From assembly GCF_000372645.1 (NCBI RefSeq), contig NZ_APMP01000023.1, positions 1 to 64,000 of the forward strand: a stretch of 64,000 bases of DNA, written 5' to 3'. This document shows positions 1 to 64,000 of this stretch, piece by piece. The DNA is from Caulobacter vibrioides OR37 (GTDB lineage Bacteria; Pseudomonadota; Alphaproteobacteria; Caulobacterales; Caulobacteraceae). The notes under the pieces were generated by a model that was not told the origin of the DNA, did not search any database, and saw only the letters and a list, made by a program, of their open reading frames with translations. The number at the start of each line of letters is the position of its first letter. Positions within the stretch are counted from its first letter, which is position 1. Both the position numbers and the translations under genes were made by a program.

Positions 1-157
1 TTTCATTTTCAGCCGATAGTTCGGCAACGATCTCTAGGTAGCGTTGACTCTGGGCAGCATCAAAATCTAGCCGATCTGGCTCCGTTGGAGCGCTGCTAAT
101 GATCGACGGGTCTCGAACTTTCGGTTTCGAGCTAGGCGGCACGTTCGGCCAGCTCAT
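1..157 (-). CDS. Unknown protein, N-terminal 52 codons only (runs off the window)
   Basis: An open frame starts with ATG at 157-155, inside the end of the Panacea-domain gene, overlaps it by 26 bases, and stays open to base 1. The visible N-terminus is polar and proline/serine-rich (starts MSWPNVPPSSKPKV) and ends in an acidic helix-like stretch (LEIVAELSAENE). I do not recognise the family. The overlapping start suggests translational coupling to the gene before it. In Panacea-type toxin-antitoxin loci the partner toxin is commonly the neighbouring gene of a two-gene operon, so this could be the partner, but nothing visible proves toxicity. Base composition is lower in GC than the rest of the window, as for its neighbour. 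An alternative GTG start lies at 142. Confidence 0.55.
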   Translation of the reverse strand, partial: MSWPNVPPSSKPKVRDPSIISSAPTEPDRLDFDAAQSQRYLEIVAELSAENE

Positions 158-632
158 TATAATGAGCCCGAATAACGTCTTCGTCGATTCTGGTATTCCG
201 GCCTCGCTGGAATGCCAAAAACCACGGAGTGCCCGGTTGGTGGGTCAGTTCCGATAGGCGAATAGCGCTTAGCCCGCCATAGCGCCGCCAAACCTGTTCA
301 ATGACTTGATGCTCGCGACCGGTGAGCGTGGCGCTGTAAGGCGCTGCTTCGCCAGAGTTTCCAAAGAAGCGAGCCACCTGACTATCATCCGGCGTGATAG
401 GCCGGTTGATCGGTTCGCTGCCGAAAAATTTCGTGTGTTCGTAGAGGTCTCGAACTACCGGACCAAAGCTCCAAGCTTGAATCTCGTCGCCAATCAACGG
501 TTCGCCATTGATCGCCCAATTCCAGCCATGCGCGATGTAAACTAGCTTTTGCAAATGCATTTGCGTTAACCGGCCAGATGCGCCGGGCAAACGCAGGAAC
601 TCATTCGCAATTTCGACGGCTCGATGCGTCAT
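132..632 (-). CDS. Panacea domain (SocA/DUF4065-like) antitoxin-type protein
   Basis: A 166-residue protein with the Panacea/DUF4065 layout: an N-terminal helix, then LQKLVYIAHGW (about residues 27-37), then the conserved AWSFGPVVRDLYEH block (about 53-66). In Caulobacter, SocA of this family is a proteolytic adaptor-antitoxin for the replication toxin SocB; elsewhere Panacea proteins neutralise many unrelated toxins. That is family knowledge; the partner here is unproven. The start is supported by a GAGGGA ribosome site seven bases before ATG. The gene is clearly less GC-rich than its neighbours and lies where alphaproteobacterial genomes often carry rsfS after nadD, which suggests recent acquisition. 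Its 3' end overlaps the next gene by 26 bases. Confidence 0.8.
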   Translation of the reverse strand: MTHRAVEIANEFLRLPGASGRLTQMHLQKLVYIAHGWNWAINGEPLIGDEIQAWSFGPVVRDLYEHTKFFGSEPINRPITPDDSQVARFFGNSGEAAPYSATLTGREHQVIEQVWRRYGGLSAIRLSELTHQPGTPWFLAFQRGRNTRIDEDVIRAHYNELAERAA

Positions 633-719
633 CGCTGGTTCCCTCTATGTTCTAGACATAGCTGATCGCGCCCGAAATGCAAAGCGAAGGAATAGGCGTT
701 TTGCTTTCAATGCAAAGGT

Positions 720-1370
720 TCAGCCCTTCTGTCGCGCCCGCATCGCCGTCGAAGAGGCGAAGTTCAGCGGCCCCGTCAGATAGACCCAGGCCGGAGCGGT
801 GGCGTCCGGCAAGCGGGCGGCGGCGCTGGCCGGCCAGCGGGCGAAGGCGAAGCGTCGGGCGGCCGGCGCCGTGCGGGCCTTCAGGGCGATCCAGGGACGC
901 GAGATCACCGCCACAGGCACTTCGCGCATGATCTGGGTCCAGCCGCGCCAGCGGTGGAAGGTGGCCAAGCTGTCGGCGCCCATGACCCAAACGAACTTCA
1001 CGCCGGGATGGCGAGCCCGCAGCACGCGCAGCGTGTCGATCGTGTATCGCGAGCCCATCCGCGTCTCGGCGTCGGAGACGATCATGCCCGAGCCGCGCGC
1101 CCAGCGGCGCGCGCCGGCCACGCGCTCGGCCAGGGGCCGGGTCTCGTGCGAGGACTTCAGCGGGTTCTGCGGAGAGACCAGCCATATCACGCGGTCCAGC
1201 TCCAGACGGCGCATGGCCGTTTCGGCCACGTGGGCGTGCCCCTCGTGCGCCGGGTTGAAGCTGCCGCCGAACAGGCCCACGCGCATCCCCGGCTCCAGGT
1301 GGAAGCCGAGGCGCTGCGCTTGGGGCCGGCCGGCCTCAGGGACGAGTCTGGCCGGTCCCGCGAACCACAT
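720..1370 (-). CDS. nadD: Nicotinate-nucleotide adenylyltransferase
   Basis: NadD transfers AMP to nicotinate mononucleotide in NAD synthesis. The nucleotidyltransferase signature [14 protein letters not shown] (residues 32-45 of the long form) and the C-terminal SSTAMR motif are both present. The start is uncertain: ATG at 1370 overlaps the end of proA by 35 bases and gives a 28-residue leader of the kind seen in other alphaproteobacterial NadD proteins, whereas ATG at 1286 would begin directly at MRVGLFGG. The protein stops only a few residues after the SSTxxR motif. It is transcribed after proA and probably coupled to it. Confidence 0.93.
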
Positions 1371-2610
1371 ATTTGAACGTCGTCAGTTGCTCGGCCCCAA
1401 CCGGGCCGCGGGCATGTAGCTTGTCGGTGGCGATGCCGATCTCGGCCCCGAAGCCGAACTCGCCGCCGTCGGCGAACTGGGTCGAGGCGTTGACCAGCAC
1501 GATGGCGCTGTCGACCGCCGCCACGAAGGCGTCCGCCGCGCTCGCATCCTCGGTGACGATCGCGTCGGTGTGACCCGAGCCATGGGCGGCGATGTGCCTG
1601 GCCGCGCCCTCGACGCCGTCGACCACCGCGACGGCCAGGATCGGCGCCAGATATTCGGTGACCCAGTCCTCGGGGCTGGCCTTCTTCATGTCGGGCTCGA
1701 TGGCCCGGGCGGCGGCGTCGCCGCGCAGCTCGCAGCCGGCCTGGATCAGGGCGTCGGCGATCGGCGGCAGCAGCCGCTCGGCGGCCGCCTTGTCGATCAG
1801 CAGGGTCTCGGCCGCGCCGCACACCGACACGCGGCGCATCTTGGCGTTCAGCACGATGTCGACGGCCTTCTTCACGTCGGCGCCGGCATGGACGAAGACG
1901 TGGTTCAGGCCTTCCAAGTGGCCCAGCACCGGGGCGCGGGCCTCGGCCTGGACGCGGGCGACCAGACTCTTGCCGCCGCGCGGGATGATCAGATCGATCG
2001 CCTTGTCCAGCCCCGCCAGGATCATGCCGACGGCGGCCCGGTCGGGCGTCCTGACGATCTGGACCGCGGCGGCGGGCAGGCCGGCGGCCTCCAGGCCCCG
2101 CGCGATCGCCGCGTGGATCGCGAGGTTGGAATGGAGGCACTCCGAACCGCCGCGCAGGATCACCGCGTTACCCGAGCGCACGCACAGCGCCGCGGCGTCG
2201 GCCGTCACGTTGGGACGGCTCTCGTAGATCATGGCGATCACGCCGATCGGCGTGCGCACGCGGCTGATGTCCAGGCCGTTGGGCCGGGTCCAGCGGGCGG
2301 TGGACACGCCGATGGGATCGGGAATGGCCGCGACGGCCTCCACGCCGGCCGCCACGCCTTCTAGCCGCGCCGCGTCGAGCAGCAGCCGCTCGCGCATCGG
2401 AGCGGTCAGGCCGTTGGCGCCGGCCCGGGCCAGGTCCTGGGCGTTGGCGGCCAGGATGGCGGCGGCGTCCTCGCGGATCGCGGCGGCCATGGCCTGGATG
2501 GCGGCGGTGCGCTGCTCTGGCGTGGCGAGGCGGAGCGCGCGCGCGCCCTCGCGAGCCGTCCGGCCCATCCCCGTCATCGTCGCCTGCAAGCTGGCACCCG
2601 CGTCGTCCAT
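1336..2610 (-). CDS. proA: Gamma-glutamyl phosphate reductase
   Basis: ProA (424 residues) reduces gamma-glutamyl phosphate to glutamate semialdehyde in proline synthesis with NADPH. It belongs to the aldehyde dehydrogenase superfamily; the catalytic cysteine lies in [12 protein letters not shown], and the [16 protein letters not shown] cofactor region ([15 protein letters not shown]) is intact. The length is normal for the family. The 3' end overlaps the long form of nadD, so the two are almost certainly one transcript. The partner kinase gene proB is not in the window. Confidence 0.95.
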
Positions 2611-2738
2611 CGGTCTCGTCCCTGGGAAGGTTATGCTCAGGTTGAGGCTTACCTAGGCGCTTTCAGGACAGGATGAAACGGCTTTCGTCTGAAAACGGAT
2701 CGAGTTTCGCCGCGGCGCCGTCGCTTGGCCTCCGCCGC

Positions 2739-4484
2739 CTACCCCTCCGCCCGGGTCAGCTTCCAGCGGATCTTGGCCCCGACCTCGGGCCTGGCCTGGC
2801 TCTTCAGCACGATCTGGCCGGCCTTGCGCGCCAGGCCGTGGTCGAAGTGGGCCGACGGGGCGATCTCGACATCGACGGCGTCGTTGCGAAGCCACCAGCC
2901 GATGTTGTTGGGCCCTCGGATCAGCACGCTCCGACCATCGCGGGCGATCGAGGCGCGGGCCTCGGGGTGAAGGTGGAAGCGCACGGCGAAGGGGAGATAG
3001 CGGCGGGGACCTTGAGCCGCGCCCGGGTCGGCGGCCAAGGGGACCAGACTGTCCTCGCCGCGCAGTTCGTCATTGACCGCGTCGAGAAACAGCCGGCGGG
3101 CGTGGGTGAGGCCCACATGGCGCCAGCCGTCGTGGACGATATCCAGCCAGACGCCGCCGACGTCGTCGTGGCGCTTGACCTCGACCTTGGTCGCGCCGTC
3201 GACCAGCCACGGGCCCAGCGTCCGCGCGCGAAAGCCCGACAGCGGCCGCCCGGCCGAGCCGTCGCCGACCGAGACGGTGGAGGCCGCGTCGGACAGTCGG
3301 AAGGCGTGGGCGCCGGCGGCCTCGGGGCTCCAGCCGCAGCTGGTGATCAGGCGATCCTTGGCGCAGACGATCTCGACGGCGGCCGGCTGGGCGCAGGCCG
3401 CGACGCTCAACGGCCCCAGCGGCGGGCGGCCGGCGTCGGCGATGACCTCCAGGCTGCCGCCGATCATCTTGTGATAGCCGCTGTGCGGGGCGACGTTCAG
3501 CGGACGCGGGCCGGCGTCGTCATGGGCCAGGGCGGCGGCGATGCGCCGTTGCTCGATCGCCTCGCCCCCATGGAAGGCGGCCAGATGACCATCGCCCAGG
3601 GTGAAGAATCGCGCGGCCGTCGACAGGCGGTCGATCGCGCGCGACAGGGCCTCTGGGCTCGGCCGGCCGCGCTGGCCCAGGGCGTCGTCCAAGGTCAGCA
3701 GGTCGAACAGCAACTCCACGCCCGCTTCGGGCGACCGGGTGGCGTGACCGCCGTCGGGCAGCACCATAAGATCGATATGGCGGGCGACGACCTTCAGCCC
3801 CTTGTCGATCAGCCGCTCCCCGGGCTTGCCGGCCAGGACGCAGCCGGCCAGGGCGGCGACGACGGCGCGCTCCAGCACGCGCTCGGGGAACTTGGCGATC
3901 TCGATCAGGTGGCGACCCTGGCGGGCGAGGTCCATCAGGAGATCGGCGATCTCGGCGTCGCTGCCTTCCTGGGCCAGCGCCTTGGCCGCGCAGGCCAGGT
4001 GGAAGACCCGCCGCTCCAGACACTCGGCCGACCACGAAAAGGCGTTCCACTTGCCGAACACCCGTCGCCAGTCGTCGATCAGGCGCAAGGCCCGGCGCGC
4101 GCCGTCCGGGCCGGCGGCGATCAGGTCGGGCAGCCAGTCGAAGCGGTGCAGGGCGACGGCGAAACGGCGCGACGGGCTGGCGGTGTCGAACGGGTCGCCG
4201 TCCGCGCCGATCCGCACGGTCCCGCCGTCCAGAGCCAGGGTGCCGGAAAGGATCTTCAGGCCCCGGGCGGGATCGTTCGGGCGCGGATCGTGCGGGCGCG
4301 CGGCCAGACCCTCCGGACGCGGAAAGGCCAGGATCAGGCGATGGGGACCGGAGCCGAACCACTCGCGCTCGACATGGCTGGCGACCTCGGCCCCGACGGC
4401 CTTCCACAGGACGCCGCCGCGCCTTCTTGACGCCAAGAAGGGCGCGGGAAATTTCAAGCCGTTGGCGGGACGCTTGACGGCCAT
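2739..4484 (-). CDS. Heparinase II/III family protein
   Basis: A 581-residue protein with the family plan: an alpha-helical N-terminal half (to about 290) followed by a beta-rich C-terminal half that contains YHKMIGGSLEVIADAG and HDGWRHVGLTHARRLFLD. The family includes lyases for acidic polysaccharides; members encoded next to rpe and rsmB are widespread in alphaproteobacteria and their substrate is unknown. No signal peptide is evident at the N-terminus (MAVKRPANGLKF). It starts 9 bases after the rpe stop codon and is probably in the rsmB-rpe transcript. Whether it is an active lyase cannot be told from sequence alone. Confidence 0.82.
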   Translation of the reverse strand: MAVKRPANGLKFPAPFLASRRRGGVLWKAVGAEVASHVEREWFGSGPHRLILAFPRPEGLAARPHDPRPNDPARGLKILSGTLALDGGTVRIGADGDPFDTASPSRRFAVALHRFDWLPDLIAAGPDGARRALRLIDDWRRVFGKWNAFSWSAECLERRVFHLACAAKALAQEGSDAEIADLLMDLARQGRHLIEIAKFPERVLERAVVAALAGCVLAGKPGERLIDKGLKVVARHIDLMVLPDGGHATRSPEAGVELLFDLLTLDDALGQRGRPSPEALSRAIDRLSTAARFFTLGDGHLAAFHGGEAIEQRRIAAALAHDDAGPRPLNVAPHSGYHKMIGGSLEVIADAGRPPLGPLSVAACAQPAAVEIVCAKDRLITSCGWSPEAAGAHAFRLSDAASTVSVGDGSAGRPLSGFRARTLGPWLVDGATKVEVKRHDDVGGVWLDIVHDGWRHVGLTHARRLFLDAVNDELRGEDSLVPLAADPGAAQGPRRYLPFAVRFHLHPEARASIARDGRSVLIRGPNNIGWWLRNDAVDVEIAPSAHFDHGLARKAGQIVLKSQARPEVGAKIRWKLTRAEG

Positions 4485-4493
4485 GGCGGGGGA

Positions 4494-5153
4494 TCAGCCG
4501 CCCTTCAACGCGCGGATGTTGTCGGCATAGGCGCCGGAACCGCCCTTGAACACCGCCGAACCGGCGACCAGGGCGGTGGCTCCCGCGGCCACGCATTGCG
4601 GCGCGGTGACCGGGGTGACGCCGCCGTCGACCTCGATGACGATCGGAAGGCCGGCCTTGTCGACCAGCTTGCGCAGCGCTTCGACCTTGCGCAGCTGGCC
4701 GGGGATGAAGCTCTGGCCGCCGAAGCCGGGATTGACCGACATGACCAGCAGCAGGTCGACGTCCTCCAGGATCCACTCCACGTGGTCGACGCCCGTCGAG
4801 GGGTTGAACACCACCCCGGCCTTGGCGCCCAGCTCGCGGATGCGCTTGAGGCTGCGATGCAGATGCGGCCCGGCCTCGGGGTGGATGCTGATGATGTCGG
4901 CCCCGGCGGCGCGGAACGCCTCCAGATAGGGGTCGGCGGGGCTGATCATCAGGTGCACGTCGAACGGGATCTTGGCGTGCGGCCGGATGGCTTTGACGAT
5001 GTCGGGGCCGAGCGTGATGTTGGGCACGAAATGGCCGTCCATCACGTCGACATGCACCCAGTCGGCGCCGGCCGCCTCGATGGCGGCGACTTCCTCGCCC
5101 AGCTTGGCGAAGTCGGAGGCGAGGATGGAGGGGGCGATGATCGGCGCGGTCAT
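4494..5153 (-). CDS. rpe: Ribulose-phosphate 3-epimerase
   Basis: Rpe (219 residues) interconverts ribulose-5-phosphate and xylulose-5-phosphate in the pentose phosphate pathway. It is a TIM barrel, with the metal-site motif VHVDVMDGHFVPNITLGP near residue 33, DVHLMI, the flexible loop MSVNPGFGGQSF, and the phosphate-binding IEVDGGV. The ATG at 5153 is the natural start because the open frame upstream overlaps rsmB in another frame without homology. It sits 38 bases after rsmB and 9 bases before the heparinase-like gene. Confidence 0.96.
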   Translation of the reverse strand: MTAPIIAPSILASDFAKLGEEVAAIEAAGADWVHVDVMDGHFVPNITLGPDIVKAIRPHAKIPFDVHLMISPADPYLEAFRAAGADIISIHPEAGPHLHRSLKRIRELGAKAGVVFNPSTGVDHVEWILEDVDLLLVMSVNPGFGGQSFIPGQLRKVEALRKLVDKAGLPIVIEVDGGVTPVTAPQCVAAGATALVAGSAVFKGGSGAYADNIRALKGG

Positions 5154-5191
5154 GGGTCTGGGATAACCGCGTCGCGCCGCTCTGTCAGCCC

Positions 5192-6472
5192 TTAGAGCTT
5201 GCGGAATCGCGCGGCGAAGAAGCCGTCCTGGCCCCCGTTGCGCTGGTGCGGCAGCAGGCGTAGGGTTCCCCGGGCGGTCAGGCTGGCGGCGGGCGCCCCG
5301 CCCTCGCCGGCCGCGATCCGATCCAGAGCCATGTCCTGGCGGCGGGCCAGGAACGCCTCGACCTGGGCCTCGCCCTCCTCGGGCTCCAGCGAACAGACGC
5401 AGTAGACCAGACGCGCGCCGGGCTTGAGGCGGTCGGCGGCGGCGTCGAGGATGCGGGCCTGGACGGCCGCGAGGCTGGCCACGTCGCCGGGCCGGGCGGC
5501 CCACAGCACGTCCGGATGGCGGCGGAAGGTGCCGGTGGCGCTGCACGGCGCGTCCAGCAGGATGGCGTCGAAGGTCCGCGCGTCGTCCCAGATCGCCGCG
5601 TCGGCGACGACCGTCTCGGCCGAGAGGCCCGTGCGGACCAGGTTCTCTTCCAAGCGCTTGAGCCGCGCGGCCGAACGGTCCAGGGCCACGACGTCGGCGC
5701 CGGCGGCGGCCAGCTGTAGGGTCTTGCCGCCAGGCGCGGCGCAGAGGTCCAGCACCGCGTCGCCCGGCTTGACGCCGAGCAAGCGCGCGGGGATGGCGGC
5801 GGCGGCGTCCTGCACCCACCAGCTCCCGTCCTCGAAGCCCGGCCAGCCGGCCACGTCGCCCTTGCGGCGCAGGCGCAGCGAGCCGCCGTCGAGCGTCTCG
5901 GCCTCAAGGGCTTCGGCGAGGGCGGAGACATCCGCGCCCGGCTTCAGCGAGAGGTCGGTGGCGGGCTCCAGGGCGATCTGGGCGGCGATCTCGCGGGCCG
6001 TGGCCTCGCCGAACGCGGCGATCCAACGCGAATAGAGCCAGGGGGGCGCCGAAAGGGACGGATCGTCGGCCGGCTCGCCGTCGCGCAGCAGGCCGCGCAG
6101 CACCGCGTTGACCAGACCCTTGAACGGACGGCTGGTCTTGTGCGCGCCGGCCAGCTCCACCGAGGTGGCCACGGCGGCGAAGGCCGGGACATCCAGGTGG
6201 AAGGCCTGGGCCGCGCCCAGGCGCAGCAGGTGCATCACTCGATCCGGCGGCGCCTTCTGCAGACGGGCCGACAGGGCGCGGTCTATGGGTCCAAGATGGC
6301 GCAGCACGGCCATGGCCAGGGCGCGGGCGAACGCGCGCTCGCGCGGTTCCAGGAACCGGAAGCCGTTGGCCGACGTGGCCTCGTCGATGCCGCCGCGACG
6401 CGAAAGCGCCGCCTCGATAAGGTTCAGAGCGGCCTCCCGGGCGGGGAGACCGTCGTTGAGTTCTTGAGTCAC
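5192..6472 (-). CDS. rsmB: 16S rRNA (cytosine-967-C5)-methyltransferase (RsmB/Sun family)
   Basis: The N-terminal third is a NusB-like RNA-binding domain. The C-terminal domain is a SAM-dependent m5C methyltransferase with LCAAPGGKTLQLA (SAM motif), LLDAPCSATGTFRRHPD (motif IV cysteine) and YCVCSLEPEEGE (motif VI catalytic cysteine; the usual TCS is VCS here). I prefer the GTG start at 6472 (426 residues, VTQELNDGL). The frame extends to a TTG at 6508, but no ribosome site is seen there. A run matching the anti-Shine-Dalgarno perfectly (AGGAGGTGA) overlaps the GTG itself, which leaves the exact start unsettled. Confidence 0.9.
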   Translation of the reverse strand: MTQELNDGLPAREAALNLIEAALSRRGGIDEATSANGFRFLEPRERAFARALAMAVLRHLGPIDRALSARLQKAPPDRVMHLLRLGAAQAFHLDVPAFAAVATSVELAGAHKTSRPFKGLVNAVLRGLLRDGEPADDPSLSAPPWLYSRWIAAFGEATAREIAAQIALEPATDLSLKPGADVSALAEALEAETLDGGSLRLRRKGDVAGWPGFEDGSWWVQDAAAAIPARLLGVKPGDAVLDLCAAPGGKTLQLAAAGADVVALDRSAARLKRLEENLVRTGLSAETVVADAAIWDDARTFDAILLDAPCSATGTFRRHPDVLWAARPGDVASLAAVQARILDAAADRLKPGARLVYCVCSLEPEEGEAQVEAFLARRQDMALDRIAAGEGGAPAASLTARGTLRLLPHQRNGGQDGFFAARFRKL

Positions 6473-6564
6473 CTCCTCGCCGTGCCTCAAAGGCCAGGGC
6501 GAGCGCAAGCGTCTTCTCGGAAAAATCGCGAGGCGCGCGGGACGGAAAATGCTAGAATCGCGCC

Positions 6565-6768
6565 ATGTCCGACCCTTCCGACCTGCCGCCCGGCGCGGCG
6601 CCCGACAAGGAATTGTCCCCCGCCGCTCGCCGCGCGCTGGAGGAAGCCGCCGCCCGCCGCGCCGCCCAACAGGCGCTTGACCTGCCGACCGAGCAGGGCG
6701 GTCGCGACGGCCCCGAGCCGACCCGCTTCGGCGACTGGGAAAAGAAGGGCGTCGCGGTCGATTTCTGA
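6565..6768 (+). CDS. DUF1674 / SdhAF4-like succinate dehydrogenase assembly factor
   Basis: A 67-residue protein ending in the family signature GPEPTRFGDWEKKGVAVDF. DUF1674 proteins are bacterial homologues of SdhAF4, which binds flavinylated SdhA and helps assemble complex II. The N-terminal half is low-complexity and Ala/Arg-rich, as is usual for the family. The gene is divergent from rsmB and stands alone. The function is by family only. Confidence 0.85.
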   Translation: MSDPSDLPPGAAPDKELSPAARRALEEAAARRAAQQALDLPTEQGGRDGPEPTRFGDWEKKGVAVDF

Positions 6769-7018
6769 GCCGCGCGCGCCCGATCCGGCGGCGTTTCGCC
6801 GCTCACCGTTAGACCAGCTTGACAACCGCGTTCGACAGGCGCATTTCGCCGCCGCGCTCAAGGCCGCGACGCGGCGGAGCGCGCCCAACGGAAACCCAAA
6901 ACCCCATGCCCAGCGACAGTATCAGTCGATCCATCACGCCGCGAAAGGCGTCACGCTAGGGGTTTAGAGGGCTCCTTGCTGGCGGCCGGTCGCGGCCATA
7001 GTCACAAGGTGAAGCCCC
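6769..7018 (+). other. Intergenic region, no gene recognised
   Basis: There are 250 bases between the SdhAF4-like gene and the ABC permease gene. No convincing coding frame, riboswitch motif or hairpin terminator was found. It must contain the promoter of the downstream ABC operon. Confidence 0.4.
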
Positions 7019-8785
7019 ATGGTTTTCCTCTCCGGAGACCTCAAGGCCACGCGCCCGATCGCGCGGTTTCTGAACACCGGGACCGTCCCCAAGTGGGCGG
7101 ATCTGGTCGCGTTCCTGCTGCTGGCCGCCTGCGCCGTCCTGGTGGTGCGCGGCGCGGAGGACATGAGCCAGCCGCTGGCGGCACTGCACGCCACGCCGGT
7201 GACGCTGGATCCGGCCCGCCTGCCCGAATACGCCCTGCGCACGACGCTGCGCATGTTCCTGGCCCTGGGCGCCTCGCTGATCTTCACGTTCACGGTCGCC
7301 ACCCTGGCCGCCAAGAGCCGCAAGGCCGAGCTCTTGATCGTGCCGGCGCTGGACATCCTGCAGTCGGTGCCGGTGCTGGGCTTCCTGACCTTCACGGTCA
7401 CCTTCTTCATGGGGCTGTTCCCGGGCCGCCAGCTGGGCGTGGAGTGCGCGGCGATCTTCGCCATCTTCACCAGCCAGGCCTGGAACATGGCCTTCAGCTT
7501 CTACCAGTCTCTGCGCACCATCCCGGCCGACCTGGACGAGGTCAGCCGCCAGTTCGGCTTCTCGCCCTGGCGGCGCTTCACCCGGCTGGAGCTGCCGTTC
7601 GCCACGCCCAGCCTGGTGTGGAACGTGATGATGTCGATGTCCGGCGGCTGGTTCTTCGTCGTGGCGTCAGAGGCCATCACCGTCGGCGACACGACCGTCA
7701 CCCTGCCCGGCATCGGGTCGTGGCTGTCGGTCGCCATCGCCCGTCAGGACATGAAGGCCGTGGCGGTCGGCGTCGGGGCGATGGCCGTGATCATCGTGCT
7801 TTACGACCAACTGGTCTTCCGCCCGGTCGTGGCCTGGGCCGACAAGTTCCGCTTCGAACAGACCGCCAGCCAGCAGCGTCCCGCCTCGTGGCTCTATGAC
7901 CTGCTGCGCCGGGCGGCCTGGACCCGGTCGCTGAGCCAGACCCTGGCCAAGCCGCTGGCGAGCCTGTCGCGCGCGACCGCAGGTTTGCCGCCCGTGCGGC
8001 TGCCGATGATGCGCCTGCCCAAGCCGCATCCCGCCCTGGGCCGGGTGATGGACCTGCTGTGGCTGACATTGGTCGCCGTCACCCTGGCGGGCGGCGTCTG
8101 GCTGCTCTGGTCGTTCCTCAGCGCCCGCCTGACCTTCGGCGACGTCGGCGAGGTGTCGCTGCTGGGCCTGGCGACCCTGCTGCGGGTGGTCGTGCTGATC
8201 GCCCTGGCCAGCCTGATCTGGGTGCCGATCGGCGTCTGGATCGGCCTGCGCCCGGCCTGGGCCGAACGCCTGCAACCGATCGCCCAGTTCCTGGCGGCCT
8301 TCCCGGCCAATGTGATGTTCCCGTTCGCGGTGGCGACGATCGTCGCCCTGCGCCTGAACCCCAACATCTGGCTCTCGCCGCTGATGGTGTTCGGCACCCA
8401 GTGGTACATCCTGTTCAACGTCATCGCCGGGGCCAGCGCCATTCCCAGCGACCTCAAGGAAGCCGCCGGCATGTTCGGCCTCAAGGGCTGGCAGTGGTGG
8501 CGGCAGGTCGCGATCCCGGGGATCTTCCCGTACTACGTGACCGGCGCCCTGACCGCCTCGGGCGGATCGTGGAACGCCAGCATCGTGGCCGAAGCCGTGA
8601 GCTGGGGTCACGAGCACCTCGAGGCCGCCGGCCTGGGCAGCTACATCGCCAAGGCCACGGCCGCCGGCGACAGCGCCCGCGTCGCCCTGGGCGTGGCGGT
8701 CATGTCCGTCTTCGTCATCGCCTTCAATCGCACGCTGTGGCGGCCGATGTACCGCTACGCTGAACGCCGTCTCCGCCTGGCTTAA
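7019..8785 (+). CDS. ABC transporter permease, two permease domains fused
   Basis: A 588-residue membrane protein with two BPD_transp_1 domains in tandem. The N-terminal half carries its coupling-loop EAA-type region around ISRQFGFSPWRRFTRLELP-like residues 175-200; the C-terminal half carries DLKEAAGMFGLKGWQWWRQVAIPG. Related fused permeases belong to the nitrate/sulfonate/taurine/bicarbonate importer group. Both halves are complete, so one polypeptide could replace a permease dimer. It is followed 14 bases later by its ATPase gene. No periplasmic binding protein gene lies nearby, so the substrate cannot be assigned. Confidence 0.88.
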   Translation: MVFLSGDLKATRPIARFLNTGTVPKWADLVAFLLLAACAVLVVRGAEDMSQPLAALHATPVTLDPARLPEYALRTTLRMFLALGASLIFTFTVATLAAKSRKAELLIVPALDILQSVPVLGFLTFTVTFFMGLFPGRQLGVECAAIFAIFTSQAWNMAFSFYQSLRTIPADLDEVSRQFGFSPWRRFTRLELPFATPSLVWNVMMSMSGGWFFVVASEAITVGDTTVTLPGIGSWLSVAIARQDMKAVAVGVGAMAVIIVLYDQLVFRPVVAWADKFRFEQTASQQRPASWLYDLLRRAAWTRSLSQTLAKPLASLSRATAGLPPVRLPMMRLPKPHPALGRVMDLLWLTLVAVTLAGGVWLLWSFLSARLTFGDVGEVSLLGLATLLRVVVLIALASLIWVPIGVWIGLRPAWAERLQPIAQFLAAFPANVMFPFAVATIVALRLNPNIWLSPLMVFGTQWYILFNVIAGASAIPSDLKEAAGMFGLKGWQWWRQVAIPGIFPYYVTGALTASGGSWNASIVAEAVSWGHEHLEAAGLGSYIAKATAAGDSARVALGVAVMSVFVIAFNRTLWRPMYRYAERRLRLA

Positions 8786-8799
8786 GGGAGAGCTTTCCC

Positions 8800-10107
8800 A
8801 TGACCTGCATGACCCCCGTCCAAGCCCCGCTCGTCGAAGCCAAGGCCGTCCGCCACCTCTACGGCAAGGCCGAGGGCGCGAACCTGCTGGTGCTCGACAA
8901 TGTCGACCTGACCCTGAACGAGAACGAGATCGTAGGCCTGCTGGGCCGCTCGGGCTCGGGCAAGTCGACCCTGCTGCGCTCGATCGCCGGCCTGATCAAG
9001 CCGACCGCCGGCCAGATCGTCTTCCCGCCCCGCCCCGAGGGTCCGACCACCGTCAGCATGGTGTTCCAGAGCTTCGCGCTGTTTCCGTGGCTGACCGTGC
9101 TGCAGAACGTCGAGGTCGGGTTGGAGGCCAAGGGCGTTCGGCCGGACCAGCGCCGCAAGCGCGCTCTGGCCGCCATCGACCTGATCGGTCTCGACGGCTT
9201 CGAGAACGCCTATCCCAAGGAGCTGTCGGGCGGGATGCGCCAGCGCGTGGGCCTCGCCCGCGCCCTGGTGGTCGATCCGTCGATCCTGCTGATGGACGAG
9301 CCGTTCTCGGCCCTGGACGTGCTGACCGCCGAGACCCTGCGCACCGACCTTCTCGACCTCTGGAGCGAAGGCCGGATGCCGATCAAGTCGATCCTGATGG
9401 TCACTCACAACATCGAGGAGGCGGTGCTGATGTGCGACCGCATCCTGGTGTTCTCGTCCAATCCGGGCCGCGTGGTGTCGACGATCAAGGTCGACCTGCC
9501 CCAGCCGCGCAACCGCCAGGACCCGGCCTTCCGCGATCTCGTCGAGCGGATCTACGCCCAGATGACCCGGCCCGACCAGGCGCCGGCCGCCCGCGACGGC
9601 GTGTTCCCCGGCATGGGCCTGGGCATGGTGCTGCCGCGCGTCTCGACCAACGTCATGGCCGGCCTGATCGAGACGGTGCACGCCGACCCGTTCGACGGCC
9701 GCGCGCCGATGTCGGATCTGGCGCAGGACCTGCAGTACGAGGCCGACGAGCTGTTCCCGATCGCCGAGACCCTGCAGCTGCTGCGCCTGGCCGAGATGCG
9801 CGAGGGCGACCTGGTGCTGACCCCGACGGCCCGCCGCTACGCCGAGGCCGACGTCGACGCGCGCAAGTCGATCTTCGCCCAGCAACTGCTGGCCCACGTT
9901 CCGCTGGCGGCCCACGTGCGCCGCGTGCTGGACGATCGCCCCAGCCACATGGCGCCGGCCAGCCGCTTCCGGGACGAGCTGGAGGACTTCATGTCCTCCG
10001 ACTACGCCGACCAGACCCTGCGGGCGGTGACCAACTGGAGCCGCTACGCCGAGGCCTTCTCCTATGACGAGGGCGCGGATCGGTTCTCGCTGGAGGACGC
10101 CGTCTAG
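8800..10107 (+). CDS. ABC transporter ATP-binding protein with C-terminal AAA-associated domain
   Basis: Residues 1-260 form a complete NtrD/SsuB-like ATPase: Walker A GRSGSGKST, Q-loop VFQSFALFPWL, signature LSGGMRQRVGLARAL, Walker B ILLMDEPFSALD and switch MVTHN. The last ~150 residues match the AAA-associated C-terminal domain found on some nitrate/sulfonate-type ATPases, a winged-helix-like regulatory module (DLQYEADELFPIAETLQLLRLAE and onward). The total of 435 residues is long for an importer ATPase for this reason. A GGGAGAG ribosome site precedes the ATG. It works with the fused permease upstream. Confidence 0.9.
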   Translation: MTCMTPVQAPLVEAKAVRHLYGKAEGANLLVLDNVDLTLNENEIVGLLGRSGSGKSTLLRSIAGLIKPTAGQIVFPPRPEGPTTVSMVFQSFALFPWLTVLQNVEVGLEAKGVRPDQRRKRALAAIDLIGLDGFENAYPKELSGGMRQRVGLARALVVDPSILLMDEPFSALDVLTAETLRTDLLDLWSEGRMPIKSILMVTHNIEEAVLMCDRILVFSSNPGRVVSTIKVDLPQPRNRQDPAFRDLVERIYAQMTRPDQAPAARDGVFPGMGLGMVLPRVSTNVMAGLIETVHADPFDGRAPMSDLAQDLQYEADELFPIAETLQLLRLAEMREGDLVLTPTARRYAEADVDARKSIFAQQLLAHVPLAAHVRRVLDDRPSHMAPASRFRDELEDFMSSDYADQTLRAVTNWSRYAEAFSYDEGADRFSLEDAV

Positions 10108-10180
10108 AGCCTTTAGCCTGAAATCGGAATCGATCTCAGGCGTCAAAAAGGCTCTAAATCAAATGTTTAGAGCGTGAGAT
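10105..10180 (+). repeat. 76-bp dispersed repeat, copy A (inverted relative to 43737-43812)
   Basis: This interval matches the reverse complement of 43737-43812 with a single mismatch (CGATCTCAGG versus CGATTTCAGG). It is internally palindromic: AGAGCC/GGCTCT and CTGAAATCG/CGATTTCAG arms can pair. It begins within the ATPase stop codon region and ends before gamma-glutamyltransferase. It looks like a Caulobacter-type dispersed palindromic repeat and may fold in RNA at the end of the ABC transcript. Confidence 0.9.
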
Positions 10181-10245
10181 GCTCAAGGCCTTGGAGTCGG
10201 CGGTCTTTCGCGGATAACGTGACCGCCCGCCTTGGAGGCTCCATC

Positions 10246-11946
10246 TTGCGCCTGCTTACCCGTGTTGTCGCGACCGCCGCGGTCGCCCTGCTGCTGACCA
10301 CGCCGGCCGCCGAGGCGGCGCCCAAGGCCGAGGCGGCCTCGACCCGCGCCCTTTCCGCCGGCGCCGTGGCCGCGCCCGACCGGTTCGGAGCCCTGGCGGC
10401 GCGGGAGATCCTGAAGGCGGGCGGCAACGCGGTGGACGCGGCGGTGGCCACGGCCTTCGCCCTGGCGGTCACCTATCCCGAGGCCGGCAATCTGGGCGGC
10501 GGCGGGTTCATGACCCTGTATGTCGGAGGCAAGCCCTACTTCCTGGACTATCGCGAGACCGCGCCGGCGGCGGCCTCGGCCGACATGTACCTGGGCAAGG
10601 ACGGCGAGCCGGTCCCGGGCCTGTCGCTGTTCGGCAATCTGGCGGTCGCCACGCCCGGCACGGTGCGCGGCATGGCCATGGCCCACAAGCGGTTCGGCAA
10701 GCTGCCCTGGGCGCGGGTCCTGGCCCCGGCCATCCGCTACGCGCGCGACGGATTCGAGGTCAACGCGCAGTTCGCGGGGATGCTGGACAACGAGGTTCCC
10801 GCGCGTTTCTCGGCCACCAACTTCCGCGCCCACTTTGGTCCGATGAAGGCCGGGACGATCTTCCGGCAGCCGGCGCTGGCGGCGGTCCTGGAGCGCATCG
10901 CCAAGGGCGGCGACAAGGCGTTCTACGAAGGCGAGACCGCGGACCTGATCGTCGCCCAGATGGGGCGCGGCGCCCAGAAGGGCCTGATCACCAAGAGCGA
11001 CCTGGCGAACTACAAGGCCGTCTGGCGCGCGCCGGTGACCGCCGACTGGCGCGGATATCGGGTGATCACCGCCCCGCCGCCCAGCTCGGGCGGGATCGCG
11101 CTGATGCAGATGCTCCTGATGAAGCAGGACGCCGCGCCGCTCTTCAAGGGCAAGGCCCTGAACGGCGCGCCCTATGTCCATCTGGTCTCGGAGATCGAAA
11201 AGCGCGTCTTCGCCGACCGCGCCGAATATCTGGGCGACCCCGACTTCGTGAAGGTCCCGGTCTCGAACCTGATCGACCCGGCCTATGTCGCCAGGCGCGC
11301 CAAGGAGATCGACCCGGACAAGCCTTCGCCGACCAAGGCGGTTCAGCCGGGCCTGGAGAAGCCGCAGACCACCCACTTCTCGATCGTCGACAAGTGGGGC
11401 AACGCGGTCTCCAACACCTACACCCTGAACGGCTGGTTCGGCTCGGGCGTGGTGGTCGAGGGCGCCGGCTTCCTGCTCAACGACGAGATGGACGATTTCT
11501 CGGCCAAGCCCGGCGCGCCCAACATGTTCGGGGTGGTGGGCGGCAGCGCCAACGCCATCGGCCCAGGCAAGCGGCCGCTGTCCTCGATGACCCCGACCAT
11601 CCTGACCAAGAACGGCCGGGCGGCCATGGTGATCGGCACCCCCGGCGGCTCGACCATCTTCACCTCGGTGTTCCAGGTCCTGGCCGATGTCTACGACTTC
11701 AACCTGTCCCTGAAGGCCGCGCAAAAGCAGATGCGCTTCCACCATCAACTGCTGCCCGAGAACACGATCTTCACCGAACGCTTCGCCCCGCCGGCGCCCG
11801 AGACGAAGAGCGCCCTGGAGCGTTCGGGCTATCGCCTCGTCGAGTACCCCGGCATCGGCGACATCGAGGCGATCCAGGTGATCGACGGCAAGCCGGTTCC
11901 CGAGGCCGATCCTCGGGCGCGCGGCGTGGCGATGGTGGTTAAGTAG
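10246..11946 (+). CDS. ggt: Gamma-glutamyltransferase
   Basis: An exported enzyme that cleaves gamma-glutamyl bonds of glutathione and related compounds. I place the start at a TTG (10246), because a GGAGG ribosome site lies seven bases before it and the resulting N-terminus is a good signal peptide (MRLLTRVVATAAVALLL, cleavage after AEA). The frame upstream of this reads into the dispersed repeat. The autoprocessing threonine is Thr375, first of TTHFSIVDKWGNAVSNTYTLN-like residues, and would yield the two subunits. The GGG motifs NLGGGGFM and the PLSSMTPTI segment of the active site are intact. The length (566) is typical. Confidence 0.94.
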   Translation: MRLLTRVVATAAVALLLTTPAAEAAPKAEAASTRALSAGAVAAPDRFGALAAREILKAGGNAVDAAVATAFALAVTYPEAGNLGGGGFMTLYVGGKPYFLDYRETAPAAASADMYLGKDGEPVPGLSLFGNLAVATPGTVRGMAMAHKRFGKLPWARVLAPAIRYARDGFEVNAQFAGMLDNEVPARFSATNFRAHFGPMKAGTIFRQPALAAVLERIAKGGDKAFYEGETADLIVAQMGRGAQKGLITKSDLANYKAVWRAPVTADWRGYRVITAPPPSSGGIALMQMLLMKQDAAPLFKGKALNGAPYVHLVSEIEKRVFADRAEYLGDPDFVKVPVSNLIDPAYVARRAKEIDPDKPSPTKAVQPGLEKPQTTHFSIVDKWGNAVSNTYTLNGWFGSGVVVEGAGFLLNDEMDDFSAKPGAPNMFGVVGGSANAIGPGKRPLSSMTPTILTKNGRAAMVIGTPGGSTIFTSVFQVLADVYDFNLSLKAAQKQMRFHHQLLPENTIFTERFAPPAPETKSALERSGYRLVEYPGIGDIEAIQVIDGKPVPEADPRARGVAMVVK

Positions 11947-11970
11947 GCCCACGCCGCGCGAGGCGTTGGA

Positions 11971-12156
11971 CTACCGACGCAGGAACGGCGGGACCTTCGC
12001 CTCCAGTATCCGCACTAGAGCCTCTGGCGTCACCGGATTGCCGCAGCCATCGTCGAGGCCCGCCGAGCTAACCTCGACGCCCGGCCAGTTGGCGAACACC
12101 TGCTCCGCGGTCGGGCTGCGGAGCTTGTTCTGGCTGCAGACGAAGAGGACGTTCAA
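11971..12156 (-). pseudogene. Low-molecular-weight protein tyrosine phosphatase-like gene with internal deletion
   Basis: The 61-residue product begins exactly like small bacterial LMW-PTP proteins (FVCSQNKLRSPTAEQVF, with the CX5R phosphate loop C7-R13). It ends like their C-terminus (ALVRILEAKVPPFLRR), but NPVTPE is joined directly to that tail. Family members of about 105-110 residues carry some 45 residues between these points, including the region with the general-acid aspartate. The reading frame is kept, so a short protein may still be made, but an active phosphatase is unlikely. The TTG start lies 3 bases after the pyrF stop codon. It could instead be a natural mini-variant. Confidence 0.75.
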
Positions 12157-12159
12157 GCC

Positions 12160-12861
12160 TCAAACCCCCGCCATCTCCGCCGCGACCTTCAGCGCCGCCT
12201 CGCGGGGGTCGTTGGCCGCCGTGATCGGGCGGCCGCAGACCAGATGGCTGGCGCCGGCGCGGAGGGCGGCCTCGGGCGTGGCGGCGCGGGCCTGGTCGTT
12301 CTTGGCCGCCCAGAAGGGACGCACGCCCGGGGTGACGATCAGGAAGTCCGGACGGCCAGCCGCCGTGGCGATCTCGCGGGCCAGGGCGGCCTCGTGGGGG
12401 GACGAGACGATGCCGTCGACGCCGCACTCCAGCGCCTGGCGCACGCGGCGCTCCACGAGGTCCCGGGCCCCGAAGGCGTAGCCCATCTCGATCAGGTCGG
12501 CGTCGGTCAGGCTGGTCAGCACGGTCACCGCCAGGATCTTCAGGGACGACGCGCCGCGCGCCTGAACCGCGGCCTTCATCACCTGGGGCTCGGCGTGGAC
12601 GGTCAGCAGGTCGCAGCCGCTCTGGGCCAGCACCCGGGCGGAGCGCTCGACCGTGGCGCCGATGTCGTGCAGCTTCCAGTCCAGGAAGATCGACTTACCA
12701 CTGGTCTTTAGTTCGCGCGCCAGGGTCATGCCGTCGCTGGCCAGCAGTTCCAGGCCGATCTTGTAGAACGACACCGCGTCGCCCAGACGCTCGACCATGT
12801 CGCGGGCTTCGTCGACGGTCGGCAGGTCGAGCGGCACGATCAGGCGCGGGTCGGCGGTCAT
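12160..12861 (-). CDS. pyrF: Orotidine 5'-phosphate decarboxylase
   Basis: PyrF (233 residues) makes UMP from OMP, the last step of de novo pyrimidine synthesis. The catalytic Lys/Asp array is visible in FLDWKLHDIGATVE, with the N-terminal LIVPLDLPTVDEA and the phosphate-binding VTPGVRPF. The gene is cotranscribed with the shortened phosphatase-like gene behind it. Confidence 0.96.
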   Translation of the reverse strand: MTADPRLIVPLDLPTVDEARDMVERLGDAVSFYKIGLELLASDGMTLARELKTSGKSIFLDWKLHDIGATVERSARVLAQSGCDLLTVHAEPQVMKAAVQARGASSLKILAVTVLTSLTDADLIEMGYAFGARDLVERRVRQALECGVDGIVSSPHEAALAREIATAAGRPDFLIVTPGVRPFWAAKNDQARAATPEAALRAGASHLVCGRPITAANDPREAALKVAAEMAGV

Positions 12862-12946
12862 GGTCTGGTCCCCAGGGGTTGGCGCGCGCCATCAGTCGCC
12901 CTAGGAAGGACAAGCTTGGGCGCGATCTGAAAGGTAGGGACGTCGA

Positions 12947-13645
12947 ATGACCGAGGCCAAACTCGCCGTCAACTTCTTCGTCGCGCTGTTCGCGCTGATT
13001 GATCCGATCGGCAACGTGCCGCTGTTCGCCGCCGCCACCCTGGGCGCGGCGCCCGCCGGACGGCGGATGGTGGCGCTGTATATCGGCCTGTTCATGACGG
13101 CCTTCCTGATCTTCTTCTATTTCACCGGCGTGGGGCTGCTGGCCTTCTTCGGCATCTCGATGCAGGCGTTCCGGATCGCCGGGGGCATCATCCTGTTCAT
13201 CCTGGGCCTGGACATGGTGCGCGACGACTTCACCACCATGTTCGCCGACGCCGCCGAGAGCGCGGAGAACCAGTCGCCGCGCGCCTATGCCCGCAAGCGC
13301 TTCGAACGCCTGATCGTGCCGTTCGCCATGCCGCTGCTAATCGGCCCCGGCGCGATCTCGACCGTGATCATCTATGCCGCCGAGGCCAAGAGCCTGGGCC
13401 TGACGGGCGCCGGGATCGGCGTGGCGGTGATCGCCGCCTGCTCGGCGGTGGTCGTCGCCGCCTTCTGGGCCGCGCCGCTGATCAGCAAGGTGCTGGGCCG
13501 TATCGGCATGAGCATCGTGGTCCGCGTGCTGGGCCTGATCCTCTGCGCCCTGGCGGTGCAGTTCGTGCTGGTCGGCGTGGGCGACGCCACGCGCGGCCTG
13601 ATCAAGAGCGAGGCCAAGGCCCCCTACGCCGAAAGCCATAAGTAG
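12947..13645 (+). CDS. MarC family integral membrane protein
   Basis: A 232-residue membrane protein with six or so hydrophobic segments and the MarC/UPF0056 signatures FFVALFALIDPIGNVPLF near the N-terminus and the matching second-repeat RLIVPFAMPLLIGPGAI. The name comes from the mar locus, but MarC itself is not a multidrug determinant and the transport substrate is unknown. The gene is divergent from pyrF and followed by the ubiquinone hydroxylase gene 46 bases later. Confidence 0.88.
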   Translation: MTEAKLAVNFFVALFALIDPIGNVPLFAAATLGAAPAGRRMVALYIGLFMTAFLIFFYFTGVGLLAFFGISMQAFRIAGGIILFILGLDMVRDDFTTMFADAAESAENQSPRAYARKRFERLIVPFAMPLLIGPGAISTVIIYAAEAKSLGLTGAGIGVAVIAACSAVVVAAFWAAPLISKVLGRIGMSIVVRVLGLILCALAVQFVLVGVGDATRGLIKSEAKAPYAESHK

Positions 13646-13691
13646 CCTCGGGCTCTGGACAGGGCGGGGAAGCGAGGCCCATATCGCGGCC

Positions 13692-14942
13692 ATGCGCGAC
13701 CATGATGCGGATGTGATCATCGCCGGCGCCGGCATGGCCGGCGCGACCCTGGCCCTGGCTCTCGCCTCCGGCGGTCTGAAGCCGCTGCTGGTCGATCCAC
13801 AGCCATTCGACGCCCAGTTGGCGCCAAGCTTCGACGGACGCAGCTCGGCCATCGCCTATTCCTCGTTCCGCCAGTGGCGCGCGATTGGGGCCGGCGAGGC
13901 CCTGGCGCCCCACGCCCAGCGCATCGAGCAGATCCTGGTCACCGACGGCCGCACGCCCGGCGCGGCGGCGGGGCTGGCCTCGCCGGCCTTCCTGCGGTTC
14001 GACTCCAGCGAAATCTCGGGCCGCATCGATGGCGAGCCCCTGGGCTATCTGATCGAGAACCGCCAGATCCGCGCCGCCCTCTCCAAGGCGGTGATCGAAA
14101 AGGACATACCGGTCATCGCCCCGATGGCCGCCAAGAACCTGGAGATCACGCCCGGCGCGGCGCGGCTGATCCTGTCCGACGGTCGCGCCCTGACCGCGCC
14201 GCTGGCCGTCAGCGCCGAAGGGCGCGGCTCGGTCCTGCGCCAAGCGGCCGGCATCGGCCATATCGGCTGGGGCTATGGCCAGAGCGGCGTGGTCTGCACG
14301 GTCAAGCTGGAGCGCCCGCACGAGGGCGTCGCCCACGAATATTTCCTGCCCAGCGGCCCCTTCGCCATCCTGCCCCTGACCGAGCAGCGCGCCAGCCTGG
14401 TCTGGACCGAGAGCACCGCGCGGGGCGAGGCTCTGCGTCACGCCGCGCCCGAGGTTTTCCACGCCCACCTGATGCGCCGCTTCGGCGACTTCCTGGGCAA
14501 GGTCGAGGTGGTGGGGCCGACCTTCGTCTATCCGCTGTCGCTGCTGCTGGCCGAGCGCATGGTCGCCCCGCGCCTGGCCTTGATCGGCGACGCCGCCCAC
14601 GGCGTGCATCCGATCGCCGGCCAGGGCCTGAACCTGGGCCTCAAGGACGCCGCGGCGCTGGCCGAGGTGCTGGTCGAGGCCGTCCGCTGCGGCGAGGACA
14701 TCGGCGGCGAGGCGGTGCTGGAGCGCTACGCGCGCTGGCGGCGCTTCGACACGGTCAGCAACGCCCTCGCTTTCGACGCCTTCGTGCGGATCTTCTCGAA
14801 CGACAACCCGCTGCTGCGGGCGGCGCGCTCCGCCGGACTGGCGGTGGTCAACCGTATCGCGCCAGCCCGGCGGTTCTTCATGCATGAAGCCGGCGGCGGG
14901 GTCGGCGACCTGCCCAAGCTGCTGCGCGGCCAAGCTCTGTAA
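13692..14942 (+). CDS. UbiH/UbiF/COQ6-family FAD-dependent ring hydroxylase
   Basis: A 416-residue flavoprotein monooxygenase of ubiquinone synthesis. It has the N-terminal Rossmann dinucleotide motif VIIAGAGMAGATLALAL, a central DG-like motif region, and the ubiquinone-hydroxylase signature with the second FAD motif LIGDAAHGVHPIAGQGLNLGLKD. Which ring position it hydroxylates (C5, C6 or C1) cannot be read from sequence; alphaproteobacteria often have broad-specificity UbiL/UbiM-type enzymes. It may share a transcript with the marC-like gene upstream. Confidence 0.88.
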   Translation: MRDHDADVIIAGAGMAGATLALALASGGLKPLLVDPQPFDAQLAPSFDGRSSAIAYSSFRQWRAIGAGEALAPHAQRIEQILVTDGRTPGAAAGLASPAFLRFDSSEISGRIDGEPLGYLIENRQIRAALSKAVIEKDIPVIAPMAAKNLEITPGAARLILSDGRALTAPLAVSAEGRGSVLRQAAGIGHIGWGYGQSGVVCTVKLERPHEGVAHEYFLPSGPFAILPLTEQRASLVWTESTARGEALRHAAPEVFHAHLMRRFGDFLGKVEVVGPTFVYPLSLLLAERMVAPRLALIGDAAHGVHPIAGQGLNLGLKDAAALAEVLVEAVRCGEDIGGEAVLERYARWRRFDTVSNALAFDAFVRIFSNDNPLLRAARSAGLAVVNRIAPARRFFMHEAGGGVGDLPKLLRGQAL

Positions 14943-14947
14943 GGTTG

Positions 14948-14969
14948 GCTCCCCGCATCGCGGGGGAGC
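14948..14969. terminator. GC palindrome between converging genes
   Basis: GCTCCCCGC paired with GCGGGGGAGC around a short loop, lying between the convergent ends of the hydroxylase and Trm112 genes. It has the same core as the palindrome at 61389-61410, so it is probably a dispersed REP-like element serving as a bidirectional terminator. Confidence 0.6.
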
Positions 14970-14980
14970 ATCTTCAATGG

Positions 14981-15178
14981 CTATTCAGCCAACGCCCGCG
15001 CCTCTTCCGGCAGCATGATCGGCACGCCGTCGCGGATCGGATAGGCCAGCTTGGCGGCGCGGCTGATCAGTTCGCCGGCGGCGCGGTCATAGTCCAGCGG
15101 ACCGCGCGTCACCGGACAGACCAGGACTTCCAGCAGGCGCGGATCGACGTCGACGGGAGGGGGAGCGGCTTGAGTCAT
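14981..15178 (-). CDS. Trm112 family protein
   Basis: A 65-residue protein with the Trm112/YcaR core: [25 protein letters not shown] followed by [19 protein letters not shown]. Family members are small zinc-ribbon-like methyltransferase activators. Only one CxxT-type cysteine is left here, as is usual in bacterial members. It is last in the thioredoxin / LON-domain / Trm112 operon, 9 bases after the LON-domain gene. Confidence 0.87.
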
Positions 15179-15187
15179 CGCGCCTTA

Positions 15188-15853
15188 CTACTGGATCGAA
15201 GTGGGTTCGTCATCGTCGCCGCCGGCCGCGTCGATCTCCAGCAGGGCGGTCAGGGTCGCCTTGCGCTCGAAGATCGTCTCGGCCTCCAGCAGAGCCTGCT
15301 TTTCCAGGGGATCGAACGGCAGGGCCATGGCCAGGCTGTTGATCAGGGCGTCCGAAGGCGCGCTCTCGGCGTCGCCCCAGTCGATCGCCAGGCCCCGGTG
15401 GTCCAGATAGCGGCGCAGGGCGATGAGCAGCCGGTCGATATCGGCGGCCGTGCGCGCGCCGCTCGGCTCCTCGCGCAGATCCGCCTCGTAGGGCGTGAAG
15501 TCGACGCGCATCTGGCGATAGGGCGTGCGCGTGGGCAATTCGTCGCCGGCCTTAAAACGGCAAACTCCGGTCAGGGTGATCAGGTAGCGGCCGTCGCTGG
15601 TTTCGGCGAAGCTGGTCACGCGGCCGGCGCAGCCGACCGGCGCCAGGCTGGGCCGCTGATGGTCGCCGCCGGGGCGGGTCTGGATCATGCCGATGATCCG
15701 CTCGCCCGACATGGCGTCGTCCAGCATGTTCAGATAACGCGGCTCGAAGATGTTGAGCGGCAGCTGCCCGCCCGGCAGCAGCAACGCGCCGTCCAGAGGA
15801 AAGACCGGGATCACCAGCGGCAGGTCGCCGATCTTTCGGTAGGCCGCCGACAT
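15188..15853 (-). CDS. LON peptidase substrate-binding domain protein
   Basis: A 221-residue stand-alone LON N-terminal domain (PUA-like fold): LVIPVFPLDGALLLPGGQLPLNIFEPRYLNML is the diagnostic opening, followed by CAGRVTSFAETSDGRYLITLTGVCRF. No AAA or protease domain is present. I choose ATG 15853 because GGGAG lies seven bases before it; the frame extends six bases further to a TTG. Proteins of this type are of unknown role; the neighbour is a thioredoxin-type chaperone, which would fit protein quality control. Confidence 0.88.
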   Translation of the reverse strand: MSAAYRKIGDLPLVIPVFPLDGALLLPGGQLPLNIFEPRYLNMLDDAMSGERIIGMIQTRPGGDHQRPSLAPVGCAGRVTSFAETSDGRYLITLTGVCRFKAGDELPTRTPYRQMRVDFTPYEADLREEPSGARTAADIDRLLIALRRYLDHRGLAIDWGDAESAPSDALINSLAMALPFDPLEKQALLEAETIFERKATLTALLEIDAAGGDDDEPTSIQ

Positions 15854-15863
15854 CGGCAACTCC

Positions 15864-16763
15864 CTAGCTGAACAGGATCGCCGACAGCTTGCGCCGGCCT
15901 TGCTTGGCGACGTCCGAGGTCGGACCCGCCGCCTCGAAGACCGTCAGCAACTGCTTGCGCGCCGCGTCGTCGTTCCAGGCGCGGTCGCGCGCGATAATGG
16001 TCAAGAGGTGGTCGGCCGCCTCGCCAAGCCGGCCCGCGCCGGCCAGCGCCTTGGCCAGCTCCAGCCGGGCCTCGTGGTCGTCGGGATCGGCGGCCAGACG
16101 CTTTTCGAAGGCGGCCGTCTCGGACGGGGCCTCCTCCGCCAGGGTCAGGGCGGCGCGGACGGCGTCGAGATCGGGGTCCTTAGCGTCGGCGGGGGCCATG
16201 GCCACCACCTCGGCCGCGCCTTCCAGATCGCCGCCGGCCAGATAGGCGCGCGCCATGCCGCCCAGGGCCTTGAGATTGGTCGGATCGGTCTGCAGCGCCT
16301 GGGCGAAGGCCTGGGCCGCGCCGCCGATGTCGCCGATCTCCAGCGACTCCTTGCCCAGGGCGATCAGGTCGTCCAGGGCGCTGGGGCCGGCGGGTCCGGT
16401 CAGGCGTTCGACGAAAGCCTTGACCTGGCTTTCGGGCAAGGCGCCCTGGAACGCGTCGACCGGACGGCCGTCCACGAAGGCGTAGACCGTGGGGATCGAC
16501 TGCACGCGCAGCTGGCCCGCGAAGCCCGGATTGGCGTCGACATCGATCTTGACCAGCTTGACCGCGCCCTTGGCCGCGCCGACCACCTTTTCCAGCGTGG
16601 GGGTCAGCTGACGGCAGGGGCCGCACCAAGTCGCCCAGAAGTCGACGATGACGGGCTGGGTCTTCGAGGCCTCGATGACGTCGGCCATGAAGCTGGCGTC
16701 CGTGCCGTCCTTGACGTGCTCGCTCTTGGCGGGACTCGCGGGCTTTTCGCCGATCAGGGACAT
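15864..16763 (-). CDS. CnoX-like thioredoxin with TPR region (co-chaperone type)
   Basis: The N-terminal thioredoxin domain (about residues 15-115) carries the active-site motif WCGPC in VDFWATWCGPCRQL. It is followed by a helical TPR-like region of about 180 residues with the ALGGMARAYLAGGDLEGAAEVV pattern. This is the architecture of CnoX/YbbN, which protects substrates and hands them to chaperonin. Escherichia CnoX lacks the redox CXXC, whereas this one keeps it, so it may be redox-active as in Caulobacter CnoX. The start could also be ATG 16775 (four residues longer); 16763 has a GAGAG ribosome site at a good distance. Confidence 0.87.
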   Translation of the reverse strand: MSLIGEKPASPAKSEHVKDGTDASFMADVIEASKTQPVIVDFWATWCGPCRQLTPTLEKVVGAAKGAVKLVKIDVDANPGFAGQLRVQSIPTVYAFVDGRPVDAFQGALPESQVKAFVERLTGPAGPSALDDLIALGKESLEIGDIGGAAQAFAQALQTDPTNLKALGGMARAYLAGGDLEGAAEVVAMAPADAKDPDLDAVRAALTLAEEAPSETAAFEKRLAADPDDHEARLELAKALAGAGRLGEAADHLLTIIARDRAWNDDAARKQLLTVFEAAGPTSDVAKQGRRKLSAILFS

Positions 16764-16860
16764 CGGGTCTCTCATACTCGGGACAGGAGGAACGCTTCAG
16801 CCGCCAAGATGGTCCTTCGCGCGGCCGGGCGCAATGATCGGTTCGCTTGACGCGCGAGCG

Positions 16861-17364
16861 TTAGACGACGCTCATGGCGGCGAAGTCGACGATGAGCGGC
16901 TCGACCCCGAGCGCGGCCAGGAACCGTCGGAAGTCCGCCTGGGAGATCGCTGTGGTGGCGTCGTTGCCCAGCGGGTGGAAGTTCACCGGATCGCTGTCGG
17001 CCAAGGCCTTGTCCAGCACGAAGCGCACCCGTCGTTCGGTATCGTTGATCAGTCCGAAGGCCGTCACCGACCCCGGCGTCACCCCCAAAGTCTCGACCAT
17101 CATGTCCTGGGGACCAAACGACAGCCGGCCCGAGCCGATCACATGGTGCAGCCGCTTCAGGTCGATCGCGGTCTCGCCCAGGGCCGAGATCAGCCACAGC
17201 TGGCCCTTGGCGTCCTTGAGGAACAGGTTCTTGGTGTGGCCGCCGGGCAGGGCCTTCTTGATCTCCAGCCCCTCCTCGACCCGGAACACCGGCGGGTGGT
17301 CGAGGGTGCTGGCCTGAATTCCGTGGGCCTCGAAAAAGGCGAAGAGGTCGGCTCTGGTCTTCAT
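16861..17364 (-). CDS. Prolyl-tRNA editing protein (ProXp/YbaK family)
   Basis: A 167-residue free-standing editing domain that removes wrongly attached amino acids from tRNA(Pro). The motif [20 protein letters not shown] and the later [32 protein letters not shown] match the ProXp-ala/PrdX group, which clears Ala-tRNA(Pro). The subgroup assignment is by motif recall. The gene is divergent from the DUF6065 gene. Confidence 0.86.
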
Positions 17365-17442
17365 GAGGCTCTACTAGACGCGGCGAGGCCGCGAGCGCTA
17401 GACCTGAGCGCAATCAGGGCAGGAACCCAGCAAAGGACCGGC

Positions 17443-18189
17443 ATGGAACTGGAGTGCTATCCCACCGAGAACCGTCCGCCCGAGATCGTGCCTGGACGGC
17501 CGCAGCGCGCCTGGATGGACCGCTTCGCCGAGCGCCATCCCTATCGCTGCCTGCCGCTCACCATGGCCAACACCACCGGCTGGGACATCCTCTGCCCGGT
17601 CGGCTTCTCGATGACCTGGGACGGCGGGGCGCACCAGGAGTGCATCAAGTTCCAACCTGATCACCCCTATCCGGGCTTCAACGACTTCGTGAAGTCGCAC
17701 TTCACCCGGGGGGTCGTGACCTTCCACACCGGCTATCTGTTCCGCACGCCGCCGGGCTGGTCGCTGATGACCATGGGTCCGCCCAACCACATCAAGGACG
17801 GCATCCAGCCGCTGGCGGGCGTGGTCGAGACCGACTGGCTGCCCTTCCCCTTCACGATGAACTGGATCTTCACCCGCCCGGGCACGGTCCGGTTCGAGAA
17901 GGGCGAAACCTTCTGCTTCATCATGCTGATCCAGGACAAGCCGATGGAGGCCTTCCAGCCGGTGATCAAGTCGATGAACTCCAACCCCGAGCTGCGCCGT
18001 CAATACGACGTCTGGGCCGAGAAGCGGACCGAGTTCAACAACCTGATCTTCAAGCGCGACCCCGAGGCCACCAAGGAGGCCTGGCAGCGCTTCTACTTCA
18101 AGGGCGAATATCCCGAGGAAATCCAGGCCGAGGCGCCCAGCCACCACGTCAACAAGCGACGGATGAAGTCGCCGAAGCTCGGGACCTAA
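17443..18189 (+). CDS. DUF6065 family protein
   Basis: A 248-residue protein matching the DUF6065 pattern: AYRCLPLTMAN-like opening (HPYRCLPLTMANTTGWDILCP), then HTGYLFRTPPGW, GPPNHIKDGIQPL, VETDWLPFPFTMNWIFTRP and RFEKGETFCF. The family is soluble, of unknown function, and often encoded near secondary-metabolism or oxygenase genes. The start at 17443 has AAGGA nine bases before it; the open frame upstream overlaps the editing-protein gene and is not real coding. Confidence 0.8.
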   Translation: MELECYPTENRPPEIVPGRPQRAWMDRFAERHPYRCLPLTMANTTGWDILCPVGFSMTWDGGAHQECIKFQPDHPYPGFNDFVKSHFTRGVVTFHTGYLFRTPPGWSLMTMGPPNHIKDGIQPLAGVVETDWLPFPFTMNWIFTRPGTVRFEKGETFCFIMLIQDKPMEAFQPVIKSMNSNPELRRQYDVWAEKRTEFNNLIFKRDPEATKEAWQRFYFKGEYPEEIQAEAPSHHVNKRRMKSPKLGT

Positions 18190-18207
18190 ATCGGCGCGCG
18201 CGCGTGG

Positions 18208-18927
18208 CTAAGCGCCGATCGCGTGCAGCTCGGCCGCGTGGGCGCGCAGCCAGGCCCGGTGCGGCGCGGGATCGCCGGCCAGCCGCTCGCACAGAGCCCA
18301 GAACCTGGGCCCGTGATTGGCCTCGACCAGGTGGGCGCATTCATGCGCGGCGACGTAGTCGGCCACCGCCGCGGGGGCCAGGATCAGCCGCCAGCTATAG
18401 CGGATGGCCGCCGGGGCGCGGAACGTCGCCGGCCGGCACGAGCCCCAGCGGGCCTTGGGATCGGCCACCGCCACCGACGGCATCGGCCGACCCAGGGCGG
18501 CGGCGTGGACCGCGGTGCGCTCGGTCAGCACGGTCAGGGCCTCGCGCTTGGCCAGGCGGATAACCTTCAGGCCCCAATTGGCGTCGTCGGGGGCGATGAT
18601 CCTGTCGCCGTCGATGCGGGCGCGGCCGGGCCCGACCTCCAGCCGATAAGGCCGGTCGTTCAGCCGCAGGATCCCGCCGGGCGCCAGGCTCATCCGCTCG
18701 GGCAGGGCCGCCAGTTGCTGGGCGATCCAACCGGATTTCTGCTGGGCGAAGGCGACGGCCTCGTTCAACCGTTTGGGATTCGGCGCCAGGGCGACGATCT
18801 CGGACCGGCTGCGATCGACGCGTAGCGAAATCCGCCGGGCGCGCCCATCGACCTTCAGGCGGACCGGCCAACCGCCGACCTCCAGCCGGTCGCCATCGGA
18901 AAAACGGAGGGAGGCGCGCGCAACCAT
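18208..18927 (-). CDS. YgjP-like metal-dependent hydrolase (M48/SprT-like, DUF45)
   Basis: A 239-residue protein with the DUF45 zinc-peptidase motif: KARWGSCRPATFRAPAAIRYSWRLILAPAAVADYV followed by HECAHLVEANHGPRFW, the HExxH helix plus a downstream histidine. The start at ATG 18927 is chosen because the frame upstream runs into the LysR gene in another frame. The in-vivo substrate of the family is unknown. Confidence 0.88.
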   Translation of the reverse strand: MVARASLRFSDGDRLEVGGWPVRLKVDGRARRISLRVDRSRSEIVALAPNPKRLNEAVAFAQQKSGWIAQQLAALPERMSLAPGGILRLNDRPYRLEVGPGRARIDGDRIIAPDDANWGLKVIRLAKREALTVLTERTAVHAAALGRPMPSVAVADPKARWGSCRPATFRAPAAIRYSWRLILAPAAVADYVAAHECAHLVEANHGPRFWALCERLAGDPAPHRAWLRAHAAELHAIGA

Positions 18928-18997
18928 GCCCGGCAAGATTATGCGCGCCGGGCCGCCTCGCAAGGCGGGACGGAGCGAAATAGGTTTCGGTTCCCGA

Positions 18998-19876
18998 TCA
19001 GCCGACCTGGGCCGACGGCAGGAGAAGCTCCACCAGCGGGTTGGGGAACCGCCTTTCCTGCAGGATGGCGTAGAAGCGCTCGGCCAGGCCCTCGACCCGG
19101 TGCAGCTCCGCCAGCACGCCGGCCCGCAGCTCATCCCGGACGACGATCGGCGGGACGAGGGCGAAGGCCTGGCGTTCGCGCGCCAACAGCCGGAGCATGG
19201 CCATGTCGTCGACCTCCGCCATGATCACCGGCCGCACGCCCGCCAGGTCGGTGAGGCGGTCGAAGGCGACGCGAAGCTCGCTGTCCAGGCTGGGCAGCAG
19301 CATCGGCGCGCCATCGAGGTCGTCGGGGAACCGGAACGGCGCGTGGGATGGACGGCCGACGATCGCGACGGGCTCCTCGTCGAGCAAGCGGCTGCGGAGG
19401 GCCGAGCGCGCGTCCCGAGGCGCCGGGCTGTTGGCCAGCACCACGTCGATAACCTGGGCCTGGAGATCCTGAAGCAGGTCGCGCGTCGAGCCCGAGCGGA
19501 CGACCAGTTCGACATCGTCGCGCCCGACCAGGGGGCGAAGAAACTCCAGCTGGAAGTTGCGCGACAGGGTCGGGATCGCGCCGACCCGCAGCACCTTGCG
19601 GTCCAGGTCGGGACGGCCCCGCAGCGTGTTCAACAGCTCGTCGCCGGTGCGAAACACCGTGTCGGCGTAGTCGAGAGCCACGCGTCCGGCCTCGGTTAGA
19701 CGCAGCCTCTTGCCGACGCGATCGAAGAGCGGATGCCCGACCTGCCGCTCCAGCTTCTGCAGCTGAACCGACAAGGCCGACGGAGCGACGTTCAGCCGCT
19801 CGGCGGCCCGCGCCAGCCCGCCCTCGTGCGCGACCGCCCAGAAGTAGCGCAGGTGGTTGTAGTTCAGCTGGCTCAT
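18998..19876 (-). CDS. LysR family transcriptional regulator, divergent from dabBA
   Basis: A 292-residue regulator with an N-terminal winged HTH (NYNHLRYFWAVAHEGGLARAAERLNVAPSALSVQLQKLE) and a LysR substrate domain. The N-terminus resembles the NhaR/YfeR-like branch. It is divergent from the dabB-dabA operon with 102 bases between the start codons. LysR proteins next to DAB operons are common and control inorganic-carbon uptake, so this is the likely regulator here; that is inference from position. Confidence 0.9.
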   Translation of the reverse strand: MSQLNYNHLRYFWAVAHEGGLARAAERLNVAPSALSVQLQKLERQVGHPLFDRVGKRLRLTEAGRVALDYADTVFRTGDELLNTLRGRPDLDRKVLRVGAIPTLSRNFQLEFLRPLVGRDDVELVVRSGSTRDLLQDLQAQVIDVVLANSPAPRDARSALRSRLLDEEPVAIVGRPSHAPFRFPDDLDGAPMLLPSLDSELRVAFDRLTDLAGVRPVIMAEVDDMAMLRLLARERQAFALVPPIVVRDELRAGVLAELHRVEGLAERFYAILQERRFPNPLVELLLPSAQVG

Positions 19877-19895
19877 CCTGCTTTTCTATAAAAGC

Positions 19896-19909
19896 GAACG
19901 ATTTCGTTC
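19896..19909. promoter_or_regulatory. Perfect 14-bp palindrome, candidate LysR operator
   Basis: GAACGATTTCGTTC is a perfect inverted repeat (GAACGA-TT-TCGTTC) in the AT-rich divergent spacer, 20 bases before the LysR start codon and about 70 bases before dabB. The position suits a LysR-type site controlling both directions; binding is inferred. Confidence 0.5.
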
Positions 19910-19978
19910 AAACAATGAATTTCAAATAACGTCCGTTCCCGCATATGTGGACGGTCGCCTTCGCCCTGGAGACGACCC

Positions 19979-21529
19979 TTGACCTCGATCGCCTGGCTCG
20001 CCGCCGTCGCGCCGCTCGCCTATCTCGCCGCCGCCCTCGTTCCCGAACGCGTTCTGGCCATCCGGGCCACCTCGCCCGCCGCCGCCTGGCTCTCGTGCGG
20101 CGTCGCCGGTCTCTGCCTGGCCGCCGCGCTGTCATGGGGCGCGGCCTCGACGCCGACGCTCGGCGCGGCGGGGCTGGGCCTGGCGATCCGGATCGACGCC
20201 TTGAGCGCGACCCTGGCCTGCCTGGTGGCCTTCATCGGCCTGGTGGTCGTGGTCTACAGCCGCAATTACCTGGCCGGGGATCCGCGCCAGCCAGTGTTCA
20301 TTCGCCAGCTCTGCCTGACCCTGGGCCTGCTGCAGGGCCTGGTTCTGTCCGGCAATCTGGGCCAGTTGGTCCTGTGCTGGATCGCCGCCAGCCTGTGCGT
20401 CAATCGGCTGCTGCTGTTCCGGGCCGACCGCCAGGCCGCCGTGCTGGCCGCCCGCAAGCGGTTCCTCTTCAGCCGCTTCGCCGACGCCGCCCTGATCATC
20501 GCCGCCGCCGGCCTGTGGCGCGCGGCGGGCGACGGCGACATCGCCGTGATCCTGGACGCGGGCCGGAGCGCGGCCGGGGCGGCGTGGGGCGCGAGCGCCG
20601 TGCTGCTGGCGACCGCGGCGATCCTGAGCGCGGCGCAGATCCCGTTCCACGGCTGGATCCTCGAGGTGATGGAGACGCCCACGCCGGTCTCGGCCCTGCT
20701 GCACGCCGGCGTGGTCAATGCGGGCGGGTTCCTGGTGCTGCGGTTCGGCGGGCTCATCCTGGAGCATCCGGCCGCGCTGGGCCTGCTGGCGGCCGTCGGC
20801 GCGGTCAGCGCGGTGCTGGGATCGCTGATCATGCTGACTCAGACCTCGGTCAAGGTCACCCTGGCCTATTCGACGATCGCCCAGATGGGCTTCATGCTGC
20901 TGGAGTGCGGGCTGGGCGCCTATTCGGTGGCGCTGCTGCACATCGTCGCCCACGCGCTCTACAAGGCCCACGCCTTCCTCTCGGCGGGCGACGCCGCCTC
21001 GGGAGAGGCGCCCGCCCCGCCGCGCCCCGCCTCCCGCCTCGCGGTCCTGGCCGCCCCGGCCCTGGTCCTGATCCTGGCCGCGGGCATGACGGCGGCGGGC
21101 GCCGGCCCCGGCCAGCGTCCCGGCGCCTTCCTGCTGGCCTCGGTGCTGCTGCTGGGCCTGTCGCGGGTCGTCCTCGGACAGCGGCGGCCCAGCCCCGCCC
21201 TGGCGGGCCTTGTCGCGGCCAGCGCCGTGATGTTCGGCGCCCATCTGGGAGCCCAGGCCCTGTTCGCGCGGCTGATGGGCGATCTCGCCGGACAGGCCCC
21301 TCCCCCGGGCGGCGGCTTCGTGGCCCTCGCGATCGGGGTCGTGGCGGCGATGACCGCGCTGGTCTGCCTGCAACTGCGCCTGCCCGCCGCCAGCCGCTCG
21401 CCGGCCTGGGCCCGGGCCTATGTCGTGGTCGCCCACGGCTTCTACCTGAACACGCTGGCCAATCGCTGGGTGCTGCGGCTCTGGCCCGCCCCGCCCTCTC
21501 AATCCAAGACCACCGGAGCGACCGCATGA
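19979..21529 (+). CDS. dabB: DAB inorganic-carbon transporter, membrane subunit (proton-channel NuoL-like)
   Basis: A 516-residue polytopic protein of the proton-conducting NADH dehydrogenase/Mrp antiporter family with PFHGWILEVMETPTPVSALLHAGVVNAGGFL, the classical family signature. It is followed by dabA in the order typical of DAB (DABs accumulate bicarbonate) operons, where DabB is thought to couple cation movement to CO2 hydration by DabA. The start is a TTG with GGAGA seven bases before it. The stop codon overlaps the ATG of dabA (ATGA). Confidence 0.9.
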   Translation: MTSIAWLAAVAPLAYLAAALVPERVLAIRATSPAAAWLSCGVAGLCLAAALSWGAASTPTLGAAGLGLAIRIDALSATLACLVAFIGLVVVVYSRNYLAGDPRQPVFIRQLCLTLGLLQGLVLSGNLGQLVLCWIAASLCVNRLLLFRADRQAAVLAARKRFLFSRFADAALIIAAAGLWRAAGDGDIAVILDAGRSAAGAAWGASAVLLATAAILSAAQIPFHGWILEVMETPTPVSALLHAGVVNAGGFLVLRFGGLILEHPAALGLLAAVGAVSAVLGSLIMLTQTSVKVTLAYSTIAQMGFMLLECGLGAYSVALLHIVAHALYKAHAFLSAGDAASGEAPAPPRPASRLAVLAAPALVLILAAGMTAAGAGPGQRPGAFLLASVLLLGLSRVVLGQRRPSPALAGLVAASAVMFGAHLGAQALFARLMGDLAGQAPPPGGGFVALAIGVVAAMTALVCLQLRLPAASRSPAWARAYVVVAHGFYLNTLANRWVLRLWPAPPSQSKTTGATA

Positions 21530-23946
21530 GCCTCGCCCTCGCCGAACCCGTCCTCGCCGCGCGGCCGCCATCGACGCCGCCCACGCCCAGGGACGCCCTG
21601 CTGCGGGCGGCGATCCAGACCGCCCGCGACCGCGTGGCCCCGCTCTGGCCGCTGTCCAGCTTCGTGGCCGTCAATCCTTTCCTGGGTTTCGCCACGACGC
21701 CCTTCGAGCGGGCGGCGCGCGAGCTGCATCGGCTGACAGGCGCGCCGCTGGTCATGCCCCGGGCCTTCTATCGCGCGGCCTTCCGCGAGGGCCGGATCTC
21801 CGAGGCCGATCTGGACGCGGTGCTGGCGGCTTCGCCGGCCCCGGCCCTGACTCGCGAGGATTGCCTGAAGGCCCTGACCGTGGACTCAGCCCCCCAACGG
21901 GGCGGGCGCGTGGCCACCGTCGCGGACGTTCTGGACGCCCTGTCCGACGGCGACCGCCAGGTCTCTCGCACCGCCTTCATGGTCGACGAGATCTCCAAGT
22001 GGTGCGCCGCCTATTTCGACGAGGGCCAGGCCGCCTGGCCCGCGCCATGGCGGGGCATGGGCCTGTTCGAGGCTTGGCGCTGGTCGGTCCGCTTCGATCA
22101 CAACGCCCGGGTCATGGGGGTCAAGGGGCTGGCGGCGACGGTCTCCGCCCTGCCCGCCGATCCCATGGACGCCATCGCGGCGGTTCTGGACGGGCTCGAA
22201 ATCCCTCAAGATCAGTGGGCGGATTATCTCTACCGAGCGCTGTTCGACGTGCGCGGCTGGGCCGCCTACACGCGGCGGCTCGACTGGGAAGCCGGGCTGA
22301 CCGGCCAGCCGGAAGGCCGCCTGACCGAGTTCCTCGCCATCAGGCTTGTGTGGGGCTACGCGCTGTTCCGCCAGCGGCGGGACGCGCCGTTCCTCGCGGC
22401 GTGGCGCCAGGCCCTGTCGAGCGCGCGGACCGGACCTCCCGCCAAGGATGACGACTTCGCGGTCGATCTGGTGCTGCAGCGCGCCTATGAGCGCCATTTC
22501 CAGCACGGCGTGATCGCGCGCCTGGCGCGGGGACAAGGCCGACCCGAGGTCCAGCGGCCCGATCTTCAGGCGGTGTTCTGCATCGATGTTCGCTCCGAGG
22601 TCTATCGGCGCGCGCTGGAGAGCGTTTGGCCGCGGGCCGAGACCCTGGGTTTCGCCGGCTTCTTCGGGATGCCGTTCGTCTATCACGAGCACGGCGGGGC
22701 GGGGCACGCGCACTGCCCCGTGTTGCTGACTCCGAGCTTCGAGGTGCGGGCCGAAAAGGCGCGCGGCGGCCCCCTCGCCCTGGCCAAGTCGTTGAAGCCG
22801 ATCTGGACGGCCCTGAAGCAATCGGCGGTGTCGTGCTTTGGCTTTGTCGAGGCGTTTGGCCTGGCCTATGGCGTCAAGCTGGCCGCCTCCGCCTTAGGCG
22901 GCGGCGCGCCGAAGGCCGCGCCCGCCGGTCCGCCCCTCAGGCTGGACGGACTGGAGCAACGGGAGCGCGTCCGGCTGGCCGAGTCCGCCCTGCGCGGGAT
23001 GTCGCTGCTCGACGGTCTGGCGCGTGTCGTCCTGCTGGTCGGACACGGCGCGACGAGCGTCAACAATCCGCACGCGGCGGGGCTGGATTGCGGGGCCTGC
23101 GGCGGTCATAGCGGCGCGCCCAACGCGCGGTTCGCGGCCGTGCTGCTCAACGATCCGGACGTCCGCCTCGGCCTGGCCGAAAAGGGCCTGCGGATCCCGG
23201 ACGACACCGTGTTCGTCGCCGCGCTGCACGACACCACCACCGACGTCGTGACGATCCTGGACGAGGCGGCCGCGCCGGCCACCCACGCCGCCGACCTGGC
23301 CGAGGCCCGCCGCAAGCTCCAGCGGGCGTCGGAACTGGCGCGGGCCGAGCGGGCGCCGCTGCTGGGCCTCTCGCCCCTGGACGGCGAAAAAGTCTTCGCG
23401 CGGAGCCAGGACTGGTCGCAGATCCGGCCGGAATGGGGCCTGGCCCGCGCCGCGGCCTTCATCGCCGCGCCCCGCGCCCTGACGGCGGGCCGCGATCTCG
23501 AGGGCCGGGCCTTTCTGCACAGCTACGACCGGGCCGCCGATCCCGACCTCAAGGTGCTGGAGCTGATCATGACCGCCCCCATGGTGGTCGCCAGCTGGAT
23601 CAGCCTGCAGTACTACGGCTCGACCGTGGCGAACGCGGTCTTCGGCGCCGGCGACAAGACTTTGCACAATGTGTGCGGCCGCGTCGGCGTGCTCGAGGGC
23701 AACGGCGGCGACCTTCGGATCGGCCTGCCGCTGCAATCGATCCACGACGGCGGCGGCTTCGTGCACGAGCCGCTGCGGCTCAGCGTCTTTCTGGCGGCGG
23801 CGCCCGAAGACATCTCGGCGGTGCTGGCGCGTCAGCCCCAGGTCCGGGCGCTGCTCGACAATGGCTGGCTGCTGGCCTTCGCGATCGATGACACGGGGCG
23901 GGTCGCGCACCGGTACGCCGGCGACCTGCGTTGGGAGGCCCTCTGA
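21526..23946 (+). CDS. dabA: DAB inorganic-carbon transporter, DabA subunit (DUF2309)
   Basis: An 806-residue DUF2309/UPF0753 protein. DabA is a large beta-carbonic-anhydrase-like subunit that is thought to hydrate CO2 vectorially at a zinc site. The zinc residues can be placed: Cys352 and Asp354 in FCIDVRSEVYRR, His507 in VGHGATSVNNPH and Cys522 in AGLDCGACGG. The 15-residue spacing between His and Cys equals that in the characterised Halothiobacillus DabA2 (H524, C539). All are intact, so the protein should be active. It overlaps dabB by 4 bases and the next small gene by 1 base. Confidence 0.94.
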   Translation: MSLALAEPVLAARPPSTPPTPRDALLRAAIQTARDRVAPLWPLSSFVAVNPFLGFATTPFERAARELHRLTGAPLVMPRAFYRAAFREGRISEADLDAVLAASPAPALTREDCLKALTVDSAPQRGGRVATVADVLDALSDGDRQVSRTAFMVDEISKWCAAYFDEGQAAWPAPWRGMGLFEAWRWSVRFDHNARVMGVKGLAATVSALPADPMDAIAAVLDGLEIPQDQWADYLYRALFDVRGWAAYTRRLDWEAGLTGQPEGRLTEFLAIRLVWGYALFRQRRDAPFLAAWRQALSSARTGPPAKDDDFAVDLVLQRAYERHFQHGVIARLARGQGRPEVQRPDLQAVFCIDVRSEVYRRALESVWPRAETLGFAGFFGMPFVYHEHGGAGHAHCPVLLTPSFEVRAEKARGGPLALAKSLKPIWTALKQSAVSCFGFVEAFGLAYGVKLAASALGGGAPKAAPAGPPLRLDGLEQRERVRLAESALRGMSLLDGLARVVLLVGHGATSVNNPHAAGLDCGACGGHSGAPNARFAAVLLNDPDVRLGLAEKGLRIPDDTVFVAALHDTTTDVVTILDEAAAPATHAADLAEARRKLQRASELARAERAPLLGLSPLDGEKVFARSQDWSQIRPEWGLARAAAFIAAPRALTAGRDLEGRAFLHSYDRAADPDLKVLELIMTAPMVVASWISLQYYGSTVANAVFGAGDKTLHNVCGRVGVLEGNGGDLRIGLPLQSIHDGGGFVHEPLRLSVFLAAAPEDISAVLARQPQVRALLDNGWLLAFAIDDTGRVAHRYAGDLRWEAL

Positions 23947-24161
23947 TGGACCGAATGACGAGCAACTTCGCCGAACGCTACTGGGTGATCGGAGGCCGCT
24001 GGGTCGACGACGCCCGCCATCTGCCCTGGCCTCGCGTGCTCGGACCTTATGGCGATTACCAAGCCGCGCAGGCCAGCGCCGAGGACCTGAACGCCTCTGG
24101 CGAGCCTCAGGTGCGCTATCTCGTCGTGGCCGACGCGCCGGCCCCACCCGATCGTCCGTAA
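23946..24161 (+). CDS. Small protein encoded third in the dab operon
   Basis: A 71-residue protein whose ATG overlaps the dabA stop by one base (TGATG), which indicates translational coupling. Visible features are RYWVIGGRWVDDARHL, an aromatic-rich start, and VRYLVVAD near the end; the pattern recalls small alphaproteobacterial proteins of the DUF4170 kind, but I am not sure. There is no signal peptide or membrane segment. Its role with DabAB, if any, is unknown. Confidence 0.72.
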   Translation: MDRMTSNFAERYWVIGGRWVDDARHLPWPRVLGPYGDYQAAQASAEDLNASGEPQVRYLVVADAPAPPDRP

Positions 24162-24180
24162 GCTGAACGAAGACAAAAAT

Positions 24181-25323
24181 CTAGAGCGAGGCGTAGGCGG
24201 CCTGGATCAGGCGCACCGGGCGCGGGTCACCGATCAGGGCGTTGCCTTGCTTGTTCATCACATAGGCGCCGGCGACACCGCGCGTCGGATCGGCGAAGGC
24301 GCAGGAGCCGCCCCAACCGGAGTGGCCGAACGCCTCGTCCGTCGGGCCGTAGAACAGGTTCGGCGCGTTGCGCATGAAGCCCGCGCCCCAGCTGATCTCG
24401 AAGGGCAGCACGAGATCCTGGCCGCGGATGCGCTCGGCCGTCGCGGCCCGGATGCCCGCTGGGGTCAGGATCGAACGCCCGTCCAGGGTCCCGCCGCTGG
24501 CCAAGGCGCCCATCAGGCGGGCCAGGGCGGCGGCCGTGGCGTGACCGTTGGCCGACGGAATCTCGACCCGCCGCCATTCGGCCGCCCCCTTTCCGCCCGG
24601 CGAGGACCAGGGTTTCAGGAAGGCGGCGGTCAGGGCGGGATTGATCTCGCCAAATCGCGGCAGGGCCGTCGGACGCATCAGGTCGGCGACGCGGCCGTGC
24701 TCGCTGTCGGGCAGGCCGATCCACAGGTCCAGGCCGCAGGGAACCGCGATGTCCTCGCGCAGCGCCGTCCCCATCGTCCGGCCGTCGACGCGACGGAAGA
24801 TTTCGCCGGCGATGTAGCCGAAGGTCACCGGATGGTAGCCACTGGCCGAGCCGATCGGGAACAGCGGCGCCATGGCCGCCAGCTTGGCGCACGTGGCGTC
24901 CCAGTCGAACCACAGCGCCGGATCGGTCTCGTCCGGGAAGCCAGACAGGCCCGCCTGGTGCGACAGGGCCTGCTCGACGGTGACGTCCTGCTTGCCGTTC
25001 TGGGCGAACTCGGGCCAGACGTCGGCGACGCGCTGGTCGTAGGCCAGGCGCCCCTCGTCGACCAGGCGCGCCACCATCAGGGCCGCCACGGCCTTGGTCG
25101 TCGAGAACAGGGCCGTTAGCGTGTCGGGACCGAACGGAACCTCGCGCTTGCGGTCGGCGAAGCCCCCCATCAGGTCGACCACGATCTCGCCATCGATCGC
25201 CAGCGAGAAGCGCGCGCCCAGTTCTCCGGTCCCGCCGGCCGTCGTGTCGGCGAAGTTGGCCTCGAACGTCTCGCGGACGCGGGTGAAGCGGTCGGGGCAG
25301 AAGCCCGTGATCTCGACGGTCAT
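24181..25323 (-). CDS. Serine hydrolase, beta-lactamase/esterase (EstB) family
   Basis: A 380-residue class C-like serine hydrolase. The nucleophile motif SxxK is in ALFSTTKAVAALM, the tyrosine motif is in GYIAGEIFRR, and HSGWGGS replaces the KTG box, a combination usual in EstB-type esterases rather than true beta-lactamases. No signal peptide is seen, which favours a cytoplasmic esterase. It is 10 bases downstream of pdxY and probably cotranscribed. Confidence 0.85.
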   Translation of the reverse strand: MTVEITGFCPDRFTRVRETFEANFADTTAGGTGELGARFSLAIDGEIVVDLMGGFADRKREVPFGPDTLTALFSTTKAVAALMVARLVDEGRLAYDQRVADVWPEFAQNGKQDVTVEQALSHQAGLSGFPDETDPALWFDWDATCAKLAAMAPLFPIGSASGYHPVTFGYIAGEIFRRVDGRTMGTALREDIAVPCGLDLWIGLPDSEHGRVADLMRPTALPRFGEINPALTAAFLKPWSSPGGKGAAEWRRVEIPSANGHATAAALARLMGALASGGTLDGRSILTPAGIRAATAERIRGQDLVLPFEISWGAGFMRNAPNLFYGPTDEAFGHSGWGGSCAFADPTRGVAGAYVMNKQGNALIGDPRPVRLIQAAYASL

Positions 25324-25333
25324 GCCCAGGTCC

Positions 25334-26182
25334 TCAGGCCAGTCGCTCGATGCGGACCGTCGGCGAGGTCTGCTTGATCCGCGCGCCCATCATCACGATC
25401 GGCAGCTCGGGCGAGTTGTAGATATTGGCGGCGGTGACCGTCTCGGCCACGCCGCCGACGGCGCGGGCCAGACCGTAGGAGAAGGTCTGCCCCTCCAGGA
25501 TCGAGGCCGCGTAGAGCGCGGTCAGCAGATCCCCCGTGCCGTTGGGCGAATGGTCGGACTTGGCGTGGGCGGCCAGCCAGGCCTCCTTGCGGTCGGCCAG
25601 GACCGCGCCGATCTCGGCGCCGCGATGCACCGACGAGACCAGCGTGGTCTTGCCCAGCAGGCGGGCCGCCTTCATCGCCGCGATCGGGTCGCGAGAATCC
25701 GCGCCGGTCAGCTTCTGCAGCTCCCAGGCGTTGCAGGCCACCACGTCGGCGCGGGGGACTAGGTCGGCGATGATCTCGTCGGCGGTCTCGGACGGGATGT
25801 ACAGGCCCTTGCCCGCGTCGCCCATGGTGGGATCGACGACGATCACGGGCTTGCGGGTCGCCGCGCCCTGACGAGGCGTTTCCCGCACGGCGTCGATGAC
25901 CCGGGCCGCCGCGCGCACCTGTGCGGCGGAGGCGAAATAGCCGGTGATGACCAGGTCGACCTGACCGAACAGGCCATTGGCCTCGATGCCGTCCAACATG
26001 CCCTCGAACACCTCGATCGGCACCGGCGCCCCGCCGGGGATGCCCCAGCCGGGATGACGGCCGTAAAGGACCGTCGGGGTGACCATCGACTCGATGCGAA
26101 ACTGCGCCAGCGCCGCGGCCTGGGCGGACGCGCCGACCTGGCTGCCGGCGACATGGCTGGAGATGATCAGGGCTAACGGCAT
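25334..26182 (-). CDS. pdxY: Pyridoxal kinase
   Basis: A 282-residue ribokinase-fold kinase that phosphorylates pyridoxal to PLP in salvage. Visible motifs: LIISSHVAGSQVGASAQ at the N-terminus (substrate loop) and SPNGTGDLLTALYAA, the anion-hole GTGD with the catalytic aspartate. The substrate (pyridoxal rather than pyridoxine) is inferred from the PdxY-like pattern. Confidence 0.92.
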   Translation of the reverse strand: MPLALIISSHVAGSQVGASAQAAALAQFRIESMVTPTVLYGRHPGWGIPGGAPVPIEVFEGMLDGIEANGLFGQVDLVITGYFASAAQVRAAARVIDAVRETPRQGAATRKPVIVVDPTMGDAGKGLYIPSETADEIIADLVPRADVVACNAWELQKLTGADSRDPIAAMKAARLLGKTTLVSSVHRGAEIGAVLADRKEAWLAAHAKSDHSPNGTGDLLTALYAASILEGQTFSYGLARAVGGVAETVTAANIYNSPELPIVMMGARIKQTSPTVRIERLA

Positions 26183-26244
26183 GGAAAAAGCGATTAGCCG
26201 AGCAAGCGGGACTTGAACAGGGCGTGTTCAAGGCCCCGCGCAAA

Positions 26245-26276
26245 GAAAAGGCCCGCCGTCGCCAGCGAGCCTTTCC
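26245..26276 (-). terminator. Rho-independent terminator of ahcY
   Basis: AAAGGC and GCCTTT arms enclose a second GC-rich pairing; read on the minus strand the stem is followed by TTTTCTTT. It lies 25 bases past the ahcY stop codon, so it ends the ahcY transcript. Confidence 0.75.
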
Positions 26277-26300
26277 GAGAAATCGAAAATCGTCCGAAGA

Positions 26301-27692
<1,392 letters not shown>

Positions 27693-27762
27693 TTGGGGCT
27701 CCTGCGGTCGGATGGGATCTTGGCGCGCTTATACAGCGCCGACCCCTTCCGAGCAATTAACG

Positions 27763-27780
27763 CATAAAGATATCCTTATG
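27763..27780. promoter_or_regulatory. SahR-like palindromic operator upstream of ahcY
   Basis: CATAAAGATATCCTTATG is an 18-bp inverted repeat with one mismatched pair, in the AT-rich spot of the ahcY upstream region. It resembles the GATATC-centred operators of ArsR-family regulators that sense SAH and control methionine-cycle genes in proteobacteria (SahR type). The match is from memory, and the regulator gene is not in the window. Confidence 0.5.
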
Positions 27781-27810
27781 TCCGGCGGCGCGAGACCCTT
27801 TAACGCGAAG

Positions 27811-27834
27811 GGCGCGGACCCGCCGGTCCGCGCC
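27811..27834 (-). terminator. Strong hairpin after the S9 peptidase gene
   Basis: GGCGCGGACC and GGTCCGCGCC form a perfect 10-bp stem with a 4-base loop directly downstream of the S9 peptidase stop codon. No clear T-run follows on the minus strand, so it may be an RNA-stabilising hairpin or a terminator without a U tract. Confidence 0.55.
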
Positions 27835-27843
27835 TCGCCCGGC

Positions 27844-29784
27844 CTATTGGCCCAATAGCGTCTTTCGCCAGAACATGATGCTGGTCCAGAAATAGTAGTC
27901 CTCGTTCTCCTTCTTGCGGAAGACGTGGCCCTCGTTCTTGGCCAGCACGTGCCAGACCGAGCCGCCGCGGGCGCGGACGGCCTTGATCATCTGCTCGGCT
28001 TCCGACGGCGGCACGCGGGGATCGGTTCCGCCGGTGGCCACCAGCAGCGGCGTGGTGATCTTGTCGACGCTGGTCAGCGGCGAGATCTTCATCAGCTGTT
28101 CGCGCTGCTTGGGATCGCGCTCGTCGCCGTACTCCACCCGGCGCAGGTCGCGGCGGTAGGCCTGGGTGTTCTCCAGGAAGGTGACGAAGTTCGAGATCGC
28201 GACGTAGCAGTTGGCGCCCTTGAGGCGCGGGCTGTAGTGCGTGGCCGAGGCGTAGCACATGTAGCCGCCATACGAGACGCCGTTGACCGCGAAGCGGCTG
28301 GCGTCCAGGGCCGGGTTCTTTTCCAGCGTATCGAGGAAGACCCCGATGTCCTTGACCGAGTCCTCGCGCTTGAACGGACCGTTGTCGAGGTTGACGAACC
28401 GCGTCCCATAGCCGGTCGAGCCGCGCACGTTCGGGAAGAACAGCGCGACGCCCAGCTCGTTCAGCAGATAGTTGTTTCCGCCTAGGAAGTCCGGCCGCGT
28501 CTGCCCTTCCGGACCGCCGTGGATGTCGACGATCAGCGGACGCTTGCCCGGGAACTTGGCCGGGTCGGGCTGGTAGAGGAAGCCCGATATCTTCTCGCCG
28601 TCGAAGCTGGCGACCTCGACCAATTTCGGCTCGACATTGCGGCTGGGATCCAGACCGCCGGTCTCGCTGCGGGTCCACTGGGTGACGGCCAGGGTCTTGG
28701 GGTCGATCGAGAAGGCGTCGCCCGGCACCTTCGCCGAAGCCATGCTGAGGCCGATCTCGCCCCACGGCGCGATGCTGATGGCCGGACCGATGGCGTAGGG
28801 AATGACGCCCGCAGGCAGACCGTCAACGGGTCGAACCGCGCCGCTGGCCAAATCCAGGATCCGCACGCGCGACACGCCCGCCTCGTTGATCGCATAGACC
28901 GCGAAGGTCCCGTCCGGCGAGACCGCGAAGTCGCTGACGTCCCAGCGCGGCTCCTTCGACACCGGGACGAAGCCGCCCTTGCCGTCCAGCTTGCCCAGGC
29001 GCTGGAAGTCCGAACCCTTGTCGGATGTCAGCCAGACCGAACCGTCCTGGGCGTATTTCGGATCGACATAGGAGGCCTTGGCCTTCGGGTTGGTCAGCGC
29101 CTTCATCTTGCCGCTGGCCAGGTCCAGCTCATAGACCATGGCCTCGTTGACCGACATGCGATTCAAGACCAGGGCCTTGGCGCCGTCGGCCGAGAAATCG
29201 ACGATGTTCCAGCCGCCGCCGGTCACCTGGGCGACCAGGCGGTCGGTCTTGGGATCCTTGGGATCGACGACATAGAGGTCCATGTCGGCGCCGTTCCGGC
29301 GCGACGAGGCGTAGCCGACCAGCTTGCCGTCGCGTGACCAGGCGCCGAACCAGTTGCGGCTCTTGCCGTCGGTGATCAGGCGCGGGCGACCAGCCTCCAG
29401 GACGTAGAGCTGATAGAACTCGTCGCCGCCCTTGTCCTTCTGGATCACCAGCGTATCGCCCTTGGGCGACAGGGCGGCGGTCAGGATCGGTTCGCTCTCG
29501 AAGCTGATCTGGCGACGATCGCCGTCGGGCTTGGCCACGACGTGAACCTGGTTCGAGCCGCCGAACCGGGTCTTGATCAGCATCGAATGGTCGGCCGCGT
29601 TCCAGCCCAGGAAGTCGGCGTGGCGCGCCTGCAGATAGGGCGCGGTGGCCTCGACCAGGTCGCGGGGAATGGCGGGCGCGCCGTCGACGACGATGGCGAC
29701 GGGCGGCGCGACGGTCTGGGCCGCCAAGGGGGTCGCGACGGCGCCGGCCAACAGGGCCAGCGCCAGGGCATGACGGTAAATCAT
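27844..29784 (-). CDS. S9 family peptidase (prolyl oligopeptidase/acylaminoacyl-peptidase type), exported
   Basis: A 646-residue serine peptidase. The signal peptide is MIYRHALALALLAGAVATPLAAQ; a beta-propeller with WD40-like PD repeats follows to about residue 380, then an alpha/beta-hydrolase domain. The catalytic Ser lies in NGVSYGGYMC, the Asp in GGTDPRVPPSEAE and the His in NEGHVFRKKEN. It lies 83 bases after the TonB-dependent receptor gene on the same strand, so the tandem glycine riboswitch upstream probably controls both. A periplasmic peptidase paired with an outer-membrane receptor suggests peptide use. Confidence 0.9.
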   Translation of the reverse strand: MIYRHALALALLAGAVATPLAAQTVAPPVAIVVDGAPAIPRDLVEATAPYLQARHADFLGWNAADHSMLIKTRFGGSNQVHVVAKPDGDRRQISFESEPILTAALSPKGDTLVIQKDKGGDEFYQLYVLEAGRPRLITDGKSRNWFGAWSRDGKLVGYASSRRNGADMDLYVVDPKDPKTDRLVAQVTGGGWNIVDFSADGAKALVLNRMSVNEAMVYELDLASGKMKALTNPKAKASYVDPKYAQDGSVWLTSDKGSDFQRLGKLDGKGGFVPVSKEPRWDVSDFAVSPDGTFAVYAINEAGVSRVRILDLASGAVRPVDGLPAGVIPYAIGPAISIAPWGEIGLSMASAKVPGDAFSIDPKTLAVTQWTRSETGGLDPSRNVEPKLVEVASFDGEKISGFLYQPDPAKFPGKRPLIVDIHGGPEGQTRPDFLGGNNYLLNELGVALFFPNVRGSTGYGTRFVNLDNGPFKREDSVKDIGVFLDTLEKNPALDASRFAVNGVSYGGYMCYASATHYSPRLKGANCYVAISNFVTFLENTQAYRRDLRRVEYGDERDPKQREQLMKISPLTSVDKITTPLLVATGGTDPRVPPSEAEQMIKAVRARGGSVWHVLAKNEGHVFRKKENEDYYFWTSIMFWRKTLLGQ

Positions 29785-29867
29785 CTGGGAATGCCTCGGG
29801 AAAGGGGGAGGCGCCGCCGGCCGGGACAGCGAGGGGAAGCAGGCCGGCGGCGCGATGTCGGGCGGGA

Positions 29868-32570
29868 TTAGAAACGCATCCGCGCGCCGACGGTCACATA
29901 GCGGCCAATCACGTCGTAGTAGGGCGAGTACAGCGAGCTCACCGGCGGGTCCTTGTCGAACAGGTTGGTCGCGTTGGCGTAGAGCTCGATCTGGTGTCCC
30001 GCCAGGGGCGGCAGCTTGGCCTGAACGCCCAGGTCGACATAGGTGTAGGCCTTGATGTGGCCGTTCACGAGATCGACGGTGTTGTTGTAGTTGCCCGGCG
30101 AGATGTAGCGCGCCCGCAGATTGGCGCTGAACACCTTGCCCGACCAGTCCAGGCTGCCGGTCATGCGGCTCTTGGGCGTGCCCAGGCCGAACGAATAGCC
30201 CTGCGACTTCACGTACTCGATCTTGCTGACCCCGTCGTTGGTCGTCAGGCTGTTGACCCAGGTCATCAGCCAGCGGGCGCGGATGCGACCCGGCGCGTTG
30301 GCGATCAGACGGTCGAGATCGGTCGCGTAGGAGATCTCGGCGTCGACGCCGTCGGTCTTGTAGTTGGCCAGGTTCACATAGGTCGACACGATGCGCGTGA
30401 TCGTGCCGCTGGCGTCGCGGGTCACCCGAGAGCACATGTCGGCGTTGCCGTTGGCGCAGCGGGTGACGATGTCCTGCGCGGCGACCGTGGTGATCACGTT
30501 GTCGATGTTGATATTGAAGTAATCGACCGAGACATTGAGGCCCGGCAGGGCCGGCGGCGAATAGACGAAGCCGGTCGTGAAGGTCTTGGCCGTCTCGGGC
30601 GTCAGACCAGGATTGCCGCCGCCGTTGGTCAGCACATAGACACTGGAGTTGGTCTTCGGATCGACGATCGTGTTGTAGCCGGTCGTGCTGGTCGTGAAGA
30701 GCTCGGTCAGGTTAGCCGAGCGGATGTCGCGCGACTCGGTGATCCGGCCGCGGAAGCCGGGGAAGAACTCGTTGGTGGCGCCCAGCTTCCACGACCAGAT
30801 CGAGCCGGTGGTGTTGTAGTCGGAGACGCGGGCGGCGGCGTTGACTTCCAGCTTGTTGAAGACCGGTACGTCGCGGATGACCGGGACCAGCACCTCGGCG
30901 AAGGCTTCCTTGACATTGTAGCTGCCGGTCATGGCCGAGAAGCTGAAGGTGGTGAACGCCTTGGCCGCGTCGAGCGCGCCGACCGTGCGGTTGATCGACT
31001 CCTTGCGGGCCTCGGCGCCGACGGCGATCGAGACCGGACCGGCGGGCAGGCTGAAGGGTTCGCCGCGCAGGCTGAAGCCGCCGACGTCCAGCTTGCTGGT
31101 CTCGCGCTGGCTGGGCGTGCCGGTCACATAGGCCAGCGCCGCTTTCGAGGGCGCGCCCTGGCCGAACAGGTTGATCGGCACGCAGTTGGTCGAGGCGTTG
31201 GTCAGGGCGACGCGGCAGATCGGCTGACCGGTCGTCGGGCTGATCACCGAGTCGACCGCGTTGGCGTAGTTCTGGGTCAGGAAGAACCCGGGCGTGTCGA
31301 TATTGTTCTCGTTCTCGCCATGGCTGTAGTAGGCGCTCCAGCGCCAGCTGTCGCCGAACGAGCCGTCGAAGGCGATCGTGCCCTGGGTCGAGACACGCTC
31401 GAAGTCGATGGTCGGATAGGCCTCGGTATTAAAGCGACCCATCGTGAAGCTTGTCTGGCCGGCCGCCGCCATCGCCGACTTCACCGCCGCCGGCAGGAAG
31501 GCGTTGTCCGACTTGATCGTCAGGTTGCCGCGATTGTGGTCGCCGAACCAGATGTAGTCGTTCCACATCCGCGAGCGACGCAGCTCGGCGGTCATCTTGA
31601 CCTTGTCGGTCAGGTCATAGGTCAGGCTGGCCATGGCCGCGTAGTGCTTCTGCGGCGTGACCAGCGGCGACAGGTCGTCGTTCGAGGGCCCTTCGCCGCC
31701 GACCGTGTTGGTCCCGACCACCGTGCCGTAGTTGAAGTCGCGCAAGGTGCCGTCAGGATTGAAGGTCTTGCCCTTCAGAACGCCGGAAAGAATCAGGCCG
31801 CCGGGGGCGGCGTTGGCGAAGCCGACATTCGGCGCCAGGATGAAGCGGCCAGCGCCATTCGAGACCGTGGCCCAGCGACCGACATTGGGGCGGCTGTCCT
31901 TCGGGATCACGCCGTCGTTGTCGATATATTCGCCGCCGATCACGAACTGGCCGCGGCCGTCGGCGAAGCTCTTGCCCGCCGCCGCCTCCAGGCGGATCTG
32001 CTTGGCGTCGTTGTACGAGGACTCGCCGCGCTCGACGCCCATCTTCAGGCCGGTGAAAGCGCGGTCGATGCTGATATTGACCACGCCGGCCACGGCGCCG
32101 GAGCCCCAGGCCGCCGAGGCCCCGCCGGTCACCACGTCGACGCCCTTGGTCAGGACGCTGGGGATCAGGTTCAGGTCGTTGTCGCCGGAGAAGCGGCGGC
32201 CGTCCAGCAGCACCAGGGTGCGGCTGATGCCCAGGCCGCGCAGGTCGACGGGCGCGTTACCGGCGCCGGTGTTGGTGCCGGTGGTCTGAGCCGAGGTCGT
32301 GGCGCGGAACTGCGGCAGGTCGTTCAGGGCCGCGGCGATGTTCGGCCGCGCGCCGACGCTCAGGTCCTGAGCCGTGACGCGCACGGTCGGGGTCGGCGCC
32401 TGGAAGTCGGCGCGGTCGATGCGCGAGGCGGTGACGACGATCTCGCCGACGCTGTTGTCTTCGGGCTTGGCGGCCTCCTGGGCCAGAGCGGCGCCTTGGA
32501 GGGCCAGGATGGCGGGAACCAGGCTGCAGCCCAGCAGCAGGCCCCGGCGGGTTTGGCGTGAAAGAGTCAA
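29868..32570 (-). CDS. TonB-dependent outer-membrane receptor under a glycine riboswitch
   Basis: A 900-residue receptor. The signal peptide ends at ALAQ (about residue 31). The plug domain starts with EIVVTASRID and contains DLRGLGISRTLVLLDGRR and GGASAAWGSGAVAGVVNI. The long beta-barrel ends in VTVGARMRF with the terminal Phe required for assembly. Sequence pattern places it in the large receptor group that Caulobacterales use for sugars, peptides and metals; the ligand is not evident. The start is TTG with GAGGGG eight bases before it. The leader carries a tandem glycine riboswitch (32683-32880), so glycine or glycyl peptides are a plausible ligand class. Confidence 0.93.
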   Translation of the reverse strand: MTLSRQTRRGLLLGCSLVPAILALQGAALAQEAAKPEDNSVGEIVVTASRIDRADFQAPTPTVRVTAQDLSVGARPNIAAALNDLPQFRATTSAQTTGTNTGAGNAPVDLRGLGISRTLVLLDGRRFSGDNDLNLIPSVLTKGVDVVTGGASAAWGSGAVAGVVNISIDRAFTGLKMGVERGESSYNDAKQIRLEAAAGKSFADGRGQFVIGGEYIDNDGVIPKDSRPNVGRWATVSNGAGRFILAPNVGFANAAPGGLILSGVLKGKTFNPDGTLRDFNYGTVVGTNTVGGEGPSNDDLSPLVTPQKHYAAMASLTYDLTDKVKMTAELRRSRMWNDYIWFGDHNRGNLTIKSDNAFLPAAVKSAMAAAGQTSFTMGRFNTEAYPTIDFERVSTQGTIAFDGSFGDSWRWSAYYSHGENENNIDTPGFFLTQNYANAVDSVISPTTGQPICRVALTNASTNCVPINLFGQGAPSKAALAYVTGTPSQRETSKLDVGGFSLRGEPFSLPAGPVSIAVGAEARKESINRTVGALDAAKAFTTFSFSAMTGSYNVKEAFAEVLVPVIRDVPVFNKLEVNAAARVSDYNTTGSIWSWKLGATNEFFPGFRGRITESRDIRSANLTELFTTSTTGYNTIVDPKTNSSVYVLTNGGGNPGLTPETAKTFTTGFVYSPPALPGLNVSVDYFNINIDNVITTVAAQDIVTRCANGNADMCSRVTRDASGTITRIVSTYVNLANYKTDGVDAEISYATDLDRLIANAPGRIRARWLMTWVNSLTTNDGVSKIEYVKSQGYSFGLGTPKSRMTGSLDWSGKVFSANLRARYISPGNYNNTVDLVNGHIKAYTYVDLGVQAKLPPLAGHQIELYANATNLFDKDPPVSSLYSPYYDVIGRYVTVGARMRF

Positions 32571-32682
32571 AGCAAGATCCCCTCTGTTTCAACGATCGAC
32601 AGCCGCCTCCCCGCGCGACCGTCCATTCGGTCGCGTTCGGTCGCGTCGCGCGGGCCTCATCCCGCGTTTTCGCCAGGCGGTT

Positions 32683-32880
32683 CCTCTGCCCCCGCTGTCC
32701 CTTGGCCTGAGAGATTCAGGCGCGGTCGCGCCCTTGCTCCTTCGGCGAGGCCGCCCGCTATCGGGGCGATCCTGCTTTCCAGCGTCCTCTTGCTCCGCGG
32801 TCCCTGTTGCCTGAGCGTTTCCGGGGCGGTTGCGCCTTCGGCGTCGGGTCGAACCCGATCTCTTCCGCGAGAGCAGAGCC
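32683..32880 (-). ncRNA. Tandem glycine riboswitch (two aptamers)
   Basis: Read on the minus strand, this leader contains two copies of the glycine aptamer hallmarks. Aptamer 1 (about 32788-32880) has GCGGAAGAGA, GCCGAAGGCGCAA and AAACGCTCAGGCAACAGGGACCGC. Aptamer 2 (about 32683-32787) has GCTGGAAAGC, GCCGAAGGAGCAAGG and AATCTCTCAGGCCAAGGGACAGC. A short linker joins them, as in the classical cooperative tandem form. The expression platform (32571-32682) is GC-rich with several possible hairpins. Glycine riboswitches normally precede gcvTHP or transport genes; here the next gene is a TonB-dependent receptor. Confidence 0.93.
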
Positions 32881-33099
32881 AATACGAACGTTTCGCCATC
32901 CGGCGTCAAAGCGCGGAAACGAGGCATGAAATATCAAGGATCGCCGCCCGAAAGGAAAAGACCACCCCGCGATCAACCAACGATGGTCGCGCCTGTTCTT
33001 CCGCTTTCGCGAGAGGCGTCACGATGACAGGTCGGTGACAGCTTCGCGGCGCTCCACGCCGACCGCCGAAATGCCGCCGAGTTTCTGATATTCGCCAAT
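32881..33099. other. Intergenic region upstream of the glycine riboswitch
   Basis: About 220 bases with no recognisable gene. It must hold the promoter of the riboswitch-controlled transcript on the minus strand. The part nearest 33060-33100 is AT-rich compared with its surroundings. Confidence 0.4.
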
Positions 33100-33141
33100 A
33101 TTGCCTATATTTTAATCGGATTCGCTCTAATATTAGGCAAT
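33100..33141 (-). terminator. AT-rich hairpin at the end of the solute-binding protein gene
   Basis: ATTGCCTA (33100-33107) pairs with TAGGCAAT (33134-33141), with further AT pairing inside. It lies immediately past the stop codon of the solute-binding protein gene. The composition is strikingly AT-rich for this genome. Confidence 0.5.
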
Positions 33142-33142
33142 C

Positions 33143-34174
33143 CTATTGCTTGAGCGCCGCCCTCCAGGTGTCGAGCAGCTCGGTCCGACGGCCCTGGTCG
33201 AAATTGGCCAGCAATGCGGGGCCGATCCGGATCGGCCTTGCCCCTAGGCCAAGGGCGGTCGCCCCGCCGACGGACCGGATGGGCGGAAGTCCACTTTGGG
33301 CCAACCGCCGCTGCCCCTCGTCGGACATCAGATAGTCCAGGAACAGCCGCGCGGCCTTCGGATGCGGCGCCGAGCGGGTGATGAAAGCCACCCGCGAGAT
33401 CAGAAGCTGATAGTCGCTGGGCACGACATAACCGAGATCGGGATTGCGTCTGCGCGCCCACCATTCGGCAAAGGTTTGGGTCAGGCCGAAGACCATCACG
33501 TGCTGATCCGTCAGACTGTTCAGCATCGAGGAGCCCACCACGAACAGACCAGGCTCCGATCCCGCCAGCGCGTCGTACATCGCCTGGGCGTCCGGATAGA
33601 CCTGCAGGTCGCCGGACATGTACATGAAACCCAGTCCGCTCCTTTCCGGATCGTACATCGCGATCTTGCCGCGCCAGCGATCGGGGTCGGCGCGCAGGGC
33701 CGCCAGCAACGCCGCGTGGCTGCGCGGGACCTCCGCCTCGTTCAACAGCTTCTTGTTATAGGCGAAGACGATCGGCTCGGCGGTGACGCCGAAGCCCTGG
33801 TCGCGCCAGACCGCCCAGGTCGGCAGGCCCTTGGCCTCCGGGCTGCGATAGGTCTGGGCGTAGCCGTCGTTGATAAGCTTGACCTGGATGTCCATCGTCG
33901 AACTCCAGGCGACGTCGGCGACCGGCTTGCCCGCCTGGGTTTCGGCGATCAGTCGCTCGCGGATCTTGACGGAGGTCAGCGTCACCAGGCGCACCTTGAT
34001 CTTCGGAAAACGCCGCTGGAACCCGTCGGTGACGTCCTCGTGGCCGTCGCTGTTCATATAGACGACCAGTTCGCCCTCCCGCTGGGCGGCGCTCACGTCC
34101 CAGGCGCTGGTCGCCTGTCCGGCGGGCTTGGGCGCGCAGCCCACCAGCATCACCGCCAGGACCAGCGCGGCCAT
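33143..34174 (-). CDS. Extracellular solute-binding lipoprotein (FbpA/PgtC-like), orphan
   Basis: A 343-residue type II periplasmic binding protein. The N-terminus MAALVLAVMLVGCAPKP is a lipoprotein signal with a lipobox cysteine. Mature-domain features include GELVVYMNSDGHEDVTDGFQRRFPKIKV and, later, FLDYLMSDEGQRRLAQSGLPPIR, the usual family ending. No permease or ATPase gene is adjacent; instead it is divergent from a two-component pair. PgtC of Salmonella is a precedent for a binding protein that works with a sensor kinase. The start is ATG 34174; no strong ribosome site is seen, so the exact start is less certain. Confidence 0.83.
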   Translation of the reverse strand: MAALVLAVMLVGCAPKPAGQATSAWDVSAAQREGELVVYMNSDGHEDVTDGFQRRFPKIKVRLVTLTSVKIRERLIAETQAGKPVADVAWSSTMDIQVKLINDGYAQTYRSPEAKGLPTWAVWRDQGFGVTAEPIVFAYNKKLLNEAEVPRSHAALLAALRADPDRWRGKIAMYDPERSGLGFMYMSGDLQVYPDAQAMYDALAGSEPGLFVVGSSMLNSLTDQHVMVFGLTQTFAEWWARRRNPDLGYVVPSDYQLLISRVAFITRSAPHPKAARLFLDYLMSDEGQRRLAQSGLPPIRSVGGATALGLGARPIRIGPALLANFDQGRRTELLDTWRAALKQ

Positions 34175-34265
34175 GACTCGATGCGTCCCGCGTCCCTTGA
34201 CCTTATCTGGCAATCGGCGTCGGATGATGGCCCGTCCCCCTTTCGTCTTCGGTCCTACATCCCCG

Positions 34266-34934
34266 ATGAAGATACTGGTTGTCGAGGATGATCCGCCTCT
34301 GCGTCGCTCCCTGATCGCGACGCTGGAGAGCGAGGGCAACGTGGCCGTCTGCGCCGAGACCGGGGCGGCCGCCCTGGCCATGGCCTCGGCGCATGGCGCC
34401 GGCTTCGACGCCATCGTGCTGGATATCGGCCTGCCCGACATTGACGGGTTCGAGATTCTGGGCCGGCTTCGGCGCGAGGGCGTCTCCACGCCGATCGTCA
34501 TCCTGACCGCTCGCGACGCCGTCCGAGACCGCATCGCGGGCCTGGACATGGGCGCCGACGACTATGTGCCAAAGCCCTTCGATCCGTTCGAGCTGGTGGC
34601 CCGCGTGCGGGCCGTGGCGCGGCGCAAAGCGGGCTACGCCGCGCGGACCGTCCATGTCGGCGCCTTGGCCTGCGATTGGGACGCGGGCTGCGCCTGGGTC
34701 GGCGACCGGCGCCTCGACCTGCGCCCCCGGGAGTGGGCGGCGCTAAAGGCCCTGGCCGGGCGCGCTGGCCGCGTCGTCGAGCGCGATCACCTGGCCGCCG
34801 AGGTATTTCCCGACGAGGAAACGCCCTCGCCCAACGCCCTGGATGTCCATGTCGGCCGGTTGCGGCGCAAGCTGGCGCCGGACGGGCCGCGCCTGAGCAC
34901 GCTGCGCGGCCTCGGCTATCGGCTGGACCCGTGA
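34266..34934 (+). CDS. OmpR/TctD-type response regulator
   Basis: A 222-residue regulator with a receiver domain (MKILVVEDDPPLRRSL, phospho-acceptor Asp in VLDIGLPDIDG, switch Thr in ILTARD, Lys in YVPKPFDP) and a C-terminal winged helix (LDLRPREWAALKAL; NALDVHVGRLRRKL; TLRGLGYRLDP). Its stop overlaps the GTG start of the kinase gene (GTGA). It is divergent from the solute-binding lipoprotein gene with 91 bases between. Confidence 0.93.
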   Translation: MKILVVEDDPPLRRSLIATLESEGNVAVCAETGAAALAMASAHGAGFDAIVLDIGLPDIDGFEILGRLRREGVSTPIVILTARDAVRDRIAGLDMGADDYVPKPFDPFELVARVRAVARRKAGYAARTVHVGALACDWDAGCAWVGDRRLDLRPREWAALKALAGRAGRVVERDHLAAEVFPDEETPSPNALDVHVGRLRRKLAPDGPRLSTLRGLGYRLDP

Positions 34935-36322
34935 GGCGTGAAGCGTTCGGGCGGGGACGCTCCAGCCTGGTCGGCCGCCTGCTGCTGGCCCAGATCGTGC
35001 CGCTGGCCCTGCTGGCCGCCGCCCTGGCCCTGGCCGGAGCCCTGGCCGCCCAGGCGGTGGTCGAGAAGGACTCCGACCGCCTGCTGGCCGGGTCCGTCGC
35101 CTCGATCGTCGCCCAGATCGGGGTGAGGAACGGCGAGGCCAAGGTCGCTCTGCCGCCCTGGTCCCTGGGCCTGCTGGACAGCCCCGAACGCGACGCGGTG
35201 TTCTACGCGGTGCGTCAGGGCCCTCGCCTGATCACCGGCTACGAGGACCTGCCGCGCCCCCCCGCGCCGGCGCCCAACGAGACCAACTTCGCCTACGCCA
35301 CCATGCGCGGCTATCCGGTGCGCATCGCGCAATCGACCGTGATGGCGCCGGGGATGGCCGAACCGGTCGTGGTCGCCGTGGCCCAGAGCCTGGACTCCCG
35401 CCAGGCCAGCGTGCGCGAACTGCTGTTCAACCTGATCGGCCTGCCGGTGCTGCTGGTCGCTGTCGCCGCCGCCCTGGTCATCCCAGCCCTCGGGTGGGGC
35501 CTGGCGCCGCTACGCCGGCTGACGGCCGACCTGACGACCCGCGCCCAGGCCTCGCGTCCGGATCTGACGCCGGTCAGCGCCGCCGACGCGCCCGCCGAAC
35601 TGGCCCCGGTGGTCGGCGCCTTCAACCGCATGATGGACAGCCTGGACCGCTTCACGCGCGCCCTGGAACGCTTCTCGGCCGACGCCTCGCATCAGTTGCG
35701 GACCCCCCTCTCGGTGATCGTCGCCAATCTGGCGCTGCTGGAGCGCTCGGCGACGGCGCCGCGCGACCAGGCGCTGTTGCGGGACTCGCGCGACGCCGCC
35801 GCCAACCTGCGCCAGCTGCTGTCGCAATTCCTGGCCCTGGCCCGCTCGGAGGCCGCCGCGGCCGAGGGCGAGGCCGACCTCGCCGCCCTGCTGACCACGA
35901 TCCAAGTCGAGGCCGCGCGCGGCTTTCCGGAGGTCGAGGTGCTGTCGCGCATTCGCCGCGACCTGCCTCCCGTCCGGGGCAATCCCCTTCTGATCGGCGA
36001 GGCGCTGCGCAACCTCGTTTTCAACGCCTGCGCCTATGGAGGCGGCAAGGTCCGCATCCTGGCGGGCGAGGAGGCCGGCGCGACGACGGTCGTGATCTGG
36101 GACCACGGTCCAGGCGCCGACCCGGCCGAGCTGGACCGCCTCCTCAAGCCCTTCGCGCGCGGCGCCGCCGGGCAGGCGCACGCCGGCGCGGGCCTGGGCC
36201 TGGCCATCGTGCGCTCGATCACCGGCCGCCTGAACATAAGATTGACGCTCCGCGCCCGTCGCCCGCGCCCCGGCCTGGTGGCGATCTGCGATTTTCCGCC
36301 GCCGCAGCCGAACCGACTCTAG
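34931..36322 (+). CDS. Sensor histidine kinase (TctE-like)
   Basis: A 463-residue membrane kinase: TM1 near residues 17-40, a periplasmic sensor segment, TM2 near 165-185, HAMP, then the H-box FSADASHQLRTPLSVIVANL with the phosphorylated His, and an N-box (EALRNLVFNACAYG), G1 (DHGPGADP) and G2 (GAGLGLAIV) ATP-binding region. The TctE-like group senses tricarboxylates and related solutes, often with help from a binding protein. GTG start, overlapping the regulator gene by 4 bases. Confidence 0.92.
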   Translation: MRREAFGRGRSSLVGRLLLAQIVPLALLAAALALAGALAAQAVVEKDSDRLLAGSVASIVAQIGVRNGEAKVALPPWSLGLLDSPERDAVFYAVRQGPRLITGYEDLPRPPAPAPNETNFAYATMRGYPVRIAQSTVMAPGMAEPVVVAVAQSLDSRQASVRELLFNLIGLPVLLVAVAAALVIPALGWGLAPLRRLTADLTTRAQASRPDLTPVSAADAPAELAPVVGAFNRMMDSLDRFTRALERFSADASHQLRTPLSVIVANLALLERSATAPRDQALLRDSRDAAANLRQLLSQFLALARSEAAAAEGEADLAALLTTIQVEAARGFPEVEVLSRIRRDLPPVRGNPLLIGEALRNLVFNACAYGGGKVRILAGEEAGATTVVIWDHGPGADPAELDRLLKPFARGAAGQAHAGAGLGLAIVRSITGRLNIRLTLRARRPRPGLVAICDFPPPQPNRL

Positions 36323-36373
36323 CTTCGAGCGTGGTCGAGCGGCTCAACCGCCCACACCCAAGCCTGACACGTT

Positions 36374-37288
36374 CTAAGCCGGCGCCAGGACCCGCGCCCT
36401 CTTCCAGGCCCCGTAGGCGAACACGGCCACGCCCAGCCAGATGAACAGGAAGGACAGGGCGCGCAACGCCGTGAACGGCTCGCCGAACGCCACCCCCAGC
36501 AGGAACTGGATCGTCGGCGCGATGAACTGCAGGAAGCCGACGGCGCTCAGCGGCAGGCGGCGCGCCGACCAGGCGAACAGGGCCAGCGGCGCGACCGTCG
36601 CCGGACCGGCCAGAGCCAGAAGCGCGGTCACCGGGCCGCCCTGGCCAAAATGCCCGTGACCGCTGGCCGCGAGATGCAGCACGTAGGCCAAGCCAGGCAG
36701 GGCCAGATAGGCGCATTCGATGAACAGCCCGGTCTGGGCCTCGGCCTTCACCTGCTTGCGCAGGATGGCGTAGGCGCAAAAGGTCAGGGCCAGGCCCAGC
36801 GACACGATCGGCAGATGGCCCAGCGCGATCGTCTGGATCGCCACGCCGACGGCCGCGAAACCGATGGCGACCTTGCCCTCGCCGCTCATCCGCTCGCGGA
36901 ACAGCAGCGCGCCGGCGGCCATGTTCATCAGCGGGTTGATGTAATAGCCGAGGCTGGCCTCGATCACGTGGCCGGCGTTCACCGCGAAGACATAGATCGT
37001 CCAGTTGCCGAAGATCGCCAGGGTGGACAGGGCCAGCATTCCCAACGTGCGCGGCTGGCGCAGCACCTGGACCACCTGGCCGCCCTGCCTGGCGATCAGC
37101 ACCAGCCCGCCCGCCCACAGCACCGACCACAGCGTCCGGTGGGCGATCATCTCCCACGAGCCGACGCCCAGGCTGGACAGCAGGTGGAAATAGAGCGGCA
37201 GGAAGCCCCAAAGGACATAGCAGCCGATGCCGGCGGCATAGGCGGAGCGATTGTCGGGTTCGGAAACGGCGTTGGCGCTCGGCGACAT
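36374..37288 (-). CDS. rarD: EamA family transporter RarD
   Basis: A 304-residue ten-helix drug/metabolite transporter with the RarD-specific opening SAYAAGIGCYVLWGFLPLYFHLL and two EamA repeats. The substrate is unknown for most members. The ATG at 37288 has GAGGGG eight bases before it and is preferred to the GTG at 37318 that extends the frame. Confidence 0.9.
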   Translation of the reverse strand: MSPSANAVSEPDNRSAYAAGIGCYVLWGFLPLYFHLLSSLGVGSWEMIAHRTLWSVLWAGGLVLIARQGGQVVQVLRQPRTLGMLALSTLAIFGNWTIYVFAVNAGHVIEASLGYYINPLMNMAAGALLFRERMSGEGKVAIGFAAVGVAIQTIALGHLPIVSLGLALTFCAYAILRKQVKAEAQTGLFIECAYLALPGLAYVLHLAASGHGHFGQGGPVTALLALAGPATVAPLALFAWSARRLPLSAVGFLQFIAPTIQFLLGVAFGEPFTALRALSFLFIWLGVAVFAYGAWKRARVLAPA

Positions 37289-37393
37289 GTTGCGCACCCC
37301 TCGTAAAGCGCCTCGCACATGGGAAGCCCGCCGTCCGCCCGCATCTTGCGGCTCCGTCGGAAATTCTCGAACCGGCTCAGGAAATCCTGATCC

Positions 37394-37519
37394 ACCGACC
37401 TTCCCGGCGAATGCCGGGATCCAGATCTCAGGACGATGGGGCGTGGGAAAGGCGCTGAATCCTTAGAAGCGATTCAGCGCCTTTCCATCTGGGCCCCGGC
37501 ATTCGCCGGGGATATCGGT
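37394..37519. repeat. Nested palindromic repeat element
   Basis: Two 33-base arms (37394-37426 and 37487-37519), inverted to each other with about five differences, share the core CCCGGCGAATGCCGGG. Between them lies a perfect 16-bp hairpin (GGAAAGGCGCTGAATC at 37446-37461 with its complement at 37471-37486, 9-base loop). The element fills the space between asd and rarD, both on the minus strand. The arm sequence is a dispersed palindrome type common in alphaproteobacteria. Confidence 0.85.
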
Positions 37520-37531
37520 TGTCTCTAAACC

Positions 37532-38560
37532 TTAAGCCGGCGTCTTCGACTTGATCAGGCCCTTGTCGTGCAGCAGCTGGGCGATCTGCACGGCGTTCAG
37601 GGCCGCGCCCTTTCGCAGGTTGTCGGCGACGCACCAGAAGGCGAGGCCGTTCTCGACCGTCGGATCCTTGCGGATGCGCGAGACATAGACCGGGAACTCG
37701 CCCTGGGCTTCCTTCGGCGTGATGTAGCCGCCGTCCTCGCGCTTATCGACCACGACGATCCCTTCGGCGTCGCGCAGGATCTCGCGGGCCTCGTCCTCGT
37801 CCAGCGGGCTTTCGAACTCGACGTTCACGGCTTCGGAGTGGCCGACCATCACCGGCACGCGCACGCAGGTGGCGACCAGCTGGATGTTCGGATCGAGGAT
37901 CTTCTGGGTCTCGGCAGTCATCTTCCACTCTTCCTTGGTGAAGCCGTCGTCCATGAAGACGTCGATGTGGGGGATGACGTTGAAGGCGATCTGCTTGGTG
38001 AACTTCTTCGGCGGCGGCGCGCCCAGGACATAGATGCCCTTGGTCTGGTCCCAGAGCTCGTCCATGCCTTCCTTGCCCGCGCCCGAGACCGACTGGTAGG
38101 TCGAGACGACCACCCGCTTGATCTTGGCCTCGTCGTGCAGCGGCTTCAGCGCCACGACCAGCTGCGCCGTCGAGCAGTTGGGGTTGGCGATGATGTTCTT
38201 CGGGATGCTGTTGACCGCGTCCGGGTTCACTTCCGGCACGACCAGCGGCACGTCCGGGTCCATCCGGAAGTGGCTGGAATTGTCGATGACGATCGGACCG
38301 GCCGCGCCGATCTTCTCGCCCCAGGCCTTGGAGATCGACCCACCAGCGCTCATCAGCACGATGTCGACCTTCGAGAAGTCGAACTGCTCCAGGTCCTCGC
38401 AGCGCAGGATCTCGTTGCCGAACGAGACCTCGACCCCGATGGATTTGCGGCTGGCGATGGCGTGCATCTTGTCCACGGGGAATTTGACTTCCTCGAGGAT
38501 GTTGAACATCTCGCGGCCCACATTGCCCGTGGCGCCGACCACGGCGACCCGGTAACCCAT
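37532..38560 (-). CDS. asd: Aspartate-semialdehyde dehydrogenase
   Basis: A 342-residue enzyme that reduces aspartyl phosphate to aspartate semialdehyde for lysine/diaminopimelate, threonine and methionine. N-terminal GATGNVGREM (NADP site), the catalytic cysteine in ANPNCSTAQL, and the later GKEGMDELW / VRVPVMVGHSEAVNVEF signatures are present. A nested palindrome downstream may end the transcript. Confidence 0.96.
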   Translation of the reverse strand: MGYRVAVVGATGNVGREMFNILEEVKFPVDKMHAIASRKSIGVEVSFGNEILRCEDLEQFDFSKVDIVLMSAGGSISKAWGEKIGAAGPIVIDNSSHFRMDPDVPLVVPEVNPDAVNSIPKNIIANPNCSTAQLVVALKPLHDEAKIKRVVVSTYQSVSGAGKEGMDELWDQTKGIYVLGAPPPKKFTKQIAFNVIPHIDVFMDDGFTKEEWKMTAETQKILDPNIQLVATCVRVPVMVGHSEAVNVEFESPLDEDEAREILRDAEGIVVVDKREDGGYITPKEAQGEFPVYVSRIRKDPTVENGLAFWCVADNLRKGAALNAVQIAQLLHDKGLIKSKTPA

Positions 38561-38715
38561 CGCGCTCTCCTGAAGACTGTCCGTCCGCGTACCGCGCGGA
38601 GCGGCGTTCCGTTACGCCTCATGCCCCGCGGGCGCAAGGCGAGGGTTTCTGGCGCGGCGATGAGGGCAGGTGAACCCGCCCGTTCAGAGGGTTTCCGACG
38701 CACGTCCGCCCGCCT

Positions 38716-41616
38716 ATGTTCGCCGCCATGACCGACGTCGTCTCCGAAGCCCCGCCCGCCGCTCACCTCACCCAGGACGGTCCCGCCGTTCGGCTCTTCC
38801 TGGTCGACGGCTCGGCCTATCTATTCCGGGCCTATCACGCCCTGCCGCCGCTGACCCGCAAGAGCGACGGCCTGCCCGTCGGCGCGGTCCAAGGTTTCTG
38901 CAACATGTTGTGGAAGCTGCTGCGCGACATGCAGGGCGATACGCCGACCCACCTGGCGGTGATCTGGGACCACTCGGAGAAGACCTTCCGCAACACCCTG
39001 TACGACCAGTACAAGGCCCACCGCCCGCCGCCGCCGGAAGACCTGATCCCGCAGTTCCCGCTGGTGCGCGAGGCGACGCGGGCGTTCGGCGTGCCGGCCA
39101 TCGAGCTGCCCGGCTACGAGGCCGACGACCTCATCGCCGCCTATGCCTGCAAGGCCCGCGAGGTCGGCGGCGAGGCGATCATCGTGTCGTCCGACAAGGA
39201 CCTGATGCAGCTCGTCGGCGACGGCGTGTCGATGTACGACCCGATGAAGGGCGTCCGCATCGACCGCGAGCAGGTGTTCGAGAAATTCGGCGTCTATCCA
39301 GAGAAGGTGGTCGACGTTCAGGCCCTGTGCGGCGACAGCGTCGACAATGTGCCGGGCGCGCCGGGGATCGGGATCAAGACCGCCGCGCAGCTGATCACCG
39401 AATACGGCGACCTCGACACGCTGCTGGAACGGGCCGGCGAGATCAAGCAGCCCAAGCGCCGCGAGACTCTGATCAATTTCGCCGACCAGATCCGCCTGTC
39501 GCGAGCGCTGGTGACGCTGGATTGCGACACCCCCCTGCCCGAGCCGCTGGACGATCTGAAGGTGCGCGAGCCCGACAAGGTGGCGCTGGCCGCGTTCCTG
39601 GACCAGATGGAGTTTCGCACCCTGGCCCGGCGGGTCGGCGACGGCTCGGCCGCCGCCGCGCCCGGCACGCTGGACCGCCCGTCGGCCCCGCCGAAGGCGC
39701 CGGTCACCTCGGTCTCCTACATGGGCGCCGCCGCCCGCGCGGCCGCCCAGCCCGTCGCCGAGCCGGTCACCATCGACCACGCGACCTATGTCTGCGTCCG
39801 CGATCTGGAGACGCTGAAGGCCTGGGTCGCCAAGGCGACGGCCAAGGGCGTCGTGGCCTTCGACACCGAGACCGACGCCCTGGGTTCGGCGACGGCCGGC
39901 CTGTGCGGAATCTCCCTGGCCGTGGCGGCCGGCGAGGCCTGCTACATTCCCGTCGGCCATTGCGAGAAGGAAGGCCTGGCGCTGGAAGCCGCCGCCGACC
40001 TCGTGCAGATCCCGCTGGCCGACGTGATCGCGACGCTGAAGCCGCTGCTGGAGGATCCGGCGGTGCTGAAGGTGGCGCAGAACGCCAAGTACGACATCGC
40101 GGTGCTGTCGCGCCACGGGATCCAGGTCTCGCCGATCGACGACACCATGCTGATCTCCTACGTGCTGGAGGCGGGCTTGCACGGCCACGGCATGGACGAG
40201 CTGTCGGAGCTGTGGCTGGGCCACAAGCCGATCCCGTTCAAGCAGGTGGCCGGGACCGGCAAGGCCCAGATCAGCTTCAAGCACGTGGCCCTGGCCGAGG
40301 CGACCGCCTACGCCGCCGAGGACGCCGACGTCACCCTTCGCCTATGGGAGCGGCTGAAGCCGCGCCTGGCGCGCGAGGGCCTGTCGACCGTCTACGAGAC
40401 CCTGGAACGCCCCCTACCCGCCGTGCTGGCGATGATGGAGAACGACGGCGTCAAGGTCGATCCCGAGGCGCTGCGCCTGCTGTCGAACGAGTTCTCCCTA
40501 CGCATGGCCCAGTACGAGGCGCGCGCCCAGGAGATCGTCGGCCGGCCGTTCAACCTGGGCAGCCCCAAGCAGATCGGCGACGTGCTGTTTGGCGAGATGA
40601 ACATGAAGGGCGGCAAGAAGACCGCCACCGGCCAGTGGTCCACCGACAGCGACGTCCTCGAAAGCCTGGCCCTCGAGCACGAGCTGCCGCGCGTGCTGCT
40701 GGACTGGCGTCAGCTCTCGAAACTGAAGGGCACCTATACCGAGAACCTGATCGCGGCGATCGCCGAGCGCACGGGCCGGGTGCACACCTCCTACGCCTTG
40801 GCCGCGACGACGACGGGACGCCTGTCCTCGTCCGATCCGAACCTGCAGAATATCCCGGTCCGCACCGAGGAAGGCCGGAAGATCCGCAAGGCCTTTATCG
40901 CGCCGCCCGGCAAGGTGCTGATCAGCGCCGACTACAGCCAGATCGAGCTGCGCCTCCTGGCTCACATCGGCGACATCCCCCAGCTGAAGCGGGCCTTCCA
41001 GGAAGGCCTCGACATCCACGCCATGACGGCCTCGGAGATGTTCGACACGCCGATCGAGGGCATGGACCCGATGATCCGGCGGCGAGCCAAGGCGATCAAC
41101 TTCGGCATCGTCTACGGCATCAGCGCGTTCGGTCTCGCCAACCAGCTGGGCATCGGCCAGGGCGAGGCGGGAGCCTATATCAAGACCTATTTCGAGCGCT
41201 TCCCGGGCATCCAGGCCTATATGGACGCGACCAAGGCCTTCGTGCGCGAGCACGGCCATGTCACCACCATCTTCGGCCGCAAGATCAACATTCCCGAAAT
41301 TCAGTCGAAGTCCGTCGGCCAGCGACAATTCGCCGAACGGGCGGCGATCAACGCCCCGATCCAGGGCGCGGCCGCCGATGTGATGCGCCGGGCCATGATC
41401 CGGATGCCGGCCGCCCTGGAGGCCGCCGGCCTGGAAGCGCGCATGTTGCTGCAGGTGCACGACGAACTGGTCTTCGAGGCGCCGGAGGCCGAGGCCGAGC
41501 GGGCTTGCGCGGTGATCCGGGGCGTGATGGAGACGGCGGCCGAACCGGCCGTGGCGCTGACCGTGCCGCTGACGGTGGAGGCTCGGGCCGCGCCGAACTG
41601 GGACGAAGCCCACTGA
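38716..41616 (+). CDS. polA: DNA polymerase I
   Basis: A 966-residue polymerase with all three domains. The 5'-3' exonuclease lies within about residues 20-300 (LVDGSAYLFRAYHAL, IVSSDKDLMQL). The 3'-5' exonuclease has intact proofreading residues: FDTETDALG, QNAKYDIAVLS and YAAEDADVTLRLW. The polymerase domain has SADYSQIELRLLAHIG, the O-helix RRRAKAINFGIVYGIS and LLQVHDELVFEAPE. It therefore resembles E. coli PolI rather than the proofreading-dead types. Translation may start at 38716 or four codons later at 38728. Confidence 0.97.
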   Translation: MFAAMTDVVSEAPPAAHLTQDGPAVRLFLVDGSAYLFRAYHALPPLTRKSDGLPVGAVQGFCNMLWKLLRDMQGDTPTHLAVIWDHSEKTFRNTLYDQYKAHRPPPPEDLIPQFPLVREATRAFGVPAIELPGYEADDLIAAYACKAREVGGEAIIVSSDKDLMQLVGDGVSMYDPMKGVRIDREQVFEKFGVYPEKVVDVQALCGDSVDNVPGAPGIGIKTAAQLITEYGDLDTLLERAGEIKQPKRRETLINFADQIRLSRALVTLDCDTPLPEPLDDLKVREPDKVALAAFLDQMEFRTLARRVGDGSAAAAPGTLDRPSAPPKAPVTSVSYMGAAARAAAQPVAEPVTIDHATYVCVRDLETLKAWVAKATAKGVVAFDTETDALGSATAGLCGISLAVAAGEACYIPVGHCEKEGLALEAAADLVQIPLADVIATLKPLLEDPAVLKVAQNAKYDIAVLSRHGIQVSPIDDTMLISYVLEAGLHGHGMDELSELWLGHKPIPFKQVAGTGKAQISFKHVALAEATAYAAEDADVTLRLWERLKPRLAREGLSTVYETLERPLPAVLAMMENDGVKVDPEALRLLSNEFSLRMAQYEARAQEIVGRPFNLGSPKQIGDVLFGEMNMKGGKKTATGQWSTDSDVLESLALEHELPRVLLDWRQLSKLKGTYTENLIAAIAERTGRVHTSYALAATTTGRLSSSDPNLQNIPVRTEEGRKIRKAFIAPPGKVLISADYSQIELRLLAHIGDIPQLKRAFQEGLDIHAMTASEMFDTPIEGMDPMIRRRAKAINFGIVYGISAFGLANQLGIGQGEAGAYIKTYFERFPGIQAYMDATKAFVREHGHVTTIFGRKINIPEIQSKSVGQRQFAERAAINAPIQGAAADVMRRAMIRMPAALEAAGLEARMLLQVHDELVFEAPEAEAERACAVIRGVMETAAEPAVALTVPLTVEARAAPNWDEAH

Positions 41617-41790
41617 TTGGCAGAGCCCCATCGCTCGCGCCGCGACATTCCGCCACATCACGGTTAATCGCTCGGCAATCGTTCTGGACGACTCCTGCCG
41701 GTTGACGATCGCGATCCGTGGCCCGGCCTCAAGTAGCTGTGTTCTCTGAAATTTTCGCGGCCGCCATCGTTCAGATGAGGAGCCCGCTCG

Positions 41791-43701
41791 GTGTCTTTTA
41801 GCGACCTGAAAATCTCGGCGAAGCTCGGCTTGGCGTTCTGCGCGCTGATCCTGACCTCGGCCATCGCCTCGTCGATCGTGTTCGTCAGCCTCCAGCGCAT
41901 CGACGAGGCCACCGTGGCCAGCGAGCGCAGTCTGGCCCTGGCCGCGACGGCCGAAGAGGCCCTGACTCTGATCCTGGAACAGCAGAACGCGCTGCGCGGC
42001 TACGTGTTGATGGGTGACAAGAAGTTCGCCAAGACCTACGAGGAAAGCTCGGCCAAGTTCGACCAGACGCTGGACGGCTTCGCGACCAAGACCACGATCC
42101 CCGAGCAGAAGGCGCGCATCCAGCGCCTGCGCGAGGCCATGGCGACCTGGCGCCATGACATCGGCGCCCCGGTCATGAGCCTGATGAACGATCCGGCCGC
42201 GGGCCGCGACCAGGCCATCCAGCTGACCGGGAAGAAAAGCCTGACCGCGCTGCGAGCGATCCAGAAGGAGTTGCTGACCGCGGCCAACGAGCGGGTGGCG
42301 ATCCGGACGGCCGAAGCCAAGGCGGCCATGACCACCGCGGTGCTGTCGCTCCTGATCGGCGGCGGCGTGGCCCTAATCATCGCCGGCCTGATGGGCTGGT
42401 GGCTGTGGAACGCCATCGCCCGTCCCGTCGCCGCCATGACGGGCGCCATGCGTCGTCTGGCCTCGGGCGACAATGGCGTCGCCGTGCCCGCCCAGGGCCG
42501 CAAGGACGAGATCGGCGACATGGCCGCCGCCGTGGCCCATTTCAAGGACGCCGCCGTCGAGAAGATCCGTGTCGAGCGCGCCGCCGCCGAGCATCGCGCG
42601 GCCGCGGACAGCGAACGCGCCGCCAACGAGGCCGAGAAGGCCGCCATCGCCCGCGACGACGCCATCGCCGTCGCCGCGCTGAACGAAGCCCTCGACCATC
42701 TGGCGAGCGGCGATTTGACCCATCGGATCACCGTTCCGTTCGCGCCCAAGACCGAGAGCCTGCGGACCAATTTCAACGCGGCCGCCGAGCGGATGCAGGA
42801 CGCCATCCAGGCGATCGGCGCGGCCACCGACGGGGTCAATAGCGGCTCCGACGAGATCGCACAGGCCTCGGACAACCTCTCGCGCCGCACCGAACAGCAG
42901 GCCGCCAGCCTGGAACAGACGGCCGCGGCGCTGGATCAGATCACCGCCACGGTGCGAAAGACCGCCTCCGGCGCGCAGGAGGTCTCACGCGTGGTGGCCG
43001 CGGCCCGCGCCGACGCCCAGCGTTCGGGTCAGATCGTCGGTCAGGCGGTCTCGGCCATGACCGAGATCGAGACCTCTTCCGACCAGGTCAGCCAGATCAT
43101 CGGCGTCATCGACGAGATCGCCTTCCAGACCAATCTTCTGGCCCTGAACGCGGGCGTCGAAGCCGCTCGCGCCGGCGAGGCCGGTCGCGGGTTCGCGGTC
43201 GTGGCCCAGGAAGTCCGCGCCCTGGCCCAGCGCTCGGCCGACGCGGCCAAGGAGATCAAGACCCTGATCTCGACCTCGACGGCGCAGGTCGAGGCGGGCG
43301 TGGACCTCGTCGGGCAGACCGGGGCGGCCCTGAACCGCATCGTCGAACAGGTCGCCGCCATCGACACCCTGGTCACCGAGATCTCGGCCTCGGCCAGCGA
43401 GCAGTCCACCGGGCTGAACGAGGTCAACACCGCCGTCAATCAGATGGATCAGGTCGTCCAGCAGAACGCGGCCATGGTCGAGGAAGCCACCGCCGCCAGC
43501 CATTCGCTGAAAAACGAGGCCAAGGCCCTGGCCGAGATGGTTTCAAGGTTCCGCACGGCGCGGTCGGCGGTTCAGTCCGCGCCCGCGCCAACCAGCGCGC
43601 GTCCGGTCTCCCGGCCGGCTTCGCGCCCAGCGGCCATCGTCCGCCCATCGCGCGGCGGCGCCGCCGTGGCCGTCAAGGAAGATAGCTGGGAAGAGTTCTA
43701 G
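41791..43701 (+). CDS. Methyl-accepting chemotaxis protein
   Basis: A 636-residue receptor: TM1 at about 10-32, a periplasmic four-helix-bundle sensor region (four_HB_MCP type), TM2 near 188-212, HAMP domains, and a signalling domain with the hairpin tip [24 protein letters not shown]. The C-terminus ends in SWEEF, like the WxxxF tether pentapeptide that binds CheR/CheB. The ligand is unknown. GTG start with GAGGAG upstream. A long palindromic repeat follows immediately. Confidence 0.92.
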
Positions 43702-43749
43702 AGCGTGAGGCTGAAAGTGGGAACCGGTTTCAGCTTATCTCACGCTCTA
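43699..43749 (+). terminator. Long hairpin after the chemoreceptor gene
   Basis: TAGAGCGTGAG (43699-43709) pairs perfectly with CTCACGCTCTA (43739-43749); inside, CTGAAA pairs with TTTCAG. It begins at the stop codon of the chemoreceptor gene and overlaps the dispersed repeat next to it. It probably ends or protects the transcript. Confidence 0.65.
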
Positions 43750-43812
43750 AACATTTGATTTAGAGCCTTTTTGACGCCTGAAATCGATTCCGATTTCAGG
43801 CTAAAGGCTCTA
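43737..43812 (-). repeat. 76-bp dispersed repeat, copy B (inverted relative to 10105-10180)
   Basis: The interval is the reverse complement of 10105-10180 with one mismatch. As at copy A, it sits just downstream of a plus-strand gene. The two copies are 33.6 kb apart, in opposite orientation. Confidence 0.9.
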
Positions 43813-43841
43813 AGGACGCGGCGAAGACCGCGCGTTCCCCA

Positions 43842-43979
43842 TCAACCCTTGTTGAGGGCGATCGTCTCGAACGACGACTTGGCCGGATGCGTCGCGTGGC
43901 TGGCGCCCGGGGTAGGCAGGACCAGGCCGATGGCGGCGGCCAAGATCAGGGCGGCGGCGAAGAAGGCCTTGGTGGCCAT
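43842..43979 (-). CDS. 45-residue exported peptide, unknown function
   Basis: A short frame starts at ATG 43979 with GAGAG six bases upstream and encodes a clear signal sequence (MATKAFFAAALILAAAIGL) with a likely cleavage near ASHA. A mature tail of about 15-20 residues follows, ending ALNKG. Codon use is typical of this genome (GCC, CTG, AAG). I recognise no family. It is flanked by the dispersed repeat and by the thiolase region, both on the same side of a terminator. It is too short to be sure that it is translated. Confidence 0.6.
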   Translation of the reverse strand: MATKAFFAAALILAAAIGLVLPTPGASHATHPAKSSFETIALNKG

Positions 43980-44116
43980 GGGTGTCTCTCGGGTCTGGCG
44001 TGTCTAAAGCGATGATCGCGACGCCGACGCAGGCCTAGATGGCCCCGCCCGCGCCGGGTTCAAGACAGCGCCGCGCCAGAGCTTCTGAAACGGCTTGCAG
44101 GCGTCCTGATCCGATA

Positions 44117-44158
44117 GAAAAGGCCGGAAACCGCCTCGACGGTTCCCGGCCTTTTTTG
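44117..44158 (-). terminator. Rho-independent terminator of the thiolase gene
   Basis: AAAAGGCCGG and CCGGCCTTTT arms, extended by AAACCG/CGGTTC pairing, form a long stem 28 bases past the thiolase stop codon. T-runs occur on both strands, so it can work in either direction and may also protect the small peptide gene from read-through. Confidence 0.82.
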
Positions 44159-44185
44159 TCCCCGCGTTATCCGGCCTGGTCGAAA

Positions 44186-45373
44186 TCAGAAGATTTCGAA
44201 CAGGCCGGCGGCGCCCATGCCGCCGCCGATGCACATGGTCACCACGCCCAGCTTGGCCTTGCGGCGCTTGCCTTCCAGCAAGAGGTGGCCGGCGCAGCGC
44301 GCGCCGGTCATGCCGAACGGGTGGCCGATGGCGATCGAGCCGCCATTGACGTTGTACTTCTCCGGATCGATGCCCAGGCGGTCGCGGCTGTAGAGGCACT
44401 GCGACGCGAAGGCTTCATTCAACTCCCAGATGTCGATGTCGTCGACCTTCAGACCGTGACGTTCCAAGAGGCGCGGCACGGCGAAGACCGGGCCGATGCC
44501 CATCTCGTCGGGCTCGCAGCCGGCGATGGCGAAGCCCTTGAACATGCCGAGCGGCTCCAGGCCGCGCTTGGCCGCTTCCTTGGCTTCCATCACCACGACG
44601 GCGGCGGCGCCGTCCGACAGCTGCGACGCGTTGCCGGCGGTGACGAAGTTGCCCGGCCCCTTGACCGGCTCCAGCTTGGCCAGGCCTTCCAGCGTGGTGT
44701 CCGGACGGTTGCACTCGTCCTTGGTGACCACGTAGTCGACCAGGCTCTCTTCCTTGGTCTCCTTGTTGACCACCTTCATCTTGGTGGCCATCGGGACGAT
44801 CTCGTCGTCGAACAGGCCGGCGGCCTGGGCGGCGGCGATGCGCTGCTGGCTGCGCAGCGAGTATTCGTCCTGGTACTCGCGGCTGATGTTGTAGCGCTTA
44901 GCCACGATGTCGGCGGTGTCGATCATCGCCATCCACAGCGCCGGCTTTTCCTTCATCAGCTTGTCTTCGGTGATGTGGAAGCGGTTCATGTGGCCGCCGC
45001 CCTGGACCAGCGAGATCGACTCCACGCCGCCGCCGATGGCGACGTCGGCGCCGTCGTTGCGGACATAGTTGGCGGCCGTGGCGATGGCTTGCAGACCCGA
45101 CGAGCAGAACCGGTTGACGGTCTGGCCCGAGGTGGTGACCGGCAGGCCAGCCCAGATGGCGGCGTTGCGGGCCACGTTCATGCCGGTGGCGCCTTCGGGA
45201 CCGCCGCAGCCCAGGACGACGTCCTCGACCTCGGGGCCTTCCAGCTTGGCGCGCGCGACGGCGTGCTGGATGGCGTGGCCAGCCATGGCCGCGCCATGGG
45301 TGTTGTTGAAGCCGCCCCGGTTGGACTTGGCCAGGCCCGTGCGGGCGTAAGAGACGATGACCGCTTCGCGCAT
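44186..45373 (-). CDS. Acetyl-CoA C-acyltransferase (thiolase)
   Basis: A 395-residue thiolase. The acyl-accepting Cys is in [14 protein letters not shown], the active-site His in [13 protein letters not shown], and the second Cys in [18 protein letters not shown]. The pattern fits the FadA-like degradative group that works with acyl-CoA dehydrogenases; which pathway it serves is unknown. A terminator follows. Confidence 0.93.
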
Positions 45374-45455
45374 AAGGGCGCACTCCCTATTAAACGTTAG
45401 TTTGAATTGGCGGCTACCCTAGACCGGCCCTCCGCGCCCCGTAAAGATCACGCGC

Positions 45456-45470
45456 ACGTCAACGTAAACT
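45456..45470. promoter_or_regulatory. Possible fatty-acid/branched-chain regulator site upstream of thiolase
   Basis: ACGTCAACGTAAACT recalls the ACGT-N-ACGT-type operators of MerR-family LiuR regulators that control branched-chain and acyl-CoA catabolism. It lies in the spacer between the thiolase and D-aminoacylase-like genes, which diverge. Weak evidence from one sequence. Confidence 0.25.
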
Positions 45471-45567
45471 CAAGTCGACATCCTGGCCTCGATTCTCGCC
45501 CGCCGCTTGACGCCCCTCGGGCGCGGGCACACGCTCATGATCAACGATAAGATGAGGGAGGACGGCC

Positions 45568-47313
45568 ATGGCTGACCACGCCTACGATCTCGTGCTGCGC
45601 GGCGGGACGGTGTTCGACGGGACCGGCGCGCCGGGCGTCCTCGCCGATGTCGGGATCAAGGACGGCCTAATCGCCGCGATCGGACCGCGCCTGGCCGCCG
45701 GCGGCGACGAGATCGACGCGCGCGGCCGGATCGTCACCCCCGGCTTCGTCGACATCCACACCCACTATGACGGCCAGGCGACCTGGGGCAGCCAGATGAG
45801 CCCCAGCTCCGGCCATGGCGTGACCACGGTGGTGATGGGCAATTGCGGCGTCGGCTTCGCCCCGTGCCGACCCCAGGACCACGATCGACTGATCCGGCTG
45901 ATGGAGGGCGTCGAGGACATCCCTTTCCCGGTGCTGACCGAGGGCCTTCCATGGGCCTGGGAGAGCTTTCCCGACTATCTCGACTTCCTGGCCGGCCGGT
46001 CGTTCGACGTCGATGTCGCCGCCCAGCTGCCGCACGCGGCGCTGCGGGTCTATGTGATGGGCGAGCGCGGGGCCAATCGGGAGCCGGCGACGCCGGCCGA
46101 CATCGCCGCCATGGCAGACATCGCCCGGCAGGCGGTCGAGGCCGGAGCCCTGGGCTTTTCGACCTCGCGTACCCTCAACCACCGCACCAGCGACGGCCAC
46201 CCCACCCCGACCCTGACCGCCGGCGAGGACGAGCTGACGGGCATCGCCCTGGGCCTGGCCGCCGCCGGCAAGGGCGTGCTGCAACTGGTCTCGGACTTCT
46301 TCCCGGACGGCGCGGCCGAGCTGGCCATGGTCCGCCGCATCGTCGAGCGCTCCGGCCGGCCGCTGTCGTTCTCCCTGGTGCAGAGTCCCAAGTCGCCGGG
46401 CGGCTGGAAGGCGATGCTGGCCGGACTGTCGGCCGCCGTCGACGCCGGCCTGCCGATGAAGGCCCAGGTCTGCGGCCGGCCGGTGGGCGTATTGTTCGGG
46501 CTGGAGCTGACGCTCAATCCGTTCAGCCAGAACCCGGTCTTCGCGGAGATCAAGGATAAGGCCTTGCGGGACAAGGTCGCGGCCCTGTCGGACCCCGACT
46601 TCCGCGCCCGCCTTCTCGCGCATGACCTGGACGCCACAGGGCCTTTCGCGGGCAGCGCCTTGCGGGCCTGGGACAACCTTTTCCCTATGGGCGCCGACCC
46701 CGACTACGAGCCGACGGCCGACGCTACCGTCGCGGCCATCGCCGCCGCGACCGGGCGCCCGCCGGCCGAGGTAGCGCTCGACGCCATGCTCGAAAACGGC
46801 GGGCGCGGGATGCTGTATCACCCGTTCCTGAACTATGCCGATGGCTCGCTGGACCCCAGTTTCCGGATGCTGACCCACCGCGACACCGTACCGGGCCTGT
46901 CGGACGGCGGCGCGCATGTCGGCATGATCTGCGACGGCAGCTTTCCGACCAGCAACCTGACCCACTGGACCCGCGACCGCGCGCGGGGGCCGCGCATCCC
47001 GCTGGAGACGATGATCGCCCGCCAGACCCGCGACACCGCCGCCGCGGTCGGCCTGCTGGATCGCGGCCTGATCGCGCCGGGCTATCGCGCGGACCTCAAT
47101 GTCATCGACTACGAGGGCCTGCGCCTGGAGGCGCCCCGCGTCGCCTACGACCTGCCGGCGGGCGGACGGCGGCTGACGCAGAAAGCCCATGGCTATGCCG
47201 CGACCCTCGTCGCCGGCGTGGTCACGCAGCGCGACGGCGAACCGACCGGCGCCCTGCCCGGACGCCTGGTGCGCGGGGCGCGCTCGGCCCCTCTCGCCCT
47301 GGCGGCGGCGTAG
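45568..47313 (+). CDS. Amidohydrolase, N-acyl-D-amino-acid deacylase-like
   Basis: A 581-residue metal-dependent amidohydrolase of the D-aminoacylase group. The metal-binding HTHYD motif is in [33 protein letters not shown] provides the conserved Cys ligand, and [13 protein letters not shown] carries the C-terminal Asp/His. The N-terminal beta-sandwich strand [18 protein letters not shown] and C-terminal [11 protein letters not shown] return strand are typical. Family members open N-acyl-D-amino acids or related amides; the substrate is not known. GGGAGG ribosome site. Confidence 0.88.
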
Positions 47314-47316
47314 CCG

Positions 47317-47748
47317 CTACTCGCCGAAGCCCTCGCCCGGCGTCAGCGGCGCCAGACGGATCAGCCGCGAATCCTCGACCGCCGCCGTGCGATGCTGGAC
47401 GAAGCCGCGATAGTCCGGGTTGGTGACCATGGCCAGGAACGCGCCGGCGTTCGGATATTCGGCGATGAAGGCCAGGTCCCAGCGCTCGTCCGCCGGCCCG
47501 GTGACCACGCCCTCGGGCCGTCCGGCCCACACTTGGCGACCGCCCAGGCTCTGGAACAGCGCCGCCGTGGTCCGGCCGTATTCGCGATAGGCCTCCAGTC
47601 CGCTCATGCCCTTGCCGTGGTTCGGATGCCCCTCGGGATAGTCCGCCAGCGCCTTCAGCCGAACGAGGTTCAGCATCTGGATCGGCGTATCGCGCGGCAA
47701 GGCCTTGAACGCGTCGAACTGCGCGCGACTCGGGTCGATACTGGTCAT
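47317..47748 (-). CDS. DUF1330 domain-containing protein
   Basis: A 143-residue protein of the DUF1330 dimeric ferredoxin-like fold with MLNLVRLKALADYPEGH, GRQVWAGRPEGVVTG and FIAEYPNAGAFLAMVTNPDY. The function is unknown. AGGAGG ribosome site. It ends convergently with the amidohydrolase gene three bases away. Confidence 0.85.
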   Translation of the reverse strand: MTSIDPSRAQFDAFKALPRDTPIQMLNLVRLKALADYPEGHPNHGKGMSGLEAYREYGRTTAALFQSLGGRQVWAGRPEGVVTGPADERWDLAFIAEYPNAGAFLAMVTNPDYRGFVQHRTAAVEDSRLIRLAPLTPGEGFGE

Positions 47749-47799
47749 GGGGTTCCTCCTCTTGGCGCCGGTCCTTTGCCGTCACGCCTTAGCCTTGCA

Positions 47800-48498
47800 T
47801 CACCGCCCCGGAAGGATGGTCAGCCCGTCGGATAGTTCGTTGCGGTCGTCGGGGCGCGGCGGGACGTGGGTGGACAGGATCTGGCCGGCGCGGGCGACGG
47901 CGGCGATGAAGCCGTCGGCGATGGCGTCGCGCTTCAGGCCGGCGACCAGATCGGCGACGACCTCGTCCCAGACGGTGTTCGGCGCGGCCTGATAGACGCC
48001 CTCGTCGGCGATCACCTCGACCCGACGCTCGGCCAGGGCCGCGAAGATCAGGACCCCGGTGCGGCCTCGGGTCAGGTGCAGGCCGCGCGCCAGGAACTGC
48101 TCCATGGCCGCGCGGCGCACGCGGGCGGCCTTCAGCGCGCCGGGCGTCAGGGCGCGGCGGACGGGCGGGATCGACACGACCAGGGCCGCCAGCACGAAGA
48201 CCACGGCCTGGACCGCTATATAGGTCGACAGCGCCGACAGGATCGCCGCGTCGAGGGCCGCGTGGTGGCCGATGGTCCATCCGCCGAACAGGCGGGCCGG
48301 CAGTTCGGGCCGCAAGCCGGCGAACAGCGCGCCGGCCGGCAGCACCAGGGCCGCGATCGCCGCCCAGGCCAGCGGGGTCTCGCGATAGTCCGAGACCTCC
48401 GGCGCCAGCACGCAGACGATCTCGCCGGCGGTGGTTTTCTCGGCCGAGGCCACGGCCTCCGCGATGCGGTCGAGGTCGGACGGCGTCATGGTCTTCAT
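47800..48498 (-). CDS. TPM-domain membrane protein (second copy)
   Basis: A 232-residue protein whose N-terminal part (DLDRIAEAVASAEKTTAGEIVCVLAP) and C-terminal part (RTGVLIFAALAERRVEVIADEGVY) make up a TPM domain split by two membrane segments (about residues 42-62 and 92-112). It is translated one base after the stop codon of the first TPM gene (TAGGATG), so the pair is coupled. These proteins accompany LemA in many bacteria; the role is unknown, perhaps in membrane or photosystem-type repair. Confidence 0.82.
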   Translation of the reverse strand: MKTMTPSDLDRIAEAVASAEKTTAGEIVCVLAPEVSDYRETPLAWAAIAALVLPAGALFAGLRPELPARLFGGWTIGHHAALDAAILSALSTYIAVQAVVFVLAALVVSIPPVRRALTPGALKAARVRRAAMEQFLARGLHLTRGRTGVLIFAALAERRVEVIADEGVYQAAPNTVWDEVVADLVAGLKRDAIADGFIAAVARAGQILSTHVPPRPDDRNELSDGLTILPGR

Positions 48499-48499
48499 C

Positions 48500-49351
48500 C
48501 TACCAGCTCCCCGAACTGCCACCGCCGCCGAACGATCCGCCGCCGCCGGAGAAGCCCCCGCCACCGCCGCCGCCCCAGCCGTCGTCGCGTCCGCCCCGGC
48601 CGCCGCTGCTCAGCGCGCTCAGGATGATCCACGGCAAGGCCGAGCCGAAGCCGCCGCCGCGCCCGCCCCGGAACAGGCTGGACAGCACGAAGACGATGAC
48701 CAGGAAAACCAGGAAGCCGGCGATCGGCGAGCCGCGCGCCTTGTGTTGCTCGGGCTGGGCGGCCTGCTGGACGCGGACCTTGGCCTGGTCCTCGGGCAGG
48801 CTCAACTGCTCGACCAGCGCATTGGTCCCGTCGACGACGCCGCCCGAGAGGTCCCCCTCGCGGAACTTCGGCAGGATCTGACTCTGGATGATCACGCTGG
48901 ACAGCGCGTCGGTCAGGATCGGCTCCAGGCCGTAGCCGACCTCGATCCGCACCTTCCGCTCGGTCGGCGCCACCAGCAGGATGACGCCGTCGTTCTTGCC
49001 CTTCTGGCCGATGCCCCAGCTCCGGCCCAGCTGATAGCCGTAGTCCTCGATCGGATAGCCCTGCAGGCTGGGCACGGTGGCCACCACCAGCTGGCGGCCG
49101 GTCGAGGCTTCCAGCGTCTCCAGCTTGTCGGTCAGCTGCCGCTGGACCTGGGGCGACAGCACGTGGGCGTCATCGACCACCCGGCCCGTCAGCGGCGGGA
49201 AGGTCGGGGCGGCCAGGGCCGGCAAGGCAAAGAAGAGGGCGACGAGCGCCAGCAGCGAGGCTCGCGCCCGCGATGCGAAGGGGCGCCCCTCCACCGCCGT
49301 TCGGCGGTCCCCCTCCCCCGTGAGGGGGAGGAGAGCACGACTGAACGTCAC
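48500..49351 (-). CDS. TPM-domain protein (YgcG family), signal peptide preceded by a repeat-derived segment
   Basis: A 283-residue protein with a TPM domain (residues ~55-195; LTGRVVDDAHVLSPQVQRQL, YGYQLGRSWGIGQKGKNDGVILLVAPTERKVRIEVGYGLE), one membrane segment near 213-228 and a Gly/Ser-rich tail ending SSGSW. The GTG at 49351 lies one base after the lemA stop (TAGCGTG). The first ~27 codons are encoded by a GC palindrome (49281-49333) and precede the hydrophobic signal core RASLLALVALFFALPALAA. The true start may therefore be a later GTG (codon 20, at 49294). Confidence 0.83.
   Translation of the reverse strand: MTFSRALLPLTGEGDRRTAVEGRPFASRARASLLALVALFFALPALAAPTFPPLTGRVVDDAHVLSPQVQRQLTDKLETLEASTGRQLVVATVPSLQGYPIEDYGYQLGRSWGIGQKGKNDGVILLVAPTERKVRIEVGYGLEPILTDALSSVIIQSQILPKFREGDLSGGVVDGTNALVEQLSLPEDQAKVRVQQAAQPEQHKARGSPIAGFLVFLVIVFVLSSLFRGGRGGGFGSALPWIILSALSSGGRGGRDDGWGGGGGGGFSGGGGSFGGGGSSGSW
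49281..49333. repeat. GC-rich palindromic repeat inside the TPM gene
   Basis: The segment contains CCTCCCCC-GTGA-GGGGGAGG and CCGCCG-TT-CGGCGG hairpins and GGGGCGCCCC. This combination matches the REP-like palindromes scattered between genes in Caulobacter-type genomes. Here it lies within the translated start of a gene. Confidence 0.7.
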
Positions 49352-49352
49352 G

Positions 49353-49988
49353 CTACTGAACCTTCGGCGGGGTCGCCGTCGGCGGGCTGGAGAAGTCCAC
49401 GGTCGGCGCGCTCTGCGCCGCGGCGGTGGCCTGGAACAGCTGGGCGGGCTTCTGGCCGCTATAGAGCGTCTTGGCCCACAGCACGCTGGGGAAGGTACGC
49501 AGGGTGGTGTTGTAGGTCTGGGCGGTCAGGTTGTAGTCGCGGCGCGCAATGGCGATGCGGTTCTCGGTGCCTTCCAGCTGGCTCTGCAGGGCCAGGAAGT
49601 TCTGGTTCGACTTCAGTTCCGGATAGCGCTCCTGCGCGACCATCAGCCGGCTCAGCGTGCCGCCGAGCTTGTCCTGCGCGGCCGCGAACTTCTGGAACTG
49701 GGCGGGGTCGGTGATCGTCGAGGCGTCGACCTTGATGGAGGTGGCGCTGGCGCGCGCCTCGGTGACGGCGGTCAGCACCTCTTTTTCCTGGGCCGCGTAG
49801 CCCTTCACGGTCGCCACCAGGTTGGGGATCAGGTCGTTACGGCGCTGGTACTGGTTCTGCACCTCGGCCCAGGCGGTCTTGGTCGCCTCGTCCTGGGTCG
49901 GAATGGTGTTGATCCCGCAACCGGCCAGCGTCGCCGGGACGGCGACGATCAGGGCGACACGCGCGGCGTTACGGACGAGACGGTTCAT
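49353..49988 (-). CDS. LemA family lipoprotein
   Basis: A 211-residue protein: a lipoprotein signal (ALIVAVPATLAGCGIN) followed by the LemA helical domain with WAEVQNQYQRRNDLIPNLVATVKGYA and YPELKSNQNFLALQSQLEGTENRIAIARRDYN. The C-terminal tail is Pro/Ala/Thr-rich. It is the first gene of the LemA-TPM-TPM operon. The function is unknown; LemA proteins are membrane-anchored partners of TPM proteins. Confidence 0.92.
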   Translation of the reverse strand: MNRLVRNAARVALIVAVPATLAGCGINTIPTQDEATKTAWAEVQNQYQRRNDLIPNLVATVKGYAAQEKEVLTAVTEARASATSIKVDASTITDPAQFQKFAAAQDKLGGTLSRLMVAQERYPELKSNQNFLALQSQLEGTENRIAIARRDYNLTAQTYNTTLRTFPSVLWAKTLYSGQKPAQLFQATAAAQSAPTVDFSSPPTATPPKVQ

Positions 49989-50120
49989 GAGCCCTCCAAG
50001 GAGCCCGCCCCGCTCCGGACGGAACGGACCAGCGGGCTCGTCAACCTAGATCGCGAACATGTATGCTCGCGTATCGCCGTTAGATAGCGCGTCCCTTGAT
50101 ACACGTCAGAGGGGGGCGGA

Positions 50121-51422
50121 TTAAACCTTGTCCATCTCGGCGAAGGCCTTTTTTCGCGGCCCCATATAGCCGAACAGCCAGGCGGCCACCTTGCGCATCT
50201 GGATCTCCTCCGATCCCTCGGTGATCCGGTAACGGCGGTGATGGCGGTAGATGTGCTCGAACGGCTTGTGGCGGGAATAGCCGATGCCGCCGTGGATCTG
50301 CATGGCCCGGTCGGCGGCCTCGCAACACAGGCGGTTGGCCCAGTAGTTACACATCGAGACCTTGTCGGAGAGCCGCTTCTCGACCTCCGGCTTGGTCATC
50401 TGGTCCATCTCCCAGGCGGTCTTGCGGATCAGCAGGCGCAGCATCTCGGCCTGGGTCGACAGCTCGACGATCGGGAACTGGATGGCCTGGTTCTCGGCCA
50501 GGGCCTTGCCGAACGGCTTGCGCGCGCGGGCGTACTTGATGGACTCCTCGATGCAGTAGACCGCCGCGCCCAGGCTGGAGGCCGCCTGGCGGATGCGGTT
50601 TTCGTGCACGAAATGCTGGGCCAGGGCCAGGCCGCCGCCTTCTGGGCCGAACATCGCCGACTCCGGAACCCAGACGTCGGTGAAGCTGACCCGGGGGTGG
50701 TCGGTCGGCATGTTGAAGGTCCAGAGATACTCCTCGATCTTGACGCCGGGCGCGTGGGCCGGAACCAGGAAGGCGGTGATCCCTCGGGCGTCGCCGTCCT
50801 CGCCGGAGGTCCGGGCGAACAGGCAACAGTGCGTGGCCGCGTGCATCCCCGTGGTCCACATCTTCTCGCCGTTGATCCGCCAGCCGGCCTCGCCGTGGTG
50901 TTCCTCGCGGACGGCGCGGGTCTCCATGTGAGTGGCGTCCGAGCCGTGATCGGGCTCGGTCAGGCCGAAGGTCGGTCGAAAGGCGCCTCGGTCCAGCATG
51001 TCGCCGATCAGATGCTGCTGGTCGGGCCGGCCGAAGTCGCGGATCATCAGCACGAACGGGTTGTTGCCGACGATCGAGTGCTCGTTCTGCAGATCGTTGA
51101 ACAGGCCCAGGCCCTTGCTGGCCAAATGCTCGCGGATCACCGCCATGCCGAGGTTCGTGCCGCCCTGGCCGCCATAGTCCTTAGGCAGGGCGTAACGATA
51201 ATGGCCCGCCTGATCGGCCAGCTTGCGGGCCTTGCCCAGCAATTCCTCCCATTCATGGCGAGGCAGGCCGCCCATGTCCCAGTCGGTCCTGGCCCATTCG
51301 CGGCGGTGGTCGAAGAAGCGGTCGTTGTCGTCGCGCGCCTGCAGGGGCGCGATCTCCTTCTCGATGAAGGCGTCGAGCTCGGCCAGATAGGCCGAAAGCT
51401 CCGGCGGCAGATGGAAGTCCAT
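50121..51422 (-). CDS. Acyl-CoA dehydrogenase family protein
   Basis: A 433-residue flavoprotein. FGLTEPDHGSDATHMETRA and the following WRINGEKMWTTG are the ACAD FAD/substrate signatures, and CCEAADRAMQIHGGIGYSRHKPFEHIYRHHRRYRITEGSEEIQ is the C-terminal ACAD block. The exact acyl chain cannot be assigned. The ATG at 51422 has GGGAGG seven bases before it; a TTG two codons upstream is less likely. Confidence 0.92.
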   Translation of the reverse strand: MDFHLPPELSAYLAELDAFIEKEIAPLQARDDNDRFFDHRREWARTDWDMGGLPRHEWEELLGKARKLADQAGHYRYALPKDYGGQGGTNLGMAVIREHLASKGLGLFNDLQNEHSIVGNNPFVLMIRDFGRPDQQHLIGDMLDRGAFRPTFGLTEPDHGSDATHMETRAVREEHHGEAGWRINGEKMWTTGMHAATHCCLFARTSGEDGDARGITAFLVPAHAPGVKIEEYLWTFNMPTDHPRVSFTDVWVPESAMFGPEGGGLALAQHFVHENRIRQAASSLGAAVYCIEESIKYARARKPFGKALAENQAIQFPIVELSTQAEMLRLLIRKTAWEMDQMTKPEVEKRLSDKVSMCNYWANRLCCEAADRAMQIHGGIGYSRHKPFEHIYRHHRRYRITEGSEEIQMRKVAAWLFGYMGPRKKAFAEMDKV

Positions 51423-51549
51423 GGTCAAGCCTCCCTAACGCTCATCTTTATGTCTCTGGGGGCAGTAAAACGCCGGGAAAGGGCGCGGCCAATCATGCCC
51501 CTTGGGAACACGGCGCGGACCTTAACCCCTCCTTGACGCCCCGGAGCCT

Positions 51550-51987
51550 ATGGTTCCCGTCATGATCACCATGGCGGCCTTCGCGATCATTGGCGCCGCG
51601 CTCGGATTGCTCGTCCGGCCGCGCGCCATGGGCGTGCTCTGGCCCGTCCTGCTGGCCATCGCCGTGGAAGGCGCGGTCCAGTGGGCTATCGGCGTCATGA
51701 CCCACCAGCCCAACCGTGAGGTGCTGGTGCTGCGCCTGCGCCAGATCTTCGGCGACGATATCATCGGCATGATCGGCCCCGTCGCCGCCGCGACGATCGG
51801 CGCCGTGGTCGCGGCCGTGCTGGGCGCGCTCACCGACCCCAAGAAGGCCGAGATGATGCTGACGGCCGATGGCATCCAGCGCCGCGTCGGCAAGAATGGG
51901 CGCTATGTCCGAGCCGAGGGCATGGTCGAGGAACGCGCCATCCACGCCAAGGCCGAGAGCCGGATCGACCAGATCCTGGGGCTTTAG
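51550..51987 (+). CDS. Small membrane protein of unknown function
   Basis: A 145-residue protein with three hydrophobic segments (about residues 5-22, 28-48 and 72-94) and a charged C-terminal third (DPKKAEMMLTADGIQRRVGKNGRYVRAEG...). I recognise no family. The start may be ATG 51550 or 51562. It is divergent from the acyl-CoA dehydrogenase gene. Confidence 0.72.
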   Translation: MVPVMITMAAFAIIGAALGLLVRPRAMGVLWPVLLAIAVEGAVQWAIGVMTHQPNREVLVLRLRQIFGDDIIGMIGPVAAATIGAVVAAVLGALTDPKKAEMMLTADGIQRRVGKNGRYVRAEGMVEERAIHAKAESRIDQILGL

Positions 51988-52293
51988 ACGGAGCGCCCGT
52001 CGCGCTCGCCAGCCGAAACGCTCGCCATTTCCGCGCGAACCTCGTCGCGCCTGGCGCGCGAACTCCGTTTCCCGAAAAAACGATGCGCATGCGAAATTGA
52101 GCTTGCGCAATTTCTGATCACTGATATCTAAGCGATGCTTAGTTCGGATCCGAAGCACCGGTGGGGATACCGGGGCCGACTCTCCAGATGGGATGCTCCC
52201 GATGGGTTGTCGAGGTCCGGGCGGCCAGTACCGCGTTTCACCGATCAACGATCTGACCGCAACTTCCCCAACCCAACGCTGGAGGGCTTTAAG
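51988..52293 (+). promoter_or_regulatory. Long leader region of the CC_3452-type gene
   Basis: There are 306 bases without a convincing gene. The region contains GAAATTG/CAATTTC hairpin arms near 52092-52115 and a perfect palindrome CTAAGCGATGCTTAG at 52128-52142, followed by a ~150-base stretch that could be a structured 5' untranslated region. The frame is open back to 52135, but that part shows no protein-like pattern. Confidence 0.4.
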
Positions 52294-52632
52294 ATGAAGC
52301 TCCGTTCCCTGGCGGCCGTCGCCGCCCTGTCCACCGCGCTGTTCGCCGGCGCCGCCCTGGCCGATGGCCGTATCGCCGCCGCCCTGGACCAACCCCTCGC
52401 CGCCAAGACCAAGGTCGTCGCCGGCGGCGCCGTTTTCGTCTGCGAGGGCGCCGAGTGCGTCTCGACCCAAGCCCCCTCGCGGGCTCTCACCGCGGTCGCC
52501 TGCAAGGCGCTCGCCAAGGAAGTGGGCCACATCTCGGCCTTCGGCGGCGAAACCAAGTCGCTGGACGCCGACGATCTGACCCGCTGCAACGCCTCGGCCA
52601 AGGGCGCCTCCGCCGTGGCCTCGGCTAAGTAG
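52294..52632 (+). CDS. CC_3452-type small exported protein
   Basis: A 112-residue protein with a signal peptide (MKLRSLAAVAALSTALFAGAALA) and a conserved-looking body: VFVCEGAECVSTQAPSRALTAVACKALAKEVG and AFGGETKSLDADDLTRCNA. Its four cysteines suggest disulfides in the periplasm. The pattern matches the Caulobacter CC_3452 family, whose function is unknown. GGAGGG ribosome site. Two hairpins follow, the second a strong terminator. Confidence 0.8.
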   Translation: MKLRSLAAVAALSTALFAGAALADGRIAAALDQPLAAKTKVVAGGAVFVCEGAECVSTQAPSRALTAVACKALAKEVGHISAFGGETKSLDADDLTRCNASAKGASAVASAK

Positions 52633-52658
52633 GAACACGTATCGCTTTACCTGAGTTA

Positions 52659-52699
52659 CCAGACGCGTTTGGGATCGCCGCTTTCGGGGTCCCGTCTGG
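52659..52699 (+). other. RNA hairpin between the CC_3452-type gene and its terminator
   Basis: CCAGACG pairs with CGTCTGG, with internal GGGA/TCCC, forming a long imperfect stem in the 3' untranslated region. It may stabilise the messenger; no family is recognised. Confidence 0.45.
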
Positions 52700-52722
52700 C
52701 TGTTTCCTCGAGCATTCGCCTC

Positions 52723-52759
52723 AAGGGGCGGCGGATTCGTCCGTCGCCCCTTTTCTTTT
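52723..52759 (+). terminator. Rho-independent terminator
   Basis: AAGGGGCGGCGGA-TTCG-TCCGTCGCCCCTT forms a tetraloop stem followed by TTTCTTTT. It is a textbook terminator that separates the small exported protein from the 81-residue gene. Confidence 0.9.
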
Positions 52760-52778
52760 CCGCGTCAGGGACTAGGTC

Positions 52779-53024
52779 ATGGCCATGGACTCAAGCCTTT
52801 CCGCCCAATTGGAATCCGTGCTGCGCAAGGCCGCGGGCGACGGAACGGCCCTGGCGTCGATGACGATCGACTATGCCGGCGAGGCCGAAAGCCAGACGCT
52901 TTCGTCCAAGGCGTGGGTCGAGCGGGCCACCCGAAGTCTCGTCTTCGCCCAGGGCGAGCTGCGCCGCGCGGACGGCGCGCTGGCCGCTTCGGCCTCCGCG
53001 GTGTTCCGTCGGTCCGGAGACTGA
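52779..53024 (+). CDS. 81-residue protein resembling the C-terminal half of a hotdog thioesterase
   Basis: The product ends with the strand pattern AWVERATRSLVFAQGELRRADGALAASASAVFRR, which looks like the last three strands of PaaI/4HBT hotdog domains (VRRGR.LAFVEGEL...DGKLVARASATF). The hotdog helix and first strands are absent. It may be a half-domain or a small family of its own. An AGGGA ribosome site precedes the ATG. It is followed by the atp operon 180 bases later. Confidence 0.6.
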   Translation: MAMDSSLSAQLESVLRKAAGDGTALASMTIDYAGEAESQTLSSKAWVERATRSLVFAQGELRRADGALAASASAVFRRSGD

Positions 53025-53205
53025 ACGCGGTCCGCTTGGTTGCGACCGCGAAAGGCCCGTGTTATCAGGCGCGCGGCTTCGGACGGGGCGGCGCTGTCGC
53101 GCCCGCCGTCCATGTGCTTTTTCCAAGCGCGCTCAAGCCTTTAAGCCGCGATGAGGGTTAAACTTCTTGTTCGCGGCGATTTGCAACGCACCGGGCGGAT
53201 ACCAA

Positions 53206-53760
53206 GTGGCGGACGAAACCAAGGCGACGGATGCGGGTCAGCGCTATGCGCAGTCCCTCTTCGAACTGACGATCGAGAACGGCAATCTGGCCAAGGTCGA
53301 GGCCGACCTTAAGAGCCTGAAGGCGATGATCGCCGACAGCGCCGACCTGCGCCGCCTGATCGACTCGCCGGCTTTCTCCGCCGAGGACAAGGGCAAGGGC
53401 CTGGTCGCGGTGGCAGTGAAGGCCGGCTTCGACATGCTGACCACCAAGTTCCTGGGCCTCGTCGCCGCCAACGGCCGCACGGCCGACCTGCTGGGCGCGA
53501 TCTCGGCCTTCGTCGAGCTCTCGGCCAAGCACCGCGGCGTGGTGACGGCCGAGGTCGTCTCGGCCGCCCCGCTGTCGTCCGTCCAGCTGAAGGGCGTGCA
53601 AACCGCCCTGGCCCAGGCCCTGGGCAAGACCCCGGAAGTTTCCACGCGCGTCGATCCGTCCCTTCTGGGCGGCCTGAAGGTGCGCGTCGGTTCGCGTCTC
53701 TTCGACGCTTCGCTCCGTTCGAAGCTCGATTCCCTGAAATTCGCCCTGAAGCGCGCCTGA
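53206..53760 (+). CDS. atpH: ATP synthase F1 delta subunit
   Basis: A 184-residue OSCP-type subunit that ties F1 to the peripheral stalk. The N-terminal helical domain ([18 protein letters not shown]...) and the C-terminal [20 protein letters not shown] and [26 protein letters not shown] match the family. The start is GTG 53206; the ribosome site is weak. It is the first gene of the F1 operon; F0 genes are not in the window, as is usual in alphaproteobacteria. Confidence 0.94.
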
Positions 53761-53779
53761 GCGTATAAGCGCGCCTTAA

Positions 53780-55342
<1,563 letters not shown>

Positions 55343-55375
55343 GCCCTCGGAACCGCTCGGAGAGAGTAGCGCCGA

Positions 55376-56251
55376 ATGGCCAGCTTGAAGGAAATGCGCA
55401 ATCGGATCTCGAGCGTCAAAGCGACGCAAAAGATCACGAAAGCGATGCAGATGGTGGCGGCGGCCAAGCTGCGCCGGAGCCAGGACGCGGCGGAAGCCGC
55501 TCGTCCCTACGCTCGGCGTCTGGCCAGCGTCATCGCCAACCTCGCCGCCGGCGTGTCCGGCGACGGCGCCCCGAAGCTTCTGGCGGGCACCGGCCGCGAC
55601 GACCGCCACCTGGTGGTGGTCGCCGCCGCCGATCGCGGCCTGGCGGGCGGCTTCACCTCGTCGATCGTCCGCGCCGCGCGCCAGCACATCGACGGGCTGA
55701 TCGCCCAGGGCAAGCAGGTGCAGGTGATCTGCGTCGGCAAGAAGGTGACGGCGCAGCTCGCCCGTCCCTACGCCGGCAAGATCGTCGAGACCTTCGACCT
55801 GTCGGCCAACCGCCAGCTGACGCTGTCGGTGGCCCAGCCGATCGCCGACGTCGTCACCCGCATTTACGAGGCGGGCGAAGCCGACATCGTCACCCTGTTC
55901 TACAGCCGCTTCAAATCGGTGGTCTCGCAGGTCCCCACGGCCTTGCAGCTGATCCCGGCGACCGTGGATGGCGTCGAAGCCGCTTCGGGCCCGACGGCGG
56001 TCTATGAGTACGAGCCCTCGGAAGAGGCCATTCTCGAGACCCTGCTGCCGCGCAACCTGACAGTTCAGATCCTGTCGGCCCTGCTGGACAACATGGCCGG
56101 CTTCTACGCCAGCCAGATGACCGCCATGGACAACGCCACGCGCAACGCCGGCGACATGATCAAGCGCTACACCCTTGAGTACAATCGTTCCCGCCAGGCC
56201 CAGATCACCAAGGAGCTGATCGAGATCATCTCCGGCGCCGAAGCCGTCTGA
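55376..56251 (+). CDS. atpG: ATP synthase F1 gamma subunit
   Basis: A 291-residue rotor subunit. The N-terminal [24 protein letters not shown] coiled helix and the C-terminal [43 protein letters not shown] coiled helix are diagnostic. GGAGAGA ribosome site. It is between atpA and atpD. Confidence 0.97.
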
Positions 56252-56256
56252 TCTAG

Positions 56257-57911
<1,655 letters not shown>

Positions 57912-57912
<1 letters not shown>

Positions 57913-58163
57913 TGACCGAAGACACGGACCTGGCCAATTTCTGCTGCGAAGAGCTGGCGGAAGCGGTGTCTCCGGACGCCAACGCCGGCCTCATCGAGCA
58001 CGATAGCGGCCTGATCCTGCTGAACCTCGGCGAACGCGAGGAAGAGGGCGAAACGGGCGTGGTGCTGGCCACCATCCGATTCTGCCCCTTCTGCGGGACC
58101 GAGATCCAGACCGACGAGGATATCGAGGCCGCCCTGGGCGGCGTCGAGGAGACTTTCAACTGA
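57912..58163 (+). CDS. Zinc-ribbon-like small protein between atpD and atpC
   Basis: An 83-residue acidic protein with two cysteine pairs: FCCEEL near the start (Cys11, Cys12) and IRFCPFCGTEIQ near residue 56, the latter a typical zinc-ribbon knuckle. The ATG overlaps the atpD stop by one base and its own stop overlaps the atpC ATG, so it is embedded in the operon and translationally coupled on both sides. I recognise no family. It could aid assembly or metal handling, but that is speculation. Confidence 0.8.
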
Positions 58164-58423
58164 TGGCCAAGCTGCACTTCTCCCTGGTCGCGCCCGAACG
58201 GGAACTGTTCTCCGGCGACGTGGACCTGGTCCAGGCCCCCGGCTCGGAAGGCGATTTCGGCGTCCTGGCCGGCCACGCCCCGTTCATGACCACCCTGCGC
58301 GAAGGCAAGGTGACCGTGAAGGACGGCGCGACGACCAAGGTGTTCGACATCCAGGGCGGCTTCGCGGACGTCGGCCCCGACGGCCTGACCATCCTGGCCG
58401 AGCACGCCGTCGAAGCGGCCTGA
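58163..58423 (+). CDS. atpC: ATP synthase F1 epsilon subunit, lacking the C-terminal helical domain
   Basis: An 86-residue protein that contains only the N-terminal beta-sandwich (LHFSLVAPERELFSGDVDLVQAPGSEGDFGVLAGHAPF...ILAEHAVEA). The family is usually 130-140 residues, with a two-helix C-terminal domain that inhibits ATP hydrolysis. Short epsilons are normal in some alphaproteobacteria, where the separate zeta protein provides inhibition. It starts one base into the stop of the preceding gene. Confidence 0.94.
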   Translation: MAKLHFSLVAPERELFSGDVDLVQAPGSEGDFGVLAGHAPFMTTLREGKVTVKDGATTKVFDIQGGFADVGPDGLTILAEHAVEAA

Positions 58424-58451
58424 TCCCAGGGCCCTCCGCACGATTTCGAAG

Positions 58452-58483
58452 CGCCCTCGATCCTCCCGGATCGGGGGCGTTTT
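58452..58483 (+). terminator. Rho-independent terminator of the atp operon
   Basis: CGCCCTCGATCC-TCCC-GGATCGGGGGCG stem followed by TTTT, 28 bases after the atpC stop codon. Confidence 0.88.
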
Positions 58484-58492
58484 CGTATACGC

Positions 58493-59362
58493 TCAAAAGC
58501 GGGGGTGGAACGCCCTCGGCGCCCAGCCGAAATCCCGCGCGGCCGCCGACGAATCGAACGTCAGGTCCTGGCCCATCCGCGTCCCCATGGCCGTGGTCGC
58601 GCCTGGATAGAAGGGCCTGGCCAGCCGCATCACCAGGGCGAAAAGCCAGGTCGGCATGGGCAGGCTGCGCGGTCGCTGGCCGAGGCCCTCGAAGATCCGG
58701 TCGACCATCACGCGATAGGTCACCGTTTCCCCGCCGACCAAGTCGTAGGCCCGGTTTCGCGTCGCCGGCGCGTGGGCCGCGGCCAGGGCGCCGGCGGCCA
58801 GATCCTCGGCGTGGACCGGCTGGCGCAGACCCTCGCCCGCCCCCGACAACGGCATCACGTGAAAGCGCCGCGCCAGGCGGGCGATGCGACTGACGTTCCC
58901 GTCGCGTCCCTCGTCATAGATCAGGGTCGGCCGCAGGATGGTCCAGGCCACGTCATGGGCCGCGCACCAGGCCTCCACGGCGGCTTCGGCCCGCGCCAGG
59001 TCCGCCGCCACCGCCCGCTCGCCGGCGTCGGGCGAGTCGGTCTTGGTGAAACGGCTGGTCGAGGAAAAGGCGATCAGCCGGCTCAGGCCTCGCGCCTTCA
59101 AGGCCGGCAGGGCCGACGGCAGAAGCCAGATCGGCGACAATGAGAACACCGTGGCCGCCGCCGGCAGACGATCGGCCAGGTCGGGATCCTTGAGGTCGCC
59201 ATCCAGCCAGCAGGCGTCGTTCGACGGCGGCCGGCGGCTGATCGCGACCGGGTCCAGCCCCTCGCTCTTCAGCCGCGCCAGCAGATGGCCGCCGATCAGA
59301 CTGGTCGCGCCCAGCACCAGCACCGGCGTCTTCAGGGTGTTCTCGAAATCCATTCCCCTCAT
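58493..59362 (-). CDS. NAD(P)-dependent epimerase/dehydratase (SDR) family protein
   Basis: A 289-residue extended SDR-like protein with N-terminal VLVLGATSLIGGHLL (Rossmann), FSSTSRFTKTDSPD and LRPTLIYDEGRDGNVSRIARLARRF, and VHAEDLAAGALAA, a pattern shared with NDUFA9-type and sugar-nucleotide epimerases. It lacks a clear YxxxK, so its catalytic activity is uncertain. The start is either 59362 or 59353 (ATG three codons later). Confidence 0.82.
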   Translation of the reverse strand: MRGMDFENTLKTPVLVLGATSLIGGHLLARLKSEGLDPVAISRRPPSNDACWLDGDLKDPDLADRLPAAATVFSLSPIWLLPSALPALKARGLSRLIAFSSTSRFTKTDSPDAGERAVAADLARAEAAVEAWCAAHDVAWTILRPTLIYDEGRDGNVSRIARLARRFHVMPLSGAGEGLRQPVHAEDLAAGALAAAHAPATRNRAYDLVGGETVTYRVMVDRIFEGLGQRPRSLPMPTWLFALVMRLARPFYPGATTAMGTRMGQDLTFDSSAAARDFGWAPRAFHPRF

Positions 59363-59388
59363 ATAGTCAGGCTATCCGGAGCTTGCCC

Positions 59389-59742
59389 ATGACCTATGAA
59401 GACGTCCGCGCCTTCGCCTCGCGCCTGCCCGGGGTCGAGGACGCAACGGCGTATGGTCGTCCGTGCCTGAAGGCGCACGGCAAGATCCTGGTCCGGCCTC
59501 ACGAGGACGGCGAAAGCCTGGTCTGCCTCGGCGTGCCGTTCGACGAGCGCGACATGCTGGTCGAGGCCGAGCCCGACATCTTCCATTTCACCGACCACTA
59601 TCGGAACTATCCGATCGTGCTGGTTCGGCTTGCGGCGGCCCATCCGGGCACGGTACGGCGTCTGGTCCTGCGCCAATGGCGCGCCACCGCGCCCAAAAAG
59701 GTGCTTAAGGCCTGGGACGAGGCGCACGGGGAGCAAGCATGA
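59389..59742 (+). CDS. MmcQ/YjbR family protein
   Basis: A 117-residue protein with the MmcQ/YjbR DNA-binding-like fold: YEDVRAFASRLPGVEDATAYGRPCLKAHGKILV and a later YPIVLVRLAAAHPGTVRRLVLRQWRATAPKKV. The function is unknown. GGAG lies eight bases before the ATG. The end overlaps the next start by 4 bases (ATGA). Confidence 0.85.
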   Translation: MTYEDVRAFASRLPGVEDATAYGRPCLKAHGKILVRPHEDGESLVCLGVPFDERDMLVEAEPDIFHFTDHYRNYPIVLVRLAAAHPGTVRRLVLRQWRATAPKKVLKAWDEAHGEQA

Positions 59743-60395
59743 AGGTTTGGCGTATCGCGATCGCCGCTGTCGCCTGTCTGGGGCCGGCGCTGCAGTACTG
59801 GCTGATGACGCATGATCAGACCCTGGCCACGGGCGCGATCAAGACCGTGCGCTATTTCAGCTACTTCACGAACCTGTCGAACCTGCTGGCCGCCGCCGCT
59901 CTGGTCGCGCCTCTGATCGCTTCGGGCGACACATCCTTGGGACGCTTCGCCGCCTGGGCCGAGCGCGCCGGCCCGCGCGTCGCGATCGCCACCTATCTGA
60001 CGATCACGGCCCTGGTCTACCACCTGATACTGGCCAGCGAGTGGAGTCCCAAGGGCCTGGACCTTGTCGCCGACACCATCCTGCACACCGTCACGCCCCT
60101 GGCCTATCTGATCGACCTGGCCGCGCGCGGGGGCGAGGGCGAGGCGCGCTGGATCGCGGCGGCCAAGGCGCTCCCCTTCCCGGCGCTATTCGCCGCCTGG
60201 ACCGAGCTGCACGGCGCGCTATCGGGCTGGTATCCGTACCCGTTCATGAACGCCGCCAAGCACGGCTACCCGGCGGTGATGCTGAACATCCTGGCGATGA
60301 GCGCGGCCTTCGCCGGCGTCGCCCTGATCCTTACCGCCCTCTCGCGCGTTCGGGCCAGGCTGGCGCTGGTCCGTCCCGCGCCTATATCGGCCTGA
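59739..60395 (+). CDS. Pr6Pr family membrane protein
   Basis: A 218-residue membrane protein with about six segments and the motif RYFSYFTNLSNLLAA near residue 39, then HLILASEWSPKGLDLVADTILHTVTPLAYLIDL, which match the FAR-17a/AIG1-like Pr6Pr family. The function in bacteria is unknown. Translationally coupled to the gene before it. Confidence 0.82.
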   Translation: MKVWRIAIAAVACLGPALQYWLMTHDQTLATGAIKTVRYFSYFTNLSNLLAAAALVAPLIASGDTSLGRFAAWAERAGPRVAIATYLTITALVYHLILASEWSPKGLDLVADTILHTVTPLAYLIDLAARGGEGEARWIAAAKALPFPALFAAWTELHGALSGWYPYPFMNAAKHGYPAVMLNILAMSAAFAGVALILTALSRVRARLALVRPAPISA

Positions 60396-60415
60396 CCGTT
60401 CTTCTGGAGTTTCCG

Positions 60416-61255
60416 ATGTCCAAGCTTGTTCCCGCCATCCGCTCGGGCGACGTCCTGATGCCCGCCCTCGGCTTCGGCACTTGGCAGCTCGAGAACGGAA
60501 CCGCCGTTCCGCTGGTCGAGAAGGCCCTGGAGGTCGGCTATCGCCACATCGACACCGCCCAGATCTATGGCAACGAACGCGACGTCGGCGCGGCCATCAA
60601 GGCCAGCGGCGTCAAGCGCGACGAAATCTTCCTGACCACCAAGGTCTGGATCGACAAGTTCGCCGACGGCGACCTGCAGCGTTCGGCCGAGAAAAGCCTG
60701 GAGCGGCTAGGCGTCGACCATGTCGACCTGCTACTGCTGCACTGGCCCAAGCCCGAGGTCCCGCTGGCCGAAACCCTGAAGGCCCTGAACGAGGTCCGTT
60801 CGCGCGGCTGGACCCGCGCCATCGGCCTGTCCAACTTCCCCTCGGCGCTGCTGGCGGAAGCCGCCAGCCTGTCGGAGGCCCCGATCGCCACCGACCAGGT
60901 CGAGTATCACCCCTATCTGTCGCTGAAGACCCTTAAGGCCAAGGCCGACGAACTGGGAACCTCGATCACCGCCTGGTCGCCGCTGGCCCAGGGCAAGGTC
61001 GCCCAGGACCCGGTGCTGATCGAGATCGGCCGCGCCCACGGCAAGACGCCGGGCCAGATCACCCTGCGCTGGATCATCCAGCAAGGCGTCATCGCCATCC
61101 CGCGCACCAGCAACCCCAAGCGCGTCGAGGAGAACTTCGACGTGCTGGACTTCGAGCTGACCGAGGACGAGATGACCCGCATCCATGGTCTGGCCCGACC
61201 GGATGGTCGGCTGGGCGACTGGCTGGACAAGGCCTACCGCTGGGACGCGGAATAG
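60416..61255 (+). CDS. Aldo/keto reductase
   Basis: A 279-residue AKR: catalytic Tyr and Asp in GYRHIDTAQIYGNERDVG, Lys in TTKVWIDKF, His in LLLLHWPKP, the NADPH site in TAWSPLAQG and the C-terminal IPRTSNPKRVEENFDVLDFEL. It resembles the YeaE/DkgA 2,5-diketo-gluconate reductase group; the physiological substrate is unknown. Confidence 0.93.
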   Translation: MSKLVPAIRSGDVLMPALGFGTWQLENGTAVPLVEKALEVGYRHIDTAQIYGNERDVGAAIKASGVKRDEIFLTTKVWIDKFADGDLQRSAEKSLERLGVDHVDLLLLHWPKPEVPLAETLKALNEVRSRGWTRAIGLSNFPSALLAEAASLSEAPIATDQVEYHPYLSLKTLKAKADELGTSITAWSPLAQGKVAQDPVLIEIGRAHGKTPGQITLRWIIQQGVIAIPRTSNPKRVEENFDVLDFELTEDEMTRIHGLARPDGRLGDWLDKAYRWDAE

Positions 61256-61377
61256 GGTCGCCGCCCACATCGCGTCCGGGCGCCGCCGGGCTGTTGAAGG
61301 TAGCGCGTGAAGATGGACCATGACGTGCTGCTCGGCGGCTTGGCCGTGAGGGCGTTGGGATCCTGGAAGGGCGCAAC

Positions 61378-61418
61378 GCCGCCAAGATGCTCCCCGCAAC
61401 GCGGGGGAGCTTCTTGGC
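61378..61418. terminator. GC palindrome with extended stem, REP-like
   Basis: CGCCAAGA and TCTTGGCG arms enclose the GCTCCCCGC/GCGGGGGAGC core also seen at 14948-14969. It lies between the aldo/keto reductase and the purH leader and probably ends the upstream transcript. Confidence 0.65.
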
Positions 61419-61425
61419 GGCCGCA

Positions 61426-61453
61426 TTGACTCCCCCGCCCGCCGCCGTATTTT
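61426..61453 (+). promoter_or_regulatory. Candidate promoter of the purH riboswitch transcript
   Basis: TTGACT (61426-61431) and TATTTT (61448-61453) are 16 bases apart and sit just before the start of the ZTP riboswitch. The match to the sigma-70 consensus is fair and the position is right; not tested. Confidence 0.45.
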
Positions 61454-61463
61454 CCGCCGCGTT

Positions 61464-61634
61464 CGCGTGACTGGCGTTGAAGGTGGGAAACCACCGGGGA
61501 GCGTGGACCGCGCGCCTTTCAGGCGGGACGTCGTTCCGCCGCCCGGAAAGGCGCGTTGCTTGAGAGCTTGCGAGCAGACGCAAAACCGGCGTCCACTTTC
61601 ACGGCTCGCAAGCCGCCGCGCGCCTGGGCTCCGC
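61464..61634 (+). ncRNA. ZTP (pfl) riboswitch with long structured linker
   Basis: The 5' domain (about 61464-61503) shows the ZTP signature GCGTGACTGGCG, the hairpin GTGGG-AAA-CCAC and GGGGAGCG. The 3' domain at about 61613-61634 has CGCGCGCCTGGGC, the conserved GCCTGGGC end. Between them lie ~110 bases with two strong helices: CGCGCCTTTC/GAAAGGCGCG (61511-61520 with 61546-61555) and GCTTGCGAGC/GCTCGCAAGC (61566-61575 with 61604-61613). The next gene is purH, the classical target, so it should sense ZTP/AICAR under one-carbon shortage. Confidence 0.88.
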
Positions 61635-61663
61635 TTTTTCGACCACGAAACCAGGAGTCCGCC

Positions 61664-63253
61664 GTGCCCGCCGCCCCCGACTATCCGTCCGCCCCCGATC
61701 TCGTCGCCCCCAAGCGCGCCCTGCTGTCAGTCTCCGACAAGACCGGCCTGGTGGAGGCCGCCAAGACGCTGCACGAGGCCGGGGTCGAGCTGGTCTCGAC
61801 CGGCGGCACCAAGGCCGCGATCGCCGCCGCCGGCATCCCGGTCAAGGACGTTTCGGACCTGACGGGCTTCCCCGAAATGATGGACGGCAGGGTCAAGACC
61901 CTGCACCCGGTGGTGCACGGCGGGCTTCTAGGCGTGCGCGACGCGGCCGATCACGCCAAGGCAATGGCCGACCACGGCATCGGCGGCATCGATATCCTCT
62001 ATGTGAACCTCTATCCGTTCGAGGCGACAGTCGCGAAGGGGGGATCCTACGCCGAATGTGTCGAGAACATCGACATCGGCGGCCCAGCCATGATCCGCTC
62101 GGCGGCCAAGAACCACGGCTATGTCGCCGTCTGCACCGATCCGGCCGATCTCGCCGAGGTGCTGGAAGCCCTGAAGGCCGGCGGAACGACCCTGGCCCTG
62201 CGCCAGACCCTGGCGGCCCGCGCCTATGCCCGCACGGCGGCCTATGACGCGGCGATCTCGGCCTGGTTCGCGGAGGCGCTCGGCCAGGACTTTCCGGCCC
62301 GCAAGTCGATCGCCGGCGAGTTGCGCCAGACCATGCGCTATGGCGAGAATCCGCACCAGAAGGCGGCCTTCTACACCTTCCCGAACCCGCGCCCGGGCGT
62401 GGCCACGGCCAAGCAGCTGCAGGGCAAGGAGCTCAGCTACAACAACATCAACGACACCGACGCGGCCTTCGAGCTGATCGCCGAGTTCGATCCGGCGGCC
62501 GGCCCGGCCGTGGCGATCATCAAGCACGCCAACCCGTGCGGCGTGGCCGTGGGCGCGACCCAGCGCGAGGCCTATGAGCGGGCGCTCGCCTGCGACCCGA
62601 CCTCGGCCTTCGGCGGCATCGTGGCGGTGAACTCGCGCCTGACCCGCGAGGCGGCCGAAGCCATGGTCGAGATCTTCACCGAGGTGGTGATCGCCCCCGA
62701 GGCCGACGAGGACGCCGTGGCCGTGTTCGCGGCCAAGAAGAACCTGCGCCTGCTGGTGACCGGCGGTCTGCCGGATCCGCTGTCGACCGGCGACACGTTC
62801 AAGAGCGTGGCCGGCGGCTTCCTGGTCCAGTCCCGCGACGACGCGCGGATCAAGGCGACCGATCTGAAGATCGTCACCAAGCGCCAGCCGACCGACGAAG
62901 AGGTGCGCGACATGCTGTTCGCCTTTACCGTCGGCAAGCACGTGAAGTCGAACGCCATCGTCTATGCCCGCGCCGGCCAGACCCTGGGGGTCGGCGCCGG
63001 CCAGATGAACCGCAAGGACTCGGCGCGGATCGCGGCCCTGCGCGCCGCCGACTTCGGCCTCGACCTGAAGGGCTGCGCCTGCGCCTCGGAAGCCTTCTTC
63101 CCGTTCGCGGACGGCCTGATCCAGGCCGCCGAGGCCGGGGCGACGGCGATCATCCAGCCGGGCGGCTCGATGCGCGACGCCGAGGTGATCGAGGCGGCCG
63201 ACAAGCTGGGTCTGGCCATGGCCTTCACCGGCGTTAGGGTGTTCAGGCACTAG
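61664..63253 (+). CDS. purH: Bifunctional AICAR transformylase/IMP cyclohydrolase
   Basis: A 529-residue enzyme for the last two steps of IMP synthesis. The N-terminal cyclohydrolase domain ([51 protein letters not shown]) is followed by the transformylase domain with [14 protein letters not shown] and the C-terminal [11 protein letters not shown] and [19 protein letters not shown] start with AGGAG eight bases before it. It follows a ZTP riboswitch, which fits its need for folate one-carbon units. Confidence 0.96.
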
Positions 63254-63268
63254 GAGTCTCGAGCCTTC

Positions 63269-64000
63269 ATGGACAGCGCCGCCTGGGGCGACCAGCTCGC
63301 CCAACATTCCCGGGTGTTCAAGCCGGTCGGGCCGGGCCCTTTCCCGGTGGCGCTGATCCTTCACGGCTGCGGCGGCAAGACCCCGTTCCTCGAGGACTAC
63401 GCCCGGGTCGCGGTCAAGGCGGGATGGGCGGCCGTGGTGGTCGACTCGTTCAAGCCGCGCGGCGTCACGCCGCTGCAAGCCAAGCTGACGGTCTGCACCG
63501 GTCTCGCTGTGCGTGGCCACAAGCGAGCCGGCGACGTCTTCGCGATGCTGGCCTGGCTGGAGGGGCAGGATTGGGCGGACGCCGACCGCGTCTTCCTGGC
63601 CGGCTGGAGCCATGGCGGCTGGACGATTATGGACGCCTACGCCCTGGGCGAGCGCACGGCGACCTTGACGGGCATCACGGACGCCGAGCCGGCGCGGCTG
63701 CGGCGTTCGGTGAGAGGGGCCCTGCTGGTCTATCCCTATGCCGGCTATCCGGCCCTGACGACGCGGCGAGGCTGGGGCGCCGAACCGCCGCCGGTCTGGT
63801 CGGTGATCGCCGGCAAGGATCAGGTGGTCGGCTGGAAGCTGCCCAAGGCCGCCCTAGACCGCCTGTCGCGCGACGGCCTGACGGTCGACGAGCTCTTCCT
63901 GCCCGACGCCACCCACGCCTTCGACGACGACCACGCCAACGATCCCCGGGCGCGTTACAGGCCCGACCTCTTCCAAGAGGTTCAGGCCTATTTCACCCGG
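63269..64000 (+). CDS. Dienelactone hydrolase-like alpha/beta hydrolase, 3' end outside the window
   Basis: 244 codons are open to the window end without a stop. The product opens with MDSAAWGDQLAQHSRVF and PVALILHGCGGKTP, then has the nucleophile motif LAGWSHGGWTIMD, the acid in VIAGKDQVVGW and the histidine in PDATHAFDDDH. This catalytic set and order fit the dienelactone hydrolase family (usually about 250 residues), so only a few residues are missing. The ATG is 15 bases after the purH stop with AGGAG between. Confidence 0.85.
   Translation, partial: MDSAAWGDQLAQHSRVFKPVGPGPFPVALILHGCGGKTPFLEDYARVAVKAGWAAVVVDSFKPRGVTPLQAKLTVCTGLAVRGHKRAGDVFAMLAWLEGQDWADADRVFLAGWSHGGWTIMDAYALGERTATLTGITDAEPARLRRSVRGALLVYPYAGYPALTTRRGWGAEPPPVWSVIAGKDQVVGWKLPKAALDRLSRDGLTVDELFLPDATHAFDDDHANDPRARYRPDLFQEVQAYFTR

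What the first reader, a model, noticed from the sequence alone, without database searches (positions are those of the whole stretch)
29868..32880. Tandem glycine riboswitch in front of a TonB-dependent receptor and an exported S9 peptidase
The minus-strand leader contains two full glycine aptamer signatures (GCCGAAGGNGCAA and CTCAGGC...GGGAC twice). Known glycine riboswitches control the gcv operon or glycine/alanine carriers. Here the next genes are an outer-membrane receptor and a periplasmic oligopeptidase, which suggests glycine sensing tied to uptake or processing of glycine-rich peptides. The aptamers are seen; the physiological link is inferred.
Basis: partly seen in the sequence, partly recalled or inferred. 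Interest (0 to 1): 0.85.

Follow-up and report, generated by a model that had tools for sequence, protein, structure and literature searches.

The report
Glycine riboswitch before receptor and peptidase
A well-known RNA sensor for glycine, usually found in front of glycine-breakdown genes, sits here and in relatives in front of an outer-membrane receptor and an exported peptide-cutting enzyme, which suggests that these bacteria use their internal glycine level to set how much peptide they scavenge.

Summary
Observation confirmed. Both aptamers match Rfam RF00504 (59.2 and 46.8 bits; cut-off 32) in the minus-strand leader of a 900-aa TonB-dependent receptor (TBDT_A) followed by an S9 peptidase. 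gcvT has its own riboswitch elsewhere in the genome.

The pairing is conserved: in 299 sampled genomes of the family, all 23 with TBDT_A at 69% identity or more have the aptamers directly upstream, in Caulobacter, Brevundimonas and Phenylobacterium. TBDT_A-S9 pairs in Sphingomonas and Pseudoxanthomonas lack it.

The pattern recurs: four further dissimilar receptors (B-E) lie behind glycine riboswitches, B and C beside an M19 dipeptidase and a penicillin-amidase-type hydrolase. Of 49 non-gcvT riboswitch clusters fetched in the family, 46 precede a receptor; 20 of 20 hand-picked class-wide loci precede gcvT.

Best reading: cytosolic glycine sets expression of peptide-scavenging operons. Against: close class B orthologs, one in this genome, lack the riboswitch. 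Sign, substrate and glycine binding are not shown; folding tests were uninformative. My searches found no report of this target. A new target set for a known riboswitch.

The parts
32788..32877 (-). glycine riboswitch aptamer 1
   Evidence: RF00504, 59.2 bits, full model length
32693..32784 (-). glycine riboswitch aptamer 2
   Evidence: RF00504, 46.8 bits, model 9-86 of 94
32571..32692 (-). rest of the leader (122 bases) up to the receptor start codon; presumed expression platform, mechanism not determined
   Evidence: position only; folding tests uninformative
29868..32570 (-). TonB-dependent outer-membrane receptor, 900 aa, TTG start (TBDT_A)
   Evidence: PF00593 99.4 bits, PF07715 57.3 bits; orthologs in 23 of 299 family genomes at 69% identity or more
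27844..29784 (-). S9-family peptidase, 646 aa, with a signal peptide by eye
   Evidence: PF00326 108.4 bits; nearest solved sequence 5l8s, E 3.9e-44; next to TBDT_A in 22 of 23 class A loci

Best explanation
A genuine tandem glycine riboswitch controls a receptor-peptidase operon. Inferred chain: the receptor brings a peptide or acyl-amino-acid substrate into the periplasm, the exported peptidase cleaves it, glycine or glycine-containing products reach the cytosol, and cytosolic glycine is read by the leader RNA, which tunes the operon. The riboswitch shares an origin inside the family with the gcvT riboswitch, and related copies were placed before other receptors. Shown: aptamers, gene order, conservation, recurrence. 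Inferred: glycine binding, co-transcription, substrate and the chain itself. For the sign I lean to feedback repression (about 0.55 against 0.45 for induction), because product repression is the usual logic of scavenging genes; no computation here supports either sign.
For: RF00504 matches well over cut-off; gcvT has its own riboswitch; exact agreement between the 23 family genomes with TBDT_A at 69% identity or more and the 23 with the riboswitch in front of it; S9 next to the receptor in 22 of 23, the 23rd cut by a contig end; 46 of 49 non-gcvT clusters fetched in the family precede a receptor, in four dissimilar receptor classes and a fifth outside the family; classes B and C stand next to an M19 dipeptidase (12 of 20 loci) and a penicillin-amidase-type hydrolase (2 of 2); 20 of 20 hand-picked class-wide loci precede gcvT instead; aptamer cores almost invariant over 23 class A leaders, 9 of 39 predicted pairs with changes on both sides.
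Against: No alternative pairing of aptamer 2's P1 strand stands out from shuffles and no conserved switch was found. No sigma-70-like promoter was found at 32500-33200. In class B the riboswitch is absent from close orthologs, including the window's own genome (89%), G244 (89%) and G032 (93%). M19 was not found in 8 of 20 class B stretches. TBDT_A-S9 pairs exist without the riboswitch. Nothing identifies the substrate; the receptor's best NCBIfam hits are heme/hemoglobin subfamilies, far below cut-off. Some RNAs of this architecture are reported to reject glycine (PMC9481103, passage).
Confidence: 0.72

Rival explanations
1. The riboswitch is an inducer switch (ON): glycine released from imported substrate raises receptor and peptidase in parallel with gcvT, so that glycine-yielding compounds serve as carbon, nitrogen and one-carbon source.
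For: The aptamers group with the family's own gcvT riboswitches, which are thought to be ON switches (recalled; a paper title cited in PMC5756330 reports activation of the cleavage system in Streptomyces).
Against: No computation supports either sign; other glycine riboswitches are predicted to be OFF switches (serine biosynthesis genes, PMC9481103 passage).
Confidence: 0.4
2. The receptor imports something other than peptide, such as heme or another iron carrier, and glycine is read for another reason: in Alphaproteobacteria glycine is a precursor of heme through 5-aminolevulinate (recalled).
For: Best NCBIfam hits of TBDT_A are hemoglobin/transferrin and heme receptor subfamilies, 70.3 and 68.7 bits; its best solved relative is BtuB, over the plug region only.
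Against: Those hits are far below their cut-offs of 323.75 and 316.85 bits; the neighbouring enzymes of classes A, B and C are peptidases or amidohydrolases.
Confidence: 0.13
3. The riboswitch is real RNA but of little regulatory weight here: an inherited leader kept by chance, with the receptor driven by other promoters or operators.
For: Class B orthologs persist without it and keep an AT-rich stretch before the start.
Against: In class A it is kept in 23 of 23 genomes across three genera with nearly invariant cores and without such an AT-rich stretch (by eye).
Confidence: 0.08
4. The aptamers have changed ligand and sense a compound near glycine.
For: Glycine riboswitch variants that reject glycine are reported (PMC9481103, passage); in class B aptamer 1 carries GCUGAAGG/CUCAAGC.
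Against: Class A cores match the RF00504 consensus and aptamer 1's core equals that of the gcvT leader L001; the class B change is a paired C-G to U-A change (by eye).
Confidence: 0.07

Closest known systems
Glycine riboswitch RF00504, tandem type, in front of gcvT
   Same: Two RF00504 aptamers in tandem, same motifs; the aptamers group with the family's own gcvT leaders apart from outgroups (support 1.0)
   Different: Downstream genes are an outer-membrane receptor and an exported peptidase; the leader after aptamer 2 differs and is longer, 122 bases here
Glycine riboswitch regulons of the comparative survey PMC3766115 (passages read)
   Same: Some targets are transporters (glycine transporters)
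   Different: The passages sort the regulated genes into glycine metabolism, glycine transporters and serine metabolism; 'outer membrane' and 'peptidase' do not occur in the main text (supplements not seen). Here the target would act before any free glycine exists
Cobalamin riboswitches in front of TonB-dependent receptors (example in PMC5756330, passage)
   Same: A metabolite riboswitch placed upstream of a TonB-dependent receptor
   Different: There the ligand is the kind of compound such receptors import; here glycine would be a breakdown product of the imported compound

Membership tests
Glycine riboswitch RF00504 | Covariance match over the curated cut-off (32 bits) | tested here: met
   59.2 and 46.8 bits
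Glycine riboswitch RF00504 | Two aptamers in tandem, the common form | tested here: met
   32788-32877 and 32693-32784 on the same strand, three bases apart
Glycine riboswitch RF00504 | Structure kept in relatives | tested here: met
   23 class A leaders: 9 of 39 predicted pairs with both sides changed and kept; three pairs broken or gapped in 6-7 of 23
Glycine riboswitch RF00504 | Ligand-dependent expression platform | tested here: inconclusive
   No alternative pairing above shuffles; forced-P1 folding uninformative
Glycine riboswitch RF00504 | Binds glycine | not testable with these tools
   needs in-line probing or calorimetry
TonB-dependent receptor | Plug and beta-barrel domains over cut-off | tested here: met
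   PF07715 57.3 bits, PF00593 99.4 bits
Peptidase family S9 | S9 catalytic domain over cut-off | tested here: met
   PF00326 108.4 bits against 22.6; Ser-Asp-His motifs by eye
Prolyl oligopeptidase proper (S9A) | Peptidase_S9_N domain over cut-off as well | tested here: not met
   PF02897 19.9 bits, cut-off 24; filed only as an S9 peptidase

The most novel reading that the evidence does not exclude
Caulobacteraceae run a glycine-sensing RNA regulon for outer-membrane foraging: riboswitches of one family-wide lineage shared with gcvT were installed before several dissimilar TonB receptors, at least some with their own hydrolase, so that the cell measures what a foraging operon yields (intracellular glycine) rather than its substrate. 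The same solution arose separately in at least one other alphaproteobacterial family.
Probability: 0.48. Interest if true: 0.78.

Novelty: new variant of a known kind. Interest (0 to 1): 0.67.

Why it matters
Substrates of most TonB-dependent receptors in such bacteria are unknown (general knowledge); this genome alone has 92 barrel matches, 90 over cut-off. A metabolite riboswitch in front of a receptor is a direct clue to physiology. If right, it gives a testable set of candidate peptide or acyl-amino-acid receptors with partner enzymes, shows one regulatory RNA recruited repeatedly to outer-membrane uptake, and widens the glycine regulon beyond the gene groups named in the survey passages read here (PMC3766115).

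Tried and rejected
Mis-assigned gcv leader: rejected; gcvT has its own tandem riboswitch on another contig.

A lone accident in this genome: rejected by the family survey.

Expression platform by folding: 23 class A, 20 class B and 14 gcvT leaders were folded with aptamer-2 P1 enforced or forbidden. Start-site accessibility changed little in most (larger shifts in a few, such as L101 and L100), and in the forbidden runs the P1 strand came out wholly unpaired in every leader, probably an artefact of how I set the constraint; I put no weight on this test. A search for a strand competing with P1 gave mean z -0.42 (11 class A Caulobacter), -0.25 (9 class A Brevundimonas-type), +0.41 (L114, L117, L119), -0.47 (14 gcvT) and +0.21 (20 class B); nothing stands out from shuffles, and since the gcvT leaders gave no clear signal either, the test has little power.

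Promoter scan of 32500-33200: no sigma-70-like site; two terminator-like sites, both upstream of the aptamers. By eye several Brevundimonas-type class A leaders have TTGACA, 17 bases, then TTTACT or CTTACT just before aptamer 1; not tested.

Altered ligand in class B: not pursued; the two papers I wanted on variants and singlets are not held.

Consensus folding of class A groups without the first aptamer gave no consistent structure after aptamer 2 (that script stopped with an error before class B, and class B consensus folding was not repeated).

The tree used 90 of 103 listed leaders; 13 failed the motif used to cut segments (12 of 20 outgroup gcvT leaders and L135), and the two riboswitches of L148 (class D and its gcvT) were not put in.

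No structure prediction was run.
Full report
WHAT IS THERE. A scan of the whole window against Rfam returned two matches over cut-off, both glycine riboswitch aptamers on the minus strand: 32788-32877 (59.2 bits, full model) and 32693-32784 (46.8 bits), cut-off 32 bits. Along the minus strand they are followed after 122 bases by a 900-aa open frame with TTG start, 29868-32570, a TonB-dependent receptor by Pfam (plug 57.3 bits, barrel 99.4 bits), and 83 bases further by a 646-aa S9-family peptidase, 27844-29784 (108.4 bits). By eye both proteins begin with a signal peptide and the peptidase keeps the Ser, Asp and His motifs of S9 enzymes (my reading). Its closest solved relative by sequence is 'Amino acyl peptidase' 5l8s, E 3.9e-44. 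The next gene on the strand here is ahcY; in L046, the one other class A locus in which I looked at the frame after the peptidase, it is something else. I therefore take the operon to be receptor plus peptidase; co-transcription was not tested.

NOT A GCV LEADER. The same genome has four RF00504 matches: this pair and a pair on contig 2, which precedes gcvT.

THE PAIRING IS CONSERVED. In a first set all 61 genomes (own plus 60 relatives) have RF00504 matches, mostly two; in a family-wide set 289 of 299 do. These runs used stricter filters that lose some aptamers, so numbers of extra copies are lower bounds (G148 had an aptamer before its class B receptor that appeared only). I took the 45 genomes with three or more matches, plus G023, fetched the clusters that looked additional and many gcvT clusters, and asked which reference protein lies downstream (exceptions read). 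The fetched loci, window included, hold 83 clusters: 34 before gcvT; 23 before relatives of the window's receptor (class A, window included); 20 before a second receptor (class B); 2 before a third (class C); 1 before a fourth (class D); 2 before a serine dehydratase gene (Pfam for L128; L138 by reading); 1 weak lone aptamer upstream of a gcvT pair (L135). So 46 of 49 non-gcvT clusters precede a TonB-dependent receptor. The sample is enriched for extra aptamers by design. Ten second clusters of these genomes (in G002, G012, G020, G021, G022, G023, G034, G153, G211 and G234) were not classified. Separately, of the 34 small search loci L001-L034, 31 match GcvT best, 2 are the window's own pair and 1 is class B (L001/L003 are one place, as are L002/L004).

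The converse search starts from the protein. Of the 299 genomes, 32 have a TBDT_A relative at E 1e-170 or better. The 23 at 69% identity or more (G144 in two pieces at contig ends) are exactly the 23 genomes with a class A riboswitch. The other 9 are at 39-52%. For two of these (G208, G264) the stretch upstream was scanned and has no aptamer; for five (G109, G150, G155, G204, G233) the RF00504 place listed is elsewhere in the genome; for G173 and G210 I did not locate the matches. For the two Brevundimonas records and the Phenylobacterium bin the scan of the named loci lists only the first aptamer, while the whole-genome scan lists both for B. intermedia and the bin. S9 stands next to TBDT_A in 22 of 23 class A loci; the 23rd is cut by its contig end.

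THE GENE PAIR IS WIDER THAN THE RIBOSWITCH. TBDT_A at 63-71% identity is next to S9 in Pseudoxanthomonas composti, Sphingomonas colocasiae and Sphingomonas sp. 7/4-4, without RF00504; a Novosphingobium relative (54%) has neither. Rfam was run on 21 of the 43 loci (L054-L074); in the other 22 (L075-L096) only the motif search was run, which found no aptamer-like pair of motifs. So the riboswitch was added to, or lost from, an existing unit.

THE PATTERN RECURS. Class B (about 800 aa) is followed by an M19 dipeptidase in 12 of 20 loci; in the other 8 none was found in the fetched stretch (PF01244 316.2 bits; nearest solved chain 2rag 'Dipeptidase', E 3.1e-124). Class C (L134, L147, from the genus of the Phenylobacterium bin) is followed in both by a hydrolase of the penicillin amidase type (PF01804 415.6 bits for L134). 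Class D (L148): receptor, then gcvT with its own riboswitch. Class E (L158), in another alphaproteobacterial family, is followed by a frame cut at 570 aa by the locus end, with beta-propeller repeats (PD40 132 bits) and no peptidase domain in that part; a tricorn-like protease is a guess. Between receptors A to D only local alignments are found, for example 32% over 182 residues and 22% over 272; all belong to the same broad superfamily. The two class E aptamers score 71.7 and 52.7 bits for RF00504, where only the best family of a clan is shown, RF03166 (glycine-GGAnGA) is listed at 77.2 bits, below its cut-off of 110.

CONTROLS. Twenty loci picked by hand from the strongest class-wide matches (289 genomes, 164 with a match), one per genome and not drawn at random, all precede gcvT. 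In ten class-wide genomes with three or more aptamers I fetched 20 stretches: 8 gcvT, 5 serine dehydratase, 1 a hydroxylase-like frame followed by serine dehydratase, 2 FAD amino-acid oxidase-like, 2 glutamine-synthetase-like, 1 unclear short contig, 1 receptor (class E). gcvT is by tblastn; of the rest Pfam was run only for L158 and L165, the others are my reading. Two further clusters of those genomes were not fetched. So outside the family 1 of 40 stretches precedes a receptor. The own genome has 92 barrel matches, about 2% of its genes if it has roughly 4,200 (my estimate), so 46 of 49 is far from chance; but the 46 are not independent, since classes A and B are each one inherited lineage.

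EVIDENCE THE OTHER WAY. In class B the riboswitch is not obligatory. Of 60 genomes with TBDT_B relatives, 20 carry it by the survey. Eighteen upstream stretches were scanned with permissive settings: 2 have it (G148, G321), 1 was too short, 15 have none, among them the window's own genome (89% identity), G244 (89%), G032 (93%) and G006 (75%); the other 11 belong to copies at 61-73%. The remaining 23 of the 60 genomes were not scanned there. The three close cases keep, by eye, the AT-rich stretch before the start seen in riboswitch-bearing class B leaders, so that receptor probably has another promoter or operator as well. Class A leaders show no such stretch (by eye).

STRUCTURE AND DESCENT. 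The 23 class A leaders align with nearly invariant aptamer cores; of 39 predicted pairs 9 have changes on both sides that keep the pair, and three pairs are broken or gapped in 6-7 of 23. Class B leaders are tandem by motif too: aptamer 1 has GCUGAAGG/CUCAAGC for GCCGAAGG/CUCAGGC, a paired C-G to U-A change, and aptamer 2 has the usual core, although Rfam reports one aptamer per locus in the three class B loci. A tree of 90 tandem segments groups class A (support 0.85), class B (0.90), class C (0.83) and the family's gcvT leaders (0.96) each as a clade, B with C at 0.66, A+B+C not as a clade, and A, B, C and the family's gcvT together (1.0) apart from outgroup gcvT, serine dehydratase and class E. 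Segments are about 190 bases and the rooting is arbitrary. I read only this: each class is one inherited lineage, their riboswitches share an origin within the family, and class E is separate.

HOW IT WORKS. Shown: sensor, gene order, conservation, recurrence. Known for the family: glycine riboswitches commonly have two aptamers and one expression platform (PMC9481103, passages). Inferred: cytosolic glycine controls the receptor-peptidase operon as a read-out of scavenging. The sign is open; I lean slightly to repression. The folding tests had little power.

WHAT IS IN PRINT. Full-text searches for 'glycine riboswitch' with 'TonB-dependent receptor', 'TonB', 'Caulobacter', 'peptidase', 'outer membrane receptor' and 'Phenylobacterium', and further searches (riboswitch/TonB-dependent/Caulobacter; TonB-dependent receptor/dipeptidase/glycine/Caulobacter; two broader ones) listed no paper that, in its title, the start of its abstract or the passages I read, reports this target. 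I read passages of PMC3766115, PMC2704228, PMC2211319, PMC5756330 and PMC9481103; all others were seen only as listings. The library lacks most subscription papers and supplements were not available, so a regulon table may already list some of these genes.

VERDICT. The sensor is of a known kind; its target set and recurrence are new as far as I could see. The glycine-rich-peptide idea stays a hypothesis, better founded than when it was written.

Noticed in passing
L198 (G000:C3:215042-215942), own genome: The window's own genome has a class B receptor (89% identity to P0002) without the glycine riboswitch that most of its closest relatives' copies carry.
   Followed up: partly
class B leaders, e.g. 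L045 and L142, about 80 bases before the receptor start: An inverted repeat TGTTCA-TATAT-TGAAC lies in the AT-rich stretch before class B receptors and may be an operator; seen in this form in few leaders.
   Followed up: partly
L168, L172 and L165, L173: In other alphaproteobacterial genomes glycine riboswitches precede a glutamine-synthetase-like gene and an FAD amino-acid oxidase-like gene.
   Followed up: partly
L135 (G125:C18:150846-150933, -): A lone weak aptamer (39.5 bits) lies about 2 kb upstream of a gcvT tandem riboswitch, with no obvious gene of its own.
   Followed up: no
window 32568-32570 (-) and the 10 other Caulobacter class A leaders: The receptor start aligns at a TTG codon in 11 of 11 Caulobacter leaders that resemble the window's (L119 from the same genus has ATG).
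   Followed up: no
window 33143-36322: Upstream of the riboswitch lie a solute-binding protein gene (-) (SBP_bac_8 65.5 bits) and, on the other strand, what look like a response regulator and a sensor kinase (by eye).
   Followed up: no
L148 (G175:C158:4550-10668): Two tandem glycine riboswitches lie 3.5 kb apart on one strand, the first before a receptor (class D), the second before gcvT.
   Followed up: partly
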